Assembly: GCA_027080505.1 (NCBI GenBank)
Contig: JALWRX010000031.1
Span: forward strand, 1-64,000
Direction: 5' to 3'
Length of the DNA stretch: 64,000 nt
Origin: Ghiorsea sp.
Lineage (GTDB): Bacteria; Pseudomonadota; Zetaproteobacteria; Mariprofundales; Mariprofundaceae
In this document: positions 1-64,000 of the stretch, piece after piece
How positions within the stretch are numbered: the stretch's first letter is position 1
How the letters are laid out: the number at the start of each line of letters is the position of its first letter
The notes under the pieces: model-generated
What the model was told of the DNA's origin: nothing
The model's input: only the letters and a program-made list of their open reading frames with translations
Database searches by the model: none
Position numbers and translations under genes: made by a program

Positions 1-127
1 AGCAACACTTTTACTACTTTTTGAAGGAATGTGAGTGGCGTTTTAACTACTCTAATCCAAAACAGCAATTATCTATGTTAAAACAATGGGTTACAAAGAA
101 TAATACCTAGTTATCTGGGACAGCCCC
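1..127 (+). mobile_element. right end of an IS1595-type insertion sequence (partial)
   Basis: The left window edge cuts through an insertion sequence. What remains is the transposase C-terminus (3-110) and, directly after its stop codon, a terminal repeat at 110-127. Read on the minus strand that repeat is GGGGCTGTCCCAGATAAC, which resembles the GGGGCTGTCC-type ends I remember for the IS1595 family. The element most likely ends at base 127, so the target duplication would begin at 128. The left end and the matching duplication lie outside the window. Confidence 0.65.
3..110 (+). CDS. IS1595-family (ISXO2-like) transposase, C-terminal fragment
   Basis: An open frame runs in from the left edge and stops at TAG 108-110. 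The 35 visible residues include FLKECEWRFNYS and end LKQWVTKNNT. The ECEWRFN block is typical of the C-terminal end of ISXO2-like DDE transposases of the IS1595 family (from memory of the family). The stop sits next to an IS-type terminal repeat, which supports the assignment. The catalytic residues lie outside the window, so it is unknown whether the full gene is intact. Confidence 0.65.
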   Translation, partial: QHFYYFLKECEWRFNYSNPKQQLSMLKQWVTKNNT

Positions 128-234
128 TAATATTTTTTAGCCAGTAAGCTAATGATTAAGGAAAGTTAACTGCCTCATGTTTATCTTCTCTAGATTTATA
201 GCAAGTGATTGACTAATATACATGAGAGGTAGAG

Positions 235-1830
235 GTGAGTATGAAAAATTATATCATCATAAGCTTTGTGGCTTGTTGTCTATCGGTTCAGCTGACTTTT
301 GCAGAACCCGTACAAGATATAGGAGCCCTATTAGGTGAAGCTATTGAAGATATTAACTTCCAAGACTTTGATATTGCAGAAAAGAAGCTAACACAAGTAT
401 TAGAAAGTGAACCAGAAAACCCATATGCTAAATATTATATGGCCAGCTTACTTGCGCAAACCAAACGGGCTAAAACAGCAATACCTTATTTAGAAAGCAT
501 TAAAGATTACTCAAACCTATTCCCTGATTATCAACACTTGCTCACATCGACATATATGGCAGCAAATATGCCTGAAAAAGCTATTCCTATTTATAAATCA
601 ATGCTTGAACAAAACCCTTTTGATTTTGAAAACATATTTCAATATGCCATTGCACTAGAGCAAGGTGGTCAATATGACTATGCTATGGTTTACTATCACC
701 AATTAACCCAATCAAACTCACCATATGCTGATGCTGCACACTTTCAACTTGGTAATATGATGATGGCCTTTGGTGCAAACAGGCATGCTAACGCTCAGTT
801 TAACCAAATCGAAACTACTTCCGTATATGCTACAACAGCGAAAGAATATCAAGCTTCTTTAGTGTCTACTTTAAAACCATTCAGTTTATATCTTTCAGCA
901 GAATATTTCATCAATGATAATCCAGGCTCTGCATCATCCACATATGCCAAAGGTGCAGTGCCACAGGCTGCACCCCAAAGCAGTGCTGGACAAACATGGG
1001 TTGCAGCTCTTTCTTCTACCGCATGGGAAGTCAATTACAAGTTACAAACTAAATTTGCATACACCTACTATGCCACGACATACAATGAAAACTTTGCTAA
1101 AAGTAACAATTTCACAGGGCATTTCTTTGCACCAACATTGACCTATACCTTCTCACCTCAATTAAAACTTGAAGGCAAGCTTGATTACCAAATCTTTAAT
1201 CTTGGTGAAGATAATCTATCCAATAACTATGGTGGTAGTTTAAAGCTAAATTATAACGCAAAGGACAATCTATCATCTTTGTATGCCAGCCTCAGTTATA
1301 TGCGAAAGCGATATAACCACGCTTTTGGTGCAGTAGGGTTTGAAGTCGACATGCAATATTTGGATGCCAATTCACCTACCCTTGGTACAGGCGGTTATAT
1401 CATATATTCGGATACTGGCGCAATGCTCAGTATAGACTATAGCCTACTGTTTGAGCGCACCTTAACTAACACTAATGCTGTACTAAATGAAAAGGCACAA
1501 GATAGTGTTTTTAGAGAACATAGCCTATCTTTAAACCACCACCTACCTTTAAGTACTATATATCAAGGGATAAGTTTTGATGTTTCTGCTGGTTATACTT
1601 ATAGAAATTATCTAAACCCTCAATCAGGCACATCGCTACCCAGTATTAAACCAGGTAATTATTTTACCGCCCAAACCACAACGGCAAGCACAAAAATTCA
1701 ATATAATATTAGTACTACATACAACCTTAATGTTGTCCTAGGCTATGATTGGGCAAAAGCTACTTCCCAAGCAACGGAATTAAGCTATACCCAAACACGA
1801 TATTATACGCAACTCTCAGGTTCGTACTAA
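235..1830 (+). CDS. TPR-containing outer-membrane beta-barrel protein
   Basis: A 531-residue exported protein. Residues 1-23 form a signal peptide ending LTFA-EP. Residues about 30-200 are TPR-like helical repeats (e.g. NPYAKYYMASLLAQ, PEKAIPIYKSML). From about 215 to the end the sequence alternates aromatic and polar residues in beta-strand fashion and ends in Tyr, as expected for an outer-membrane barrel. TPR followed by a barrel resembles surface-lipoprotein-assembly (Slam/DUF560-like) proteins, but I cannot confirm that family. The start is GTG at 235 or ATG at 241; purine-rich GAGAGGTAGAGG lies just upstream of both. It converges on the HYR gene, and the two stop codons overlap (1827-1830). 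Confidence 0.7.
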   Translation: MSMKNYIIISFVACCLSVQLTFAEPVQDIGALLGEAIEDINFQDFDIAEKKLTQVLESEPENPYAKYYMASLLAQTKRAKTAIPYLESIKDYSNLFPDYQHLLTSTYMAANMPEKAIPIYKSMLEQNPFDFENIFQYAIALEQGGQYDYAMVYYHQLTQSNSPYADAAHFQLGNMMMAFGANRHANAQFNQIETTSVYATTAKEYQASLVSTLKPFSLYLSAEYFINDNPGSASSTYAKGAVPQAAPQSSAGQTWVAALSSTAWEVNYKLQTKFAYTYYATTYNENFAKSNNFTGHFFAPTLTYTFSPQLKLEGKLDYQIFNLGEDNLSNNYGGSLKLNYNAKDNLSSLYASLSYMRKRYNHAFGAVGFEVDMQYLDANSPTLGTGGYIIYSDTGAMLSIDYSLLFERTLTNTNAVLNEKAQDSVFREHSLSLNHHLPLSTIYQGISFDVSAGYTYRNYLNPQSGTSLPSIKPGNYFTAQTTTASTKIQYNISTTYNLNVVLGYDWAKATSQATELSYTQTRYYTQLSGSY

Positions 1831-4800
1831 GTCCGTTCAAACGATTGATATTTTCGGGTTAAGCGTGTTCCCAGTATCAGCATAACTAGACTTAACCAAG
1901 CCCAGCTTACTGAATTGCCTCGGCCTACAAGGCAGTTTGCCGCATCAGGTGTACCACCTGAGCCTGTAATCACTTCAACAGATGCGCTACCAATACTTCG
2001 ATTTCCTCCTACATCATCAGCAAAGAAAGTTACTTTGGTTGTACCAATTGGGAATACAGAAGGTGCATCATTAAACACTGTAACCGATGTGTCCACATTA
2101 TCTGTCGCTGTAGCACCCGCTAAAAATGTTTGAATCAAAGGGTTACTTAGCTCTGTACCTAACGCACTTGTCGCAAGCACCGATATATCATTAGGTACAG
2201 TTAATATTGGTGGTGTATCATCAATCACTGTAATTGAACCTATAGCTGTACCTACATTACCATAGGTATCTGTTGCTGTGAAAGTAATATCAACCTTTGT
2301 ATTCAAGCTGAAATTTGCCGGTGCATTATGGCTCACAGTTCGAGCACCTTCATAGTCATCAAGTGCAACCACAGCATTAATAAATTGCTGTACATAAGGG
2401 TCATTCACAGACAAACCAGAAGCAGTTTCCGCAGACAAAGTCAATGCTGAAGGTATAGGTAAATATACTATGGGTGCTTGTGCATCCCAAACCGTGACTT
2501 TTGCGCTGGCATAGCCGCGATTGCCTTGCGCATCATCTACAAAAAAGGTGACTGTAGTTGTGCCAATAGGGAAAACTTGAGGTGCATCATTATTGGTACT
2601 CACCACAGTTATCGCGCCATCCACATTATCTGTCGCACTAGCACCTGCTAAGAACGCAACAATGGCTGTATTGCTATTGAATACACCTAAACCACTGGTT
2701 GAAGGAATCACAATATCTGCAGGTGGTGTAATCACAGGTGGTGCAAAATCTTTGACAGTGATAGATGCTGAGTTCAATGGGTTGTGACCCACATTACCAT
2801 AAACATCAGTTGCGTAAAAGTCAATGAACACCTGTGTACCAACAGGGAATGTTGCAGGCGCATCATTACTTACGCTTAATGTGCCTGGATCCCAGTTATC
2901 AAACGCGGTCACCAAACCAAGATATTGTTGCACATAAGGGTCAGTGATTGGTACAGGGTTAGCACTGGTTGCCGCAATCTCATAATGCGCGGGTGTAGGC
3001 AACACAATAGTCGGCGCTTGCGCGTCCCAAACTGTAACATTAGCTGTTGCGCTACCCGTATTCGCAGGCATACCCGAGTCAGTTGCAGAAAAAGTGACCG
3101 TTGTTGTTCCAATCGGGAACAGTGCAGGTACATTATTGCTAATGTTGATAGGGTTAATTACACCATCCACATTATCCGTTGCCGTTGCACCAGCTAAAAA
3201 AGCTGCTACCGCAGGATTAGTATTGGTCACGCCCAACACACCTGAAACCGACGCGACGATAATATCCGTAGGTGGTGTAACAACAGGCGGCTGCATATCT
3301 TGTATGGTGATACTCCTTACCACAGGTGTTGCAATTGTATTGCCTGCTTTATCGGAGACAGTAAATGAAACAGGTGTTACAGTATTGGGTGCAAATGTCG
3401 CTGGCGCGTTATTTTGGATATCCAGAATCGTAATATCCCGATTATCTTTAGCATAAAATTGCTGTAACCATGCCTGAATCTTTGGATCGGTAAGCGGTAC
3501 AGGTGTCGAGTTGATGGCTTCTAATGTTAAGTCTACAGGAGCCACAATTTGTGATGGCGGCGTGGTATCACTCAGTTTGGAAATGATAACCGATGTTTTA
3601 CCCACAGCTATAGCACCGCCAACATTGGTTGGCACCACACCATGCAATGCGGGTGTAGATGGCAAGGGAACTTGCTGCCACACAGAAAAGCTAGGTGTAT
3701 TGTTTTCAATAATCATGCCTGCAGGAGAAAACTGATTGGATGTTTGCCCAACAATAAAAATTTCAGACGTTAACCCTGAAGCTGTACCATTAATTGATAA
3801 AAATTGATTGTTCTGCCGAACGGCTAGGGGCAGGATATTACTCCCATCCTTCCAAGTTATGCCATTGTATGAATAGATGACCACACCTTCCACATCACCT
3901 GATGCTAGGGTTTTGGTACCAACAGCAAAGAATATACCTGGACTTAAAAACTTATATTTATCAGTCCAAAACACATCATTAAACCGCAAGGATTCCCCTG
4001 CCGCCAGTGTGATTGGCGAAGTTCTGGCTGTCCATGTTATCCCCGAATCTGCACTGCTATAAACTGTTCCTACCTTTGGTGTTACCGTAGTCCCACCCAC
4101 AGCAACAAAGGTATAAGGCGAAACTGGGCTTGCTGCAACGCCATGCACTGTAGAACCAAATACTGTAACATGCGGTGTCCATGTGCTGCCATTGGTACTG
4201 GTATATGCTGATGTGCCACCCACAGCCACCAGCTTGGCTTGCCCTGCAACTGGGCTATTTGATGCTAAATCAGAAACCGTACCTGATGGTGATGTTGTCG
4301 CGTTAATCCAAGATTTTCCTGTACTGCTCGTTTTTGCCACATTAGAGCCAACCGCGACAAACTTATTGATGCCTTTTACCCATTCAACCGCTGTAAAAGT
4401 CTCTGTCAGCACTGGCGTTGCAGGGCCTTTCGCCCAGGTGGCACCACTATCCAGGCTATAATCAAGCCGACCTTGGCTGCCTGCTGTCACAACCGTATAT
4501 AAATCGTTGACTGCAACGTCATAATACGTGGGCGGATTTGCCTCAACATAATCCCACTCAAACCATAAAAAACCATCATAACTGGCGCGAATGTCACCTT
4601 CGCTTCCCACTGCCAGCATCAAGCTGCCGTTCCATGCGACATCATATAAGCCTGTCCCTGTATTTAAACCATAATTCCAGGTTGCGCCTGCATCTATACT
4701 ATACACCGCCATAGATGTACCACTATAGTCAATACCAACCCCAACCAACAAGCCATTATGCTCATCAATACCTCTGATATCTAATGTCGCACCAGTAATA

Positions 4801-5558
4801 GATCTATCTGTCCAGTTAATGCCATCAGGGCTTGTGATGATAGTACCATTTAAGCCTGCGGCCACAAATTGCTTGTTGGTCGCATCCCATGTAACTGCGT
4901 ATAAAGACGCTGTGGTTGGCGTTACCTTAAATGCCCATGTCGCCCCACCATCCGTACTTGTATAAACATTGCTTGTAGCACCTGAGAATGAGCCTACCAC
5001 CACTACCGTTGAGCCGCTTGTATTTGCAGCCACACCTGCGGCAGAACTAAAAAAAGTACCAACAGGTATCGCCGTATATGTCCAAGTTTGCATATTGGGG
5101 CTAGTTGCCACAAAGGGTTGAAAATTAGATAATTCATATCCTGAAACAACATAGAGACTATTGGTTTTCACCATGCCTGTAGGTACAACAATACTATTGC
5201 CTCTAACAAGTTTATTGCCTGTTGCTACCCAACGATAGCCATTCTTACTTTTTAAAATACGTGCGTATGGGTCGTTAGTGGTACCAATTTGAAAGGCTAA
5301 AAAGTCATTGGTATCACGCATCACACGATATAAAATAGCATCACTATAAGGATCACCCGCAATCATACTTGCGTTAGCTCGAATATTGACACTTGCACCG
5401 CTCCCTCCCACTGCAACACACTCATCCGCGGAACAAGCCACATCGGAAAGCCATGATGCCTGTGGCAAGGGCTGGATATTATACCAAAGCGGTACTGCTG
5501 CGGCATGCTGAGATGACAATAAAAGTAAAAAGATAAAAAAGGTGAAATACTTAAACAT
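1827..5558 (-). CDS. large secreted beta-propeller / HYR-repeat protein with C-terminal sorting-like tail
   Basis: A 1243-residue protein with a signal peptide (1-21, ending AAA-VP). Residues about 25-650 carry many Asp-box/BNR-like motifs (STDGGATW, SPDGINW, SIDAGATW, SLDSGATW), as in sialidase-like or Ycf48-like propellers. Residues about 660-1195 hold six HYR-type immunoglobulin-like repeats with the signatures ATDNVDG and FPIGTTTVTF, alternating between two subtypes. The tail (about 1200-1243) has a Cys (ANCLVG), one hydrophobic helix and a basic end (TRLTRKYQ), which looks like a Cys-containing CTERM sorting signal. Function is probably surface or extracellular adhesion (inference). It lies 18 bases after the FecR-domain gene, so the two are probably co-transcribed. 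Confidence 0.75.
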   Translation of the reverse strand: MFKYFTFFIFLLLLSSQHAAAVPLWYNIQPLPQASWLSDVACSADECVAVGGSGASVNIRANASMIAGDPYSDAILYRVMRDTNDFLAFQIGTTNDPYARILKSKNGYRWVATGNKLVRGNSIVVPTGMVKTNSLYVVSGYELSNFQPFVATSPNMQTWTYTAIPVGTFFSSAAGVAANTSGSTVVVVGSFSGATSNVYTSTDGGATWAFKVTPTTASLYAVTWDATNKQFVAAGLNGTIITSPDGINWTDRSITGATLDIRGIDEHNGLLVGVGIDYSGTSMAVYSIDAGATWNYGLNTGTGLYDVAWNGSLMLAVGSEGDIRASYDGFLWFEWDYVEANPPTYYDVAVNDLYTVVTAGSQGRLDYSLDSGATWAKGPATPVLTETFTAVEWVKGINKFVAVGSNVAKTSSTGKSWINATTSPSGTVSDLASNSPVAGQAKLVAVGGTSAYTSTNGSTWTPHVTVFGSTVHGVAASPVSPYTFVAVGGTTVTPKVGTVYSSADSGITWTARTSPITLAAGESLRFNDVFWTDKYKFLSPGIFFAVGTKTLASGDVEGVVIYSYNGITWKDGSNILPLAVRQNNQFLSINGTASGLTSEIFIVGQTSNQFSPAGMIIENNTPSFSVWQQVPLPSTPALHGVVPTNVGGAIAVGKTSVIISKLSDTTPPSQIVAPVDLTLEAINSTPVPLTDPKIQAWLQQFYAKDNRDITILDIQNNAPATFAPNTVTPVSFTVSDKAGNTIATPVVRSITIQDMQPPVVTPPTDIIVASVSGVLGVTNTNPAVAAFLAGATATDNVDGVINPINISNNVPALFPIGTTTVTFSATDSGMPANTGSATANVTVWDAQAPTIVLPTPAHYEIAATSANPVPITDPYVQQYLGLVTAFDNWDPGTLSVSNDAPATFPVGTQVFIDFYATDVYGNVGHNPLNSASITVKDFAPPVITPPADIVIPSTSGLGVFNSNTAIVAFLAGASATDNVDGAITVVSTNNDAPQVFPIGTTTVTFFVDDAQGNRGYASAKVTVWDAQAPIVYLPIPSALTLSAETASGLSVNDPYVQQFINAVVALDDYEGARTVSHNAPANFSLNTKVDITFTATDTYGNVGTAIGSITVIDDTPPILTVPNDISVLATSALGTELSNPLIQTFLAGATATDNVDTSVTVFNDAPSVFPIGTTKVTFFADDVGGNRSIGSASVEVITGSGGTPDAANCLVGRGNSVSWAWLSLVMLILGTRLTRKYQSFERT

Positions 5559-5576
5559 ATACGACTTTTACCCTGC

Positions 5577-7211
5577 CTAAGGTCTAATACTTGGGCGCAC
5601 TTTAGGCGCTCGCATGGTGGGTGCTTTTACTGTTGGCATAGGTTTCGGAGCTCTAACCGTTGATATATTCATCTGGGTTGTGCGTGCTGGCTTACTAATC
5701 TGAGGAGTCTTTATAGCTGGAGTGACAGGCTTAGGCTTACTAACGTGAAGAGTTGGCGTTGGGTTGCGAACAGATGGTACACCTGTGCCTTTGGGTCGAC
5801 TGATACTTGGTGTACGTGTTGGAGCAACATTAGAACCCTTAGGCTGGCTCATACTCGGTGTACGACTTGTTGGTACACCTGTGCCTTTGGGTTGACTGAT
5901 ACTTGGTGTACGTGTTGGAGCAATAGTAGAACCCTTAGGCTGGCTTATACTCGGTGCACGACTTGTTGGTACACCTGTGCCTTTGGGTTGACTGATACTT
6001 GGTGTACGTGTTGGAGCAACATTAGAGCCCTTAGGCTGGCTCATACTCGGTGCACGACTTGTTGGTACACCTGTGCCTTTGGGTCGACTGATACTTGGTG
6101 TACGTGTTGGAGCAACATTAGAACCCTTAGGCTGGCTCATACTCGGTGCACGACTTGTTGGTACACCTGTGCCTTTGGGTTGACTGATACTTGGTGTACG
6201 TGTTGGAGCAACATTAGAACCCTTAGGCTGGCTCATACTCGGTGTACGACTTGTTGGTACACTTGTGCCTGAGCCTACAGGCGGTTTACCTCCTGAGTTT
6301 TTTAGTTGTCGCACTTTCGTTGTAGCGTTTTCCCGTGTGTTTGGGCTCACTGGTGTTACGGTTTGTGCTCTTGGTAAAGCCTCTGATTTTACTACTGTGC
6401 GTCGTGAAGTAGAATCTCTCCCTTGTTCATCATTACCTTTTATCTGTTGTGGCTGAGGTCTAGAACCTTGACTGGGTTGGCTCGCTTTTAATGGTGTTAC
6501 CATAGTTGGTGTTTGAGGACGTTCACCAACACTTGGTCTCGCCAAACGTTGAATTCCCAGTCTTTTAACATCCTTAGAAGTAATTTTCCGTGTTAAAATC
6601 TTACCACTGGGCGTAAAGTTAGCCAAAATACCTGGTTTAATTAATTTTTGCCCACCTCGTATATTTTTGCCCAAGACTGACCCTTCAAATAACATCATAG
6701 TCACTGGTTTTTTTGGTAATACCAACGATGGTTTTAATTGCAAAGCCTTAGCTTGTGTTAGATTGATTGGTCTTGGTGCTTCAACTGAAAACTCTGTACC
6801 GCGCACACCAATCACCGCAGTTTTGGTTGACACAGAAAAGGATGAGCCTTTTTTCTTCAATTTATTAACCATGAACCTAGCTTTACCCCACAGCATATCA
6901 AAGAAACCTTTAATTAAACTGTCGCCACTCATTTGATATGCTTTTATTTCAATGCGGCTTTTGCTTCCAACATAGACCATAGTATCATCTACCATACGCA
7001 ACTTAACACGACCACGTTTGCCTGTAACAACAACATCCCTAGGAAACACTCTGTCACCTTGGTGTAAGGCAATTGGTTTACCTGCTTTAAGCACCCACGT
7101 ATCTCCAAACTGAAACATAACTCGACCTGCCTGATCATTTGCTTTAGCCTGTGCTGGCAAAGTAGCAAACACCAGCACCAGCAACATTTGAAAAAAATAC
7201 ATGAAACGCAT
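5577..7211 (-). CDS. FecR-domain exported protein with Pro/Ser/Thr-rich tandem repeats
   Basis: A signal peptide (MRFMYFFQMLLVLVFA... to AQAKA) is followed by a FecR domain at about 30-150. Key segments are ALHQGDRVFPRDVV, GSKSRIEI and the family signature STKTAVIGVRGTEFSV. The C-terminal half is low-complexity and basic. It contains five 32-residue repeats, each two related 16-mers (VPTSRTPSMSQPKGSN and VAPTRTPSISQPKGTG), then a KPxP-rich tail. I chose ATG 7211 over GTG 7220 because GGGGTG sits about 6 bases upstream of it. This is not the iron-citrate regulator: no sigma-factor or TonB gene is nearby. FecR domains of this exported kind are common next to surface proteins, and it probably works with the downstream HYR protein. 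Repeats of this type can change copy number. Confidence 0.75.
   Translation of the reverse strand: MRFMYFFQMLLVLVFATLPAQAKANDQAGRVMFQFGDTWVLKAGKPIALHQGDRVFPRDVVVTGKRGRVKLRMVDDTMVYVGSKSRIEIKAYQMSGDSLIKGFFDMLWGKARFMVNKLKKKGSSFSVSTKTAVIGVRGTEFSVEAPRPINLTQAKALQLKPSLVLPKKPVTMMLFEGSVLGKNIRGGQKLIKPGILANFTPSGKILTRKITSKDVKRLGIQRLARPSVGERPQTPTMVTPLKASQPSQGSRPQPQQIKGNDEQGRDSTSRRTVVKSEALPRAQTVTPVSPNTRENATTKVRQLKNSGGKPPVGSGTSVPTSRTPSMSQPKGSNVAPTRTPSISQPKGTGVPTSRAPSMSQPKGSNVAPTRTPSISRPKGTGVPTSRAPSMSQPKGSNVAPTRTPSISQPKGTGVPTSRAPSISQPKGSTIAPTRTPSISQPKGTGVPTSRTPSMSQPKGSNVAPTRTPSISRPKGTGVPSVRNPTPTLHVSKPKPVTPAIKTPQISKPARTTQMNISTVRAPKPMPTVKAPTMRAPKVRPSIRP
5781..6260 (-). repeat. five in-frame 96-bp tandem repeats in the FecR-domain gene
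   Basis: The unit GTTGGTACACCTGTGCC (plus strand) recurs every 96 bases. Five copies fill 480 bases, and each copy contains two diverged 48-base halves. The copies are nearly identical at DNA level (for example GGTCGACTG versus GGTTGACTG variants), which indicates recent expansion or gene conversion. The first and last copies share the Thr/Met and Arg variants, and copy four carries a Ser-Thr-Ile variant. Confidence 0.9.
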
Positions 7212-7340
7212 ATCACACACCCCACAATAAGAGTACCCTTCAACATAGCAGCTATATACTTAATAGTCAAACAAACCTCTTGAGCTATGCAGCATAAAGC
7301 CTATAATATAGAGTCTCGCATTCTCTTGTCTGCTTTGGGT

Positions 7341-7517
7341 TTATGCACCGTCATCTTTTTTATGCTTGTGCTTTTTATCAGCCAATGGCGGCAGTTTTTT
7401 ATTCGGCTTATTATATTGCTTCCACAAATATGAACCCAACCAAATCGCAGCACCTGCAGCTAAAGCATAAATAAGCGCAGAATCTTCATTAGGGTTACTT
7501 TCAAAATAATTCCTCAT
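7341..7517 (-). CDS. small single-span membrane protein
   Basis: A 58-residue protein with one transmembrane helix (about residues 14-32, ALIYALAAGAAIWLGSYLW) and a strongly basic, His/Lys-rich C-terminus (DKKHKHKKDDGA). ATG 7517 overlaps the radC stop as ATGA, so translation is probably coupled to radC; a TTG at 7529 is possible but less likely. I do not recognise a family. Position suggests expression as the last gene of the glyQ-glyS-radC operon. Confidence 0.6.
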   Translation of the reverse strand: MRNYFESNPNEDSALIYALAAGAAIWLGSYLWKQYNKPNKKLPPLADKKHKHKKDDGA

Positions 7518-8197
7518 TTTGGCCACCAACCTTGTTCTTGAAAGGATAATACTTGTTTCCCAGCCAGTAAAAAGTGGTCTAACAATTTAATATCCAGTGT
7601 TGCGCAGGCTTCAATCAACTGCTGAGTAAGTGCAATATCTTGTTCGCTTGCAACCGCTGTACCTGCGGGATGATTATGGAAAATAATGATACCTTTCGCA
7701 TCCAAAGCCAATGCACGTTTAACCACCGTACGCGGATAAACCACTGCTCTATCCACTGTGCCTTCAAACAAGATTTCCGTGGATATGCAGCGATGTTGCT
7801 GGTCGGTAAACAGCGCGCCAAAATATTCAATGCTTTTATCCTGCAAAGTTACACGCAGCCAATCTTTAACCACATCTGGCGAATCTAACTTGGGCTTTTC
7901 TGCCAGCTCTGATGCCAAATATTCAAGATGCGTAGCACGCACCAGCTTTAAAAACTGTGCCGATACTTGCCCTAAACCTTCCACGGTTTGTAGCTCTTGA
8001 ACCTCTGCATCAAACACACCTGCAAGCGTTTTAAACTGTTTGAGTAGCCGTTTGGCTATGGGCTTTACATCTTTGCGTGGAATGACATACGTCAACAATA
8101 ATTCCAACACTTCATAATCATGAAACCCATCAAGGCCATGCTCGGCAAACCGTTGTTTTAACCGAGCCCTATGCCCTTGAATAGAATCATCTACCAA
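7514..8197 (-). CDS. radC: RadC family JAB/MPN-domain protein
   Basis: A 227-residue protein of normal length for the family. The N-terminal GHRARLKQRF and the helix-hairpin-helix-like segment (LQTVEGLGQVSAQFLKL) are followed by the MPN/JAMM-type core IIFHNHPAGTAVASEQDIALT, the HxH...S..D metal-site pattern of RadC. The role is unresolved in the literature despite the historic radiation name. The start is a TTG at 8197, immediately after the glyS TGA; no ATG precedes the conserved N-terminus, so termination-reinitiation is likely. Confidence 0.92.
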   Translation of the reverse strand: MVDDSIQGHRARLKQRFAEHGLDGFHDYEVLELLLTYVIPRKDVKPIAKRLLKQFKTLAGVFDAEVQELQTVEGLGQVSAQFLKLVRATHLEYLASELAEKPKLDSPDVVKDWLRVTLQDKSIEYFGALFTDQQHRCISTEILFEGTVDRAVVYPRTVVKRALALDAKGIIIFHNHPAGTAVASEQDIALTQQLIEACATLDIKLLDHFLLAGKQVLSFQEQGWWPK

Positions 8198-10279
8198 TCA
8201 GGCAAGCCTCGACACATCTGCAAGCCGCAAGAATAACCCGCGCAACCTTGCCAACAATGCCAAACGATTGGTTTTGATAGCCTCATCATCAGCCATCACC
8301 ATCACCCCGTCAAAAAAGGCATCCACAGGCTCTCGTAAACTTGCCAACACCTGGAGCTGCGCCTCTGCATCATCTGGGAAATTGCTCTCGGCTTCTTGCA
8401 AAGCTTTGAACAATGCTTGTTCTGCATCTTCCGCCATCAAACCTTCATCAATATCAGTACTGACATCGCCTGCTTTCTTCAAGATATTCGCAATACGTTT
8501 ATTCGCCGCAGCCACAGCTTGCCCTGCTTCGGAATCTGCAAATCCAGTTAATAAATGCGCCACCTGCAAATGTTTATGCAGTGGTAGGGCTAAGTTGGCA
8601 CCTAATGCTGCATCACATGCAGGTTTGGACACATCAAAACTATCCGCTAGACCCAAAAAACGCTCATGAATAAAGGTAAGCACGGCTGCTTGCGTTTCAT
8701 CACTAATCGTAATAGTTACCCGCTGTTGGTTCCATTGCTTGGATGCTTCCTGCAACACATCCTGCAAGGTCATATCAATCGGATTGTTTTCATCTGCCAA
8801 CAACCGTACAAGCCCAATCGCCGCCCGCCTTAATGCAAACGGGTCAGCACTTGCCGTTGGAATTTTACCCAAGTGAAAATAGCCCAACAATTTATCTGCG
8901 CGCTCCACCACAGCAATGGCTTTGGCAATCGGCGAAGTCGGCAAAGCATCATCTGCGCCTGCAGGTGCATAATGCTGGCTAATCGCATCCGCCACCGCAT
9001 CATTTTCACCATCTATTTTGGCATAAATGCCGCCCATATAACCTTGTAGTTCAGGAAACTCGCCCACCAAACCAGTGGTTAAGTCGGATTTACATAAATA
9101 TGCTGCACGTTGTGCATCATTGGCTTCTACACCAAGCTTGGTCGCAGCATCAAGTACAAACCCACGCAAGCGGCGCACTTGATCGCCCACCATACCAAGC
9201 CCATCTTGGAACACGATTTCAGATAATTTTTCAACACGCGCTTCCAAGCTTTCTTTCGGGTCGCGCTCGAAAAAGAACATCGCATCAGCCAAACGCGCAT
9301 TAACCACGCGCTCATTGCCATGCGCCACCATGGCAGGGTCTTTAGATTTGATATTGGCAACCGCAAAAAATACATTGGATGTATGGTCATCTTTATCTTT
9401 GGTGGAGAAGCAGCGTTGATGATGTTTAAGCTCAATACGGCTCACTTCAATCGGTAGCTTCAAAAATTCTTCCAAATAATGCCCAGTAATCACATGCGGC
9501 CATTCGGTTAAGTCGGTGACTTCTTCAACCAAATCATCATCTTCCACCAAAGATACACCCGCAGCTTTTGCAGCTTCTAATAAACCTTGCGCAATACTCG
9601 CTTTACGCGCTGACCTATCAGCAACCACCATGCGTTCATTCAGCCATGCAAAAGGTTTTTCAACACTAATTTCACCCTTAGCATCTTGGCACATTCTATG
9701 CCCATAAGACGCTTTGCCTGCTTGAATACCTGCAAACGAAAAGTCTAAAACTTCATCGCCCAAACGCGCCACAATCCAGCGAATCGGACGAATAAAGGCA
9801 TCGCTTCTCGTATCCCCATCCTGCCATTGCATTTGTTTGGGGCTTGGCAAACCGCGCAAAATCGCAGGCATAGCTTCTGCAATAATATCCGCCACTTTGC
9901 GACCTTTCACGGTGATGGTTGCCTTCATATATTTAGCTTTACCATCGCCTTTATCGGCAAATTCAAAGTCATCAACGCTTAAGCCTGATTTACGCGCAAA
10001 ACCTTGCGCCGCAGGTGTAGGCGAGCCATCTTTAAGCGCGATATTTTCAGGCGGCCCCCAAATCACTTGCTCACGGTCTGCTTGCATAGTTGGGCATGAC
10101 TCAACATGAATCAATAAACGGCGAGGCGTTACACCCAACACCAAATCTGATGTTTCAATGTTTGCATCTTTAAGCACTTTAGTCAGTGCTGCCTTCAAAG
10201 CATTGCCCATGCGAGGCGCAACACCTGCTGGGATTTCTTCTACACCAATCTCAATTAGTAACGGCTTCAAATCACTCAT
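8198..10279 (-). CDS. glyS: glycyl-tRNA synthetase beta subunit
   Basis: A 693-residue protein matching the bacterial GlyS family: N-terminal [13 protein letters not shown], the GHRMCQD and WPHVITGHY segments, an HD-like region (HHQRCFS) and a C-terminal anticodon-binding region ending [13 protein letters not shown]. It forms the alpha2beta2 GlyRS with GlyQ in the cytoplasm and contributes tRNA(Gly) binding. ATG 10279 overlaps the glyQ stop as ATGA, so the two subunits are translationally coupled. Confidence 0.97.
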
Positions 10280-11133
10280 GATTCAGCCCCCGCATAACCT
10301 TGCGCCACGGTGCGTGATAATCCGCGCACTCTGCCAATAAAGCGTTGCCGCTCAGCCACTGAAATTGCACCACGCGCATCAAGCAAGTTAAAAGCGTGCG
10401 AAGCTTTGATGACTTCCTCATAAGCAGGTAAAAATAAGCTTGATTCTGCCAAGCGTTTGCAATCGCCTTCGGCTTGGTCGAATTGCTGTTGCAAAAATTC
10501 GATATTGGCATGTTCAAAGTTGTAAGCTGAAAATTCTTTTTCATTGCGCAAGAACACTTCGCCATAGGTAACTTGCTTACCATCAGGCTGCTTCACCCAA
10601 ATTAGATCATAAACATTTTCTACGCCTTGGATATACATCGCCAATCGCTCTAAGCCATAAGTAATCTCGCCCGGTGTACGGCTAAGCTCCACGCCGCCCA
10701 CTTGCTGAAAGTAAGTAAACTGGGTTACTTCCATGCCGTTGAGCCAAACTTCCCAGCCCAAGCCCCATGCGCCAAGCGTTGGTGATTCCCAATCATCTTC
10801 CACAAAACGAATATCATGCACATCCGTATCAATGCCTATTTCGCGCAACGATGCCAGATACAAATCCAAAATGTCTTCTGGCGCAGGCTTTAAAATCACC
10901 TGAAACTGATAATAATGTTGTAAGCGGTTGGGGTTTTCACCATAGCGACCATCGGTGGGGCGGCGGCATGGCTGCACATAAGCAGTGCGCCAATCTTGAT
11001 TATCCAACACGCGCATAAAGGTGGCTGGATGAAATGTACCCGCACCCATGGCACTATCATAAGGCTGCTGCACAACACACCCTTGCCTTGCCCAAAACTG
11101 TTGTAATGTCAGCAATAAATCTTGAAATGTCAC
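10276..11133 (-). CDS. glyQ: glycyl-tRNA synthetase alpha subunit
   Basis: A 285-residue catalytic subunit of the heterotetrameric GlyRS. It begins [19 protein letters not shown] and shows the [37 protein letters not shown] and [19 protein letters not shown] family blocks around the class II ATP and glycine site. First gene of the apparent glyQ-glyS-radC-small protein operon. The 197 bases before it (to 11330) hold the divergent promoter region; I see no T-box or other leader there. Confidence 0.97.
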
Positions 11134-11330
11134 GGTTTAACGCTCCGATACCTGCTCATCTTTTGCTGCAAACTATAACCAAGCGCAATCTTTCGTCATT
11201 ACATAAGTTTATTCTTTGGCTTTAGGCCTCACAAAACCATGCCACAGTTAGTCACCTCTTTGCTTTCAACATGTAATAATAAAGGCTATTATTCTGATAT
11301 TAAGGTTGTTGTGCCCTTTGGTGATATGAG

Positions 11331-12254
11331 ATGACAAATAAAAACATTTGGACTTTAGCTATTATCATTTTCGTGTCGATGACTGGTTGCTCATCAAAAA
11401 TAGGCATGTTTGTTTCTGCGAATATTTCCCCTTTAGAACAACATCACATATCGCTGAGCGACGGTTATAAAGCAACGTACTACAAGGTACAAATAGGTGA
11501 TAGTCAAAAAACAGATACAGTTGTGTTTTTTATAGGTGGATCCGGTCATACAAGTCTTAATTACTATCTAAAATCATATTTTGAAGACTTGGATGGAAAT
11601 GTAACTGTATATGCACTTCAGAAAAGGTATGTTGATCATAGAGAAACAGGACAATTTAAGCCATCAAATAAGTTTCTCCGATATAATCATTATCCGCAGT
11701 GGGTAAGCGACCAAAAGGATTTCATCAACTCCATTATTAAAAACGAAAGCCTTACTGGGAAAAAGCTTATTATCTTTGGTGTATCAGAAGGTGGAAATAT
11801 CGCTGCACAATTGGCTTCAGAAATACCCCAGATAACACATCTGATGGTTTTGGGCAGCGGAGGCATGGTCGGGATTGATGAATTCAGAATATGGGGCAAG
11901 AAGTACAATATTGATTTTGATAAGCTGTATCAACAAGTTAAAGAGCATCCCGACAGCATTGAAAGACAAGCAGTTGGGCAAACATATAAATATTGGGCAT
12001 CTGTTCTTCCAGTGAACCCCATGGATTACCTCAAAACGATAACAATTCCCATCCTTTATATTGTTGGTGATGAAGATGAAATGGTGCCGGTAGAGTCTGT
12101 GTACTTTTTGCAGAACACGTTTAAGAGGTTGAAAAAACAGAACCTTACGGTCAAAGTTTATCCAGGGTGCAATCATATGCTTCAAGACTCCAGTGGTAAG
12201 AGCCACAGAGGCGATATGTTGCGATTCGCTTCCAAGTGGTGGGGTACAGAGTGA
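11331..12254 (+). CDS. alpha/beta-hydrolase lipoprotein
   Basis: A 307-residue protein with a lipoprotein signal (lipobox MTGC at about residue 20). The alpha/beta hydrolase pattern is present: an oxyanion-type GGSGHTS loop, nucleophile elbow GVSEGGN with Ser as nucleophile, acid in GDEDEMVP and catalytic His in GCNHML. It is therefore probably a membrane-anchored esterase or peptidase-like hydrolase; the substrate is unknown. A second lipoprotein gene follows 35 bases later on the same strand, suggesting an operon between the glyQ and arsC blocks. Confidence 0.75.
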   Translation: MTNKNIWTLAIIIFVSMTGCSSKIGMFVSANISPLEQHHISLSDGYKATYYKVQIGDSQKTDTVVFFIGGSGHTSLNYYLKSYFEDLDGNVTVYALQKRYVDHRETGQFKPSNKFLRYNHYPQWVSDQKDFINSIIKNESLTGKKLIIFGVSEGGNIAAQLASEIPQITHLMVLGSGGMVGIDEFRIWGKKYNIDFDKLYQQVKEHPDSIERQAVGQTYKYWASVLPVNPMDYLKTITIPILYIVGDEDEMVPVESVYFLQNTFKRLKKQNLTVKVYPGCNHMLQDSSGKSHRGDMLRFASKWWGTE

Positions 12255-12289
12255 AAAAATCACAAAACAACTGGCTTCAAAGGAGGATT

Positions 12290-13072
12290 ATGGTTCGAAT
12301 TATTATACTCATGTACATTGCCCTGATAATGAGTGGCTGCACTGCTGCAAAAGCAGTGGTTGCCATGAATAAATCAACAGACCAATTTATCACATTAGAA
12401 CAAGATACACGTATTTTATATGAAAAAGGTGCTGAAAAGCATGCCCAAACCGTAGCTATAAAGCTTGACTCAGCTATTCAAACGGTTGAACAAAAGCAAT
12501 ACAGAAAGTTTACAAAGCCCGTAAAGGTCCACATATGTAATACCATTGAAAGCTTTACTTCTTATTGTGTCAACCATCATGCTGCTGGATGTGTACTGAA
12601 TGAAAGGCTGTTTTTATCACCAAAAAATTTCATATCAAACCAAGATGCGCTTACACACGAACTTTCCCATCTTCATATTGAGCAACAACTGGGCATGATC
12701 TCATGGCATTCGGGTTACCCATCTTGGTTTCAGGAAGGTTTGGCTACTTATGTTTCTGGTGGTCAGGGTGCTAATAAGGTTACAGTAGAGGAAGCAAGAA
12801 AGGCAATCAATCAAGGTTCAACTTTTAATCCCGAGACAAGCGGAAACCTTATTTTTCGAAAAACGGCATATTCCTATGGCTTAAAATCACACATGTTTTA
12901 CCGCCAAGCTTCAATGTTTGTTGAATATTTGCATAATTTAGATAAATTGAAATTCAAAACATTATTGCTATTTGTTGAAGATGGAAAAGGCTTTGAAACA
13001 GCATTCTCAGATGCGTATAGTGCACCCTTAAGTGAGATATGGAAAAAATTTCTCCAGCAACAAAAAACCTAA
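12290..13072 (+). CDS. lipoprotein with HExxH zinc-metallopeptidase motif
   Basis: Translation most likely starts at ATG 12290, seven bases or so after a strong AAGGAGG (12280-12286); upstream in-frame starts lack a ribosome site and would bury the lipobox. The protein has about 260 residues, with lipobox MSGC, then THELSHLHIEQQ (HExxH zinc ligands and catalytic Glu) and FQEGLATYVSG, whose Glu is the likely third ligand. This is the pattern of gluzincin-like peptidase MA proteins. Location is probably the periplasmic face of a membrane. It pairs with the hydrolase lipoprotein upstream; the substrate is unknown. Confidence 0.72.
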   Translation: MVRIIILMYIALIMSGCTAAKAVVAMNKSTDQFITLEQDTRILYEKGAEKHAQTVAIKLDSAIQTVEQKQYRKFTKPVKVHICNTIESFTSYCVNHHAAGCVLNERLFLSPKNFISNQDALTHELSHLHIEQQLGMISWHSGYPSWFQEGLATYVSGGQGANKVTVEEARKAINQGSTFNPETSGNLIFRKTAYSYGLKSHMFYRQASMFVEYLHNLDKLKFKTLLLFVEDGKGFETAFSDAYSAPLSEIWKKFLQQQKT

Positions 13073-13120
13073 CAAAGAAAAAGGAACTGCTACCCTTTTA
13101 ATGGTAACCTCCCTTAAACC

Positions 13121-13468
13121 TTAAGCAATAATCGGCAATATAAGTTCCAAAGGTCTTGCAATAGCGGCTTTTAGATCGTTAGCAACAATAGGGCGTTCAA
13201 TCACTTTGGGGTATTGCACCATCAGCGCAATCAACTCATCACGGCTTAAATCTTTGCCCTTAATATGCTCTTTGTATTCGGCTTCGCCTGTGCGTATCAA
13301 GTCTTGCGGCTCCATGCCCAGCTTATCAAGTATGGTTTTTAGCTCTTCAACTGTGGGTGGATTTTTCAGGTATTCTATGACCTCATGTTCCACGCCTTTT
13401 TCTTCTAAAAGATTAAGCGCAGCGCGGGATTTACTACACCTTGGATTATGATAAATTTGAATACTCAT
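13121..13468 (-). CDS. arsC: ArsC family arsenate reductase-like (glutaredoxin-type)
   Basis: A 115-residue thioredoxin-fold protein: MSIQIYHNPRCSKSRAALNLL carries the catalytic Cys, and LIRTGEAEYKEH and VIERPIV carry the Arg residues that bind arsenate in the glutaredoxin-dependent ArsC family. ATG 13468 lies one base after the slyD stop; longer in-frame starts would run into slyD. No other ars genes (arsB, arsR) are adjacent, so the real substrate could be another thiol-linked oxyanion. Confidence 0.82.
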   Translation of the reverse strand: MSIQIYHNPRCSKSRAALNLLEEKGVEHEVIEYLKNPPTVEELKTILDKLGMEPQDLIRTGEAEYKEHIKGKDLSRDELIALMVQYPKVIERPIVANDLKAAIARPLELILPIIA

Positions 13469-13469
13469 G

Positions 13470-13958
13470 TTAGTGACCACAGCCTCCTTCACCATGCACA
13501 TGCCCGTGTTCCAATTCTTCAGATGTAGCATCACGAACACTCATGATTTCCACATCAAAGTTTAAAGTTTCGCCTGCAAGCGGGTGGTTGGCATCAATCG
13601 TTACCGCTTTATCATCCACCGCAATCACGGTGACCAGTTCAATGCCGTGTTCTGCTTCTGCTTCAAAGCGCATACCCACTTCAATTTCACCATCAAATTG
13701 GAATACTTCACGCGGTACAGTTTGCATTAATTCAGGGTTGCGCTCGCCATAACCGTCCGCAGGTGCAATAGATGTCTTAATGGTGTCGCCAACTTTTTTG
13801 CCTTCCAGTTCTTTTTCCAAGCCCGGCACCAAATTCTCATTGCCATGGATATAGGGTAATGGCGCTGCATCACGCGATGAATCCACGGTTTCTCCCTTAT
13901 CATTGGTTAATGTATAATGAATTTCTACTACCTTGTTTGCGGTTACTGTATCTGACAC
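13470..13958 (-). CDS. slyD: SlyD-like FKBP-type peptidyl-prolyl isomerase
   Basis: A 162-residue protein: an FKBP core (VEIHYTLTNDKGETVDSS, GLEKELEGKKVGD, YGERNPELMQTVPREVF) with an inserted IF chaperone flap (about 70-130, DANHPLAGETLNFDVEIMSV). The C-terminus HGHVHGEGGCGH is His- and Cys-rich and fits nickel binding, as in SlyD. Likely cytoplasmic folding helper, perhaps also for metal delivery to hydrogenase or urease, which are not in the window. Followed by the arsC-like gene with a one-base gap. Confidence 0.88.
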   Translation of the reverse strand: MSDTVTANKVVEIHYTLTNDKGETVDSSRDAAPLPYIHGNENLVPGLEKELEGKKVGDTIKTSIAPADGYGERNPELMQTVPREVFQFDGEIEVGMRFEAEAEHGIELVTVIAVDDKAVTIDANHPLAGETLNFDVEIMSVRDATSEELEHGHVHGEGGCGH

Positions 13959-13981
13959 ATTCGTCTCCTGTTTATACTATT

Positions 13982-14218
13982 CTATTGGGGCGCATTTTGA
14001 CTGTGTTTCAACAGCAAATATTGCTCATATTCTTCAATGTCCATCTTGCCTAAAATATACAGCTCATGGTCAGCCAATATATCTGCGGTGGGCTGCACAT
14101 TTTCTTTTGCATAATGCGCTTCTGCAAGCATTCGACGTTGTTGGCTTTCAGCATCTGACACGCCATTTTCACGTTTCATCGCTGCTTCGCACCATTCTTT
14201 CGCCGTTGCATACTTCAC
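13982..14218 (-). CDS. VbhA-like antitoxin-domain protein (orphan)
   Basis: A 78-residue protein. The segment from about 29 to 70 (MLAEAHYAKENVQPT, then ILADHELYILGKMDIEEY) resembles the VbhA/Fic-antitoxin pattern of A.a...EG..PT..........G.i...E. The usual inhibitory (S/T)xxxE(G/N) helix would map to AHYAKEN, which keeps the E-N pair but has no clear Ser or Thr. No Fic-domain gene lies nearby, so it may be an orphan antitoxin, a relic, or a different small regulator. It stands alone between slyD and the SDR gene. Confidence 0.5.
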   Translation of the reverse strand: MKYATAKEWCEAAMKRENGVSDAESQQRRMLAEAHYAKENVQPTADILADHELYILGKMDIEEYEQYLLLKHSQNAPQ

Positions 14219-14291
14219 AATTGCTCAACCTCTTAGCTTAGGACTTGTTCGCAATACAGCCATCAAACCGAATATTGTCAATGCGCCCAGC

Positions 14292-14960
14292 CTAAAACGG
14301 CACGACCTTGCCATCAAAGGCAACAAACTGACCCAGCTCATAATCATCAACGCGACTGATGACATCCGTCATACCTGCCACCGATGTCTGCACATCAATT
14401 AAACCGGACTGGTGCGTCATGTCCGTACTCACCCATCCCGGGTGCAGTGTAATCACAGAGACACCCAAAGGCTGTAAATCAATCGCCATGGATTTGGAAA
14501 TAATGATTAAACCTGCTTTGGCAGCGCGATAAGCATACGTGCCACCACTACCATTATCATCGCTTGAACCCATCTTGGAGCTGATATTGGCAACCGTGCC
14601 CTTGGCTCGAATAACCCGCTCTTTTAGCTGCTGCACTACGCGCAATGGCCCTACGCAATCCACGTTAAACACTTCAAGCATGGCATCGGATGTAATGCTA
14701 TCCAAATCTTGAGCACCATACGGCCCATAAATACCCGCATTGTTAACCAACAGGTCAATACTATCGGGCAAAGCCAAAGTGTTCGCATCAAAATCACGGC
14801 TTACATCCAACTGCAGCGTATGCAGTTTATCGCTTTGAATATCATCCAAACCATCAAGGTTGCTGCGATAACAAGCCCAAACTTCATCACCCTGCGCCAA
14901 ATAATGCTGCACAAAACCCAAGCCTAAACCTCGGTTTGCCCCCGTAATCACGATATTCAT
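14292..14960 (-). CDS. short-chain dehydrogenase/reductase
   Basis: A 222-residue classical SDR: cofactor loop TGANRGLGLGF, NNAG motif, and a YxxxK catalytic pair in YAYRAAKAG preceded by Ser residues of NISSKMGS. The closing segment LHPGWVSTDM is typical of small carbonyl-reductase-like SDRs (YciK/CsgA-type), and the substrate cannot be read from sequence. ATG 14960 overlaps the comM stop as ATGA, so it is coupled to comM. Confidence 0.85.
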   Translation of the reverse strand: MNIVITGANRGLGLGFVQHYLAQGDEVWACYRSNLDGLDDIQSDKLHTLQLDVSRDFDANTLALPDSIDLLVNNAGIYGPYGAQDLDSITSDAMLEVFNVDCVGPLRVVQQLKERVIRAKGTVANISSKMGSSDDNGSGGTYAYRAAKAGLIIISKSMAIDLQPLGVSVITLHPGWVSTDMTHQSGLIDVQTSVAGMTDVISRVDDYELGQFVAFDGKVVPF

Positions 14961-16468
14961 GCGCTGTCTCCTCGATATTGTAATGCTTCGGCAATATGTG
15001 CTGATGACACTTGGCCTTCACCTGCCAAATCAGCAATGGTGCGCGCAACTTTTAATATGCGATGATAACTACGCGCCGATAATCCAAAGCGGTTTAATGC
15101 AGTGTTGAGTAAAGCTTCGCCTTCCGCATCAGGTTTGGCATATTGCTCTAAAGCTGTGGGTAAAAGCCTTGCGTTTACAATACCTTCACCCTGCCTTGCA
15201 TATTGAATATCTCTTGCTTTAAGCACCCTTGCTTTGACCAAGGCAGATGATTCACCTGCTTGCATTTGCGTTAATTCCTCATGTTCTACGGGTGGCACAT
15301 GAATACGAATATCAAACCTATCCAACAATGGCCCTGAAATCCTACCCACATAACGAGACACTTGTGTTTGTGAACACCTACACGGTTTCGATGGGTGCCC
15401 CAAATAACCACAAGGACATGGGTTCATCGCACCAACCAACTGAAATTCTGCGGGAAAGGTTAGCGTATCCGCAGCTCTGGCAATACTTACCGTACCACTT
15501 TCTAAGGGTTGCCTTAAAACTTCTAAAACTGGGCGTTTAAACTCTGGTAGCTCATCCAAAAACAATGCGCCAAACAATGCTTTGGTCACTTCCCCAGGTT
15601 TTGGAACTTGCCCCCCACCAATCATCGCAACATCAGATGCCGAATTGTGTGGCGATCTAAAAGGTGGAATTGATGACATGGGCGAACGTGCATTCGCTTC
15701 GCCTGCAATGCTGTAAACCCTTGCAACTGCCAGCCTTTGTTCATCTGTGAGCGGCGGCATAATGCTTGGCAGCCGAGATGCCAACATGCTTTTACCCGAC
15801 CCAGGGGGGCCGCTCATCAGCAGATGATGCCCACCTGCTGCTGCGATTTCCAAAGCACGCCGTGCTTGTTGTTGTCCTCGCACATCTTTGAGGTCAAGCA
15901 GCTTTTCTTCGGCTTGTGTTGATGTTTCACTCGCAGAAAATGGCAGTAATATACGTTTACCCTGCAAATGCCCTGCAACTTCCAATAAATTGCTCGCAGC
16001 AATCACCTCAATGCCCTGCACAACCGCCGCTTCTTCGGCATTGCCCAATGGCACAATGATTTGTTTCACGCCTTGGCTTTTGGCAAAAAGCGTGAGTGGC
16101 AATATACCCGACACAGGATTTAAGCGACCATCTAACGCCAATTCAGCCGCCAAAAAGGGTATATCACTCTGATTTTCCACATGAATCTGACCTGATGCCA
16201 GCAATAAACCTACAGCCACAGGTAAATCAAAATGTGAACCATCTTTGCGTTTATCTGCAGGTGCTAAATTTACAGTAATATGACGTAATGGAAACTCAAA
16301 ATTAGAGTTTAAGAGGGCTGCGCGAACCCTATCTCTAGCCTCACGAACTGCTGCATCGGGCAGCCCTACCAAGCTCCACGAAGGCATACCCCGCGATAAA
16401 TCTACCTCAACATCAACAGCTTCAGCTTCAAGACCACGAAGCGATGCGCTAGCTAATCGCGCCAACAT
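14957..16468 (-). CDS. comM: YifB/ComM family Mg-chelatase-like AAA+ ATPase
   Basis: A 503-residue protein of usual length. An N-terminal Lon-protease-like S5 domain (about 1-170) precedes the Mg-chelatase AAA+ domain, with Walker A GPPGSGKSM, Walker B LFLDELPEF, and the Cys-rich CPCGYLGHPSKPCRC insertion. The C-terminal domain (SARSYHRILKVARTIADL) closes it. ComM homologues are hexameric helicases that promote branch migration during natural transformation. This family member suggests possible competence, though no other com genes are in view. Confidence 0.93.
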   Translation of the reverse strand: MLARLASASLRGLEAEAVDVEVDLSRGMPSWSLVGLPDAAVREARDRVRAALLNSNFEFPLRHITVNLAPADKRKDGSHFDLPVAVGLLLASGQIHVENQSDIPFLAAELALDGRLNPVSGILPLTLFAKSQGVKQIIVPLGNAEEAAVVQGIEVIAASNLLEVAGHLQGKRILLPFSASETSTQAEEKLLDLKDVRGQQQARRALEIAAAGGHHLLMSGPPGSGKSMLASRLPSIMPPLTDEQRLAVARVYSIAGEANARSPMSSIPPFRSPHNSASDVAMIGGGQVPKPGEVTKALFGALFLDELPEFKRPVLEVLRQPLESGTVSIARAADTLTFPAEFQLVGAMNPCPCGYLGHPSKPCRCSQTQVSRYVGRISGPLLDRFDIRIHVPPVEHEELTQMQAGESSALVKARVLKARDIQYARQGEGIVNARLLPTALEQYAKPDAEGEALLNTALNRFGLSARSYHRILKVARTIADLAGEGQVSSAHIAEALQYRGDSA

Positions 16469-16475
16469 AAATCAA

Positions 16476-16724
16476 TTACCCTTTAAGTTGTGCTTCCAGT
16501 TTAGCGATGCGTTCTTCCATCTTTTGCAAATCTTCGCGTGCTTTTTTGAGCATGGCTTCTTGTACTTCCATGCGCTCATGCGTGACCACATCAAAGTGTG
16601 CAAGTGCGCCTTCAACGATGTTTTGAATTTGAGCTTCTGCACCCATTTTTACACCACCAAGCATTTTGATACCTGATGCGATTTTTTCTGAAATGTCGTC
16701 CAATGTTTTGCTATCAACTGCCAT
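16476..16724 (-). CDS. ubiK: UbiK-type ubiquinone biosynthesis accessory factor (BMFP domain)
   Basis: An 82-residue protein with a C-terminal coiled coil (about 50-80, EAMLKKAREDLQKMEERIAKLEAQL) of the BMFP/YqiC family. UbiK helps assemble the ubiquinone-synthesis complex. Its place seven bases before comM and 23 after ubiX fits a quinone-related role, but the family is short and the assignment relies on the coiled-coil pattern and context. Confidence 0.75.
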   Translation of the reverse strand: MAVDSKTLDDISEKIASGIKMLGGVKMGAEAQIQNIVEGALAHFDVVTHERMEVQEAMLKKAREDLQKMEERIAKLEAQLKG

Positions 16725-16747
16725 GTCTATCTCCTACTTCCTAAAAC

Positions 16748-17365
16748 TTATGCGCCCCAGCGTATGTTTGACCCATCATTCACACCCAAATGATCCATAA
16801 TCCTATCCACCATAAAATCTACCAAATCATCAATACTTTTCGGCTCATGATAAAAGCCTGGCATGGCAGGAATAATGCGAACACCCATTTTGGACAGGTT
16901 ATACATATGTCCCAAATGGATTTCTGATAATGGTGTTTCACGTGGCACAAGAATTAAATTTTTACGCTCTTTAAGCATCACATCCGTTGCCCGCTCAATT
17001 AAATTGCTTGATGCACCCGTGGCAATGCGCGCCAAAGAACCCATGGAGCAAGGTACAACCACCATATCCTGCATATCCGCAGAGCCTGATGCCACAGGCG
17101 ACATCCAATCTTTATTGCCCCAGCATGTAAGATACTGGGCATCTACACCTGTGAAACCTGCAATATCTTTTGCCATCTCATCAAGGTTAGAGGTCAGTTT
17201 AAAATTCGATTCTTGCTCTAAAACCACGCGCGCAGCATCTGAAATCAACAAATGAAGTTGAATGTCTTTTTTGGCTAAACGCTGAATCAAACGCAATGCA
17301 TAAGGCGCACCCGATGCGCCTGTCATGGCAATAATAATAGGGCTATGTTTCTTGTTATTGGACAT
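16748..17365 (-). CDS. ubiX: flavin prenyltransferase UbiX
   Basis: A 205-residue flavoprotein that makes prenylated FMN for the UbiD decarboxylase in ubiquinone synthesis. Visible blocks: IIIAMTGASGAPYALRLIQRL (FMN site), ASGSADMQDMVVVPCSMGSLARIATG, and the LILVPRETPLSEIHLGHM and PAMPGFYHEP signatures. ubiK lies next to it, and ubiA occurs elsewhere in the window. It follows lptB in the same direction with a seven-base gap. Confidence 0.96.
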   Translation of the reverse strand: MSNNKKHSPIIIAMTGASGAPYALRLIQRLAKKDIQLHLLISDAARVVLEQESNFKLTSNLDEMAKDIAGFTGVDAQYLTCWGNKDWMSPVASGSADMQDMVVVPCSMGSLARIATGASSNLIERATDVMLKERKNLILVPRETPLSEIHLGHMYNLSKMGVRIIPAMPGFYHEPKSIDDLVDFMVDRIMDHLGVNDGSNIRWGA

Positions 17366-17372
17366 ATCTCAC

Positions 17373-18101
17373 CTACAAACTAAAACTTTCGCCAAAGTAT
17401 AATCGGCGTGCATCATCATTATTTACAATCTCTTCTGCCGAGCCTTGCACCAAGATTTCACCTGCTGTCATCAAATATGCCCTATCACAAATGCTCAAGG
17501 TTTCGCGTACATTGTGATCAGTAATCAAAATACCATAACCTTTATCGCGTAAATCACTAATAATTCCCTGAATATCTTCCACAGCAATAGGGTCAACCCC
17601 TGCAAAAGGTTCATCCAACAAGACAAACTTAGGCTTGGTTACCAAACAACGAGCTATTTCCGTGCGCCGCCGTTGCCCACCCGATAAAGTATATGCCTTT
17701 TGCTCTTGCACACTCTCCAAGCCAAAATCGGCAAGCAATGCATCCAATTCTTCATGCATTTTCTCTACAGACATATCTAAGGTTTCAAAAATTGCCAACA
17801 GGTTTTCACGCACAGTAAGTTTTCGAAACACACTGGCTTCTTGCGGTAAATAACCAATGCCTTTGCGTGCACGTTTGTACATAGGCATATCCACCAAAGA
17901 TTCGCCATCCAAAGTTACATCACCACCATCTGCTTCCACAAGCCCGCACACCATATAAAAGCTGGTGGTTTTACCCGCACCATTGGCACCCAACAAACCC
18001 ACACATTCACCCGAAAAAACCTCTAGGCTCACATCATGTACCACTGTTTTATGACCATACACCTTTTTTAGGTTTGTTGCTGATAAATGCGATTTATCCA
18101 T
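17373..18101 (-). CDS. lptB: LPS export ABC transporter ATPase LptB
   Basis: A 242-residue ABC ATPase: Walker A GANGAGKTT, signature LSGGQRRRTEIARCL, Walker B FVLLDEPFAGVDP and the switch His in LITDHNV. LptB powers LptFG extraction of LPS from the inner membrane. Its ATG overlaps the lptA stop by one base (TAATG). Neighbours lptA, lptC, kdsC and kdsD confirm the role. Confidence 0.97.
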   Translation of the reverse strand: MDKSHLSATNLKKVYGHKTVVHDVSLEVFSGECVGLLGANGAGKTTSFYMVCGLVEADGGDVTLDGESLVDMPMYKRARKGIGYLPQEASVFRKLTVRENLLAIFETLDMSVEKMHEELDALLADFGLESVQEQKAYTLSGGQRRRTEIARCLVTKPKFVLLDEPFAGVDPIAVEDIQGIISDLRDKGYGILITDHNVRETLSICDRAYLMTAGEILVQGSAEEIVNNDDARRLYFGESFSL

Positions 18102-18571
18102 TACTTCACTTCTTCGCCAAAGGTAAATTGCACTTGTTTTCCTGACTTACCTTTAAGCACCTTAATATTTTCTGTTGCCGTATGATATTCAATCACTTCG
18201 CCTTCAAGCACGCTATTCTCATCTTTCACTTGGGCATGACCTGTTAAAATCAAAAGCTCTGATCCTGCCTGATAGGTTGCGCGATCTGCACTACCTTGTT
18301 TAACCTTGGTTGTGATAATGACATGTCCTGTAGCATCCAAAGATTTAAGTTCATTTTTACCATCTATATCTTGATACCACACCATGATTTTATCCGCTTT
18401 CATCACCATATCTTGGTGATGTACAACCACATGCCCATAAAAATCAGCACGCTGATCTTCTTGAAACAACTCAAACCTGTCTGCATCCACAGTCATGGTT
18501 TGTGCATAAGCCATGGGTGCACAATTGACCAATGCATAACACAACCCCCACAATATCAAGCTACACTTCAT
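18101..18571 (-). CDS. lptA: LPS transport periplasmic protein LptA
   Basis: A 156-residue protein with a signal peptide (to about MAYA-QT) and an OstA/LptA beta-jellyroll: MTVDADRFELFQ, RADFYGHVVVHHQDMVMKADKIMVWY, ATGHVIITT, NSVLEGEVIEYHTATENIKVL. It bridges the periplasm between LptC and LptD, carrying LPS. The gene overlaps both lptC (four bases) and lptB (one base). Confidence 0.93.
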   Translation of the reverse strand: MKCSLILWGLCYALVNCAPMAYAQTMTVDADRFELFQEDQRADFYGHVVVHHQDMVMKADKIMVWYQDIDGKNELKSLDATGHVIITTKVKQGSADRATYQAGSELLILTGHAQVKDENSVLEGEVIEYHTATENIKVLKGKSGKQVQFTFGEEVK

Positions 18572-19110
18572 TGTTTTTCCTCAATTTCCATATGTACGCC
18601 ACCCTGAACAACAACCCTACCTTGTTCTTGCCATACACGCATGTTTTTACCCCTAATCACCATACCTTCTTTTTTCATCACAAATGCATCGGGCACATAT
18701 AACATGTTTTTTTTCTGATAAACATACAGTGTTTCACTGCGTAAATCCCAACTATGATAAAATACAGATACACTACCTTTGAGGTGAACTACTCCCCTTT
18801 TTTTATCATAATCACCCGTATCCCCTTGAATGGGAATCACCTGACGTGAAGCGGTATATAAATCAATCAACGGTTGTTCTAAAAGCAATATGTTTTTCTT
18901 TTCCACCGCACTTTTTGCCTGCAAACGCCAATTTAAGCTGTCCCCTTGATATGCTTTAATATCAGGGTTGGTTACACGACTTCCCGATTGAATCGCAGCC
19001 ACATCCAATACTTCTTGTATGCTATGTTTCGCAGTAAGCATAAAATATGCAGCCAGCAATAAACTGCCAACACTTAAGGCAACAAAAGACCATTTTAAGC
19101 CCGTCAACAC
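18568..19110 (-). CDS. lptC: LPS export protein LptC
   Basis: A bitopic protein with one N-terminal membrane helix (FVALSVGSLLLAAYFML) and a periplasmic beta-jellyroll of the LptC family (NPDIKAYQGDSLNWRLQAKSA, then VHLKGSVSVFYHSWDLRSETLYVY). GTG 19110 is my preferred start, five bases after the kdsC stop; an ATG at 19173 would overlap kdsC by 58 bases and place polar sequence before the helix. From GTG it has about 180 residues, as usual. It anchors LptA to LptBFG. Confidence 0.88.
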   Translation of the reverse strand: MLTGLKWSFVALSVGSLLLAAYFMLTAKHSIQEVLDVAAIQSGSRVTNPDIKAYQGDSLNWRLQAKSAVEKKNILLLEQPLIDLYTASRQVIPIQGDTGDYDKKRGVVHLKGSVSVFYHSWDLRSETLYVYQKKNMLYVPDAFVMKKEGMVIRGKNMRVWQEQGRVVVQGGVHMEIEEKQ

Positions 19111-19115
19111 GATTG

Positions 19116-19676
19116 TTACCAGCCACAATCCTGTGGTGTAACACCATAAGCCTGCTCTAAAATTTCTTCCCAACCACCATTGGCTAAAATCAAACCTTCA
19201 CATAGCTGTCGCACGGCACCTTGACCACCTGCATATTCAGAAACCCATGCAGCATGTTTCAATACACCCACAAAAGCATTACATGGTGCAGTTTGTAAAC
19301 GACACTGACGCATGGCAGGCAAATCAATCACATCATCTCCCATATACGCGCAATCCTCAGGTGAAATACCCGCTTGTTCACACAAATCCTTCAAACCATC
19401 TGCTTTGCGCAAGCTTCCTTGAATCAAATATTGGATGCCCAAATCTGCGGCTCTGTGCGCCAGCACCTTAGACTTGCGCCCAGTTAAAATTGCAACTTCA
19501 ATACCTGCTCGCTGCAACATTTTAATGCCATGCCCATCGCGCACATTAAAATTCTTAATTTCATCACCACTATCCGTCATGGTGACATGTCCTTCGGTAA
19601 GTACGCCATCCACATCCAAGACCAACATTTTGATGCCTTTAGCAACATTTAAAGGAAAATTTTGATACGAATTCAT
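19116..19676 (-). CDS. kdsC: 3-deoxy-D-manno-octulosonate 8-phosphate phosphatase KdsC
   Basis: A 186-residue HAD-family phosphatase that releases Kdo from Kdo-8-phosphate. Motif I is LVLDVDGVLTEGHV (nucleophile Asp), motif II ILTGRKS, and later CAYMGDDVIDLPAM carries the Mg-binding Asp pair. It lacks a cap domain, as KdsC does. ATG 19676 overlaps the kdsD stop (ATGA). Confidence 0.95.
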   Translation of the reverse strand: MNSYQNFPLNVAKGIKMLVLDVDGVLTEGHVTMTDSGDEIKNFNVRDGHGIKMLQRAGIEVAILTGRKSKVLAHRAADLGIQYLIQGSLRKADGLKDLCEQAGISPEDCAYMGDDVIDLPAMRQCRLQTAPCNAFVGVLKHAAWVSEYAGGQGAVRQLCEGLILANGGWEEILEQAYGVTPQDCGW

Positions 19677-20656
19677 GCAATACCTGCCTGTAACAAATCG
19701 TGAAGGTGGATCACCCCCACCAGTTCACCATTTTCATTGGTAACAAACAACACTGTCACCTTTTTCTCTTCCATCATGCGTACAGCTTCACTGGCCAAGT
19801 GTGTATATGTAATCGTATGTGGTGAAACATGCATCACTGAAGCAACAGGAATAGTCATGTCCAACTGCCCGTCTTGTTGTAAAATTCGCCTTAAATCCCC
19901 ATCGGTTAGACAGCCTTCTAACTTCTTAGATTCACCAACGCCTGTAATCCCCAAACGGTAACTGCTCATGGTATAAATGGCATCTGAAAGGTGGGCTTTC
20001 GGGGAAACCATGGGTATTTTATCACCCACTTGCATCACATCTGCCACCGACATTAAACGGCGACCAAGGCTACCTGCAGGGTGAACACGTGCAAAATCTT
20101 CGGGTTGAATACCTCGATGTTTAAGCACCACAACTGCCAGCGCATCACCCAAGGCTAAAGTTGCAGTTGTAGATGCTGTAGGTGCTAAATTCATCGGACA
20201 TGCTTCTTCCGTAACAGGGATGTGCAATAAAAAATCAGCATGTTGCGCTAAAGTCGATGTTTTACCACCTGTCATCGCAATAATGGGCGCACCTAAACGT
20301 TTAATTGTTGGTAGCAATCCACAAACTTCTTCCGTCTCTCCACTGTGTGATAATGCCAGCACAGCATCATCACTGGTAATCATGCCTAAATCACCATGTT
20401 GTGCCTCTGCAGCATGCACAAAAAATGCAGGTGTACCCGTAGATGCAAAGGTTGCTGCAATTTTTCGTGCAATAATTCCTGACTTACCCATACCTATAAT
20501 GACAAGTTTTCCTTTGAGGTTCAAAATAAGGTCTGCAGCCTTAACAAAATCAATATTTAACGCTGATTTTTGCATCTCCAAAGCTACTATCTCTATATCA
20601 AGTACCTTTTCAGCTTGTTTAATCCACTCTTCTTGAAGTTGTATATCATTTGTCAT
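19673..20656 (-). CDS. kdsD: arabinose-5-phosphate isomerase KdsD/KpsF
   Basis: A 327-residue protein: an N-terminal SIS domain (about 40-170, GKLVIIGMGKSGIIARKIAATFASTG, ALSHSGETEEV) and two C-terminal CBS domains (VMQVGDKIPMV; VMHVSPHTIT). It converts ribulose-5-phosphate to arabinose-5-phosphate, the first committed step to Kdo. It is fused by overlap to kdsC and precedes the Lpt block, giving a coherent LPS-core operon. Confidence 0.95.
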   Translation of the reverse strand: MTNDIQLQEEWIKQAEKVLDIEIVALEMQKSALNIDFVKAADLILNLKGKLVIIGMGKSGIIARKIAATFASTGTPAFFVHAAEAQHGDLGMITSDDAVLALSHSGETEEVCGLLPTIKRLGAPIIAMTGGKTSTLAQHADFLLHIPVTEEACPMNLAPTASTTATLALGDALAVVVLKHRGIQPEDFARVHPAGSLGRRLMSVADVMQVGDKIPMVSPKAHLSDAIYTMSSYRLGITGVGESKKLEGCLTDGDLRRILQQDGQLDMTIPVASVMHVSPHTITYTHLASEAVRMMEEKKVTVLFVTNENGELVGVIHLHDLLQAGIA

Positions 20657-20659
20657 GAT

Positions 20660-21925
20660 TTATCCCCAGACATTTAACTGACTTTGCACAGCCATTAATT
20701 GCAGCATTTCTTTAGCTTTGAGACGAAAAGCTGTTAATTCTGTTTTAGGAACTGGTTTGGCAGCTTTATATTTCACTCGCAATGGGTTCACAGCTCTTCC
20801 CCTAGACCTAAACTCAAAATGAAGATGAGGGCCCGTAGCTAACCCGCTCATACCCACATATCCGATAACTTGCCCCTGCTTAACAAAGCTTCCTTTTCGT
20901 ATGCCTTTTGCATAACGAGACATATGTGCATAAGCCGTTGAGTGAATACCGTTGGTATGTCTGATTTCTATAAACCGCCCGTAGCCGCCTTTCCAACCTT
21001 TGTAAACAACTTTACCATCACCAATAGCATGAATTGGTGTGCCTGATTTGGCAGCATAATCCACACCTCGATGAGCTCGTGTATACCCTAGGATAGGATG
21101 TTTACGGGACACTGAAAAACGAGATGATATACGTGAATAGCGCACAGGTGATTTCAAGTATGTCTTACGAAGATTTCTCCCTTCCGCATCATAATACTCA
21201 ATATTACCCTTTTTATCGGTATAACGTATGGCTGTATAGACATGCCCTCTATTGGTAAATTCTGCTGATAAAATGGTATAATCAACGCGCCTACCTTCAT
21301 CATCAAAAGATTCTTCATACAACACTTTAAAAGCATCACCTTTACGTAGGTCGCGAACAAAATCAATATCCCAAGCGAAAATATTAACCAATTGAATCGT
21401 TAAAGCGTCTTCTAAACCTGCCTTACCAGCATCATAAAATAAACTATCTTGAATAACACCTTCCACCATATTTATTCGGGTAAATACTGGTCTCTGAATA
21501 AGCTTTGCTCGCCATGTTTTACCTGGTTCAGATGTTAAAACCAAACGCTCTTTTGCATTTATTTGGTAATTAATTTCAATATATTGATCACTTATCTTTT
21601 TCTTAAACTTATGACCAATACGTATATTTTTTAAATTATAAACTGGTGCAGCAGTATGGGTTACATTAGCTACTTCTGATGCTGGCAGCCCTAATCTTAC
21701 CAAAATTAGACCTGCTGTATCACCACTTTTAACTACCTCGGTTATTTCAACATCATGGCTGGTTTTAATCGATGGTAAAATCCATTCATGATGAATCACT
21801 GGCGTATCATTACGCCCTGCATTACCTTGTATTGATGTTATAAACATTACAAATATCAAAAAAAGTATTGTTGCTAATAAAAAGCTATGTTTCCCCCACC
21901 TTTTTACTAAAGAATTCATAAACAC
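20660..21925 (-). CDS. M23 family metallopeptidase (murein endopeptidase-like)
   Basis: A 421-residue envelope protein: an N-terminal signal anchor (about 14-34), an OapA/LysM-like region with GDTAGLILVRLGL, and a C-terminal LytM/M23 domain with zinc ligands in HRGVDYAA, AYAHMSR and HLHFEFRS. All ligands are present, so it is likely active, cutting peptidoglycan cross-links (MepM/YebA-like, inference). It lies between parB and kdsD. Confidence 0.88.
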   Translation of the reverse strand: MFMNSLVKRWGKHSFLLATILFLIFVMFITSIQGNAGRNDTPVIHHEWILPSIKTSHDVEITEVVKSGDTAGLILVRLGLPASEVANVTHTAAPVYNLKNIRIGHKFKKKISDQYIEINYQINAKERLVLTSEPGKTWRAKLIQRPVFTRINMVEGVIQDSLFYDAGKAGLEDALTIQLVNIFAWDIDFVRDLRKGDAFKVLYEESFDDEGRRVDYTILSAEFTNRGHVYTAIRYTDKKGNIEYYDAEGRNLRKTYLKSPVRYSRISSRFSVSRKHPILGYTRAHRGVDYAAKSGTPIHAIGDGKVVYKGWKGGYGRFIEIRHTNGIHSTAYAHMSRYAKGIRKGSFVKQGQVIGYVGMSGLATGPHLHFEFRSRGRAVNPLRVKYKAAKPVPKTELTAFRLKAKEMLQLMAVQSQLNVWG

Positions 21926-21929
21926 TTGA

Positions 21930-22784
21930 TTATTGGTAACTCCTCAGGCTTTTTATTATTCTATCCAGCTCTTGTTTGTGTGCAAAAGCAATCTTTACTT
22001 CACCTGAACCATCTTTTTTTCGTGTTAAGCTTACTGATAAACCTAAGTTTCGTTTTAATTCTTCACTTAAAGCTAGAATATCAGCATCAACCTCACTTTT
22101 TGTAGGCTTAGAGGTATTCGCTTTTCTAGCCTCTTTTTCCATCTGCCTTGCGCTCCAACCTTTCTCAATGCAAGTTTTCGCCAGCATAATCGCATCTGCA
22201 GCCGCAAGACCAACCAACGGTCTAGCATGCCCCATATTAAGCTTTCGTTCCTCCAACATAAGTTGTATGGCTTCTGGCAACTGTAAAAGACGAATTAAAT
22301 TACTCACCTGAACCCGAGAAACACCTATACTTTCAGCCACCTGTTGCTGAGTATAATTAAATTCTTCCATCAACCGTCTGTAAGCACGTGCAGACTCTAC
22401 AGCACTTAAATCATCACGCTGTTCATTTTCCACAATGGCAAGTTCTAATGCCTGTAAATCATCAACTTCTCGAACTACAGCTGGGATTTCATGTAGCTTA
22501 GCTATTTGTGAAGCACGCCAGCGACGCTCACCTGCAATCAGTTCATAACCATCACCCTGTGGGCGAATCAAAACTGGCATCAATACACCATCACGTTTAA
22601 TCGAATCTGCAAGTGCTTGCAACTCATCCTTATCAAAGTTGGAACGTGGTTGATATTTATTGGGTTTAATTTTAGATATTGGTATCAATGTTGCCTGCGC
22701 CAAAACCTCTGGTGTTGGTTTATCGCCCAATAATGCATTCAACCCTCTTCCCAAAGCTTGTCTCTTTTTTTGTGGTGTTTTCAT
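21930..22784 (-). CDS. parB: chromosome-partitioning protein ParB
   Basis: A 284-residue protein with the ParB/Srx-type CTPase domain (KPNKYQPRSNFD, GYELIAGERRWRASQ arginine patch), a central helix-turn-helix (YTQQQVAESIGVSRVQVSNLIRLLQLP) and a dimerisation tail. It loads at the parS sites found at 23597 and 26041 and works with ParA in origin segregation. It lies 28 bases after parA. Confidence 0.97.
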   Translation of the reverse strand: MKTPQKKRQALGRGLNALLGDKPTPEVLAQATLIPISKIKPNKYQPRSNFDKDELQALADSIKRDGVLMPVLIRPQGDGYELIAGERRWRASQIAKLHEIPAVVREVDDLQALELAIVENEQRDDLSAVESARAYRRLMEEFNYTQQQVAESIGVSRVQVSNLIRLLQLPEAIQLMLEERKLNMGHARPLVGLAAADAIMLAKTCIEKGWSARQMEKEARKANTSKPTKSEVDADILALSEELKRNLGLSVSLTRKKDGSGEVKIAFAHKQELDRIIKSLRSYQ

Positions 22785-22812
22785 AGCTTTCCCTACCCTT
22801 CTTTATTACACA

Positions 22813-23604
22813 TTAAACAGCAATTGATTCGCGCTGCATCATTTCTTGAGCAACTTGAAAATACGCCTGTGCTCCTTTAGAGCGTAAGTCATGATACATC
22901 ACAGGTAAACCATAACTCGGTGCCTCAGACAAACGTACGTTTCTTGGAACAACTGCTTCATAAACCTGAGCTCCAAAATATTCACGCACATCTTTTTCTA
23001 CCTGGCTAGACAGATTGTTCCTTCTATCCACCATAGTTAAAAGAATACCTTCAATTTCTAAATGTTCATTTAAGTTAGCTCGAACACGGCGAATGGTATC
23101 CATCAACTGACTCAAACCTTCCATAGCATAAAACTCAGTCTGCAAAGTTACCAACACACGATCAGAAGCTGTAAGCGCATTAATCGTTAACATATTTAAT
23201 GCTGGTGGGCAGTCGATAATTACATAATCAAATGGCTCACCATCATAGTTTTGAAGACAAGTCCTTAAGATTTTCTCTCTTGCGTTTAGGTTCACCAACT
23301 CAACTTCAGCACCTGACAAATCAATGGTGGCAGGAACTAAATACAAGCCTTCACAACCTGTTTCCATAATTGCTTCTTGAAGGTCTTCCCCTCGGCTTAG
23401 TAACTCATACATACCTACTTTTACAGTGTCTTTATCTACACCCAACCCAGAAGTTGTATTACCTTGTGGGTCTAAATCCAAAACTAAAACCCTCTTATCA
23501 AATGCTGATAATGATGCTGCTAAATTTATACTTGTGGTGGTTTTCCCTACACCCCCTTTTTGGTTTGCAATAGAAAACACAGGACCTAAATTTTTATGTT
23601 TCAC
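22813..23604 (-). CDS. parA: chromosome-partitioning ATPase ParA
   Basis: A deviant-Walker ATPase: FSIANQKGGVGKTTTSINLAASL, LDLDPQGNTTSGLG, YVIIDCPPALNMLT. I chose GTG 23604, which has GGAGG (23613-23617) eight bases upstream and gives 263 residues, a normal ParA length. ATG 23622 or further upstream would extend the protein into rsmG. The chosen start lies inside a parS site, so the first codons (VKHKN) are read from parS. ParA gradients on the nucleoid move ParB-parS complexes. Confidence 0.93.
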   Translation of the reverse strand: MKHKNLGPVFSIANQKGGVGKTTTSINLAASLSAFDKRVLVLDLDPQGNTTSGLGVDKDTVKVGMYELLSRGEDLQEAIMETGCEGLYLVPATIDLSGAEVELVNLNAREKILRTCLQNYDGEPFDYVIIDCPPALNMLTINALTASDRVLVTLQTEFYAMEGLSQLMDTIRRVRANLNEHLEIEGILLTMVDRRNNLSSQVEKDVREYFGAQVYEAVVPRNVRLSEAPSYGLPVMYHDLRSKGAQAYFQVAQEMMQRESIAV

Positions 23605-24166
23605 GTGAAACACCTCCAACATCTTCATTTCCACCCTTAACATAACATGCAACCCTTTGCATATCTTTGGGTCGATAATCCTCTTCTAAACACCAACCAT
23701 CAACATCAGGTAAAACTGCTTCATCAGGAACGGGTAACACAGCCCTACCACCATCGACAATATGTTTATCACACATCTTCAATAAAAGGCGCACTTCAGA
23801 AACAGCCCTTGCTACACATACTGTTGCATTCAAAGAATCCAAATCATTAATATCAGCATCATAAGCATCTGCATTTAATTTTAGTTTACGTATGACGTGC
23901 CGTATAAATTCAGTCCGCTTCTTTCTTCTCTCAACCAAAATACCCTTGATGTTTTCATTATGGATTAACAGTGGTATTCCAGGCACCCCCATACCACTGC
24001 CAATATCTAAAACTATATCCTTATCATCAATCCATTTAGACAAAGCAACCGATGGTTCAATAAAAGTTTGAAAAAATAAAACTGGGTCTTTAATTGAAGT
24101 AAGGTTTAAAACTTTACGAAATTTCATCACCTCATCACAATACAATTGTTGCCTAGTATCAATCAC
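23594..24166 (-). CDS. rsmG: 16S rRNA (guanine527-N7)-methyltransferase RsmG
   Basis: A 190-residue SAM-dependent methyltransferase: [16 protein letters not shown] is the SAM loop, and [15 protein letters not shown] and [16 protein letters not shown] are family blocks. It methylates 16S rRNA G527, and loss gives low-level streptomycin resistance in other bacteria. Its last codons are read through the parS at 23597 (VSRET), and its start overlaps mnmG by eight bases. It is slightly shorter than E. coli RsmG. Confidence 0.93.
23597..23612. other. parS site (perfect)
   Basis: TGTTTCACGTGAAACA, a perfect 16-base palindrome identical to the widely conserved bacterial parS. It is translated in two frames: the end of rsmG (VSRET) and the start of parA. 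ParB binding here is expected, and it also lies at the parA ribosome binding site, so ParB occupancy could affect parA expression (inference). Confidence 0.95.
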
Positions 24167-26075
24167 CCCAACCCCCTTTGACTTGTGATCTTGACTTCAA
24201 CCATATCAACATACAACTAATAGCTGCTGGCGTTACACCTGATATTTGTGAGGCTTGAGCTAGAGTTTGAGGAAGACTGGCGCTTAACTTCTGGCGAACT
24301 TCAGTACTTAAACCTAAAACATCCGCATAATTAATATCTGATGGTATTTGAATTTTTTCTAAGTTTTTAAATTTATCAACCTCAAGTTGCTGCTTATCCA
24401 AATATCCATCATAATGCAATAACGCTCTTACAGACACCTCGTCTCTAGCATTCAGCTCACCTAGTTCCAATAAAGGTAAAACCTTAGCTACATCAACATC
24501 TGAACGATGGCAATAGGATGCAATAGGCATCACCTGTTTTGGTACAGGCAAAGATAAGTCGTTTAATTTTTTAACCCACTCCTTACCTGTACCAATACTA
24601 ATATTTTGTATTGATTCTTTAGCTTTTGTATACATCTTAAACCTTTGTTCATAACATGAAGCCCAAGGCTCTTTCAATAAACCAAGTTTTAAAGCATGAC
24701 CCGATAAACGTATATCTGCATTATCTTCTCGTAGTTGCAAACGAAACTCAGCCCTAGAGGTAAACATACGATAAGGCTCACTTACACCCTTATGCACCAA
24801 ATCATCAACCATCACACCAATATAAGACTCTGACCGAGTTGGCACCCAAGCTTCCAAACCCAATGCCTTAGAAGCTGCATTAATCCCAGCCAATAAACCT
24901 TGAGCACCTGCCTCTTCATAACCTGTTGTACCATTAATCTGCCCCGCATGAAACAAACCAGGAACTTTTTTACACTCTAGCGTTAACCTAAGCTCTGTTG
25001 GATCAACATAGTCATATTCAATCGCATAACCTGGTCGAATAATATTTACATTCTCTAACCCTTTTATAGAGCGCAAAAACTTCCATTGAACATCAATGGG
25101 TAAAGAAGTTGAAATACCATTCGGGTAAACCTCTGCATGGTCACTACCCTCAGGCTCTAAAAATATTTGGTGGCTTGATTTATCAGCAAAACGAACAACC
25201 TTATCTTCTATACTTGGACAGTAACGAGGCCCCTTACTTTCAATCTGACCAGAAAACATTGGTGAACGCTCTAGGTTATCCCTAATAATATCATGAGTAA
25301 CTTCATTTGTTCGAACAATAGCACAATTATCTTGCACTTGCGTCACCTGCTGATGCAAAATGGAAAAAGGAACAGCTGAAGTATCACCAGGTTGCTGCTC
25401 CAAACTATCCCAATCAATGGTTCTTTTATCTAAACGTGGTGGTGTTCCTGTCTTTAAGCGACCAACACGAAATTCTTTTTGATAAAGCTCTTGTGTAAGA
25501 CCATCAATTGACGCGTCACCCAAACGACCCGCTGGAAACCGTTTATCCCCAATATGAATCAACCCACCTAAAAAAGTACCTGTCGTTAAAATAACCGTGG
25601 GTGCAAAGTGCGCTACACCAAAACTATCTACAACGCCATGAATTTCACCTTGATTAAATAATAGGTTATTAATACTTCCTTGATACAGGTGTAAACCATC
25701 TTGTTCGTCAATCAACTTACGCATAGCAATATGATACAAACGCCTATCACATTGCGCTCTCGTCGCTTGCACAGCAGGACCTTTGCGTTGATTAAGAATC
25801 CGATATTGCAGTGCAGCTTTATCAGCTACAACACCCATTACCCCACCCAAGGCATCAATTTCTTTAACCAAGTGCCCCTTACCCACACCACCAATAGCAG
25901 GGTTACATGACATTTTAGCAATCGTATCAAGATTTTGTGTAATAAGTCGAACCTTAGCACCACGGCGTGCCGCAGCCATTGCTGCCTCACAACCAGCATG
26001 ACCTGCACCAATTACTAAAACATCAACTTCACCATCTGGGTGTTTCACGTGAAACATTTGCTTATTACTACTCAT
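24159..26075 (-). CDS. mnmG: tRNA uridine-5-carboxymethylaminomethyl modification enzyme MnmG (GidA)
   Basis: An FAD-dependent enzyme that with MnmE modifies U34 of several tRNAs. Motifs: [21 protein letters not shown] (FAD), [38 protein letters not shown] and [24 protein letters not shown] 26075 is used; ATG 26057 (MFHVKHP) is an alternative, and the TTG at 26081 is unlikely. The codons after 26057 read a second parS. Together with rsmG, parA and parB this is the usual origin-proximal order. Confidence 0.97.
26041..26056. other. parS site (perfect)
   Basis: TGTTTCACGTGAAACA again, all 16 bases palindromic and identical to the first copy 2.4 kb away. It encodes the FHVKH segment of MnmG. Two perfect parS copies flanking rsmG and mnmG mark the origin-proximal segregation zone. 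Confidence 0.95.
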
Positions 26076-26198
26076 AAACAAATAATATAAGTTACAAATA
26101 AACTTTCTATGGCTAAATTATATTTAAGAGATAAATACAATATTTAGATATAAAAAACAAAAAAATAAGTATAAAAAGCATTATTATAAAAAAATAAA

Positions 26199-26231
26199 AA
26201 AAAGGGTGGCTTAAACAAGCCACCCTTTTTA
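26199..26231 (-). terminator. intrinsic terminator after prk
   Basis: A GC-rich hairpin, AAAGGGTGGCTT with AAGCCACCCTTT around a four-base loop, followed on the minus strand by a run of T. It lies 24 bases after the prk stop and insulates prk from mnmG. On the plus strand it also has a T run, so it may work both ways. The 120 AT-rich bases between it and mnmG (26076-26198) probably hold the mnmG promoter; I see no DnaA boxes there. Confidence 0.9.
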
Positions 26232-26254
26232 ACAACTTTTTTACAAAATTAAGA

Positions 26255-27109
26255 TTAACGTTTTTCCAACATGTCATGAATGATAGGAGAGAAAATCAAT
26301 TCCATCGCCAACAACATCTTACTTGAAGGAACAACCAATGTGTTACGTCTAGACATAAATGAGTTATTCAACATGGATAACAAGTATGGGAAATCAATAC
26401 CCCAACGTTCAGGCTTACGAATACGAATGACCATCAAACTTTCATCAGGTGTAGGTACATCACGTGCAATAAATGGGTTTGAGGTATCTACTAAAGGTAC
26501 ACGTTGGAAATTAATGTCTGTATGGCTAAATTGAGGTGTAATAAAATGAACATAGTCATGCATACGAGACAGAATGTTATCAACAACAGCTTCCGATGAA
26601 TAACCACGCATTTCAGTATCACGATGTATTTTTTGAATCCACTCAAGGTTTACCACAGGTACAATACCAACCATTAAATCAGCATAAGGGCGAACTTCTT
26701 CAACACCACCATGCAAACCTTCATAAAACAGCAAATCTGACCCTTCACCGATTTCTCTCCAATCGGTAAATTTACCAGCTTCTACGCCATAAACCTTCGC
26801 TTCTTCATCATCATGAACATAAGTACGAACCTTACCCTTGCCTGTTTCTCCATACGACTTAAAAAGTTCAGCAATTTTATCAAATAAGTTTGCTTCGTCA
26901 GAAAAATGACTTAAACGTTTACCAGCTGCTTCAAACTCTTTTGCTTTTTCTTTAAATGTTACTCTATCAAACTTATGAAAACAGTCACCTTCAACAACGG
27001 CTGGTGTTACATTCTCTCGATGAAAGATATGTTCCAAGGCTACTTTTGCAGTACTTGTTCCTGCACCAGATGAACCAGTTACAGAAATTACAGGATGCTT
27101 AACAGACAT
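26255..27109 (-). CDS. prk: phosphoribulokinase, class I (CbbP)
   Basis: A 284-residue kinase that phosphorylates ribulose-5-phosphate, giving the RuBisCO substrate of the Calvin cycle. Walker A is VTGSSGAGTSTAK; other class I landmarks are VVEGDCFHKFDR, SHFSDEANLFD, YEGLHGGV, HRDTEMRGYSSEAV and the R-rich VIRIRKPERWGIDFPYL. Length matches bacterial octameric PRK. No RuBisCO gene lies in the window. It sits between dnaN and mnmG with its own terminator, an unusual place for a carbon-fixation gene. Confidence 0.95.
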   Translation of the reverse strand: MSVKHPVISVTGSSGAGTSTAKVALEHIFHRENVTPAVVEGDCFHKFDRVTFKEKAKEFEAAGKRLSHFSDEANLFDKIAELFKSYGETGKGKVRTYVHDDEEAKVYGVEAGKFTDWREIGEGSDLLFYEGLHGGVEEVRPYADLMVGIVPVVNLEWIQKIHRDTEMRGYSSEAVVDNILSRMHDYVHFITPQFSHTDINFQRVPLVDTSNPFIARDVPTPDESLMVIRIRKPERWGIDFPYLLSMLNNSFMSRRNTLVVPSSKMLLAMELIFSPIIHDMLEKR

Positions 27110-27201
27110 AAATACTCCCTAATCTTTTTTACAAAAAACTTTAATGTAATTTTTATTGTGCTGCATTATGCAGTCAAAGTGGTCTAAATATCAAGATAAA
27201 C

Positions 27202-28302
27202 CTAAATACGCATCGGCATTAATACATGTCGAGAACGCTCATGCTCTTCTTCTAAAAGTAATGCAGGTGACAAGCTGTCTTTAAGTTGAATTCTCACAAC
27301 AGGGCTTTGAATTGCAGACAAAACATCACGCATATACTTAGCATTAAAGCCCACCTCAACCTCTAAGCCTTGGTAGGATATGGAAATATCTTCTTCAGCC
27401 TGCTCCTGCTCGGTATTATGCGCTGCAATGGATAATTTATCATTAGCAAAGGTAAGTTTCACGTCATGTGTAAAGTCATTAGCCACTACAAGACTACGAC
27501 GCAAGGCTTGATCCAAACAATTTTTATCAATACTTGCTGTATATGGGTTATCTTTTGGAATAACATCTTCGTACACTGGATATTTGGCATCAATCACTTT
27601 TGATGTAAACCTTTGCTGGTTAACTTCAATCCTAACTTGTTGTTTTCCAAGAGATAAACTAATATCTTCTTCAGATTCTTCTGCAAGCCTTTTAATTTCC
27701 ATCACTGCTTTTTTAGGAACAATACATTCTGTTTCCTCGTGATTTGAATCAAGTTTAAATTCACATAATGCCATACGATGACCATCAGTCGTTACAACAC
27801 GAATACCATGCTCTTTAGAAACCTCAAATAAACTACCTGTTAAATATTTTCTTGTTTCATCATTGGACATCGCAAAACTGGTTGATGAAATCATATTTGC
27901 CAATTCGTGACCAGGTACCTGTATGGTTAAATCTGTTTCATCAGCTGGTTCATTAGGAAACTCATCAGCTGGTTTGGTAGCAAGCTTAAACTTTACGCCA
28001 CCACTGGTGATATCTAAAAAAGAACCTTCTATTTTTAATTCAACAGGTGTTTCAGGGTTTAGTTCACGAACAATTTCAAAAATCTTCTTTGCTTCAACCG
28101 TAAATGAACCTGAATGAAGAACTTCTGCATTTTGTATACTGGTATAAGTTGCTTGAAGATCAGTGGCTGTAAGTTTTAATGTTTGTTCAACAGTTTCAAA
28201 TAAGATATTTGCTAAAATTGGATTAGTATTTCTTTTTTCAACGATATTTTGACAACGTTGAATTTGTTGAAAAAGTGATGTTCTGGAAATTTTAATATGC
28301 AT
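27202..28302 (-). CDS. dnaN: DNA polymerase III beta clamp DnaN
   Basis: A 366-residue sliding clamp with three repeated domains: MHIKISRTSLFQQIQRCQNIVEKR at the start, VVTTDGHRMALCEF in the middle, and VLMPMRI at the end (canonical clamp C-terminus). ATG 28302 begins the conserved N-terminus and has GAGAGAA upstream; the GTG at 28320 would add an unconserved tail. Second gene after dnaA, separated by the DnaA-box region. Confidence 0.96.
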   Translation of the reverse strand: MHIKISRTSLFQQIQRCQNIVEKRNTNPILANILFETVEQTLKLTATDLQATYTSIQNAEVLHSGSFTVEAKKIFEIVRELNPETPVELKIEGSFLDITSGGVKFKLATKPADEFPNEPADETDLTIQVPGHELANMISSTSFAMSNDETRKYLTGSLFEVSKEHGIRVVTTDGHRMALCEFKLDSNHEETECIVPKKAVMEIKRLAEESEEDISLSLGKQQVRIEVNQQRFTSKVIDAKYPVYEDVIPKDNPYTASIDKNCLDQALRRSLVVANDFTHDVKLTFANDKLSIAAHNTEQEQAEEDISISYQGLEVEVGFNAKYMRDVLSAIQSPVVRIQLKDSLSPALLLEEEHERSRHVLMPMRI

Positions 28303-28560
28303 ACTGTTATATTCTCTCACTTATATTAATTTAATTATCGTCATCGTAGGCATTGTTTATAAGTAGGATAAGCATGCTAATCATAAACAAAACAAACACT
28401 TAAATAAAGTTTTTCGGTGTATATATGTTCTCACAACCTGTGGATAGATTGCGGATAATATGCTTTTTTTATTTTTTATCACAGATTATCTTTTCAATCA
28501 CAACTTATCCACAGTATAGTCGTAAGGTTGTACATGTATTTATCCACAGCTCATACGGGT
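28303..28560. other. putative oriC: DnaA-box cluster between dnaA and dnaN
   Basis: The 258-base gap contains two perfect DnaA boxes TTATCCACA on the plus strand (28505-28513, 28540-28548), and two one-mismatch boxes on the minus strand (28439-28447, TGTGGATAG; 28450-28458, TGCGGATAA), plus an AT-rich stretch (28463-28480) that could unwind. The dnaA-dnaN gap is a common oriC location. The same boxes could instead only regulate dnaN. The cluster is compact, which favours an origin. Confidence 0.7.
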
Positions 28561-29877
28561 TTATCCTTGTTTAAGAAGTAGTATCAAACGGTTGATTTCA
28601 TCATCAAAATCTTGGTTTTGATTCCGTTCTTGTTGAATTTTTCGGTGTGCATATAAAATTGTTGTATGATCTTTTTTATCAAATTTATCAGCAATTTCAG
28701 GCATGGATAACTTGGTAAGCTCCTTACTAATGTACATCGCAATTTGCCTAGGGTAAGCGATATTACGTTTACGTATTTTAGATTTCATATCTTGGATACG
28801 TACATTATAATAGTTAGCAACTTGTTTTTGAATCTCTTCAATCGTAATAGTTTTGGATTGAAGGTTGAGTTGATCGCGTAGCTTATCTTGAGCTAGTTCC
28901 ATGGTTATGGGTTTACCTGATAGTTTGGCATAAGCCGTTAAGCGCGTAAGTGCGCCTTCTAACTCCCTAACATTGCTGGATATTTTAGAGGCAAGTAAAA
29001 AACAAATATCATCATCAAGTGTAATACCTGCCAACTCCACTTTGCTCTTTAAAATAGCCATACGTGTTTCAAAATTAGGTGGTTGAATATCAGCAACTAG
29101 ACCCCAATTAAATCGTGAACGTAATCGTTCTGCCAAATGTTTAATGGCTGAAGGGTCGCGGTCTGAAGTGAGTATGATTTGTTTTTGTGCTTTGTGTAAG
29201 GCATCAAAAGTATGGAAAAACTCTTCTTGTGTACTTTGTTTACCTTCAATAAACTGAATATCATCAATAATTAATACATCGACTTTACGATATTTATCAC
29301 GAAATGCGGATGTTTTTTGTCCACGGATAGCATCAATGAGTTCATTGGTGAAATGTTCACCTGTTCGGTAGGCAATACGCACATCTTTATGGGCAACCAA
29401 ATGGTTAGCAATGGCGTTAATCAGGTGTGTTTTACCTAAACCAACTCCGCCATGAATATACAATGGGTTGTATTGTGCGCCGGGTTGGTCTGCAACAGCC
29501 AAACTAGCGGCATGACAAAACTCATTACTTGAGCCAACAACAAAGTTTTCAAAGGTGAAACGTTCATCAATAAAACCATCAATATTTTGTTTTTGTGTAG
29601 ATGTTTTGGTTTGTTGAACAGGGGAAAGTTCAATGGAGGCATCAATCAAGTATTCTAAATTAATGTGGTGTAAGTTTAATGTTTGTAGTGCTTCTAAAAT
29701 ATATTGTTCGCAGTCACTTTTGAGACCATCAATAAAAAACTGATTGGGTACTTTTAGGGTTAAAGTATTGTCATCCAACTGTGTGGAAACAGGTTCAATC
29801 CATGCCCCCATTTTTGCAGGAGATAATTGTGGTGATAAACGTAGCTTAATGGTTTCCCATAATTCTTGATGATTCAT
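28561..29877 (-). CDS. dnaA: chromosomal replication initiator DnaA
   Basis: A 438-residue protein: N-terminal domain I (WETIKLRLSPQLSPAKMGAWIEP), AAA+ domain with Walker A HGGVGLGKTHLINAI and Walker B DVLIIDDIQF, and a C-terminal DNA-binding domain with the DnaA signature (KKDHTTILYAHRKI). The variable linker is short. Only about 60 bases separate it from the divergent pyrK-like gene; a TATAAT at 29920-29925 (minus strand) could serve as -10, and a near DnaA box (TTATCCGCT) at about 29900 fits self-regulation. Confidence 0.97.
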   Translation of the reverse strand: MNHQELWETIKLRLSPQLSPAKMGAWIEPVSTQLDDNTLTLKVPNQFFIDGLKSDCEQYILEALQTLNLHHINLEYLIDASIELSPVQQTKTSTQKQNIDGFIDERFTFENFVVGSSNEFCHAASLAVADQPGAQYNPLYIHGGVGLGKTHLINAIANHLVAHKDVRIAYRTGEHFTNELIDAIRGQKTSAFRDKYRKVDVLIIDDIQFIEGKQSTQEEFFHTFDALHKAQKQIILTSDRDPSAIKHLAERLRSRFNWGLVADIQPPNFETRMAILKSKVELAGITLDDDICFLLASKISSNVRELEGALTRLTAYAKLSGKPITMELAQDKLRDQLNLQSKTITIEEIQKQVANYYNVRIQDMKSKIRKRNIAYPRQIAMYISKELTKLSMPEIADKFDKKDHTTILYAHRKIQQERNQNQDFDDEINRLILLLKQG

Positions 29878-29939
29878 GGCGTAAGCATAACCAAAAAAGC
29901 GGATAATTCACATGTGATTATTATACATTGAAGGATTTC

Positions 29940-30848
29940 GTGGACGAATCTGTGTTTACTATTCAGTATTCACTCCTCATGAAGAATCAGCGAAACACAA
30001 TTTTTGAAGAATACGCAGAAATATTGGCAAATGTATCCCATGAAGGGGATCAATGTATTATGCGTTTAAAAGCACCAAAAACAGCAAAAACAGCGAAACC
30101 AGGGCAATTTGTACATATTCGGGTTTCAGATGCGTTGCCGTTGCGCCGCCCTATTTCTATCATGTTAACCAACCCAAGACAGGGCACCATAGATTTGTTG
30201 TACAAAAAAATTGGCGAAGGCACGGAGCAACTTGGACAACGTAAGAAGGGTGAAGTTATACCCATGTTAGGACCGATTGGTGTGCCTTTTGACTTATCTG
30301 ATACAAGTAAGCGTTATGTTTTGATTGGTGGTGGTGTGGGTGTTCCACCTATGGTGTTTGTGGCTGATGTATTGGCACAAAAAGTAGATTTAGTTTTATT
30401 TGCAGGCTCGGAAGTTCCTTTTCCTTTTGCTTTAAAGCCTTCCACTTTTATGTTGCCAGGTATTGCTGGAAACACGACTTTAACCATATCTTCACTTGAA
30501 GAGCGTGGTATTGCCTGCAGATTGGCATCCAATGCAGGTTTGTATGGTTGTTATGAAGGGCATGTACCTGACTTGGTTAAGGATTATTTATCAGCCTTAA
30601 GTGAAGAAGAGCGCGGGCGATGTGTATTGTTATCATGTGGACCCCACCCTATGCTTCATGCTGTTGCTAAACTAGGGCGTGAATTTGGGATACCAGCGCA
30701 GTTAAGCTTGGAAGAATATATGGCTTGTGGCATTGGTGGCTGTGCAGGTTGTGTGGTGAAAACGATTGAAGACGGACAAGAAAAATATAAGCGAGTGTGT
30801 GTGGATGGTCCTGTGTTTGACGCAGAGCAGTTACCAGAGTTTGCTTAA
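29940..30848 (+). CDS. pyrK: dihydroorotate dehydrogenase electron transfer subunit-like (PyrK)
   Basis: An about 302-residue flavin/[2Fe-2S] electron-transfer protein: FAD-binding segment LPLRRPISIM, NAD site GGGVGVPPMVFVADVL, and a C-terminal cluster site MACGIGGCAGCVVK...CVDGPVF with four Cys. Start GTG 29940 follows AAGGA with a normal spacing; a TTG at 29928 and ATG 29979 are alternatives. PyrK normally pairs with PyrD1B, which is not in the window, so a related oxidoreductase role is possible. Confidence 0.82.
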   Translation: MDESVFTIQYSLLMKNQRNTIFEEYAEILANVSHEGDQCIMRLKAPKTAKTAKPGQFVHIRVSDALPLRRPISIMLTNPRQGTIDLLYKKIGEGTEQLGQRKKGEVIPMLGPIGVPFDLSDTSKRYVLIGGGVGVPPMVFVADVLAQKVDLVLFAGSEVPFPFALKPSTFMLPGIAGNTTLTISSLEERGIACRLASNAGLYGCYEGHVPDLVKDYLSALSEEERGRCVLLSCGPHPMLHAVAKLGREFGIPAQLSLEEYMACGIGGCAGCVVKTIEDGQEKYKRVCVDGPVFDAEQLPEFA

Positions 30849-30895
30849 ACGTAAGAAGTTAGAATAGAAAAAACAGGAAAAAACAGGAAGAATCG

Positions 30896-32065
30896 ATGAG
30901 TAGAAATTTTGTGTTTACATCAGAGTCTGTGGGTGAAGGTCACCCTGATAAGGTTGCAGACCAAATATCAGATAGCGTATTGGATGCTATTTTAAAGCAA
31001 GACCCAACAGCACGTGTGGCATGTGAAACCATGGTGAATACGGGTATGGTGATTTTATCAGGTGAAATTACCACATCAGCCATTATTGATTACCAAGAAA
31101 TCGCGCGAAACACCATCAAAGAAATTGGTTATAACTCATCAGATATGGGTTTTGATTATGCTTCTTGTGCGGTGTTGGTGACCATGGATAAACAATCTGT
31201 GGATATTGCAGCAGGTGTCAATGAAGGCGAAGGCCTTGATTTGGATCAAGGTGCAGGTGATCAAGGTTTGATGTTTGGTTACGCTTCCAATGAAACAGAT
31301 GTATTGATGCCTATGCCTGTATATTTATCACATCAGTTGATGGAAAAACAGGCTGAGGTTCGCAAATCAGGTGTATTAAAATATTTGCGCCCTGATGCAA
31401 AATCTCAAGTCACAGTACGCTATGAAAACTCAAAACCTGTAGCCATTGATGCTGTGGTTGTTTCTACACAACACACAGCTGATGTAAGCCATGAAGATTT
31501 GGTTGAAGGTGTGATGCAAGAAATTGTACATCCTGTATTGGATAAAACAGGTTTATTGCATGACAAAACAGAATATCACATCAATCCAACAGGGCGTTTT
31601 GTGATTGGTGGTCCTGTGGGTGATTGCGGTGTGACTGGTCGTAAAATCATTGTGGATACCTATGGTGGATTTGGTCATCACGGTGGCGGCGCATTTTCGG
31701 GTAAAGATCCAACAAAAGTAGATAGGTCAGCATGTTATATGATGCGTTATGTAGCAAAAAATATTGTGGCAGCAGAGCTTGCAGATCGCTGTGAAGTGCA
31801 AGTCGCTTATGCCATTGGTGTGGCACGCCCACTATCTGTAATGGTGAACACCTTTGGTACAGGTAAAGTAGATGAAGCCAAGCTTGCCGAAGCGGTGCGA
31901 GAAGTATTTGATTTGCGTCCTAAAGGTATTGTGCAAGAACTTGATTTGTTGCGCCCAATTTATGCGCAAACAGCAGCTTATGGACACTTTGGCCGTGAAC
32001 TTGCTGATTTCACATGGGAAAAAACAGATAAAGTGGATGCATTAAAAGCAGCTGTTAATCGATAA
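30896..32065 (+). CDS. metK: S-adenosylmethionine synthetase MetK
   Basis: A 389-residue enzyme making SAM from ATP and methionine. Motifs: [39 protein letters not shown] and [26 protein letters not shown] lies before the ATG. Next come a SAH riboswitch and ahcY, so the methyl-cycle genes form one unit. Confidence 0.97.
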
Positions 32066-32073
32066 ACCTTTTT

Positions 32074-32144
32074 AGGCTGAGGAGCACTGCGCCGACGTGG
32101 TTCACGTCGTTAGGCTCAGTCGTTATGTTAAACAACGGTGCTCA
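32074..32144 (+). promoter_or_regulatory. S-adenosylhomocysteine (SAH) riboswitch
   Basis: The 71 bases between metK and ahcY match the SAH-riboswitch layout: GGCTGAGGAGCACTGCGCC, then a hairpin around ACGTGG...CACGT, then TTAGGCTCAG, and a closing arm AACAACGGTGCTCA that pairs with GAGGAGCACTG. The class senses SAH and switches ahcY on when it accumulates. It lies just downstream of the metK stop, so it would control ahcY (and the lipoprotein after it) rather than metK. I did not fold it by computation. Confidence 0.9.
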
Positions 32145-32191
32145 TATTTTTTAGACCATGCATAAGACGTGGTTAATATAGGAGTATGAGA

Positions 32192-33487
32192 ATGTCTGAA
32201 TTTACAGATTATAAAGTCGCTGATATGTCATTGGCAGAATGGGGTCGCAAAGAAGTTAAAATTGCGGAAACAGAAATGCCCGGGCTTATGGCATTAAGAG
32301 AAGAATATAAAGGCAAAAAGCCTTTGGCTGGCGCACGTATTGTGGGCTGTTTGCATATGACCATTCAAACAGCAGTATTGATGGAAACATTGGTTGAGCT
32401 GGGTGCAGAAATTCGTTGGTCTTCTTGCAATATCTTTTCTACACAAGATCAAGCAGCAGCAGCGATGGCTGATGCAGGTATTCCTGTTTTTGCTTGGAAA
32501 GGTGAAACGGAAGAAGAATTTTGGTGGTGCATTGAGCAAACCGTACATGGTCCTGATGGCTGGGTTCCCAACCTTATTTTAGATGATGGTGGTGATGTGA
32601 CCCAACTGATTCATGATAAATATCCTGAATTATTAGAAGGCATCAAGGGTTTGTCTGAAGAAACAACAACAGGTGTTCACCGCCTGTATGAAATGGCGCG
32701 TGATGGTAAATTAAAAGTACCAGCCATTAATGTGAATGACTCAGTAACCAAATCAAAATTTGATAATCTTTATGGTTGTCGCGAATCATTGTTAGATGGT
32801 ATCAAACGCGCAACAGACGTCATGATTGCAGGTAAAATCGCTGTTGTTTTGGGGTACGGTGATGTGGGTAAAGGTTGTGCGCAAGCCTTTAAAGGTATGG
32901 GTGCAACGGTTTGGGTAACAGAAATTGACCCTATTTGTGCGCTTCAAGCTGCGATGGAAGGTTATCGCGTGGTTGAAATGGATGATGCTTGTAAATTGGG
33001 CGATATTTTTGTGACGACTACAGGTAACTACCATGTGATTCAACATGACCACATGGTCAATATGAAAGACCAGTCGATCGTTTGTAATATTGGGCATTTT
33101 GATAATGAAATTGATGTTGCTTCCTTGAAACAATACGAATGGGAAAATGTAAAACCACAAGTGGATCAAATTATCTTTCCAGATGGCAAGCGTATTACCT
33201 TGCTTGCAGAAGGTCGCTTGGTGAATCTTGGTTGTGCTACAGGTCACCCAAGTTTCGTAATGTCTGCATCATTTACTAACCAAGTCATGGCACAAATTGA
33301 ACTATGGGAAAACCATGCCAACTATGGTAACGAAGTATATGTATTACCGAAACGCTTGGATGAAAAAGTGGCTCGTTTGCACTTGAAGAAAATTGGGGTG
33401 AATTTAACCACATTAACCCAAGAACAGGCAGACTACATCAGCGTGCCTGTTGAAGGTCCATATAAAGTGGATCATTACCGTTACTAG
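32192..33487 (+). CDS. ahcY: adenosylhomocysteinase AhcY
   Basis: A 431-residue enzyme (from ATG 32192, seven bases after the TAGGAG; ATG 32186 is too close to it). It splits S-adenosylhomocysteine into homocysteine and adenosine. NAD site [16 protein letters not shown], substrate blocks [20 protein letters not shown] and [14 protein letters not shown], and the C-terminal KVDHYRY are all present. Controlled by the SAH riboswitch just upstream. Confidence 0.97.
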
Positions 33488-33504
33488 GTAGGTTTTTCAT
33501 TTCC

Positions 33505-33801
33505 ATGAATAAAACGTTTGTTTTGGGGGTGGCAGTGTTTTTAACACTGCCACTTTTTGGTTGTGCAGCCAAAACAAAAGTAGTGCAAAGCAATCCATCG
33601 CCAGTAACCATAAAGTTTGATAAAAATGGTGATGGTATTATTGATAGAATTGATTGGCGGCGTATGAAAGATACAGAAAAAAGCACCTATGCCCGTATGT
33701 CTCTTGAAGAAATCGGTGAAAACCCTGATGCGATTGTGAAAGGTAAACAGACGCGGGAGCTACTATTATTAGAAGGTTTAAATGCTGTTTATGGTAAATG
33801 A
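33505..33801 (+). CDS. small lipoprotein with one EF-hand-like motif
   Basis: A 98-residue lipoprotein (signal peptide, lipobox LFGC). Residues about 34-45, DKNGDGIIDRID, match an EF-hand Ca-binding loop at positions 1, 3, 5 and 9, with Asp rather than Glu at 12. No known family recognised. It follows ahcY by 17 bases and might share its riboswitch-controlled transcript. Its role is unknown. Confidence 0.6.
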   Translation: MNKTFVLGVAVFLTLPLFGCAAKTKVVQSNPSPVTIKFDKNGDGIIDRIDWRRMKDTEKSTYARMSLEEIGENPDAIVKGKQTRELLLLEGLNAVYGK

Positions 33802-33835
33802 TTACATCAGAAATTAAAGATGTTTTTCTTTGTTT

Positions 33836-34423
33836 TTAAGGGCATGAAAGCTTTTGTTGAAGAGCTCGTAGTGCGCGACCACGATGGGAAACAGACGCTT
33901 TTTCTTTTGCTGAAGCTAGGGCAAAGGTTTTTCCAAGTTCTGGGCAGAAGAACAAAGGGTCATAACCAAAGCCTGTATCTCCTGTTTCTTGTTCAATAAT
34001 CAAACCCTCTACCCTACCCTCGGCGGTTATGTGTTTGTGATTGGGGGTAGATAGGTGCAAGGCACACATAAAATGGGCTGAACGGTCTTCTGCGCCCTCT
34101 AAATCATGTAATAGTTTGGCATTGTTATCTGCATCTGTGGCATGCTCACCTGCAAAGCGAGCGGAATATACACCCGGCGCACCATCAAGTGCATCAACGC
34201 ATAAACCTGAATCATCTGCAAGTGCTGCGCATTGGTTGGCTAGCATAAAGGCATCTGCTTTCTTTTTGGCATTGCCTTGAAAGTCTGGTGCATCTTCAAT
34301 CACATCGACAAATGTTGTTTCTGAAGCAGGAACAACTTCAATGTTTAAACCTGCTAAAATCTGTTCAATTTCAGCACGTTTTTTCTTGTTATTGCTGGCA
34401 ATAACAAGCTTTGAAAGGTTCAC
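33836..34423 (-). CDS. rdgB: XTP/dITP diphosphatase (RdgB/HAM1)
   Basis: A 195-residue housekeeping pyrophosphatase that removes non-canonical purine nucleotides (ITP, XTP). Visible: KLVIASNNKKKRAEIEQIL, ALADDSGLCVDALDGAPGVYSARFAG, GFGYDPLFFCPELGKTFA and HRGRAL. It directly abuts hemC (stop and start neighbouring). The convergent EF-hand lipoprotein gene ends 34 bases away. Confidence 0.96.
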   Translation of the reverse strand: MNLSKLVIASNNKKKRAEIEQILAGLNIEVVPASETTFVDVIEDAPDFQGNAKKKADAFMLANQCAALADDSGLCVDALDGAPGVYSARFAGEHATDADNNAKLLHDLEGAEDRSAHFMCALHLSTPNHKHITAEGRVEGLIIEQETGDTGFGYDPLFFCPELGKTFALASAKEKASVSHRGRALRALQQKLSCP

Positions 34424-35356
34424 TTAGCCATGACCTTGGCTTTCATACAATTCAGCTAAAATTTCACGTGCACCAAGATCTAGAATGGTATCGGCAAGTT
34501 GAATACCTAAGCTTTTTGCATCGCTTCTAACGCCTGATACTTGGCGGCGAATCAATGTTTTCCCATCCACAGAGCCAACAAGTCCGTCCAAGTGCAGATT
34601 GTCGCCATTCAATGTTGCATATGCCCCAATAGGCACTTGGCAACCGCCTTCAAGGTGAGCCAAAAATGCACGCTCTGCGATGGTTCTATCCACAGTATCC
34701 ACATCATTCAAAGCATCAACCATACGATTGACTTCATCATTATCATCTTTGGTTTGAATGCCTAATGTGCCTTGAGCCACAGCAGGCAACACATCATCGG
34801 TCTCTAAATAACCATGCATTTGGTCTTGCATGCCCATGCGCTTGATGCCTGCAGCAGCAAGAATGACTGCATCCACTTCTGTACCCAATTTGTTGCGGCG
34901 GGTTTGGATATTTCCACGAATAGAAACACATTTAAACTTCGGGTATTTGGCATTGATTTGCGCGATACGGCGCAAGCTTGATGTGCCAATGGTTGCATCT
35001 TCAGGCAATGAATCCAAATCACCACCTGTGACAGTGGCATAAATATCACGCGGGTCTTCACGTTTGGGATGTGCTCGGATTGAAGTACCGGCAGGCAATT
35101 CGGTAGGTACATCTTTCATGGAGTGCACTGCAATATCTGCCCTGCCATCTAACAATGCTTCATCAATTTCTTTGGTAAATAAACCTTTACCGCCTACTTT
35201 TGCCAGAGGAACATCTAAGATTTTATCACCTTTGGTAACGATTTTGACCAGTTCGGTGGTCACACTAGGAAATAAGCGTTCCAGCTCAGCAGAGACCCAT
35301 TCAGCTTGCCAAAGGGCAAGGGGTGATTTGCGAGTTGCGATTCGAATATGGGTCAT
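34424..35356 (-). CDS. hemC: porphobilinogen deaminase HemC
   Basis: A 310-residue enzyme polymerising four porphobilinogens into hydroxymethylbilane in haem synthesis. IRIATRKSPLALWQAEWV, the SMKDVPTELP and LSSLRR-like TSSLRRIAQI segments and the cofactor-Cys loop LEGGCQVPIGAYA (dipyrromethane attachment) are present. Normal length. It is followed without gap by rdgB. Confidence 0.97.
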   Translation of the reverse strand: MTHIRIATRKSPLALWQAEWVSAELERLFPSVTTELVKIVTKGDKILDVPLAKVGGKGLFTKEIDEALLDGRADIAVHSMKDVPTELPAGTSIRAHPKREDPRDIYATVTGGDLDSLPEDATIGTSSLRRIAQINAKYPKFKCVSIRGNIQTRRNKLGTEVDAVILAAAGIKRMGMQDQMHGYLETDDVLPAVAQGTLGIQTKDDNDEVNRMVDALNDVDTVDRTIAERAFLAHLEGGCQVPIGAYATLNGDNLHLDGLVGSVDGKTLIRRQVSGVRSDAKSLGIQLADTILDLGAREILAELYESQGHG

Positions 35357-35387
35357 TTTAAAAGCTCCAAAAGGGTTAGCGATTGTT

Positions 35388-36242
35388 TTACAGCGCGTAA
35401 TCTAGGAATAATCCCAAGAAAATAACAGCACCAAGCACATTGTTATGCAAAAAGGCTTGAAAACAACGCTCTCGAACCCAGCCGCGTAGCAGCCATTGGT
35501 GATACACGGCAAAGGTTATGGCAACAGACAACCCAGCAAAATAATATATGCCTAACGCATAGTGTAGCCCTAGCCAAGCCATCAACCCTAAAAAGAGTAG
35601 CTGGAAAAGACCTATCCAAAACGCTGAATATTTACCAAACAAGACAGCCGTAGATTTGATGCCGACTTGTAAGTCATCATCATAATCGACCATGGCATAC
35701 ATGGTATCATACGCCAATACCCAACATACATTGGCGATAAATAATAGCCATGCCTCAAGAGGTATTTCTCCAGTGCTTGCCATATAAACCATAGGAATCG
35801 ACCAACCAAATGCCGCACCCAAGAATACTTGTGGCAAGTGGGTGTAGCGTTTCATGAAGGGGTAAAGTGCGGCTAAAAAAAGTGCGACAATGGATAAAAC
35901 AATGGTGTTCCAATCTAAGGTTAATACCAGTGCAAAAGCTAGCGCAATTAAAGCAAAGAATAATAACAATGCCTGCTTGGATGTTACTTCGCCTGTAGCA
36001 AGCGGACGGTGGGCAGTGCGTTTGACTTTACCATCAACTTTTCTGTCTGCAAAATCGTTAATCACACAGCCTGCTGCACGCATGAGAAACACGCCTGTGA
36101 CAAATACAATCAGAATAAAAGGGTCTGGTTGTCCATTAGTAGCAAACCACAATGCCCATAATGTTGGCCACAGCAATAAAAATGTGCCAATGGGTTTATC
36201 GATACGCATCAATCGAATATAAGGGTTAGCTTTCCAAGACAT
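35388..36242 (-). CDS. ubiA: 4-hydroxybenzoate polyprenyltransferase UbiA
   Basis: A 284-residue membrane prenyltransferase that joins the isoprenoid tail to 4-hydroxybenzoate in ubiquinone synthesis. About eight membrane helices. The two Asp-rich motifs are [15 protein letters not shown] and [17 protein letters not shown]. The start follows the dgkA stop directly. ubiX and ubiK lie elsewhere in the window. Confidence 0.94.
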
Positions 36243-36602
36243 TTAGTTGAGTAAAAGTATTGCCCAAGTGCCCATAAAAGTAATATTGCACAACAAGACA
36301 GCAGCCGATGCAAGGTCTTTGGCGCGACCTGATAATTCATGGTGTTCTGTACCAATGCGGTCAACAGTTGCTTCAATGGCAGAGTTTAAAAGCTCTACAA
36401 TAATCACCAACAGCCAAGCACCAAGCATTAAAACTTGTTCAACAGCTCCCTCACCTAAGTAAAAAGCAAGGGGTACAATGAATAATGAAGCAATAATTTC
36501 AATACGAAAAGCTTGTTCATATTGCCAAGCCGCTTTTAAACCAGCAAGCGACCATTTTGTTGCATGCCATAAATGTTCAAGCGGACGGTGGTTGGGTTTC
36601 AC
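36243..36602 (-). CDS. dgkA: diacylglycerol kinase DgkA
   Basis: A 119-residue integral membrane kinase with three helices and the family motif ELLNSAIEATVDRI. It recycles diacylglycerol to phosphatidic acid, for instance that released by envelope glycan modification. ATG 36602 overlaps the purF stop (ATGA) and its stop abuts the ubiA start, so it sits in a tight operon. Confidence 0.93.
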   Translation of the reverse strand: MKPNHRPLEHLWHATKWSLAGLKAAWQYEQAFRIEIIASLFIVPLAFYLGEGAVEQVLMLGAWLLVIIVELLNSAIEATVDRIGTEHHELSGRAKDLASAAVLLCNITFMGTWAILLLN

Positions 36603-38050
36603 GATGGGCGTTTATCGTAATAACGTAATAGTGAGAGCTGTGGTGAGCGTTTTTCATCAATTGCCACGGGGTAATCACCAGAAAAACATGCATCACAATG
36701 TTGCGCACGTGGTTTGCCTACGGCTTTAAATAAACCTTCATTGGATACAAATGCTAAAGAATCTGCACCAATAGCTTTACACATTTCATCCAAATTCATT
36801 TGATTTGCCATCAACTCTTCAGAAGTTGGGGTGTTGATGCCATAAAAACATGAATGTTTGGTTGGTGGGCTTGAAATACGCATGTGGATTTCTTTTGCAC
36901 CTGCAGCACGTACCATTTCTACAATTTTACGGCTGGTTGTACCGCGTACGATAGAATCATCTACCAATACAACACGTTTACCTGCAATCATATCACGATT
37001 GGGGTTAAGTTTAAGTTTTACACCAAAGTTACGAATACTTTGTTTAGGTTCAATAAATGTGCGCCCTACATAATGGTTACGAATCAAACCCATTTGAAAC
37101 GGAATACCTGCTTCTAGGGCAAAACCCATGGCTGGTGGCACACCTGAATCAGGAACAGGAATCACCATATCAGCATCAACATAGGATTCTTTGGCAAGCT
37201 CAACACCAATATTATGACGGGCTTGATATACGTTTACACCTTCAAGTGTGGAGTCTGGGCGGGCAAAATAAACATATTCAAACACACAAAATTTTATTTC
37301 AGGTTTTTCAAAAGGAAAATATGAACGCAATGTGCCATCAGGATCAACCACCACCAATTCACCAGCTTCAACATCACGCACAAACTCTGCGCCTACCAAG
37401 TCAAAAGCACAGGTTTCACTTGCCATCACCCAAGAGCCATCCAATTTACCAAGCGCAAGTGGGCGAATACCATTAGGGTCACGTACACCAAATAAACGTG
37501 TTTCAGTCATCAATAATACGGAAAAACCACCTTGAAGTTGTCTTGCCGCATCAGTCAGGCGTTCACGGGTGCTATTACCATCGCTTTTTGCCAATAAATG
37601 GATAATCACCTCGGTATCTGAAGTTGATTGAAAGATAGAGCCATCTTTTTCAAGGTCTTTGCGCAAAGCTTCAGCATTGATAATGTTGCCGTTGTGACAC
37701 ATGGCAATGCCACCGTGTGCATATTGGTACATAAATGGTTGGCAGTTGCGTAGCCCCAAATCACCTGCTGTAGAATAACGCACATGACCAATAGCAATGC
37801 GCCCTTCTAATTTATCAATATCTTCTTTTTGGTAAACATCAGATACCAAACCCATACCACGATGGTTGTTAAAGTTGGTGCCATCTGTGGAAATGATACC
37901 CGTGGACTCTTGACCACGGTGTTGCAGCGCATAAAGCCCTAAGTAGGTCAGGTTGGCTGCTTCTGGGTGGTCTAATACACCAAACACACCGCATTCATCG
38001 CGGAAATGATCATCATCGAAGTGGGTTTCGTTTAAGCTGTTGTTGCTCAT
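36599..38050 (-). CDS. purF: amidophosphoribosyltransferase PurF
   Basis: A 483-residue enzyme for the first step of purine synthesis. The catalytic Cys lies in DECGVFGVLDH after a short leader, indicating a processed propeptide. The PRPP loop is RVVLVDDSIVRGTTSRKI. Four Cys at positions matching the Bacillus subtilis [4Fe-4S] enzyme are present (FCVFEYVYFARPDS, SCFYGIN, HCDACFSGDYP), so an oxygen-sensitive Fe-S form is likely. It overlaps dgkA and cvpA by four bases each. Confidence 0.96.
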   Translation of the reverse strand: MSNNSLNETHFDDDHFRDECGVFGVLDHPEAANLTYLGLYALQHRGQESTGIISTDGTNFNNHRGMGLVSDVYQKEDIDKLEGRIAIGHVRYSTAGDLGLRNCQPFMYQYAHGGIAMCHNGNIINAEALRKDLEKDGSIFQSTSDTEVIIHLLAKSDGNSTRERLTDAARQLQGGFSVLLMTETRLFGVRDPNGIRPLALGKLDGSWVMASETCAFDLVGAEFVRDVEAGELVVVDPDGTLRSYFPFEKPEIKFCVFEYVYFARPDSTLEGVNVYQARHNIGVELAKESYVDADMVIPVPDSGVPPAMGFALEAGIPFQMGLIRNHYVGRTFIEPKQSIRNFGVKLKLNPNRDMIAGKRVVLVDDSIVRGTTSRKIVEMVRAAGAKEIHMRISSPPTKHSCFYGINTPTSEELMANQMNLDEMCKAIGADSLAFVSNEGLFKAVGKPRAQHCDACFSGDYPVAIDEKRSPQLSLLRYYDKRPS

Positions 38051-38673
38051 GGTTTATTATCCTTAATGGTGTCTAATAAAAGCGATTTCATGGCTTCTTG
38101 GTCTTGGTCTGAAATATGGTCTTTGGCTGTTTCTACAGCATTTTGTACAACTTGTTTTACTGATGGAAGCTGCGCTTTAGCTGCACCTTCTTGGGTAGAT
38201 AGAGGGTAATCTTTGGGTATAGTTTTACCAATGAAGTCACTGACTTGTAGGGCGTATGGGGTCAACAGGCTTTTTTGCATCCAAGTTTGGTCGGGTTTGG
38301 CATAAGATGTGTAAGCTAGAAAGGCAACACCAATAAGGAATACACCTCGTGCAGCACCAAAAAACACGCCCAAGGTGCGGTCTGTTGCTGTTAAGTCAGC
38401 CATATCCACCAATTTGCGAATTAAAGCACTGATGATACCCACAACAATCATGATAAAGACAAAAATAAGCACAAAACCTGCGACATTGGCAATGGTATTG
38501 TTTTCAATCCAGTCGTGAAGCAAGGCACCGACATCTGCTGACATACGTCCAGCAATAAAAAAGGCTAAAATTAAGCCAATGAGTGAAATGATTTCGCGTA
38601 CAAAACCACGCCAAATCGATAACACCATGGATAAACCCACGATGGTTATGAGGATGTAATCAAAGTAATTCAC
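38047..38673 (-). CDS. cvpA: CvpA family membrane protein
   Basis: A 208-residue protein with four or five membrane helices (YILITIVGLSMVLSIWRG at the start, then IGLILAFFIAG, ANVAGFVLIFVFIMIVVGII and GVFFGAARGVFLIG) and a soluble Glu-rich tail. CvpA was named for colicin V production but is widely conserved, usually next to purF as here. ATGA overlap with purF. Precise function is unsettled. Confidence 0.9.
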   Translation of the reverse strand: MNYFDYILITIVGLSMVLSIWRGFVREIISLIGLILAFFIAGRMSADVGALLHDWIENNTIANVAGFVLIFVFIMIVVGIISALIRKLVDMADLTATDRTLGVFFGAARGVFLIGVAFLAYTSYAKPDQTWMQKSLLTPYALQVSDFIGKTIPKDYPLSTQEGAAKAQLPSVKQVVQNAVETAKDHISDQDQEAMKSLLLDTIKDNKP

Positions 38674-38717
38674 ATCAGCCTCGTTATTATTGAAGGTCTA
38701 AACGTTTGAATTCATGG

Positions 38718-40115
38718 CTAAAATGCAAGCTGCACAGCATGACTTAAATGTTTGGCTGGCATATGTTGCCAAGCGCGACCTTCTTTGGATGGGCGTAGGA
38801 TAGCAGCGATATTGGCTTCCTGCACCCTTGTTTGGTTACCCTGTGGTAAAAGCAGTTGTGAGAAGCCGAGGTTGGCAGCTTCTTTGGCTCTGGCTTCAGG
38901 CGCACCCACCGCACGAATTTCACCTGTCAAACCAATTTCACCAAACACCACCAAATCTGAAGGCAATGGCTTTTCTTGAAATGCCGATAAAATAGCCAAC
39001 ACCACGCCTAAATCCGATGCAGGTTCAGATAATTTTACACCACCCACTACATTCACATAAATATCTTGCGTACCTAAAGGAATACCTACCCTACGTTCCA
39101 ATACTGCAGTGAGCATGGCGACACGGTTGGCATCCACACCCACGGTTGAGCGTTTGGGTGTGGCATATACGGTTGGCGCAACCAGGGCCTGGATTTCCAC
39201 CAAAATGGGGCGTGTTCCTTCCATACACGCCACCACCACTGAACCCGGCACATCCACAGCGCGCTCGGCTAAAAACAGGCGCGAAGCATCACGAATCCCC
39301 GTGAGCCCCTTATCGCTCATTTCAAACACGCCAATTTCACCCGCAGGGCCAAAACGGTTTTTCACAGCCCTTAAAACACGGTGGTTATGCCCCCTATCGC
39401 CTTCAAAATACAACACAGCATCTACCATGTGTTCCAACACGCGAGGGCCAGCAATGCTACCATCTTTGGTGACATGCCCGACCAAAATAAGTGCATGTCC
39501 CAGTTGTTTGGCACTTGCAATTAAAGCCGCCGCACAATCACGCACTTGAGATACAGTGCCCGGTGCAGATGATAGTTGGCTGGTCACGGTGGTTTGAATG
39601 GAATCAATAATAACGGTGTGTGGTTTATACTTGGCAATAGTAGAAAGCATGGCTTCCAAGTCGCATGATGTGGTCAGTTGCAGGTTGTCATGCAGAGCAT
39701 CAATGCGCTCGCCTCTTAAATGCACTTGGCGAGCAGATTCTTCGCCTGTGATATACAAAACTGTGCCATGATGTTCGGCTAATTTTGCGCTGGCTTGCAA
39801 GAGTAATGTCGATTTACCAATGCCCGGATCTCCCCCAATTAACACGGCTGAACCACGCACCAAACCACCACCCAGCACTCTATCCAACTCTTCAATATGG
39901 GTAACACGGCGTGGTGCATCTTTACTATTGATTTCAGTGATGGGTTCAGGGGCTAATGCATTACCAATCGATGTTTGTTTTTGATTGCGAAAGCCTGTGA
40001 CTTCTACGGCTTGTTCAGAAATACAGTTCCATTCGTGGCAATCTGGGCATTGCCCTTGCCATTTGCGTTGTTCAGAGCCACAAGAGCCACAAATATATAA
40101 AGATTTGGCTGCCAT
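38718..40115 (-). CDS. radA: DNA repair protein RadA
   Basis: A 465-residue protein from ATG 40115, one base after the nagZ stop. N-terminal zinc finger CGSCGSEQRKWQGQCPDC, RecA-like domain with Walker A GGDPGIGKSTLLLQ, the RadA-specific KNRFG (VKNRFGPAGEIGVF) and a C-terminal Lon-like domain. It is a DnaB-type helicase in recombinational repair. In-frame codons upstream run through nagZ and are not start material. Confidence 0.97.
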   Translation of the reverse strand: MAAKSLYICGSCGSEQRKWQGQCPDCHEWNCISEQAVEVTGFRNQKQTSIGNALAPEPITEINSKDAPRRVTHIEELDRVLGGGLVRGSAVLIGGDPGIGKSTLLLQASAKLAEHHGTVLYITGEESARQVHLRGERIDALHDNLQLTTSCDLEAMLSTIAKYKPHTVIIDSIQTTVTSQLSSAPGTVSQVRDCAAALIASAKQLGHALILVGHVTKDGSIAGPRVLEHMVDAVLYFEGDRGHNHRVLRAVKNRFGPAGEIGVFEMSDKGLTGIRDASRLFLAERAVDVPGSVVVACMEGTRPILVEIQALVAPTVYATPKRSTVGVDANRVAMLTAVLERRVGIPLGTQDIYVNVVGGVKLSEPASDLGVVLAILSAFQEKPLPSDLVVFGEIGLTGEIRAVGAPEARAKEAANLGFSQLLLPQGNQTRVQEANIAAILRPSKEGRAWQHMPAKHLSHAVQLAF

Positions 40116-40116
40116 T

Positions 40117-41001
40117 TTATGTAAACGCCTGCATAAATTCTTGTACACCATCAGGCTCACAAACCAAAAGCACCGTACAACCCGCAGCCATGGCCTTTTC
40201 AGCAGCTTCAGGAATAGGCATACCACAACCTTTCATACATAAGTCATCGCTCCACACACCCCCTTCAAAACCCACTTTGTCATGGAGAATATCTTGCAGC
40301 CAATATTTGGAAAATGTTGCGACATCTTGGTTGATTTCAGGGTATGCCACATGCGCTGTCATGATATGTTTTAAACCTTTGGCAAAGAGCTGAGGAAAAG
40401 CATTCGCCTCTTGTAAAATCATATCCAAATCAGCATGTACTTTAGGCATAGCCAAATGTGAGTCTGCATCCGCCCTGCCATGCCCTGGGAAATGTTTGCC
40501 AATGGCATCTATGCCTGAATCATGTAAGCCAAACATGCATGCCGCCCCTAGTGTAGCAATCGTATCCGCATCGCTGGCATAGGCGCGATTGCCAATGATG
40601 GGGTCGCCTTGGGGGTAAAAAATATCCAATACAGGTGCACAGTTATGGGTAAAGCCAAGTTCTTTTAAGGCTTTGCCTGCTTCATAACTATCTTTAAACA
40701 CTTGTTTGATGGCTTCATCGGCATCTTTTTTATACAAGGCACCAAAATCAGCAGCTTGGGTGCGCTCATTAAATGGTGACCAAGGCATACGGTGAACACG
40801 ACCGCCCTCTTCATCAATCGCCGCCCAAATATCCTTGCCCGCATGCTTGCGAACATCCTCAAGCAAGGCTTTGGTTTGTTCAGGGTTTTGCACATTACGC
40901 GCAAATAAAATCACACCTTTGGGGGTATGGTTGGTTAACCAGTCTTTTTCTTGTTCAGAAAGCGTTAACCCTTCTAATCCAATCACAGCGTGTTGATACA
41001 T
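40117..41001 (-). CDS. nagZ: beta-N-acetylhexosaminidase NagZ (GH3)
   Basis: A 294-residue glycoside hydrolase, family 3: IDEEGGRVHRMPWSP, and the catalytic-loop motif GKHFPGHGRADADSH carrying the acid/base His. It removes GlcNAc from murein turnover fragments in the cytoplasm. Somewhat shorter than typical NagZ (about 330-340 residues). The 158 bases after it (41002-41159) hold a short palindromic repeat and what looks like a degenerate attC. Confidence 0.93.
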   Translation of the reverse strand: MYQHAVIGLEGLTLSEQEKDWLTNHTPKGVILFARNVQNPEQTKALLEDVRKHAGKDIWAAIDEEGGRVHRMPWSPFNERTQAADFGALYKKDADEAIKQVFKDSYEAGKALKELGFTHNCAPVLDIFYPQGDPIIGNRAYASDADTIATLGAACMFGLHDSGIDAIGKHFPGHGRADADSHLAMPKVHADLDMILQEANAFPQLFAKGLKHIMTAHVAYPEINQDVATFSKYWLQDILHDKVGFEGGVWSDDLCMKGCGMPIPEAAEKAMAAGCTVLLVCEPDGVQEFMQAFT

Positions 41002-41096
41002 GCCAAAATCCTAACTGCTAATAGCATTGAACAAAAGGAGTATGTAGCTTATTCATATTTAGTCTTTTGGAAACGTTGCTTGTATTGCGAAATGCG

Positions 41097-41120
41097 ATAA
41101 AGGGCTCTGACCCCTTTCCT
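41097..41120. repeat. short palindromic repeat, solo copy
   Basis: ATAAAGGGCTCTGACCCCTTTC on the plus strand. Read on the minus strand it is GAAAGGGGTCAGAGCCCTTT, a motif I recall as frequent in many proteobacterial genomes, often beside RAYT/IS200-like transposases. No transposase is nearby here. It interrupts the position where the right half of an attC would be expected. Confidence 0.5.
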
Positions 41121-41159
41121 CATAGTACGCCCCTCTCTATTTTTTTGTTATGTTTGAGT

Positions 41160-41645
41160 TTAATCAGCACCTGTTAACTCCAGCCACTTACTTTTATGGC
41201 AGTAATGGACAACTGAGGCTTTTCCCAAAAAAATATCATTAATGCCCTTGTGTCTTATTTCAGGAGGAACTTCTCCACCATATGATTCATAATGGATTAA
41301 TATATATGGCTTTCCAACAGCTTCTATAGAGTCCCCAAGGGATGCCTCTATTGTTGAGTTGCACCGAAACTCTCCACCCCATTTAATTCGAATATACCTT
41401 TTATTGCCCATGTCGCAAAGCACTGCCAAGTCTTCTTGTCCAACATGAGCGAATTCACCCGATATGGTATAAGTATAGGTATAACTAGGAAATCCTGCTA
41501 CAGCCTTAGGCGGTGTTGGAATAATGCAGCCTTCTTTTTTTAACTTTTCAATAAAAGGCTGAAAAAGTTGGCTGGCTGTTGCAAGCTGAGGAAGAAACAT
41601 GCCGCTTATCAATAGAGTTAAAAATATCCTTTTAAAACAATACAT
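41160..41645 (-). CDS. exported hypothetical protein in cassette 3
   Basis: A 161-residue protein with a signal peptide (to about ATA-SQ). The mature part has AHVGQEDLAVLCD and IRIKWGGEF, a pattern resembling exported proteins with a FG-GAP-like beta structure; four Cys could form disulfides. No known family is recognised. AGGAG lies seven bases before the start, right after attC 41661-41722, so it starts the third cassette. Its own downstream attC is degenerate. Confidence 0.6.
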   Translation of the reverse strand: MYCFKRIFLTLLISGMFLPQLATASQLFQPFIEKLKKEGCIIPTPPKAVAGFPSYTYTYTISGEFAHVGQEDLAVLCDMGNKRYIRIKWGGEFRCNSTIEASLGDSIEAVGKPYILIHYESYGGEVPPEIRHKGINDIFLGKASVVHYCHKSKWLELTGAD

Positions 41646-41660
41646 TCTTACTCCTATAAA

Positions 41661-41722
41661 ACATAACGACCTGCATGAGGGGCAGAGCGAAGCGATGTCC
41701 CTCTCGATGCTCTTGTTATGCC
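41661..41722 (-). other. attC-like recombination site 1
   Basis: On the minus strand: R'' box GGCATAAC, L'' GCATCGAGAGGGAC, loop, L' GCCCCTCATGC, R' box GTTATGT. Outer ends pair (GCATAAC with GTTATG) and the inner arms pair with unpaired bases on one arm, as in integron attC hairpins. Its R'' box contains the stop codon of the upstream cassette gene, a common cassette arrangement. Confidence 0.85.
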
Positions 41723-41955
41723 TTTTTGAAATATATTCCTTGCTCTATATCTGACTTAGCGATTCCTATAAGACTATTGACCAAGCTTTCTTGGTGCTGT
41801 GAGAAATAATCACCATGGGTTTCAAAATCCACTGAATAATTGGGGCTAACCACCTCATTGTTAAGAAACACTTTAACACAATATTTATCATCAATTATGG
41901 TAGTTCTTATTTCAAATGCATTACCATTGCATATGAACTGTTCATTGTTATTCAT
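41716..41955 (-). CDS. hypothetical protein in cassette 2
   Basis: A 79-residue soluble protein (MNNNEQFICNGNAFEI...), without signal or membrane segment. A good AGGAG lies before the start. Its stop codon is inside the R'' box of the following attC. It shows no recognised domain; small single-gene cassettes like this are typical of integron arrays. Confidence 0.65.
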   Translation of the reverse strand: MNNNEQFICNGNAFEIRTTIIDDKYCVKVFLNNEVVSPNYSVDFETHGDYFSQHQESLVNSLIGIAKSDIEQGIYFKKA

Positions 41956-41982
41956 TACTAATTCTCCTAATTGGTTTGTTGG

Positions 41983-42046
41983 GCATAACGCCCTGCATGA
42001 GGGGCGGGAGCGCAGCGAGCGTCCCTCTCGATGCTTTGGTTAGCAT
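41983..42046 (-). other. attC-like recombination site 2
   Basis: On the minus strand: TGCTAACC (R''), GCATCGAGAGGGACGC (L''), a loop, GCCCCTCATGC (L'), GGGCGTTATGC (R'). It shares nearly all conserved blocks with the site at 41661, including the unpaired C and A in L''. The two sites are 322 bases apart, which equals one cassette, and its R'' box supplies the stop of the C39-like gene. Confidence 0.9.
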
Positions 42047-42432
42047 TTTTCTATCAATAAATATTGCCCAGATCCCTTTTTTCCTCGGAATGAAGTTATG
42101 CCTATAGGGGCTTTTGGATTTGGATCAAACATTATTTTCTTCCCATTTCTTTCGATTAAAACCACCCAATGCCAATAATTACCTTTTCGGGGATTGATTT
42201 TCACAATAGCTGGAGTTTTAACTTCCTTCCATGATTTAAACATTTTTCTTTTTGCTGAAAAGCCAAATTCTTCAAGTAGTCCGATAAGGTCTTTATGAAA
42301 TGTATGATAACTACCGTCATTATCAATAAGGTTTCTTTCAAAGAACTCTGCCTTCACAGTCTTGTATGATTTTTCAGTAACCATTGCGACACAAGCAACA
42401 CCACAATCACCTTTCGCGTTGTTTGATTTCAA
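42040..42432 (-). CDS. papain-like C39-type cysteine peptidase-domain protein in cassette 1
   Basis: Residues GDCGVACVAMVT carry the likely catalytic Cys, NYWHWVVLIE the His and MFDPNPKAP the Asp, the C39/papain-like triad order; about 130 residues. The in-frame start is TTG 42432 with no ribosome site. An ATG at 42439 in the other frame reads MIIEIKQRE and would continue into GDCGVA if one A of 42412-42414 were skipped, which matches how such proteins usually begin. The gene is therefore either frameshifted (disabled), misread, or started at TTG. Confidence 0.6.
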   Translation of the reverse strand: MKSNNAKGDCGVACVAMVTEKSYKTVKAEFFERNLIDNDGSYHTFHKDLIGLLEEFGFSAKRKMFKSWKEVKTPAIVKINPRKGNYWHWVVLIERNGKKIMFDPNPKAPIGITSFRGKKGSGQYLLIEKC

Positions 42433-42628
42433 TAATCATATTTAAATACTAACTATACCAATAGGAGTAAACAGTATTACACATTATTGACTCCTATAGG
42501 TGGACATATTTTCCTCATTATTACATATTAAAGCTAAAATGAGGATGTATGTTTGTAGCATACTTTTGTTGTTGCAATGTGAAGTGGGCTTGTTGGAATG
42601 TCAAACACAGTCAGTTGCAAGGTTGGCA
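42433..42628 (-). other. upstream region of the cassette cluster with inverted repeat and leader ORF
   Basis: A stretch without a full gene. It holds an inverted repeat (ATAGGAGT 42461-42468, ACTCCTAT 42490-42497) and, on the minus strand, an 11-codon ORF MCNTVYSYWYS at 42449-42484 with an AGGAGT ribosome site. It stops nine bases before the ATG at 42439. No attC is visible on this side, so the first cassette lacks a left boundary site here. Confidence 0.5.
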
Positions 42629-43435
42629 TTATGTGTCTTGCCAAGTATTTAAAAATTCTGCCAAATGCGGGCGGTGTTCGCTTTCCGATTCAAGGTAGTT
42701 TCGCATACCCAAGATGGCTCTGGCGTAAGCACCTTCAGAAAGTTCGCCTTTAAAAAGCATCCAGCGGAACATGATTAAAGCCGTGGTGCAAACATCGGTC
42801 TCACAATAATTGCGAATGGCATCTATTTCACCACCTTCAAACATGCCTCGCACATCATCACCTGCGGTGTCTAACTTGCCTGGAATGCCAAAAGAAGTTG
42901 CCACCTCATGCATGGAGCAGCGGGCTGATGCACCAAAATCAGACAGCACTTCGAGTAAGTCCAAATGATAGTTGTGGGAGTAGCGGGATTCGTAGTTGTT
43001 CCATTTATCGCCTTCTTTAAACCATCTTGGGCAAGATAAACCATGTACCATAGCTCTATATTTGAGCACGGGCATATCAAAACCTCTGCCATTAAAGCTG
43101 ACCAATTGCGGTGCGCGGGATTCGATGATGTTGAAAAAACCTTGTAACATTTCCTCTTCGCTGGATTCGGCTGTGCCACCTGTGGCAATGCGTTTGATGG
43201 CAAGCTCGCTGCCTTCTTCGCCGATTTCGCGGGTTAAATGGACATAACTGATGGCAACAACTTGATGAAAGGGCTGGCGAGGAAAATCATTTTTACCATC
43301 GGTTTTTTCTAAGAAATAGGCAGATAGGGCATCGCGGGCTTCAAAGTCGTCCATGTCTTGCTTACCAAGCAGTCGCCGCGTTGCATCGGCATCAGGTACG
43401 GTTTCAATATCATAAACAAAGATTTCACGTTGCAT
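42629..43435 (-). CDS. predicted 3'-5' exonuclease (PolB-like exonuclease domain)
   Basis: A DnaQ/RNase H-like fold of the DNA_pol_B_exo2 type: FVYDIETVPD (DxE), LVSFNGRGFDMPVL, and RNYCETDVCTTALI (metal-binding Asp). 268 residues from ATG 43435, which has GAGGGGG six bases before it; TTG 43450 is weaker. Likely acts on DNA or RNA ends. It stands alone; its promoter side is the repeat mosaic. Confidence 0.85.
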   Translation of the reverse strand: MQREIFVYDIETVPDADATRRLLGKQDMDDFEARDALSAYFLEKTDGKNDFPRQPFHQVVAISYVHLTREIGEEGSELAIKRIATGGTAESSEEEMLQGFFNIIESRAPQLVSFNGRGFDMPVLKYRAMVHGLSCPRWFKEGDKWNNYESRYSHNYHLDLLEVLSDFGASARCSMHEVATSFGIPGKLDTAGDDVRGMFEGGEIDAIRNYCETDVCTTALIMFRWMLFKGELSEGAYARAILGMRNYLESESEHRPHLAEFLNTWQDT

Positions 43436-43504
43436 GGCTTGCCCCCTCAATCAAGGTTCAAGCTTACATGAAAATAGGAAATGTCCAAATAAGGGGTATG
43501 GTTT

Positions 43505-43573
43505 GTCATTCCGCACTTGATGCGGAATCCATGTTGTTGAAGTGAACGGGATGCCGTATCAAGTACGGCATGA
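43505..43573. repeat. pair of inverted REP-like units
   Basis: Two versions of a palindromic unit: GTCATTCCGCACTTGATGCGG at 43505-43525 and, in inverse orientation, GATGCCGTATCAAGTACGGCATGAC at 43549-43573. Each is an internal palindrome around CTTGA or TCAAG, and the two copies are inverted with respect to each other. They look like dispersed intergenic repeats of the REP class. Confidence 0.7.
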
Positions 43574-43618
43574 CGATTGTTCTTTCTTGCAAAAAGACTT
43601 CGGCGCAGATGAACAAAA

Positions 43619-43629
43619 GGGGGGGGGGG
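43619..43629. repeat. run of 11 G
   Basis: A homopolymer of 11 G between the REP-like units and the second repeat block. Such runs vary by slippage and are also a known source of assembly error. It lies in the intergenic region upstream of the exonuclease gene. Confidence 0.9.
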
Positions 43630-43633
43630 CTGT

Positions 43634-43690
43634 CACCTCGAGCGTAGTCGAGAGGTCTTAAGATTCCTCCACTGCGGTCGGGATGAAAGA
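43634..43690. repeat. second dispersed repeat block
   Basis: A block with the palindrome ACCTCGAGCGTAGTCGAGAGGT at 43635-43656 followed by TTAAGATTCCTCCACTGCGG. I remember close relatives as widespread intergenic repeats in many bacterial genomes. Ends at the murJ stop codon region. Confidence 0.6.
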
Positions 43691-43691
43691 G

Positions 43692-45245
43692 TTATGTGCG
43701 TTTGAGTAGTTTACGTTCGCCAAGTGCCCATGCTGCGGTGAAAAAGGTTATCATGCTGCCCAATACTAAAACGGTTAACCAAACAAACTGCATGAGTTTA
43801 TCGCTGGGAAACACCCAATAGTGTGGTGCGTAATAAAGCCATGCTGCCATGGGTGTACAGGCTAGGGCTGCAGAGCCCATGCGTTTCCAGCTTGAAAGGT
43901 TAAAGATTGCACCATGTGTTCGGTGTAAGTGTAGCCACAATAGGCCTACATTAAAGAAAGAGGCTAGGGCAGATGCTAAGGCTAGCCCTACATAACCCAA
44001 AGGCTGCATCAAAAGCACAGCGAGTATGATATTGATGATGACCGTGTAAAATGCATATTTCATGGGTGCTTTGGCATCTTTATTGGCGAAACATGCTGTA
44101 GATAACACGCGCGCCCAGCAAAACATTAATAAACCGACAGTATAAGCTTGTAAGGCATAGGATGTATTGCTGGCATCAAGCGAGGTGAATTTACCATGCT
44201 CGAACAAGGTGCGAATAATGGGTTCGGCTAAGAAGAAAAGACCAACCATAGAAGGCAGAATAATCCATGTTAGCCATGTTAAACCGCTTCTTAAATCTTG
44301 TTTGGCTTCGTTCAACCTGTTGTTGGCTAGGTGCTCTGATAAAGCAGGTAAAAGGGCTGTGCCCATGGCAATACCAAACAAAGCAAGGGGCAATTGCACG
44401 ATTCTATCAGCATAATATAGGTATGACACTGCACCTGCAGGCAATAAAGTCGCTAAAATAGTGCCGACCAAGATATTGATTTGTACGGCAGCAATACCCA
44501 GCACAGCAGGGCCAAAAAGTTTCAAAGTATCATGAATGGCAGGTAATTTAGGGCTCCATGTTGGTTTGGGAATCCAACCTATACGTTTAAGCGCGGGGAA
44601 CTGTATGCCCAGTTGCAGCGCACCCCCCAACATCACACCCACAGCCAATGCCTCGGCAGGGTTATCATGCAAAGGTGCTAAAATGATAGCGGCAAAAATG
44701 ATGGCTATGTTTAACAGCGCGGGGCTTGCCGCAGCCACAGAAAATTTGCGGTAAGCATTGAGCACAGCCCATGACATGGCAGCCAATGAAATCAAAGCAA
44801 GATAGGGAAACATAATACGGGCAAGCATTAAGGCTTGTTGCCAACGGTCTGCTTCATCATGAAACCCTGGGGCAAAGGCATACAATAACCATGGCATAAA
44901 AATCATACCTGAAATGGTGAACAAAAGAAGTGCGGTAAGCAGTAACCCTGCAAGTGCATTCAAATAAGCATGCGCATCTTCCTCACTTTTTTTGCGCTGC
45001 TCGGCAAGCACAGGCACAAGGGCTACGGTGAGCGTGCCTTCAGCAAACATGCGGCGGAAGAAGTTGGGTAGTTTAAAGGCAACAAAAAATGCATCGGCAA
45101 GGGGGCTTGCGCCTAAAAGTCGGGCAATAAAAATATCGCGGATAAAACCTAAAACTCGTGAAAGCATGGTCCAACTGCCGACTTTTGCTGCCGCACGAAA
45201 CACGCTTGATTTCTTCTGATTTGACTTCATTGATTCCACACCCAT
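43692..45245 (-). CDS. murJ: lipid II flippase MurJ
   Basis: A 517-residue MATE/MOP-fold membrane protein with about 14 helices (LGFIRDIFIARLLGASPLADAFFVAFKLPNFFRRMFAEG near the start, and QLPLALFGIAMGTALLPAL). It flips lipid II for peptidoglycan synthesis. The start is ATG 45245, or ATG 45230 (MKSNQKK) in the same frame. It is divergent from rpsU, with a shared region of 105 bases. Confidence 0.94.
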   Translation of the reverse strand: MGVESMKSNQKKSSVFRAAAKVGSWTMLSRVLGFIRDIFIARLLGASPLADAFFVAFKLPNFFRRMFAEGTLTVALVPVLAEQRKKSEEDAHAYLNALAGLLLTALLLFTISGMIFMPWLLYAFAPGFHDEADRWQQALMLARIMFPYLALISLAAMSWAVLNAYRKFSVAAASPALLNIAIIFAAIILAPLHDNPAEALAVGVMLGGALQLGIQFPALKRIGWIPKPTWSPKLPAIHDTLKLFGPAVLGIAAVQINILVGTILATLLPAGAVSYLYYADRIVQLPLALFGIAMGTALLPALSEHLANNRLNEAKQDLRSGLTWLTWIILPSMVGLFFLAEPIIRTLFEHGKFTSLDASNTSYALQAYTVGLLMFCWARVLSTACFANKDAKAPMKYAFYTVIINIILAVLLMQPLGYVGLALASALASFFNVGLLWLHLHRTHGAIFNLSSWKRMGSAALACTPMAAWLYYAPHYWVFPSDKLMQFVWLTVLVLGSMITFFTAAWALGERKLLKRT

Positions 45246-45297
45246 AATGCGCGACCCTTTGCAGGAGTAGGCACATAGTCAAGCTTCATACAAAGGC

Positions 45298-45314
45298 TAT
45301 ACGTTTAGCGTATA
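45298..45314. repeat. TATACG/CGTATA palindrome in the murJ-rpsU gap
   Basis: TATACG-TTTAG-CGTATA, a perfect 6-base inverted repeat. TATAAA overlaps its right arm and could be the rpsU -10 element. It may be an operator or only part of the promoter. Confidence 0.45.
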
Positions 45315-45350
45315 AATTTTGCGGTTTGCCCAAGGGGGTGATGTTTTTAC

Positions 45351-45566
45351 ATGCCAGGAATTAGAGTGAGTACTGATGAGCCAATTGAAATGGCTATTAA
45401 GCGATTCCGTAAGCAAGTTGAGCGTGGTGGTGTTATTAGTGAATGCCGTCGTCGTGAAGCTTATGAGAAACCTTCCGTGGCGAAAAAACGTAAAGAAGCT
45501 GCAGCACGCAAGCGTCTTATGAAGCGTCTTCGTCGTATCCGCGCCCGTCAACGTCGCGAATACTAA
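45351..45566 (+). CDS. rpsU: 30S ribosomal protein S21
   Basis: A 71-residue, highly basic protein: VSTDEPIEMAIKRFRKQVERGGV, CRRREAYEKPSVAKKRKEAAARK, ending RARQRREY. AGGGGGTG precedes the ATG. In many genomes rpsU begins an operon with dnaG and rpoD; here instead it stands alone, followed at once by a long palindrome and a terminator. Confidence 0.95.
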   Translation: MPGIRVSTDEPIEMAIKRFRKQVERGGVISECRRREAYEKPSVAKKRKEAAARKRLMKRLRRIRARQRREY

Positions 45567-45728
45567 GGAAACTTTGAACAACCTAGGAATATCGTTATCA
45601 CCAAATAAAAGATAGTCCCTTTCTACGTTAAAGATATTTGTAATAGCGGTGCTATAACTACATATCTTTGCCTTGAAATGGACATTTTATTTGATGATTC
45701 CTTCAATTCTAGGTCATTCAAAATTTCC
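45567..45728. repeat. 162-bp imperfect long inverted repeat downstream of rpsU
   Basis: The arm GGAAACTTTGAACAACCTAG (45567 on) is matched by GGAAATTTTGAATGACCTAG read on the minus strand from 45728. Internal blocks also pair: CCAAATAAAA with TTTTATTTGATG, and AAAGATAT-ATAGC (45630-45647) with GCTAT-ATATCTTT (45651-45669). The whole region can fold into one hairpin of about 80 bases per arm, roughly 70% matched by eye. It begins at the base after the rpsU stop. No gene lies within. Confidence 0.85.
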
Positions 45729-45753
45729 TAGGCAAACCAAATATTGGTTTTTG

Positions 45754-45791
45754 AAAGCCGTCTTAACCTTCTGGGTTAGGGCGGCTTTTTT
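45754..45791 (+). terminator. intrinsic terminator after rpsU, inside the M48 peptidase 3' end
   Basis: AAAGCCG..TTAACC-TTCT-GGGTTA..CGGCTTT, followed by a T run on the plus strand, forms a strong hairpin. It terminates plus-strand transcripts coming from rpsU and overlaps the last codons of the convergent M48 gene (stop at 45763). On the minus strand no T run follows, so it acts mainly in the rpsU direction. Confidence 0.85.
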
Positions 45792-46617
45792 GTTGCTGAA
45801 TCAGTGTCTGAATATTTTTAGGTACTGATGTAAGTTTTCCTTGGGTATCCCAACCTTGAGCATGTGCATTATTGAGGATGTTTTTTATTCTATTTTCACT
45901 CAAGGGATGTGTGCTAAGAAAGGTAATATGGGGTGTGAAAGAAGAGTTTTCTGCCATTAAGACTTCAAATAAGTCGGTTGCTCCATTGATATGCCCGTAA
46001 TAATTTTTTAAAGATTGAAGAGCTGCATAATCAGAGGCTTGCTCTTGTTCACGACTAAAGCTTAATGCGGTAAGTAAACCAGTGCTGTTAAGTATACTTC
46101 CTGTATCACCAGCAGTCATACCTACCGCACTTAAAGCAAGTGAAATGACAGCATCCCTACCCAAGCTTTGAATGGGGTGCCGGAAGTGGATGTGAGCAAT
46201 TTCATGGGCTAAGACCATAGCAATTGCATTTTCACTGTTGAGTTTTTCCAAGAGTCCACGAAATATGATGATATGACCACCCAGTGTTGCCATGGCGTTG
46301 ACCGTTTTGTCATCAATATAATGTACAGTAATACTCATATCTTTCGGAAAATCCTGAGCCATAGCAAGCTGGTTTGCTAAAGTTTGTAAGTATAATTGAA
46401 CATCATTCTTTTGCTCATCCCATTCAAAGGATGAGGATAGCTCTACTTCTGTTTCAAAAGGGATATATTGAGCAAATTTATCGGCGAATAAACCTAGCAC
46501 CAACACAGCCGCAACAATCAAACCTATAAACCCTGTGCTCAAGAGTAATAATTCTTTAAGCGGACTTGTTTGTGAGGTGTTGATACCTTCTGGGGGTAAA
46601 GGGTTGTTATATTTCAA
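45763..46617 (-). CDS. M48 family metalloprotease
   Basis: A 284-residue protein: one N-terminal membrane helix (LLLSTGFIGLIVAAVLVLGLFA), then a peptidase domain with HEIAH zinc motif in MVLAHEIAHIHFRHP, the third-ligand region REQEQASDYAAL and STHPLSENRI. Likely HtpX/BepA-like protease at the envelope, function inferred. It is first in a minus-strand run ending at the rpsU terminator. Confidence 0.85.
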   Translation of the reverse strand: MKYNNPLPPEGINTSQTSPLKELLLLSTGFIGLIVAAVLVLGLFADKFAQYIPFETEVELSSSFEWDEQKNDVQLYLQTLANQLAMAQDFPKDMSITVHYIDDKTVNAMATLGGHIIIFRGLLEKLNSENAIAMVLAHEIAHIHFRHPIQSLGRDAVISLALSAVGMTAGDTGSILNSTGLLTALSFSREQEQASDYAALQSLKNYYGHINGATDLFEVLMAENSSFTPHITFLSTHPLSENRIKNILNNAHAQGWDTQGKLTSVPKNIQTLIQQQKSRPNPEG

Positions 46618-46630
46618 GAGGCTTAGGGGG

Positions 46631-47083
46631 TTATTGTTTAGGGATTAAAGCTGTACCATAAGCAAGAATTTCAACAGAACCCACACTATCCTTTTCACCT
46701 TTATAAATGGATGATGTTTCCATTTTAACATTAAAAATAATATTGGCTCCCATGGCTTTGGCTTGCTCTTTCATGCGTAAAATAGCTTCGCGTCGAGCGC
46801 GGTCGAGTAAGGTTTCATAAGCTGTGATACGACCACCAAAAAAATTACGCAGCATGGCAAGAAAACGTTTAAAGTAATCCACAGAAATCACTACGTTGCC
46901 AGAAACTAAAATATTATCGACATGAGTGACTTTGGGTAAAACTTTGCTAGAAACTGCAGGAAGATGTTGTAGATCTTGTTCACGTTGAATGATGGACTTA
47001 TAGTGTTTGGCTTCTGCATAACGACCAAAACCATAACCCAGTGCCATTAGTGCGAGGAAAATTAGAATATCATACATGGTCAT
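46631..47083 (-). CDS. YbjQ-family heavy-metal-binding-like protein with membrane anchor
   Basis: A 150-residue protein: N-terminal helix (MYDILIFLALMALGYGFGRYAEA) then a YbjQ/UPF0145 domain (GRITAYETLLDRARREAILRMKEQAKAMGANIIFNVKMETS). The domain is thought to form a pentamer. It overlaps the next YbjQ gene (47070-47083) in the same direction, so the two are a coupled tandem pair. No metal motif is seen that would define a function. ATG 47083 or 47077 both fit. Confidence 0.82.
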   Translation of the reverse strand: MTMYDILIFLALMALGYGFGRYAEAKHYKSIIQREQDLQHLPAVSSKVLPKVTHVDNILVSGNVVISVDYFKRFLAMLRNFFGGRITAYETLLDRARREAILRMKEQAKAMGANIIFNVKMETSSIYKGEKDSVGSVEILAYGTALIPKQ

Positions 47084-47396
47084 CTTCCAACACTACGGCT
47101 GTGCCATAAGCAAATAGTTCTGCGGCACCTTGGGCAACAGAAGACGTGGTTAATCGAACATTTAGAATGGCGTTTGCACCAATAGATTCGGCTTGTTGTT
47201 GCATACGCTCAACTGCTTCTTGACGTGATTCCTGCAGTAGTTCGGTATAACCTTTAAGCTCACCACCAAAAATATTTTTGAGGCTTGCCATAATATCACG
47301 ACCTACATGTTTGGCGCGTACTGTGCTTCCTGATACCAAACCAAGGTGTTTAACAATACGTTTGCCTGATACAGTTTCAATATTGGTTATGATCAT
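47070..47396 (-). CDS. YbjQ-family protein
   Basis: A 108-residue cytoplasmic YbjQ/UPF0145 protein: ETVSGKRIVKHLGLVSGSTV, GGELKGYTELLQESRQEAVERMQQQAESIGANAILNVRLTTSS. It lacks the membrane helix of its partner and overlaps it by 14 bases. The family role is unknown. Confidence 0.85.
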   Translation of the reverse strand: MIITNIETVSGKRIVKHLGLVSGSTVRAKHVGRDIMASLKNIFGGELKGYTELLQESRQEAVERMQQQAESIGANAILNVRLTTSSVAQGAAELFAYGTAVVLEDDHV

Positions 47397-47464
47397 AATT
47401 ATATTCCCCCTAGGATGAGTAAAGGTTAGATTGAAAACAGTGCTTTGGCAATGTGTGGTATCAC

Positions 47465-47959
47465 TTATTTGGACTCAAGGTGACTGATGTAACCTACAGG
47501 GCGGATGGCAACAGTATTCTTGATTTTAGAACATATTTTACCATCAGCACGAATATAGACCATATCAAAACAAGGTGTAGCTCGCCCATGTTTTTCTAAT
47601 TCTTCACGAATTTGTTGTTCTTGGGCTGGGTCAAAATCAAAATGCAGTATTAAATCGGAGTTGCCAACACGGATAAAGTCGATTTCCAACTTTTTGGTGG
47701 CAACACGGTGATTGGGAAATTTTCGTATGCAAGCCATGGCAGGAATAGGGTCGGCAAGGCTGGCTTGGAAGCCACCAAACATATTGCCTGCTGCATTCTT
47801 AGATACCCAGTTTAAAGGTAAACGCACCCGAACCTTGCTCCAGTTCTCATCATATTCTTCTAAAGATGCTCGCATAAGAAAAAAAGGAAGAAACAGGGAA
47901 AACCTGCGTTTATCCGATAAGAAAAAGAGCTTTTTGATAAAATTTATATTGCTAGACAT
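47465..47959 (-). CDS. DUF4442-like hotdog-fold thioesterase family protein
   Basis: A 164-residue protein with a hotdog-like pattern: KVRVRLPLNWVSKNAAGNMFGGFQASLADPIPAMA (central helix) and VATKKLEIDFIRVGNSDLILHFDF strands. Resembles DUF4442/PaaI-type acyl-CoA thioesterases. The substrate is unknown. It follows ppx closely. Confidence 0.65.
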   Translation of the reverse strand: MSSNINFIKKLFFLSDKRRFSLFLPFFLMRASLEEYDENWSKVRVRLPLNWVSKNAAGNMFGGFQASLADPIPAMACIRKFPNHRVATKKLEIDFIRVGNSDLILHFDFDPAQEQQIREELEKHGRATPCFDMVYIRADGKICSKIKNTVAIRPVGYISHLESK

Positions 47960-47963
47960 GGGG

Positions 47964-49484
47964 TTAGCTGCCTTTCTTTTTTAAGTGTATAGGTTTACCA
48001 ATGAGTTTGATCAATGGTCGTTTTTCTTGTTCACCATTCCAAATACAAACATCATGTTCATCAAACCATTGGGCATCAAATAACCAAAGCCATTTGTTCT
48101 TTTTCTCAATAATTTCAGGCTGAGCAGCTTCACCACTTTTGGTGCGGTTAAGCGCTGCGGCAAGGCGTAGGATTGCAGCTAAAGCAATGGTTACTCGTGT
48201 ATCTTTACTACGCATACCTTTGAAGGCGATATGTTTATTGCTAGGGCTGGTTTTTCTATGGAAACGAACTATAGCAGCCAACATTTGTTGCTGGCGTTGG
48301 GTAATGCCTGTGAGGTTTGAGTTGCCAATAATATAACTACCATGCAAATGAATCTTTTTATGGCTCATGGTTAAGCCGATTTCATGCAGTTGGCAGGCGG
48401 CGATTAACAAACGATAAGCCTCTTCATTTAAATCCAAATATTTGGCGTATGCTTTAAAAATGATTTCAGCTGTTTGGGTAACGCGTTTGATTTGCGTACG
48501 ATTGAGATTAAAACGTTTTGCCATAGCTTTGCTGGCAGCCTTGATGGGTCGAGAGGGTAAACGCCCTGTGCTGGCAATACGGTCAAAAATAATACCTTCG
48601 CGCAATGCACTAGGGCAAATGCGCAAGGATTTTATACGCAAGGCGCGCATGACTTCTTTGAGAATAATGCAGCCTGCAACCAAAGTTGCTTGCCGCTCAG
48701 GTTCAATACTTGAAGGTAAAGTATTGTTTTTCACGGCATCAATGAGTTTGGGTAAGGCTTTTTTTAAGTCACGTAAGGTTAAGTGCGTATTGTCTTCATG
48801 CGCATAAAAACTGGCAACAACTTCTGCCAAGCTACGAATGGTTCCTGATGTGCCATAGACAGCATGAACCTCAAAAGGTTTGTATTCAGATGCTACAGCT
48901 TGAATCTTACTTGCTGCCGCCGCACGACATTTTTTAACTTGAAGGGCAGTGTAATTACCTGCGGCAAAGAACTGTCGAGAATACCGGCGTGCACCCATAT
49001 CTAGGCTTTCAGCGGCAAGCACACCATCGGGGTTGTTGCCCACAATAACCTCGGTGCTACCACCGCCAATATCAATAATATAAGCGGGTTCATCCCGAAT
49101 ATAACCTTCTGAGCGCACTCCTTGGAAAACTAAGCGAGCTTCTTCCTCACCATTGACGATTTCCACCACCAAGCCAAGCTCTTTACGTATGCGTTTGGCA
49201 ATCATATGACGATTGGGTGCATCACGCATGGCAGAGGTCGCAATGCAATGGATTTCAGCATCATAACTTTCTGCCAGTTGTTTAAAAAACTTTAAACTTT
49301 CCATCATACGAGCAATGGCTTGTTCATTAAGGCGACCACGCTTGTCTACACCATCACCCAGTTTTACCCAGTGTTTCATTCTATCGACAATATGGAATGC
49401 ACCATGCGCTTCTGCCTTGGCTATAATCATGTGAAATGAGTTGGTACCCATATCAACTGCCGCAATATGTTTGCCTGTATTCAT
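47964..49484 (-). CDS. ppx: exopolyphosphatase / guanosine pentaphosphatase (Ppx/GppA)
   Basis: A 506-residue ASKHA-fold enzyme: AAVDMGTNSFHMIIAKA, ATSAMRDAPNR, IDIGGGSTEVIVG and YGTSGTIRSLAEV. It has the C-terminal HD-like domain of the long Ppx form. ATG 49484 is preferred to the TTG at 49499. It degrades polyphosphate and possibly pppGpp. ppk2 lies just upstream in the same direction. Confidence 0.92.
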   Translation of the reverse strand: MNTGKHIAAVDMGTNSFHMIIAKAEAHGAFHIVDRMKHWVKLGDGVDKRGRLNEQAIARMMESLKFFKQLAESYDAEIHCIATSAMRDAPNRHMIAKRIRKELGLVVEIVNGEEEARLVFQGVRSEGYIRDEPAYIIDIGGGSTEVIVGNNPDGVLAAESLDMGARRYSRQFFAAGNYTALQVKKCRAAAASKIQAVASEYKPFEVHAVYGTSGTIRSLAEVVASFYAHEDNTHLTLRDLKKALPKLIDAVKNNTLPSSIEPERQATLVAGCIILKEVMRALRIKSLRICPSALREGIIFDRIASTGRLPSRPIKAASKAMAKRFNLNRTQIKRVTQTAEIIFKAYAKYLDLNEEAYRLLIAACQLHEIGLTMSHKKIHLHGSYIIGNSNLTGITQRQQQMLAAIVRFHRKTSPSNKHIAFKGMRSKDTRVTIALAAILRLAAALNRTKSGEAAQPEIIEKKNKWLWLFDAQWFDEHDVCIWNGEQEKRPLIKLIGKPIHLKKKGS

Positions 49485-49580
49485 GTGTGCAATCTGCAAG
49501 GTTTATGCATAAACATCAATAAAACATAGAGATGAATATCATCATAGGGTCAAGGCGAAAGGATGAAGGTTATTTTGCAC

Positions 49581-50495
49581 CTAACTTTCAGCTTTGTCTG
49601 AATAGTCTAATTTACTATCAACGCCACCCACAATATTGGGGTCAGGGGCGCATGCGACAGCTTCATCTTTGTTGGTGTAGTCTAAGTTGTGTAAATAATG
49701 ACGGATACAGTTAATACGCGCACGTTTTTTATCATCAGATTTTATTACAGTCCAAGGTGCTTTCTTCGAGTTGGTATGTTTAAACATGTTTAATTTGGCT
49801 TGGGTGTAAGCATCCCATTTGTCTAAAGATTGAATATCAACCGTGCTTAATTTCCATTGTTTTAAAGGGTCGTGAGTACGAGCATGAAAGCGGCGCAACT
49901 GCTCTTGTCGGCTCACGGAGAACCAATATTTAAAAAGGTGTAAACCTGAATCAACAAGCATGGTTTCAAGCAATGGTGTTTGTTGTAAGCAGGTCATATA
50001 TTCTTCATGGTTGCAAAAGCCCATCACATATTCAACCCCTGCCCGATTGTACCAAGAGCGATCAAGGAAAACCATTTCACCTTGAGTGGGTAGATGTTTG
50101 ATATAACGTTGGTAATACCATTGCCCGCGTTCTCGTTCATTGGGTTTTTCCAATGCCACTACGCGACAAGCCCGAGGGTTGAGGTGTTCATTAAAACGTT
50201 TGATTGCCCCACCTTTACCCGCGGCATCACGTCCTTCGAAAATACTAAGTATACGCTGCCCAGATTCTTTTACCCAAGCTTGAACTTTAAGTAGCTCAAT
50301 TTGTAAGAGCTTTTTCTCTTTTTCATATGCTGAACTGCTCATTTTTTTAGGATAAGGATATGTGCCCATTTCATAACTGAGTGATAATAATTCTTTACTG
50401 GGAATAATGGTGGGTGATGCCAATACTTCTTTGGGATTACTCATATGCTGTAGTAATTCACGCAGTTTCTTTTTGTTGTAACGTTTTGTACTCAT
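49581..50495 (-). CDS. ppk2: polyphosphate kinase 2 family protein
   Basis: An about 304-residue PPK2 with Walker A-like GRDAAGKGGAIKRFNEHLNP, lid-region ERERGQWYYQRYIKHLPTQGE and DRSWYNRAGVEYVMGF; the single-domain class I type. It uses polyphosphate to phosphorylate nucleotides. ATG 50495 (MSTKRYNKKK) is preferred over longer in-frame starts that lack a clear ribosome site. Next to ppx, so polyphosphate is likely stored. Confidence 0.92.
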   Translation of the reverse strand: MSTKRYNKKKLRELLQHMSNPKEVLASPTIIPSKELLSLSYEMGTYPYPKKMSSSAYEKEKKLLQIELLKVQAWVKESGQRILSIFEGRDAAGKGGAIKRFNEHLNPRACRVVALEKPNERERGQWYYQRYIKHLPTQGEMVFLDRSWYNRAGVEYVMGFCNHEEYMTCLQQTPLLETMLVDSGLHLFKYWFSVSRQEQLRRFHARTHDPLKQWKLSTVDIQSLDKWDAYTQAKLNMFKHTNSKKAPWTVIKSDDKKRARINCIRHYLHNLDYTNKDEAVACAPDPNIVGGVDSKLDYSDKAES

Positions 50496-50647
50496 GGTTG
50501 CCAACACCCTTGTAACATGGAAATTTTGGTAAGCAGCTTCTTTTTTTGTGATATGAAGCAAGTAAGAAGGTTGCGAATTTCCATTCTTTCAAATTGCATA
50601 AAAAATGCAATGATTATTTTTAAGGATATTAGCGGTGTGTATAGGTT

Positions 50648-52561
50648 TTAAAAACTGGCTTGTTTTTCTTCTAAGGCTTGCCAACGTTCATAACCTTGCT
50701 CTAATAACTGGGTTAATTCATCCAATCTTTTTTGGTCTTTTTGAAAGTTTTCAGGGTCGTTGCTGAAATAGTCCACGTCACAAAAACGTGCTTCAATGGT
50801 TTCTTTTTCTTCTTCCCAAGCTTCAATTTTAGCAGGCAAATTATCTAACTCTTTTTGTTCTTTATAGGCAAGTTTTTTGGCTGTTTTTGGTATTTTTTCG
50901 ACTTTAGGCACTTGTTTTGTAGCTTTTTCAAGTATTTTTTCTTCTTTTTCACGCAAAATGGCACGTTCTTTCCAAGCCAAATAATCAGAGTATCCGCCTT
51001 CGATGGGTACAATCTTTCCATCGCCTTCAAAAGCGAGCACTTTGCTTACCGTTCTATCCATAAATGCCCTATCGTGACTAACGATAATGACTGTGCCTTG
51101 ATATTTGGCTAATGCCTCTTCGAGCACAGCAAGTGTACCAATATCCAAATCGTTGGTCGGCTCATCAAGCACCAATAAATTGGCAGGTTCGAGCAAAAGT
51201 TTAGCAAGTAAAAGGCGACCACGTTCACCACCTGAAAGGGCAGCAACACGGGCATTAAGTAATTCTTTATCAAAGAGAAAATCCTGCATATAACTCACAA
51301 TATGCCGTGGTTCATGTCCGCCGATATGTACATAATTTCCACCACTCGGCACAAGTACATCTTTAAGCTTGGCTTCGGGATTTAGCTCACGAATTTGGGT
51401 TAAAAAAGCAGGCGCAAGGCGTACGCCATGTTTGATGCGCCCGTCATTGGGGCTAAGCTCGCCTAACAGTATTTTGAGCAAGGTGGTTTTACCAATGCCG
51501 TTGGGGCCAAGCAAACCTATGCGTTCACCAGCCATGATTTTACAGTTGAATCTATTAACAATCTCTGCTTTTTCAAAGCGATGCGACACATCGATGGCTT
51601 CAATCAACAGTTTTCCGGGTTTGACCCCCGATGCCACACGCAAATCAACATCGCCGCCGCGAAGTTTGCGCGCAGCACGTTGTTTTCTTAAATCTTCAAG
51701 GGCACGCACTCTGCCTTCATTGCGTGTTCTGCGAGCAGGAATACCTTGGCGAATCCATTTTTCTTCATTGGCGAGCACTTTATCAAACTTTTTATGTTCT
51801 CTGGCTTCAATCTCTAGTAATTCAGCTTTTTTCTTTAAATATTCGGCATAGCTGGCTTGAAAATGGGTGAGTTTACCACGGTCTAACTCAATGATTTCTT
51901 CAGCCACAGCATCCAAGAAATACCTATCATGGGTGATAAACAATACAGCACCTTGAAAGGAGGCGACAAAATCTTCAAGCCATTCAATTGAAGCAATATC
52001 TAAGTGGTTGGTAGGCTCATCAAGCAATAAGATTTCAGGCTCAACGACAACTGCTTGTGCCAAAGCCACGCGGCGCAACCAGCCACCTGATAGCTCACCC
52101 ACATCACGGCTTGCATCTAGCCCCAACTTGGTGATGGCAGTTTCAATGCGTGCATGCAATTTCCATGCGCCTAAATGTTCCAGCTGATGCTGCAAGTCTT
52201 CCAATTTCTTTAAAGATTTATTTGAATAATCATGTTCTAAAGCTGTGGTCGCCTGATGGTAAGCATCCAACACATCTGCCACATCACCTAGACCCTCAGC
52301 AACCACCTGAAACACGCTTTGACCCGGCTCAAAATAAGGGTCTTGATGCAAGTATGCGACCTTGCAACCACTTTTGATTTGTACGCTACCGTCATCCACG
52401 TCCATTTGCCCTGCAATCACTTTAAGCAGGGTGGATTTTCCCTCGCCATTTCGCCCAATCAGACCAACCCTCGCACCTGCAGATATGCGTAAGTCCACGT
52501 TATCTAACAACACTTGATGACCAAATGCTTTTTTAAGACCATGTAACATTAAAACTGGCAT
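50648..52561 (-). CDS. uup: ABC-F family ATPase Uup
   Basis: A 637-residue protein with two ABC domains (GRNGEGKSTLLKV, LSGGWLRRVALAQ; GPNGIGKTTLLKI, LSGGERGRLLLAKL) joined by a charged linker and ending in a Lys/Glu-rich coiled coil. No membrane segments. Uup proteins act in tolerance to DNA or ribosome stress; the C-terminal domain binds DNA in E. coli. It starts two bases or so before the cysZ-like stop. Confidence 0.93.
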   Translation of the reverse strand: MPVLMLHGLKKAFGHQVLLDNVDLRISAGARVGLIGRNGEGKSTLLKVIAGQMDVDDGSVQIKSGCKVAYLHQDPYFEPGQSVFQVVAEGLGDVADVLDAYHQATTALEHDYSNKSLKKLEDLQHQLEHLGAWKLHARIETAITKLGLDASRDVGELSGGWLRRVALAQAVVVEPEILLLDEPTNHLDIASIEWLEDFVASFQGAVLFITHDRYFLDAVAEEIIELDRGKLTHFQASYAEYLKKKAELLEIEAREHKKFDKVLANEEKWIRQGIPARRTRNEGRVRALEDLRKQRAARKLRGGDVDLRVASGVKPGKLLIEAIDVSHRFEKAEIVNRFNCKIMAGERIGLLGPNGIGKTTLLKILLGELSPNDGRIKHGVRLAPAFLTQIRELNPEAKLKDVLVPSGGNYVHIGGHEPRHIVSYMQDFLFDKELLNARVAALSGGERGRLLLAKLLLEPANLLVLDEPTNDLDIGTLAVLEEALAKYQGTVIIVSHDRAFMDRTVSKVLAFEGDGKIVPIEGGYSDYLAWKERAILREKEEKILEKATKQVPKVEKIPKTAKKLAYKEQKELDNLPAKIEAWEEEKETIEARFCDVDYFSNDPENFQKDQKRLDELTQLLEQGYERWQALEEKQASF

Positions 52562-52564
52562 GTA

Positions 52565-53287
52565 TTAACCTTCTTGTGTGGTAGGTAAGGATTCAGGATG
52601 ACCTTTTTTAGCAAGAGCAACCACTGCCGCAGGCAGCACAAAAATATTGAGCACTGGCACAGCCATAAGTAGCAATGATATGCCACCAAAACCAAGCCAA
52701 AACCAACGGTTTTCTTTCATATCTGCTTTTCGCTCATTAAATTTTAAACCTTTACGACTAGCTTGGGTATCAAAGAGTTCATAGTTCAGAAATTGGATGC
52801 TGCCGTACGTCCAAAGCGCAGTAGCAATAGGCGGAAACCAAAAGAAAATTAAAGCAAGTAGTCCCCAAAGCATTAAACCAAACAAGGGTCGAATCGAATT
52901 GATGGCTGCTGCCAATGCCTGATTAGCCCAAGATGCATCATTTTCTACAGTGGCAACCCCCATGATTTTTTCAGTGCGGTAAGCTAATGTATCCAGCCAT
53001 GGGGCAACGGCTGCTGAGGCAAGGGCAACAAAAGCCACAGCCCCAACGATAATGGATAAAAGACCTGCTAAAAAGGAAGCAATATATCCTACTGCAACCC
53101 AAAACATTCCATCACCTTCAGGTATCCACATGGATGCCAAATAATCAGAAAAGAAAAACACACTGGTCATCAACATAACCATAAGCACAGCCAACAAACC
53201 CAGCATACGCCATAATACAGAGCGCAGGCTGCTTTCGCTGAACATCATGATAAAACCAGAAAAAAATGTTGTGATACCTTGAATCAT
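52565..53287 (-). CDS. EI24-domain membrane protein (CysZ-like)
   Basis: A 240-residue membrane protein with four or more helices (VLWRMLGLLAVLMVMLMTSVFFF, FWVAVGYIASFLAGLLSIIVGAVAFVALA, LFGLMLWGLLALIFFWFPP, FGGISLLLMAVPVLNIFVLP). EI24/CysZ family proteins include sulfate importers; sulfur context is absent here, so transport of sulfate is only a possibility. Confidence 0.8.
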   Translation of the reverse strand: MIQGITTFFSGFIMMFSESSLRSVLWRMLGLLAVLMVMLMTSVFFFSDYLASMWIPEGDGMFWVAVGYIASFLAGLLSIIVGAVAFVALASAAVAPWLDTLAYRTEKIMGVATVENDASWANQALAAAINSIRPLFGLMLWGLLALIFFWFPPIATALWTYGSIQFLNYELFDTQASRKGLKFNERKADMKENRWFWLGFGGISLLLMAVPVLNIFVLPAAVVALAKKGHPESLPTTQEG

Positions 53288-53378
53288 ATATTGACCTCAC
53301 TAAGTGATAGTGGGGCAAAGCTATAGATTATCACCATGAAATCATGATATTTGTTGCTAATATAGATTAGTGAATGAT

Positions 53379-55082
53379 TTAAAATGTTTTTGTAATTTCA
53401 TCAAAATGGGTGAAAAAGATAAAATGACCACCTTCTTCAAGATAGCGGGTTTGACAGCTAGGGATGACGGACGCGAGATGTTTGGCGCAAGTAATATCAA
53501 CGGTTGTATCATCTTTTGCATGCCATAAAAATACGGGAACCTTGATGTCTTTAGGTTGGAAATGCCATTTACGAATACGTACCAGCAAGTCATCAATCAC
53601 TGCGGGTATTCGTGTTGGATAAGAGGATTTCACCCACTGTTTTAGGTAATCACGTAAAGCAGGGGTGTTGCTAAAGGTACGTTCGCTATTGGAAATATAT
53701 TTATCGTTATTATGAATAAGCTCATTTGGATTTTCAGCCAAGCTTTTAAAGCCAATAAGTATCATTTTGTTAAATACAGTTCTGGGCAGGTATTTACCAG
53801 CCTTATATAGCAGGTTGTTGGTAATGATGCTTGTAAGTTTGTCCATATTTGGTGGTACGACAGGGGATATAAGCAATAATTTTTGAACACGTTGTGGATA
53901 GTCATGGGCTAATGCTGCGCCGTAAGGTGCGCCATTGGAGTTAGCGATCACTTTAAATGTTTCAATGCCTAAATGATCAACAAGTTGTATAATATCGGAA
54001 GCGTGGTCATGTAAACTATATTTCCTATGGGTTGGTGTAGAATCTAAGAAACCAGGGCGTTTGGGAGTAATAATACGATACCTTACAAGGTCTTGTAGCT
54101 CAGGTTCATGAAACATTTGGGTATCGGGATGAATGAGTGGGTGGCAAAAAATAACAGGTTCACCATCGGGGTTGCCATACTCTACATAACCCAATTTTCG
54201 CCCATCAAATAATGGAACGCATCCTTGAGGTGTCGGCATGCTTTTTTTATGCTGTAGCTTAAATGGAGTTGGAGGTTGCGCTGTTCCGACAATAGCGGCA
54301 GGGCTGGTTAGAATTTTTTTAACGAGCTCAACTTGGCAACTGGTATCTGTTTTTCCATAAATTGTTTTAATTTGCGCTCGAACTGTATGGATGCTGATGT
54401 CTAGCTTTGCTGCAATATCATTGAGATTATGACAACCATTCGCAAGCAGGGTAACGAGTTTGGCTTGGGCTTGGGTAAGCTGGAAATCTTGTGCAATGGA
54501 TTCGATATGATACTCAGGTTTGATGCTGGGGGACACAATATAAAGAGCTACCTTGACGGTCGATGTAACGCCCTTTTCGTCATAGCTGGTGACCCAAATG
54601 GATGTATGTTGTTCATGGTCGAGCTTAATTTGTAAAGAAACACCTGTTTGTTGGGTGATGGCGTTTGTAATGGTATGGTGGAGTGCTTGCGTACTTTTTT
54701 TGTGATGAGCGACAATATGATTGTTTTCAATAGCCAAGCATTCTTCGCTATCAAGGTAGTCTTGCGCGCGTTGGTTTAGCGCAATGATTTTTGCATCTTG
54801 TGATACAATCACAACACCCATAGGTAGCCGATTAATAATATGATCAGCGGTGTCACTTTTATTTTCCAGAGCATTGATATACGAATGAATTTTAATGGCT
54901 TTGTTGAGATGCGGTTCTAAATGCTTAAGGCTTTCGCCTTGTGGTTCATCCGAAAATGCTCTTTTGTGCTCATCAATGGATTGAAACAACTCAGGCCAAA
55001 GCATGGGTGTTTGTGCAGTATCGTAAATTAACTCTACCAGCTTGGAATACGCTTCAATTTTTATTTGGTCTTGAGGTGACAT
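53379..55082 (-). CDS. LuxR-type HTH regulator fused to an alpha/beta hydrolase
   Basis: A 567-residue fusion. The N-terminal ~190 residues include a PAS-like sensor (NRLPMGVVIVSQDAKIIALNQRAQDYL). Residues about 205-265 are a LuxR HTH (LTQAQAKLVTLLANGC, LDISIHTVRAQIKTIYGKTDTSC). From about 285 an alpha/beta hydrolase: nucleophile elbow ANSNGAPYG, acid WHAKDDTTVD and catalytic His EEGGHFIFF. A DNA-binding domain in the middle with an enzyme at the end suggests a regulator responding to a hydrolysed ligand. Confidence 0.82.
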   Translation of the reverse strand: MSPQDQIKIEAYSKLVELIYDTAQTPMLWPELFQSIDEHKRAFSDEPQGESLKHLEPHLNKAIKIHSYINALENKSDTADHIINRLPMGVVIVSQDAKIIALNQRAQDYLDSEECLAIENNHIVAHHKKSTQALHHTITNAITQQTGVSLQIKLDHEQHTSIWVTSYDEKGVTSTVKVALYIVSPSIKPEYHIESIAQDFQLTQAQAKLVTLLANGCHNLNDIAAKLDISIHTVRAQIKTIYGKTDTSCQVELVKKILTSPAAIVGTAQPPTPFKLQHKKSMPTPQGCVPLFDGRKLGYVEYGNPDGEPVIFCHPLIHPDTQMFHEPELQDLVRYRIITPKRPGFLDSTPTHRKYSLHDHASDIIQLVDHLGIETFKVIANSNGAPYGAALAHDYPQRVQKLLLISPVVPPNMDKLTSIITNNLLYKAGKYLPRTVFNKMILIGFKSLAENPNELIHNNDKYISNSERTFSNTPALRDYLKQWVKSSYPTRIPAVIDDLLVRIRKWHFQPKDIKVPVFLWHAKDDTTVDITCAKHLASVIPSCQTRYLEEGGHFIFFTHFDEITKTF

Positions 55083-55196
55083 GATTTAAGTATAGCACAA
55101 AATGAATATATCGGTATAGCCCATTTGGGCGATGCGTAGGCTATGTTGGTTGACTTAAGCTTTGGCTTGTGGGTAAAAGATAAAGGAGCTTACATA

Positions 55197-55814
55197 ATGA
55201 ATAAAGAGTGGGTAAGAATATTAGCGGTGATGGTTATTGCTGGGTTATCGGGCTGTAGCAGTGATAGTGGTACTAGTGGTACTACGACTTCAACAGGTGC
55301 AGCACCCAGCGGAACTACGGTGTCAGGAAACACATTTTCTTTTGATGGCATTTGGAAGGGAACGTGTTATGCAAGTAATGGAACAGGTTCGTCAGATATG
55401 ATGGATACCATCACTTTTGCTGGGGCAACAGTAAATGTGGCAATGACCAGTTATACGAGCACGAACTTGTCTTGCACGGGAACAGCTACAGCTGTAGGTA
55501 ATATGGACCTTTCTATTACTGCTGGAGCAACAGAAGCGATTACGGGCTGGGTAGATCAATTTGGTAATGTTGCTACTGCACCAGCAGCCAAAGATGGTTC
55601 AGGTCCTTTAGCGACAACAGCATCATTTACGCAACAAACGGCAATAGTAACTGCAGTATCAGCCGGACTCGCAGGTAGTGGTATTGCTGTAGGCAATACT
55701 TTTGATGTATCAAAAGTAGTTGATAATACAGGGCTTCCTATTGTTGCTTATTCTATAAATTATACAGCAGGTGCATCAACGGCAATTGTTGATGACTTTC
55801 TTACTAAGCAATAG
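55197..55814 (+). CDS. exported lipoprotein of unknown function
   Basis: A 205-residue lipoprotein: signal peptide and lipobox LSGC, then a Ser/Gly/Thr-rich tract (SSDSGTSGTTTSTGAAPSG) and a beta-rich body (FDGIWKGTCYASNGTGSS...), which may form a jellyroll; two Cys in GTCYA and LSCTG. ATG 55197 has AAAGGAG upstream; the ATG at 55143 would place 18 residues before the signal. A terminator follows. No known family. Confidence 0.65.
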   Translation: MNKEWVRILAVMVIAGLSGCSSDSGTSGTTTSTGAAPSGTTVSGNTFSFDGIWKGTCYASNGTGSSDMMDTITFAGATVNVAMTSYTSTNLSCTGTATAVGNMDLSITAGATEAITGWVDQFGNVATAPAAKDGSGPLATTASFTQQTAIVTAVSAGLAGSGIAVGNTFDVSKVVDNTGLPIVAYSINYTAGASTAIVDDFLTKQ

Positions 55815-55833
55815 GTTCTGTATAATTTTTCTT

Positions 55834-55862
55834 AAAAGCTCCTGCAAAACAGGAGCTTTTTT
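55834..55862 (+). terminator. intrinsic terminator with embedded tldD ribosome site
   Basis: AAAAGCTCCTG-CAAAA-CAGGAGCTTTT plus a T run. The 3' arm contains AGGAG (55851-55855), which is seven bases before the tldD ATG at 55863. The stem therefore both terminates lipoprotein transcripts and covers the tldD start region. Confidence 0.85.
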
Positions 55863-57338
55863 ATGGCATCAGCACTTGACCAAAACCTAACGATTGCAGA
55901 CGATGTTGCCATGAAATCATTATCCTTAACCATTTTTGAAGCGATACCAGAGCAAACTTTAAGCCAAATGTTGCAACTTATGGTACCTGCTGGCGCTGAT
56001 GATGCAGACCTTTATTTGCAGCATAGCGTGTCCGAATCCTTATCTTTGGAGGAGGGGCGTGTTAAACATGTATCCGCCAGCACGCATCAAGGCATTGGTG
56101 CGCGGGTGATGATGGGTGAAGCATCGGGCCATGCTTATACCGATAGCTTTGATACAGCAGCCTTGATGGATGCGGCAAAAGCAGCAAGGGCGATTGCCAA
56201 TAGTGGTAAAGATTTACAACCGCAAGCCATTCGTCCGCAAGCTTTAAAACATAACCTTTATCCTGCGGGTAATCCCATGCAGCAGGTGGATATGCAGAGC
56301 CGTAAGGCATTGCTAGAGCACTTGGATACTTTGGCACGTAGCATTGACCCACGGGTGCAGCAGGTGTCTGCCAGCGTTTCTTCAGCATTTAAACAAGTGC
56401 AGATTATTACTATGGATGGGCAAACTTTTGCTGATGAGCGACCTTTGGTGCGCTTTAATATTTCTGTGGTGGTCGAAGAAAATGGTAAGCGGGAAACGGG
56501 TGGTGCTGGCGGTGGTGGTCGTTTTGATTTGCAACGGTTACTTGAGAGCGGGGAAGCTGAGCGTTTGACCCGTGAAGCTGTGCGCTTGGCACTGTTAAAC
56601 CTTGAAGCCGAAGCTGCACCTGCTGGCACCATGCCTGTGGTCTTGGGCAATGGCTGGCCGGGTATTTTATTGCATGAAGCCATTGGTCATGGACTTGAGG
56701 GTGATTTTAATCGTAAAGGTACATCGGTGTTTGCAGGGAAAATGGGGCAACAAATTGCAGCTAAAGGTGTAACCGTGGTGGATGATGGCTCGATTGCTGA
56801 GCGCAGAGGTTCGCTCAATGTGGATGATGAAGGCACACCCACGCAATGCACGACCTTGATTGAAGATGGTGTGCTGGTGGGTTATCTACAAGACAAGCAA
56901 AATGCACGTTTGATGGGCGTTGAGCCCACGGGGAATGGGCGGCGAGAATCCTATGCTGACCCTGTGCTGCCGCGTATGACCAATACTTTTATGTTGGCAG
57001 GCAAGGATAACCCTGATGATATTTTAGCATCGTTGGATGATGGTATCTATGCCGTGAATTTTGGCGGTGGGCAGGTGGACATCACATCGGGTAAATTTGT
57101 GTTCACCACATCCGAAGCCTATCGTGTGAAAAACGGGAAAATCTTGCACCCTGTGAAAGGTGTTACTCTGATTGGTTCTGGGCATGAAGTACTCAAGCGG
57201 GTATCTATGATTGGTGATGATTTGGCTCTCGACCCTGGCGTAGGCACATGCGGCAAAGCAGGGCAATCTGTGCCAGTGGGTGTTGGTTTGCCGACCATTC
57301 GTATAGATGAATTAACTGTGGGTGGCACAGAAGCATAA
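55863..57338 (+). CDS. tldD: metalloprotease TldD
   Basis: A 491-residue peptidase, family M103: zinc motif HEAIGHGLEGD, plus KGTSVFAGKMGQQIAAKG, GSIAERRGSLNVDDEGTPT and the C-terminal GVGLPTIRIDELTVGG. With TldE it degrades unfolded peptides and matures modified peptides. TldE is not in the window. Start 55863 follows the AGGAG in the terminator stem; conserved sequence begins within the first 30 codons. Confidence 0.95.
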   Translation: MASALDQNLTIADDVAMKSLSLTIFEAIPEQTLSQMLQLMVPAGADDADLYLQHSVSESLSLEEGRVKHVSASTHQGIGARVMMGEASGHAYTDSFDTAALMDAAKAARAIANSGKDLQPQAIRPQALKHNLYPAGNPMQQVDMQSRKALLEHLDTLARSIDPRVQQVSASVSSAFKQVQIITMDGQTFADERPLVRFNISVVVEENGKRETGGAGGGGRFDLQRLLESGEAERLTREAVRLALLNLEAEAAPAGTMPVVLGNGWPGILLHEAIGHGLEGDFNRKGTSVFAGKMGQQIAAKGVTVVDDGSIAERRGSLNVDDEGTPTQCTTLIEDGVLVGYLQDKQNARLMGVEPTGNGRRESYADPVLPRMTNTFMLAGKDNPDDILASLDDGIYAVNFGGGQVDITSGKFVFTTSEAYRVKNGKILHPVKGVTLIGSGHEVLKRVSMIGDDLALDPGVGTCGKAGQSVPVGVGLPTIRIDELTVGGTEA

Positions 57339-57341
57339 ACT

Positions 57342-57884
57342 GTGGATAACAAAGATAAAAATGAGCAAGTGGCTATGACAAGCTTAGGTCAACAGTTATC
57401 TTGGATTTGGTTGGTTTGTGGCTTGGGCTTGTTGTTCATGGGGCTTTCATCACAGTGGAATGAAAGTGCATTTCATAAGCCAGAGGATCAATCATTGTTT
57501 AGCCATACAGGGTTATTGCAGCAGGTAACTTTTCATGCGCCTGCGAAATCACCCACAGTGGTTGAGATGCTTGTGTATAATAAAGAAAATGGCTTGAAAC
57601 ACAGTTATTTGCGTTATGGCTATCATGTGTGGGAAGAGCAGTTAAAGCCCTATGTACACCAAGTTATTACGGTGTGGGTAGATAAACATCAGCAGGTTTG
57701 GCAGGTGCAGCAGGGTGGGCAAACCCTGCTTTCAAGTCAAAGCATTGAACAGCGTTTACAAAGCATGAAGCAAGCGCAACAAGTCATGGCAGAGAAGATT
57801 GGTTATGCGGGGCTGTTGATGGTGTTGCTATGGCTGTTTTTCTTTCGCCAAAGGTTTACGAAAAAGAATCACGTTTATTCTTGA
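57342..57884 (+). CDS. hypothetical membrane protein (DUF3592-like)
   Basis: A 180-residue protein with an N-terminal helix (WIWLVCGLGLLFMGL) and a C-terminal helix (IGYAGLLMVLLWLFFF) around a soluble domain (RYGYHVWEEQLKPYVHQVITVWVD). The layout and strand pattern resemble DUF3592. GTG 57342 sits four bases after the tldD stop; ATG 57375 is an alternative. It converges with a small lipoprotein, with a 10-base overlap. Confidence 0.55.
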   Translation: MDNKDKNEQVAMTSLGQQLSWIWLVCGLGLLFMGLSSQWNESAFHKPEDQSLFSHTGLLQQVTFHAPAKSPTVVEMLVYNKENGLKHSYLRYGYHVWEEQLKPYVHQVITVWVDKHQQVWQVQQGGQTLLSSQSIEQRLQSMKQAQQVMAEKIGYAGLLMVLLWLFFFRQRFTKKNHVYS

Positions 57885-58189
57885 TATTTATCTACACCGC
57901 AAAACATGGTCGTGTTTTTTAATTCACGAACAACCTCATCGGCATGGCGATCGTCATCCCAAGTCACGATATACAAATGGGGAGACATTTGTTTTTTGAT
58001 GCTGGCATCATGGTCTTCAAGTAATGTTCTAAAGGATTGGTCGTCAATATCTGCACATTGGCGCACAGTGATTTCATTGGTTTTATAGCTGATACCTTCA
58101 GGCTCTTGGCTAACTTCTTTTTTGCCTGAACAGGCAGTGATAAGGGTTAAGCTGCTCAATAGCAGGATTGATAAAAATACTTTGGACAT
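57875..58189 (-). CDS. small lipoprotein of unknown function
   Basis: A 104-residue protein: signal peptide MSKVFLSILLLSSLTLITAC with lipobox ITAC, then a short acidic domain with three Cys. It is downstream of xthA on the same strand. No family recognised. Confidence 0.6.
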   Translation of the reverse strand: MSKVFLSILLLSSLTLITACSGKKEVSQEPEGISYKTNEITVRQCADIDDQSFRTLLEDHDASIKKQMSPHLYIVTWDDDRHADEVVRELKNTTMFCGVDKYQE

Positions 58190-58222
58190 GGCAAACTCCT
58201 TTGTGTCGGTAGGTTAAAGCAA

Positions 58223-58984
58223 TCAGTCTTTAATTTCAATCCAAGCAGGTGCATGGTCAGATGGGCGCTCTTTGGCGCGTTCTTCAGTGTGAATACCACC
58301 ATCAAGCACTTGGATATTTGAAGTGACCAATAAATGGTCGATACGAATGCCCCATTTTCGTCTAAAAGCGTTGGCTCTATAATCCCACCAAGAAAACATA
58401 GGTTCATCAGGGCGTAGTTCCCTTAGACTATCACGCAAACCCAAGTCCAATAAATCCTGGAAATGTTTTCTTTCCTCATCGGAGCACATGATTTTACCTT
58501 GCCATCTTTCAGGGTCATGAATATCAATATCGGCAGGTGCAATGTTATAATCTCCCAGCAGCACCAACTTATCATATTGGTTTAATTCTTCCTGCACATA
58601 GGCTTTGAGGGCGTTTATCCATTTCATTTTATAAGCATATTTTTCAGAGCCAACTTCCTGACCATTGGGCAAATAAATATCAATGATACGAATGCCTTGA
58701 ATGGTGGCTGCAATGACACGTTTTTGTGGGTCATCCAAGTTGGGAATATCAAAGCTTATATCTTCAAGCGGATGTTTGCTGATGATGGCAACACCATTGT
58801 ATGTTTTTTGCCCAGAAAAGGCGACATGATAACCTGCGGCTTCGATGTCATCTTTGGGAAACTTATCATCGGTTTGTTTGGTTTCTTGCAATGCCAACAC
58901 ATCAGGTTGATGTTCTTTTAAATAATCCAAGACGTGCGGTAAGCGCACATTGAGAGAGTTTACATTCCAGCTTACAATCTTCAT
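58223..58984 (-). CDS. xthA: exodeoxyribonuclease III (XthA)
   Basis: A 253-residue AP endonuclease of the exonuclease III family: KIVSWNVNSLNVRLPH, DVLALQETK (Glu metal ligand), LLGDYNIAPADIDIHDP, MFSWWDYRANAFRRKWGIRIDHLL and the C-terminal SDHAPAWIEI (Asp-His). It repairs abasic sites and 3' blocks. ATG 58984 overlaps the GNAT gene stop (ATGA). Confidence 0.96.
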   Translation of the reverse strand: MKIVSWNVNSLNVRLPHVLDYLKEHQPDVLALQETKQTDDKFPKDDIEAAGYHVAFSGQKTYNGVAIISKHPLEDISFDIPNLDDPQKRVIAATIQGIRIIDIYLPNGQEVGSEKYAYKMKWINALKAYVQEELNQYDKLVLLGDYNIAPADIDIHDPERWQGKIMCSDEERKHFQDLLDLGLRDSLRELRPDEPMFSWWDYRANAFRRKWGIRIDHLLVTSNIQVLDGGIHTEERAKERPSDHAPAWIEIKD

Positions 58985-59406
58985 GATATTCCCTTGATTC
59001 GTTGCTCACGATTTAAAACCCAACAACGTTCATTGTTTGTAAACCCAAGTTGCTTATAATAATCATGAGCAGCAGGTGCAGCAATCAAGATAATTTTACA
59101 TTGAGAGCCTAGTTGTTCTTGGGTTAAAGCTTGCAATTTCTTGCCAATACCTTGCTTTTGGAAATGCGCATCAACTGCAAGGTCTGAAAGGTAGCAAGCG
59201 TAGTGGAAATCCGTGACTGAGCGGGCTATACCGATAAGTTTATGTTCAGACCAAGCTGAAATGATTAAATTACTGTTGTCTAACATGCCCTTGAGACATG
59301 TTTGATCATGAATGGGTCTACGTTCACCCAATGATGATGTTTGGAGAAGATTAATGAATTGACTTACTGATATATCAGCATTTATTTTATATTCGATATG
59401 GTTCAT
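58981..59406 (-). CDS. GNAT family N-acetyltransferase
   Basis: A 141-residue acetyltransferase: acetyl-CoA loop YLSDLAVDAHFQKQGIGKKL, HDYYKQLGFTNNERCW near the end. The substrate is unknown. Coupled by overlap to xthA and five bases downstream of rsmB. Confidence 0.85.
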   Translation of the reverse strand: MNHIEYKINADISVSQFINLLQTSSLGERRPIHDQTCLKGMLDNSNLIISAWSEHKLIGIARSVTDFHYACYLSDLAVDAHFQKQGIGKKLQALTQEQLGSQCKIILIAAPAAHDYYKQLGFTNNERCWVLNREQRIKGIS

Positions 59407-59410
59407 ACAC

Positions 59411-60640
59411 TTATCCCTGTTTAATCATTTGCGCAAAAAAGAAGCCATCATGACTGTTACTTGGTAGTAAACGTTGCGTACTTTGCACACCCTTAAATTG
59501 ATTGACCACCGCCTCATTTTCCTGCGGATGGATGGAGCAAACGGCATAGACCAAAGTACCACTTGCTTTGAGTACTCTCAATGATTCTTTGAGTAAGGCT
59601 GTTTGTAATGTTGATGCTTGAATCATACTTTCCTTGTCATGCAAAAATTTGGCATCGGGGTGTCTGCGTAATGTGCCTGAAGCCGAGCAAGGCGCGTCCA
59701 GCATGATGGCATCAATGCTATTGTCGGCATACGGTAAAGTGTTGGCATCGGCTTGAACAATCTCAACATTTTTGAGGTTTAAACGATTGATGTTTGCTTG
59801 TAAACGTGGGATACGTTTGGGGTTGAATTCAATAGCAGTGACTTGTGCTTTAGGAAAACGCCTGGCAAGCATAGCTGTTTTACCACCAGGGGCCGCACAA
59901 ATATCCAAAACATGCCCTGCTTCATGGGTTAAAGTGAGTGGCAAGGTGGCGGCTTGGGCGGCTTGGTCAATCACGGTAAATTTACCTTGGGTATAACCAG
60001 GTAATTGGGATACATTGGTGTTGGCAGCTAACAACACAGCATAGGGTGTTAGTTCACCTTGGCGAACAGTAAAGCCTTGTTGTGCTGCTTTATTTATCCA
60101 TTCTTCTCGATGTTTGAATACTGCAATACATAAGTCTGCGGGTTGTTTACAAGACTGCATCATGGCTTGCACTTTATCTGCTCCCCAAGCATCACGCCAA
60201 GCGGCATATATCCATTTAGGTAACTCTGCGCGTTGGTGGGGTTTGAGCTTGTTTGGTGGCTCACTGTTGGCAATTTTTCTGAGTACGGCATTGATAAAAC
60301 CTGCATCTTGCGGTACATAAGGTTTGATGGCAGCCACTGTTTCACTCACCGCAGCATGGGCGGGAATTCGCATATGCCTAAGTTGGTATGCGCCTAGCAG
60401 TAAAGCGATACGGCTATGTTCCTCAGGTTTTTGTTTAACAAAGCGACTCATATCGGCTTCTAAAGTATAATAATAGCGCAATACACCATACACCATTTCT
60501 CGAAGTAGTGCCGCATCACGGGTTTCCAAGTTATGTTGACCAAGGGTGTATTCCAAGCTTGCTTTGGCTTTACGTTTTTGCATCAAAACAGCATATAAGA
60601 TATTGAGTGCTAACATGCGTATATTAATAGAATTATTCAT
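59411..60640 (-). CDS. rsmB: 16S rRNA (cytosine967-C5)-methyltransferase RsmB-like
   Basis: A 409-residue protein: N-terminal NusB-like domain (LNILYAVLMQKRKAKASLEYTL, EMVYGVLRYYYTLEADMSRF) and a SAM methyltransferase domain (DICAAPGGKTAMLA, DAPCSASGTLRRHPDAKF, VYAVCSIHPQENEAV with the second Cys). It methylates C967 of 16S rRNA. Overlaps the recombinase stop by eight bases. Confidence 0.93.
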   Translation of the reverse strand: MNNSINIRMLALNILYAVLMQKRKAKASLEYTLGQHNLETRDAALLREMVYGVLRYYYTLEADMSRFVKQKPEEHSRIALLLGAYQLRHMRIPAHAAVSETVAAIKPYVPQDAGFINAVLRKIANSEPPNKLKPHQRAELPKWIYAAWRDAWGADKVQAMMQSCKQPADLCIAVFKHREEWINKAAQQGFTVRQGELTPYAVLLAANTNVSQLPGYTQGKFTVIDQAAQAATLPLTLTHEAGHVLDICAAPGGKTAMLARRFPKAQVTAIEFNPKRIPRLQANINRLNLKNVEIVQADANTLPYADNSIDAIMLDAPCSASGTLRRHPDAKFLHDKESMIQASTLQTALLKESLRVLKASGTLVYAVCSIHPQENEAVVNQFKGVQSTQRLLPSNSHDGFFFAQMIKQG

Positions 60641-61484
60641 GTTTTTTCACCTTGGCACGTGGGTGTGCTTGCTCATACGTTTGTTGCAATTGGGGTAGAG
60701 TGACGTGTGTATAATGTTCCGTGGTGGCAAGGGATGCATGACCTAAAAACTGTTGAATGGTTCGTAGGTTTGCACCACCTGTTAACATATCGGTTGCAAA
60801 GGAATGACGCAGTTTATGTGGCGTAATGCTCATGTCCGCACCCGTTTCCATGGCTCTTTCTTTAAGCATACGTTGCACGGAACGCACACTCAAACGTTTG
60901 CCAAATTTATTTAAAAACACGGCATCTTCTTTGGGTAGTAAGTTGCCGCGCTCTTGCAACCATTGCCCCATCAAAGCAACGGCTACTTCTGGCAAAGGCA
61001 CAATGCGTTCTTTATTACCTTTACCCAACACACGAACCTCACCAATGCCTTGTCTAAAGTTTAAAGATAGGTGATTCATGTTCACCCCGACCACTTCGGA
61101 AACGCGAAGCCCACAGCCATAAAGCAAAGCAAGCAATGCCAATTCACGGCTATCAAACTTGCGGTTGGTTGTTTCTAACAATGCTTGGGTTTGCTGTTGG
61201 GGTAAGGTCTTGGGTAATCGTTTGCCAAGCTTAGGTGCACGAATGCCTGCGGCAGGATTGTCAGAGCAGTGCTTTTGGCGCAGCGCAAAGACGTAAATAC
61301 TTTTGATGGCAGATAAACGTCTGGCTAAGGTGGCAGGGGCTAAACCTTGGCTGTGCCCTAAGACCAGCCAGTCTTGGATATGTTCGCGAGATACTTGGTG
61401 AATATGCATATCCTGTTGTATATTTTGCTGATAAAAATCAACAAAGCGTTGTAAGTCACGTTTATAATTGGATACCGTATGCAC
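60633..61484 (-). CDS. xerC: tyrosine recombinase XerC/XerD
   Basis: A tyrosine recombinase: GCGLRVSEVVGVN (first Arg), ITPHKLRHSFATDMLTGG (HxxR), LGHASLATTEHYTHV (Tyr). It resolves chromosome dimers at dif. I list GTG 61484 (283 residues), but conserved N-terminal sequence (LTQLFLAELQQVRLAS) continues upstream in frame and a CTG at 61547 has AAGGA seven bases before it; from there it is 304 residues. The real start is probably the CTG. The preceding gene is a DUF484-type protein, the usual xerC neighbour. Confidence 0.92.
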   Translation of the reverse strand: MHTVSNYKRDLQRFVDFYQQNIQQDMHIHQVSREHIQDWLVLGHSQGLAPATLARRLSAIKSIYVFALRQKHCSDNPAAGIRAPKLGKRLPKTLPQQQTQALLETTNRKFDSRELALLALLYGCGLRVSEVVGVNMNHLSLNFRQGIGEVRVLGKGNKERIVPLPEVAVALMGQWLQERGNLLPKEDAVFLNKFGKRLSVRSVQRMLKERAMETGADMSITPHKLRHSFATDMLTGGANLRTIQQFLGHASLATTEHYTHVTLPQLQQTYEQAHPRAKVKKHE

Positions 61485-61550
61485 TGAAGCTAGGCGAACC
61501 TGCTGTAATTCTGCTAGGAAAAGCTGTGTAAGTTCAGTGAATAACAGTGT

Positions 61551-62660
61551 TTAATCCTTAGCTGCGGCATATTCCAAGCGGTTGCCACCCAAAGCTTTGG
61601 CAACATACATGGCTTTGTCTGCAGCTTTGACCAAATCGTTAAGTGTCATGTCATCTTCAGCGTTTGATAAAGCCAGCCCAATACTAACACTCAATGTTTC
61701 GCCGTGGCAGGTTAGTTGGCTAATGTCTGCGCGTATTTTTCCGCCAATTTCCTTAGCTTTTTCAATATCACAGCCTGGTAATAATAATACAAACTCATCA
61801 CCACCCATACGAATAATCGGGTCTTGTGCGCGAACATAACGACGAATGGTGTCACATAGTTCGGTTAATGCATCATCACCAGCAGCATGTCCAAGACGGT
61901 CGTTTAGACCTTTGAAATCATCCATATCAAAATACATGGCGGCAACCATCACACCTTTACCAAACCAACTGGATAAAGGTTGGTGACTGTATGGTTGTAA
62001 GAAACGGCGGTTATGGGTGTTGGTTAAGGCATCGGTAATGGCTAACCTTGCCAAGCGTTGGTGTGAAATAGCGTGTTCTAAACTTAAACTAATCACTTGG
62101 GCTAAATGCGCTAAAAAGTCTGTGCTTTGTTCAGGCTTAAAACGTTCTTTATTATTAGAACCTAAACCAATCACACCAAAAGGTTTATCTTTGGAGCCAA
62201 GTCGCAATAAAGCGAGAGAACCCAGGTCATTATCGCGCTCTTGTAGCCAAGGGAATTTACCTTTTTCCATTTGTAGTAGCCACACATCACGACGCGCGAT
62301 GCCCATATTTTTGATTTCTCCAGCTTCAAGCCAAATCAAGTCTTGTTCGGATAATGCATTCATTTGGGTGGAGCCGATGATACTGTCTCTATCCAACCAA
62401 ATACGTACCATATCCAGAGAGAACTGTGACCTTAGTTCACGTAAAAGTGTAAAACACATATCTTCAGGGTCACCTGCGGCTAAAACACTGGCTTCAAGCG
62501 CAAAAAGACGGGAAAAGAGTTGGTCGTTTTCTCGTAGTCGCTCCATCATGGTGGATACATAGTCACGCAACTGTGCATTTTCTTTGGCAAGTGCTTGCAT
62601 GCGCCGCTCATTGAAGTCTAGTGGCTTGTCTTTTGTACTATCAGTATCCTTTTTAGCCAT
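61551..62660 (-). CDS. DUF484-GGDEF fusion (probable diguanylate cyclase)
   Basis: A 369-residue protein: a coiled coil and DUF484/GAF-like domain (FTLLRELRSQFSLDMVRIWLDRDS), then GGDEF (IRMGGDEFVLLLPG) with the five-residue-upstream allosteric site RAQD (I-site). A functional GGDEF makes cyclic di-GMP; the I-site predicts product inhibition. DUF484 is usually a stand-alone gene before xerC, so here it is fused to a signalling domain. It sits just before xerC. Confidence 0.88.
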   Translation of the reverse strand: MAKKDTDSTKDKPLDFNERRMQALAKENAQLRDYVSTMMERLRENDQLFSRLFALEASVLAAGDPEDMCFTLLRELRSQFSLDMVRIWLDRDSIIGSTQMNALSEQDLIWLEAGEIKNMGIARRDVWLLQMEKGKFPWLQERDNDLGSLALLRLGSKDKPFGVIGLGSNNKERFKPEQSTDFLAHLAQVISLSLEHAISHQRLARLAITDALTNTHNRRFLQPYSHQPLSSWFGKGVMVAAMYFDMDDFKGLNDRLGHAAGDDALTELCDTIRRYVRAQDPIIRMGGDEFVLLLPGCDIEKAKEIGGKIRADISQLTCHGETLSVSIGLALSNAEDDMTLNDLVKAADKAMYVAKALGGNRLEYAAAKD

Positions 62661-62663
62661 GAC

Positions 62664-63935
62664 TTATAAGCTCTCCTCAATCAGGATTTTCCATGCTTGG
62701 TCAGCATGGTCTCTGGCTAAGTATAGACGTTTAGCACCTGTGTCGCTGTAATTACTAGAGCGATATTTCTGGGTAAATTCAACCATCACAACTTCACCTT
62801 CAGGCCATTGGTTTGGGTCATGAATGATATTGATGTTATTAAGCTGCACTTCAATAAAGGATTTACGGGCATTGACACGTTTTTTATAAGACTTCCAACG
62901 CTTGAGGTTGTATTTTCCAGAGCGAAACTTTTCATGGTAATGCGACAAATAAGCATCACTATCCAAGGATTGCCAATCTTGAATCCATGTTTGAATACTA
63001 TTTTGTACAGAGTTTAATAAAGCCTGCTGTTTTTCAGTGTCGCCAAAGGAAAAATTATTGCCAATAAGCACTAAGCTTTTTTTGGGGGTGACATAAGCTT
63101 CCATTTTTTTCAAGTTGGGGTTAGGCAGCGCAAAACAGCCGCGTGTATCTTGCGGTGGGCGGCGCAGTTTGTTTTCTGGGTAGCCGTGCATCCAAATGCC
63201 ATCGCCTGTTTTACCATGGTAGCGGTCTAACATATTGGGGTAATCAATGGGGAAGACCACTGGGCCATATTTGGCACGAAGAGCGGGGTCATGGCGCACA
63301 GCCGTGAAACGATAAATACCGTTAGGCGTACGGGCATCACCTCGTGTTTTTTTATCACCACCTTTGGCACCGGTAACAACATATTCATCGGCTACACGTT
63401 GAAATTCACCTTGTGCATCACGCTGATAGACAAACATGCGTGAGCGAGATTTATCCACGATAAAGATACTTTGAATATCACTATTGGCTTTTAAAACATC
63501 AAAAGGAAAACCTTCCGTACCGTCCACTTTATCGGCAAAGGCTTGCAAGCGAACTGTGGCTTCGCTTAAATCATCACTCAAATCAATCGCGGCAAATTGT
63601 TGCGTGGATAGTTTGCTATGTTTGGCATAATCACCAACAGAAGACACGGCTTTTAATGCCGCGCGGCGGTAGGCTTCGGCTTTAAGCAAATTGGCAAGCG
63701 GGTCATTTTGTGTGTTGGGTGAATTTAATATTTGCAATGCTTTTTCAGGGTCATTTTGCTTTAAGGCTAGGGTAGCACCTAAAATATCACGTTCTTGAGG
63801 GCTAATATCTGAGGATTCGGGATTTTCAAGCGACTGCCACATTTTTTGTGTGAGGCTGGTGTTGTTTGGCAGGTCAACAGCCCATGCGAGTGTGCTGGTG
63901 CATAAAACACAGAAAAGGGTAAACCAAAACTTCAT
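62664..63935 (-). CDS. L,D-transpeptidase with NTF2-like C-terminal domain
   Basis: A 423-residue exported protein (ATG 63935; signal to about AWA-VD). The YkuD domain contains IWMHGYPENKLRRPPQDTRGCFALPN: His, then TRGC with the catalytic Cys (Thr in place of the usual Ser). After it a TPR-like spacer-free region and a C-terminal NTF2-like domain (IQTWIQDWQSLDSDAYLSHYHEKF). It forms 3-3 or protein-peptidoglycan cross-links. The next gene on the same strand overlaps it by three bases. Confidence 0.85.
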   Translation of the reverse strand: MKFWFTLFCVLCTSTLAWAVDLPNNTSLTQKMWQSLENPESSDISPQERDILGATLALKQNDPEKALQILNSPNTQNDPLANLLKAEAYRRAALKAVSSVGDYAKHSKLSTQQFAAIDLSDDLSEATVRLQAFADKVDGTEGFPFDVLKANSDIQSIFIVDKSRSRMFVYQRDAQGEFQRVADEYVVTGAKGGDKKTRGDARTPNGIYRFTAVRHDPALRAKYGPVVFPIDYPNMLDRYHGKTGDGIWMHGYPENKLRRPPQDTRGCFALPNPNLKKMEAYVTPKKSLVLIGNNFSFGDTEKQQALLNSVQNSIQTWIQDWQSLDSDAYLSHYHEKFRSGKYNLKRWKSYKKRVNARKSFIEVQLNNINIIHDPNQWPEGEVVMVEFTQKYRSSNYSDTGAKRLYLARDHADQAWKILIEESL

Positions 63936-64000
63936 TGTACAGTTGCCTCGGCAATAATACGCCAACCTTGCGGTGTATATTTAAAAGTGATTTTTTTGAA
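63932..64000 (-). CDS. C-terminal end of a further gene (partial)
   Basis: An open frame runs in from the right edge and ends at TGA 63932-63934, overlapping the start of the L,D-transpeptidase as ATGA. The last 22 residues are KITFKYTPQGWRIIAEATVQ with an F and K before. The ending pattern (W-R-I..E) resembles NTF2-like domains. Translational coupling to the transpeptidase is likely. Confidence 0.7.
   Translation of the reverse strand, partial: FKKITFKYTPQGWRIIAEATVQ

Follow-up and report, generated by a model that had tools for sequence, protein, structure and literature searches.

The window, by which we mean the whole 64,000-nucleotide stretch analyzed here, is the beginning of contig C31 of a Ghiorsea-like zetaproteobacterial MAG (2.03 Mb, 88% complete), from a bacterium related to iron oxidizers. 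Three genes for exported proteins lie together at positions 235 to 7220, as the initial annotation had reported and as ORF calls and Pfam domains confirm. They encode a 531-aa TPR-barrel protein with a signal peptide (235 to 1830, + strand), a 1243-aa propeller-HYR protein with a Sec signal peptide (1827 to 5558, − strand), and a 547-aa FecR-domain protein with a signal peptide (5577 to 7220, − strand; an alternative in-frame ATG at 7211 is the start used in that annotation). The barrel and HYR genes are convergent, tail to tail, and their stop codons do overlap as described before, by 4 nt. The FecR and HYR genes, previously placed in one operon, share a strand and are separated by only 18 nt from FecR stop to HYR start, so a single operon is plausible and we treat it as putative. 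Among named relatives, a Ghiorsea MAG is the closest at this locus, its barrel protein being 81% identical. At the contig edge (3 to 110) is the end of an ORF that resembles what we take to be the C terminus of an IS1595-type transposase.

In the first protein, a Pfam TPR match covers residues ~24 to 212, a domain of acidic composition (11 K+R versus 23 D+E). Residues 213 to 531 (871 to 1827, + strand), which served as the query of family profile A4 in our searches, are predicted to form a C-terminal outer-membrane barrel on the basis of a profile-profile match to SlipAM and an aromatic C-terminal end (...RYYTQLSGSY). No Pfam barrel model matched the window barrel at E ≤ 1; PF04575 (SlipAM) did not match the window protein at that threshold and had no match elsewhere in its own genome. 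The TPR_Slam model PF24575 scored 25.2 bits in the window protein, below its cut-off of 35.2, and was matched by 9 of 15 barrel-family members at E ≤ 1 (best, 2.6e-10). Structure prediction of the barrel, a check proposed by the initial annotation, was run with AlphaFold from a three-row alignment; at a mean pLDDT of 35 the model is of low confidence and gave no usable fold.

The FecR domain occupies residues 62 to 148 (6777 to 7037, − strand) and is well above the Pfam cut-off (PF04773; 9.4e-13, 48.9 bits versus 24). It is followed by a Pro-rich, strongly basic tail of 317 aa with 49 K+R versus 6 D+E (5580 to 6530, − strand), which contains a 96-bp tandem repeat of 5.2 copies with 96% matches (5775 to 6270, − strand). 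Cut in the same way, the tail measures 573 aa in another family genome (G025) versus 320 aa in the window, which indicates that it varies fast. Window-type FecR proteins mostly have long Pro-rich tails, and those of the core pairs are mostly short, with an IxPxFVxP-like motif at or close to the C terminus. An AlphaFold model of the FecR domain, from a one-row alignment, was of low confidence (mean pLDDT, 36). The FecR proteins also resemble LapA-type N-terminal retention modules: 17 of 18 matched NF033682 (best, 1.4e-7; the window protein scored 19.7 bits, the cut-off being 50), and matches to the antifreeze protein structure PDB 5ix9 were found at 4.5e-4. In LapA, the retention module is a periplasmic plug. 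By analogy, it is possible that FecR is a plug holding a surface protein in the barrel, with the difference from the LapA-type module that FecR carries a Sec signal.

The propeller-HYR giant begins with a propeller-like region of weak BNR and Ycf48 matches in Pfam and NCBIfam searches (3465 to 5492, − strand), followed by HYR/Ig-like repeats at residues ~699 to 1196 (1971 to 3464, − strand), where Pfam HYR (PF02494) matched in four stretches at 4.3e-19 (69.1 bits versus a cut-off of 21.7). It ends in a sorting-signal-like tail of a Cys, a hydrophobic segment, and a basic end (1830 to 1946, − strand), recognized by alignment with the tails of three other HYR proteins.

The initial annotation had pictured the three genes as one module. 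Profile A4 found the barrel in 22 of 74 family genomes and in 24 of 398 genomes of the phylum, all of them from this family or a second one of the same order. A FecR gene lies no more than two genes away in 20 of the 22 barrel genomes; none was seen beside the barrel in G069 or in G072, where the barrel is at a contig start. The HYR gene, however, lies between barrel and FecR in only 2 of the 22 (the window's own genome, G000, and a close relative, G025). The three genes are therefore not a fixed trio, and by the refuting condition that came with the trio, a barrel belonging to a fixed operon of its own, the trio is weakened and the pair is strengthened. A second barrel-FecR pair occurs in the window's genome on contig C126 (L084). 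Barrel and FecR co-diverge: mirror trees of 19 pairs correlated with an r of 0.89, a value that none of 2,000 permutations reached and for which shared species history accounts in part, and both trees split alike the two pairs of G000 and the two of G030. Two arrangements deviate from a single pair. In G065, tandem FecR genes adjoin the barrel gene (L066, 1519 to 3892), and in G028 one pair is present on two contigs (L072, 3612 to 6156; L073, 1289 to 3832), where one of the two barrels has a different end and the second copy may be an artifact of assembly.

The HYR gene is a variable addition to this pair, and at other loci the pair has a CHASE2 protein or unrelated large exported proteins beside it. 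Genes for large exported proteins made up 9 of 136 within two positions of the pair versus 1 of 272 farther away (Fisher P = 3e-4), in loci chosen for having the pair and by a crude rule (at least 550 aa, a signal-like start, and no later membrane helix by simple hydrophobicity). The nine include an ORF of L125 (7798 to 9750). The count dropped N-terminally cut ORFs, and giants recognized by eye outside it include those at L119 (6522 to 11030), L122 (6993 to 12166), L125 (3 to 2921), and L130 (6354 to 8837) and the giant of L121/L199. Most Ghiorsea core pairs are without a large exported neighbor. Among the proteins that flank the pair elsewhere are lipoproteins of the DUF11/cadherin/beta-helix type at L122, the Big_6/Big_13 type at L125, the seven-blade propeller type at L119 (where a second lipoprotein, of 1502 aa, is also encoded), the propeller-like type at L120, and the Ig/HYR plus propeller type at L128. 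Two further neighbors are an Invasin_D3 fragment at L130 and, at L193, an Ig/cadherin protein whose propeller-like matches are weak. The lipoprotein labels at L119, L120, L122, and L125 were assigned by eye from the signal sequence. The combination of Ig/HYR and propeller thus recurs in non-orthologous neighbors (L128 and L193).

The barrel family is very probably a remote homolog of SlipAM, the barrel of Slam (DUF560) proteins, as judged by profile-profile alignment. Among SlipAM proteins, 39 matches were listed, 30 loci were examined, and 23 of these entered the profile. Against these 23 barrels, the 15-row barrel family aligned over 265 of 292 columns with a probability of 98.2% (P = 5.7e-14; hhalign E-values each refer to one comparison). 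Adding seven further relatives raised the probability to 99.0%, and five window-type rows alone gave 97.2%. Single window-type barrels scattered widely (24.8% for the window sequence; 54.3, 1.0, 95.6, and 2.9% for others), and because the window sequence alone reached only 24.8%, the homology claim concerns the barrel family. As for controls, the cellulose-export barrel (BCSC_C) scored 0.3 to 2.8% against barrel-family profiles and 28 to 66% against SlipAM subsets, five block-shuffles of SlipAM gave 1 to 19%, and reversed alignments gave 0.6 to 42.5%, the highest being the reversed barrel family against the canonical SlipAM set. A rotated SlipAM alignment still scored 94 to 98% against the barrel family; its colinear remainder still aligns, so rotation is unfit as a negative control.

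Genuine SlipAM proteins occupy the same FecR-adjoining slot at L117 (1.4e-17), L118 (3.5e-16), and L134 (3.3e-5), in genomes that appear to be Mariprofundus-type. Of the 30 SlipAM loci examined, 14 have a FecR gene beside the genuine SlipAM gene, 10 of them by profile and 4 from the window's family, with the FecR domain beyond the short locus. At L118, the FecR protein beside SlipAM carries a C-terminal TbpB_B_D domain above the Pfam cut-off (6.7e-7), and neighbors of SlipAM-FecR in L186 and L187 match the TbpB-type barrel at 8e-4 and 2e-4. This cargo barrel is described as a mark of T11SS clients (PMC8406197).

The barrel protein has several features in common with type 11 outer membrane proteins (Slam, NilB, and HrpB; PF04575), namely, a Sec signal, a periplasmic TPR region, a C-terminal barrel of ~300 residues matched by profile over nearly its full length, and surface or exported neighbors. 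It differs in that it lacks a single-sequence PF04575 match and has FecR as its constant partner, and no C-terminal, 8-stranded cargo barrel of the TbpB type (PF01298 and kin) was found by Pfam in the FecR or HYR protein of the window. Clients of the barrel-FecR pair, if there are any, would be large Ig/HYR/propeller proteins, unlike those of type 11.

Taken together, these comparisons lead us to propose, with a probability of roughly one-half, that barrel and FecR constitute a divergent, FecR-coupled, type-11-like export unit with the giants as variable clients. Of the secretion and anchoring system suggested by the initial annotation, the secretion part would gain from the SlipAM homology and from the excess of giants near the pair, and the fixed trio is lost. 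In such a unit, the barrel protein and FecR would both reach the periplasm through Sec. The barrel would then span the outer membrane, its acidic TPR domain lying in the periplasm, and would move partner proteins to the surface. FecR would be the dedicated partner, either as a client itself or as an adaptor staying at the periplasmic mouth, in which case its basic Pro-rich tail would engage the TPR domain or the pore. The acidic TPR domain and the basic FecR tail would suit one another, and a contact between tail and TPR may exist. Additional clients would vary from locus to locus among the large Ig/HYR/propeller neighbors, the propeller-HYR protein being the one here. We consider it probable that the barrel exports protein, and the chances that it handles FecR directly to be about even; the HYR giant as its cargo is a tentative assignment, less likely than not.

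The main rival, although we lean away from it, is that the HYR protein does not depend on the barrel, being held in the inner membrane by its tail, lipidated and cut by an enzyme, and exported by a type II system, with the barrel handling FecR only. The HYR protein would then resemble MYXO-CTERM and GlyGly-CTERM proteins, and it does share an invariant Cys, a hydrophobic helix, and a basic end with MYXO-CTERM and JDVT-CTERM tails. The same tail plan recurs on HYR proteins elsewhere in its genome (L085, 457 to 2820, − strand; L087, 6067 to 8895, + strand). Cys-tail proteins are described as exported by type II secretion in the myxosortase literature (PMC11980579), and GspD scores over its threshold in 14 of the 16 genomes of the genus, this one among them. 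Anchoring may run via the Cys tail and a type II system and not via the barrel. The likeness has its limits, however, in that the HYR protein tail matched none of the NCBIfam tail models, and neither a CPBP sorting protease (PF02517) nor a rhomboid protease was found in the window's genome, which is 88% complete. In addition, G025 has the HYR gene in the same place, between barrel and FecR, and large exported proteins recur beside barrel-FecR pairs.

Less probable is a role for barrel and FecR as a surface-sensing relay to a CHASE2 cyclase or kinase rather than as a secretion unit. CHASE2 genes are present at 11 of 44 loci examined, with the order FecR-barrel-CHASE2 in L117, L118, and L195, and Pfam scans of three of them showed two complete cyclases and one truncated protein. 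There are precedents as well. A Burkholderia operon (BiofilmReg) combines LysM-FecR with a CHASE2 histidine kinase (PMC5192318), and the NsrA receptor of Sinorhizobium is proposed to signal with CyaK (PMC7529298). The Burkholderia operon has in common with our loci an exported FecR in an envelope gene set and, at some barrel-related loci, CHASE2; it differs from the barrel-FecR pair in its LysM-FecR and CHASE2 histidine kinase, and the terms "outer membrane" and "TPR" are absent from the main text of PMC5192318. Weighing against a relay, no CHASE2 gene was seen in the window or beside any mapped Ghiorsea pair, the Ghiorsea copies lying elsewhere, and the barrel family has a secretion barrel as its profile match and large exported proteins nearby.

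It is similarly improbable that the HYR gene came to lie between barrel and FecR by chance. That it does so in so few barrel genomes would fit such an accident, as would the wide distribution of HYR-rich proteins, which have matches in 44 of 74 family genomes; the excess of large exported neighbors and the repeated Ig/propeller architecture speak against it. A polysaccharide exporter of the PgaA/BcsC kind, which has the same plan of TPR and then barrel, is very improbable given the BCSC_C match of 0.3 to 2.8% and the absence of any noticed synthase among neighboring ORFs, which were read at their ends only.

If the proposed export unit is real, a constant FecR partner and adhesin-like giants would offer testable clients for environmental type 11 branches, and exported FecR proteins could have a role other than as sigma-factor regulators. 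In the 2025 cargo survey PMC12282271, all seven verified type 11 cases come from cluster 1, and FecR, CHASE2, and cadherin do not occur in its main text; a link of DUF560 with FecR was not found in the literature searched. There are hints of an export-family branch with barrel, FecR partner, and giant neighbor that has so far gone unrecognized. A wider version, which we regard as doubtful, is a FecR-coupled T11SS branch across Pseudomonadota in which FecR would gate or ride the barrel, giant adhesins would be the cargo, and CHASE2 would at some loci report the state of the export site. As a separate observation, the start of a DUF4347 and laminin-G protein lies near barrel and CHASE2 genes at L067 (4164 to 5243).

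Follow-up and report, generated by a model that had tools for sequence, protein, structure and literature searches.

How did a short row of integron cassettes come to lie, with no integrase beside it, between two core genes of Ghiorsea, an iron-oxidising bacterium of the deep sea, and what kind of element does it represent? The window analysed here, a stretch of 64,000 nucleotides (G000:C31:1-64000), belongs to a draft MAG of 2.03 Mb in 134 contigs that is 88% complete. The original prediction read the locus as a CALIN-like cassette cluster, either solo or separated from its integron by the neighbouring core genes. We searched the whole genome (G000) by model and by pattern and compared it with 61 genomes of the same family, Mariprofundaceae, and with 24 genomes from outside it, the comparison resting throughout on draft assemblies, mostly MAGs. 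The reading we favour, with a probability of about 0.75, is that of a chromosomal integron platform from which intI has gone, on which attI, its leader and three cassettes remain, and whose cassettes would be exchanged by an IntI acting in trans.

attC sites and cassette genes of the array

The cassette side of the locus, ordered from the first cassette to nagZ, consists of the following features:

42040-42432, minus strand: cassette 1 gene, C39-like peptidase, 130 aa, TTG start
41983-42046, minus strand: attC of cassette 1 (R2 75.5 bits, rough E-value 3.9e-19), stop codon in R''
41716-41955, minus strand: cassette 2 gene, 79 aa, unassigned product
41661-41722, minus strand: attC of cassette 2 (R2 75.3 bits, rough E-value 4.5e-19), bottom strand folds, stop codon in R''
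41160-41645, minus strand: cassette 3 gene, 161 aa, unassigned product, signal-peptide-like N-terminus (by eye only)
41130-41153, minus strand: half attC of cassette 3, comprising just R'' (ACATAAC) and an L''-like part
41100-41117, minus strand: REP-like motif AAAGGGGTCAGAGCCCTT, adjoining the half attC
40117-41001, minus strand: nagZ, core gene on the distal side

Both attC sites lie where predicted, have the arms GCATCGAGAGGGAC and GCCCCTCATGC in common, with starts 322 bases apart, and are real. R2, a covariance model of Zeta/Gamma attCs made from nine sites in genomes other than G000, with the window sequences left out, matches exactly these two sites in the 64 kb, and they are its sole matches genome-wide. 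G008, a genome of the same genus (Ghiorsea, Zetaproteobacteria) assembled into about 10 contigs, has near-identical attCs in its complete integron. The sites have paired R and L boxes and, by inspection, extrahelical G and T bases on the bottom strand. Folded as DNA, the bottom (+) strand of site 1 forms the attC hairpin (z = -2.6; 1 of 200 shuffles as good), and the case for site 2 is weaker from folding alone (z = -1.2). A generic attC model of non-Zeta sites, which holds too little structure to decide, gave its best match at site 2, with a rough E-value of 0.23.

The three cassette genes all face one way, as foreseen, and lie on the minus strand. The claim that each stop codon falls within an R'' box holds for the 79-aa and 130-aa genes (GCATAAC and GCTAACC) and fails for the third gene, which stops a few bases before the box; the R''-L''-like half-site predicted behind it is present. 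The C39-like gene occurs only in G000 among the 61 family genomes. Just upstream of its TTG start, an ATG frame (42395-42445, minus strand; MIIEIKQRER, then a stop) resembles the usual start of such proteins set in a different frame, and the gene may be frameshifted or the sequence in error. The array had no match among plasmid records, and an Rfam scan of the region returned chance matches only. Beyond the array, a strong hairpin between the exonuclease gene and murJ (43502-43577) gave a chance match to mir-643, below the gathering score, and resembles a dispersed bacterial repeat.

The attI, its leader and the absence of intI

On the other side of cassette 1, reading from the core gene towards the array, the following features were recognized:

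42629-43435, minus strand: predicted 3'-5' exonuclease gene (DNA_pol_B_exo2), core gene on the attI side
42547-42605, minus strand: segment of about 60 bases from TTTGACA, at the place where intI starts in complete integrons
42511-42546, minus strand: attI leader with the inverted repeat TCCTCATT..AATGAGGA, equal to the 5' intI leader of complete integrons
42453-42504, minus strand: attI, TCCACCTATAGGAGTCAATAATG...TTACTCCTATTGGTATAG, with the G of the G|TT crossover (42453|42452) as its last base

As predicted, the window contains no integron integrase: tyrosine-recombinase matches are found only at 60.7-61.5 kb and fall far below the TIGR02249 cut-off. The search of the 88%-complete G000 assembly found no intI either, and its RND-gshA interval, the integron site in G008, is empty. 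With at least two attC sites and no integron integrase nearby, the array has what makes a CALIN, and no intI stands beside its attI, as it would in an integron.

The sequence just 5' of the first cassette in the complete integron of G008 (intI, attI and cassettes with three attCs of the window type and two of another) recurs in the window, on the stretch that separates cassette 1 from the exonuclease gene. Here, attI and leader together span 42453-42549, cassette 1 is inserted at G|TT, and the exonuclease gene lies beyond, in the place of intI. Judged by its sequence, the block is an attI, with a G|TTRRRY insertion and a cassette directly after it. All 52 of its bases match the attIs in G000:C74, G005 and a solo platform of G061, and equally the attI beside the intact intI of G061 (L121), a genome in which an intact integron occurs together with a solo pad that has the same module. 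The window attI is homologous to the integron attIs of G008, G002 and G006, and the homology to intI-linked attIs covers about 95 bases before the junction (attI and leader). The L121 leader matches the window to within about 12 bases of the intI start codon, where the window turns into the TTTGACA segment and then the exonuclease gene; the window thus retains attI and the intI leader but no intI.

The TTTGACA segment is common to other intI-less platforms of the same type. It contains a -35-like TTGACA (42599-42604), which the modules have in common at their left end, with a poor -10, and a consensus promoter scan predicted no promoter in it. The arms of the leader inverted repeat, TTCCnCnTT..AAnGnGGAA, show covariation at two base pairs in 18 aligned sites (alignment A4), attI contains ATAGGAGT..ACTCCTAT, and both elements are retained at pads without intI. 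We also considered the solo module as a clean mobile unit, with copies of this type all starting near TTTGAC, and discarded the idea: no invariant GTT borders the copies on the left, so that no transposition mechanism presents itself.

In the closest relative, G005, the exonuclease-attI junction is as in the window and the cassettes are different; in G008, the exonuclease and nagZ neighbours are present without the array, with other genes between them and neither attI nor attC. The two sites thus do not belong permanently to the locus, which was the alternative against which the prediction had asked to be checked. In G005 (L070 9700-11040), an IS3-family element lies inside the attC of the first cassette, and the products of further cassettes were recognized by eye as a GFA-like protein and a toxin-antitoxin pair of VapBC-like type. 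Of the original prediction, the cassettes without an integrase in cis stand, and the choice between a solo cluster and one cut off by core genes was incomplete, since the array has its own attI and leader. Because this attI is identical to that of the intI-bearing integron of G061, sequence comparison marks the array as an integron platform that has lost intI, and not merely as a CALIN.

An ordinary CALIN, formed by off-target insertion at a chance genomic attG by a distant IntI, would agree with the lack of a nearby intI and with the GTT at the junction, but a full attI and an intI leader precede that junction; because the full attI is present, we reject this reading as highly improbable. There is equally little reason to believe that a complete integron was misjoined to the exonuclease gene during assembly or binning, leaving intI on another contig. 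The genome is indeed a draft MAG in 134 contigs, and the IntegronFinder authors caution about such cases (PMC9024848), yet the identical exonuclease-attI junction is found in a second MAG, G005, and the intI-less module turns up elsewhere too, beside prmA in both G000 and G004 and at yet another place in G061. The multiple copies and the conserved dyad could mark the attI-like block as a dispersed repeat with a promoter or regulatory role, and not as an attI; this is very hard to sustain, however, for a block that serves as attI in several intact integrons and at whose crossover point attC cassettes start.

attI pads and cassette change in the Mariprofundaceae

The attI word occurs at 16 places in 9 of the 16 Ghiorsea genomes, and these include a second attI module of G000, beside prmA, with one cassette. 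A sequence-only attI model, the training sites of which include the window's own attI, has matches in 26 of the 61 relatives, up to 15 per genome, and in none of the 24 genomes outside the family. Its matches in G000 are two strong ones and three weaker ones (rough E-values from 2.5e-7 to 8.5e-5), the latter likewise preceding cassette-like genes. The stages of intI loss are all represented among the 59 sites examined, some of them weak and a few with short upstream sequence: intI is intact at 5, a pseudogene at 1 (G008 C5:150k), an N-terminal stub at 6 and absent from 47. Three genomes that are 95-99% complete (G017, G018 and G020) have several attI-like sites and no match at the level of IntI, a pattern that fits relics equally well.

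Segmental duplication of pads is seen directly, because one genome carries a tandem attI, another a doubled prmA tail and others partial gshA copies. The order in G009 (L017 2218-3110) is intI, attI, cassette, half attC, REP, a piece of the intI start, attI and cassettes, whereas that in G004 (L110 1-3022) is the prmA tail, attI, two cassettes, a REP palindrome and the prmA tail again without attI. Partial second gshA copies are present in G002, G001 and G010 (L284, L285 and L286, respectively) and in G003, the copy in G002 standing at the end of an intI-linked integron array. In several arrays (L107, L015, L110, L017 and L262), a GGGGTCAG-type REP-like motif directly follows the last, truncated attC, and REP-type transposase genes come next in G008 and G020. 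The density of GGGGTCAG is 0.13 per kb after arrays vs 0.03 per kb upstream, which is at most suggestive of a REP transposase moving pads.

Comparison of intI-less loci revealed where they differ. Around the exonuclease-attI junction, G000 and G005 are 97% identical over 200 nt up to G|TT vs approximately 50%, the random level, after it. The same break at G|TT was found between G000 and G004 at prmA and among G015, G011 and G002 at another locus. In the pair G015_C106 and G011_C69, different flanks (66% over 200 nt before G|TT) are followed by the same cassette (97% over 300 nt after it). Between paralogous pads, attI shows 0 changes in 52 positions vs 20 of 106 (p = 2e-4) and 14 of 108 (p = 5e-3) in the leader; pairs involving G004 show 3 changes in attI. 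These alignments indicate that cassettes are replaced exactly at G|TT between orthologous intI-less loci, for which recombination at intI-less attIs by IntI in trans would be the simplest account. Because no intI was found in the draft of G000, we infer present-day activity of the window array from sequence comparison.

The alternative that deserves most attention, although we consider it unlikely, is an inert relic: intI would have been lost long ago, attI and the cassettes would persist passively, and the differences between genomes would stem from deletions, homologous recombination or REP/IS events. Such passivity would suit the lack of intI in G000 and in near-complete genomes with many attI-like sites, the truncated last attC, the IS3 element within the G005 attC and the unchanged cassettes of one orthologous pair (G000 C76 and G005 C109). 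It sits poorly with the several groups of orthologous intI-less loci whose similarity breaks off exactly at G|TT, with one identical cassette at two different pads and with an attI that stays unchanged where the leader changes. A bolder version of trans action remains tentative and, in our view, is somewhat doubtful: a distributed integron, in which many intI-less attI-plus-leader pads, dispersed along the chromosome, would be under selection that holds them to the attI sequence of one trans-acting IntI, and a single integrase would load many separately expressed short arrays.

Under the favoured reading, intI would have been lost from the platform, attI, leader and three cassettes would have stayed, and the last cassette would be locked in by its truncated attC. 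IntI made elsewhere, in another integron of the population, by unassembled DNA or by an integron since lost, would have inserted and removed cassettes at the window attI. The many intI-less pads of the Mariprofundaceae would most likely have arisen by intI loss together with segmental duplication.

Relation to known integron systems

Integron surveys class elements as complete, In0 or CALIN, and have not asked about attI retained in CALINs; our literature search, with most subscription journals outside its reach, returned no paper on intI-less attI pads. Such pads are common across the whole family and their cassettes have changed since intI loss, which opens two questions to testing: whether a single integrase acts in trans on many sites, and by what course integrons in sedentary genomes decay or multiply. 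Reviews derive CALINs from off-target insertion, intI loss or rearrangement (PMC8618304), and the window locus is a case of intI loss.

Like a sedentary chromosomal integron, the array has attI, cassettes in one direction, attCs with the R''/L''/L'/R' anatomy, and the same attC and attI sequences as the intI-bearing integrons of the genus and family; unlike one, the window type lacks intI in cis, forms very short arrays and occurs as several pads per genome. With two attCs and no intI nearby, the usual rule would call it a CALIN (Cury et al., via PMC8618304 and PMC9024848), but that definition ignores attI, and because an intact attI has been kept the array would be a landing site and not just an excisable cluster. 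Mobilisation of CALINs in trans is accepted (PMC12444791 and PMC9668308). The inactivated integrons of Xanthomonas (PMC12444791) resemble our case in progressive intI loss, leftover arrays and CALINs at several loci, whereas the accessible portions of that account do not describe a retained multi-copy attI or site-exact cassette change after intI loss.

In the delta-attI-type cassettes of class 1 and 2 integrons (PMC12901181), attI also lies away from intI and is still able to recombine; there, however, it replaces the attC of a cassette, whereas here attI and leader head a separate chromosomal array, the tandem attI of G009 being closer to that type than the window array is. Insertions at attG (PMC12901181 and PMC12444791) likewise place cassettes outside the integron, at GTT sites of the genome, but attG has no homology to attI, and a whole attI is present here. 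What is new in the present locus and its relatives is the retained attI, its multiplicity and the evidence of later, site-exact cassette change.
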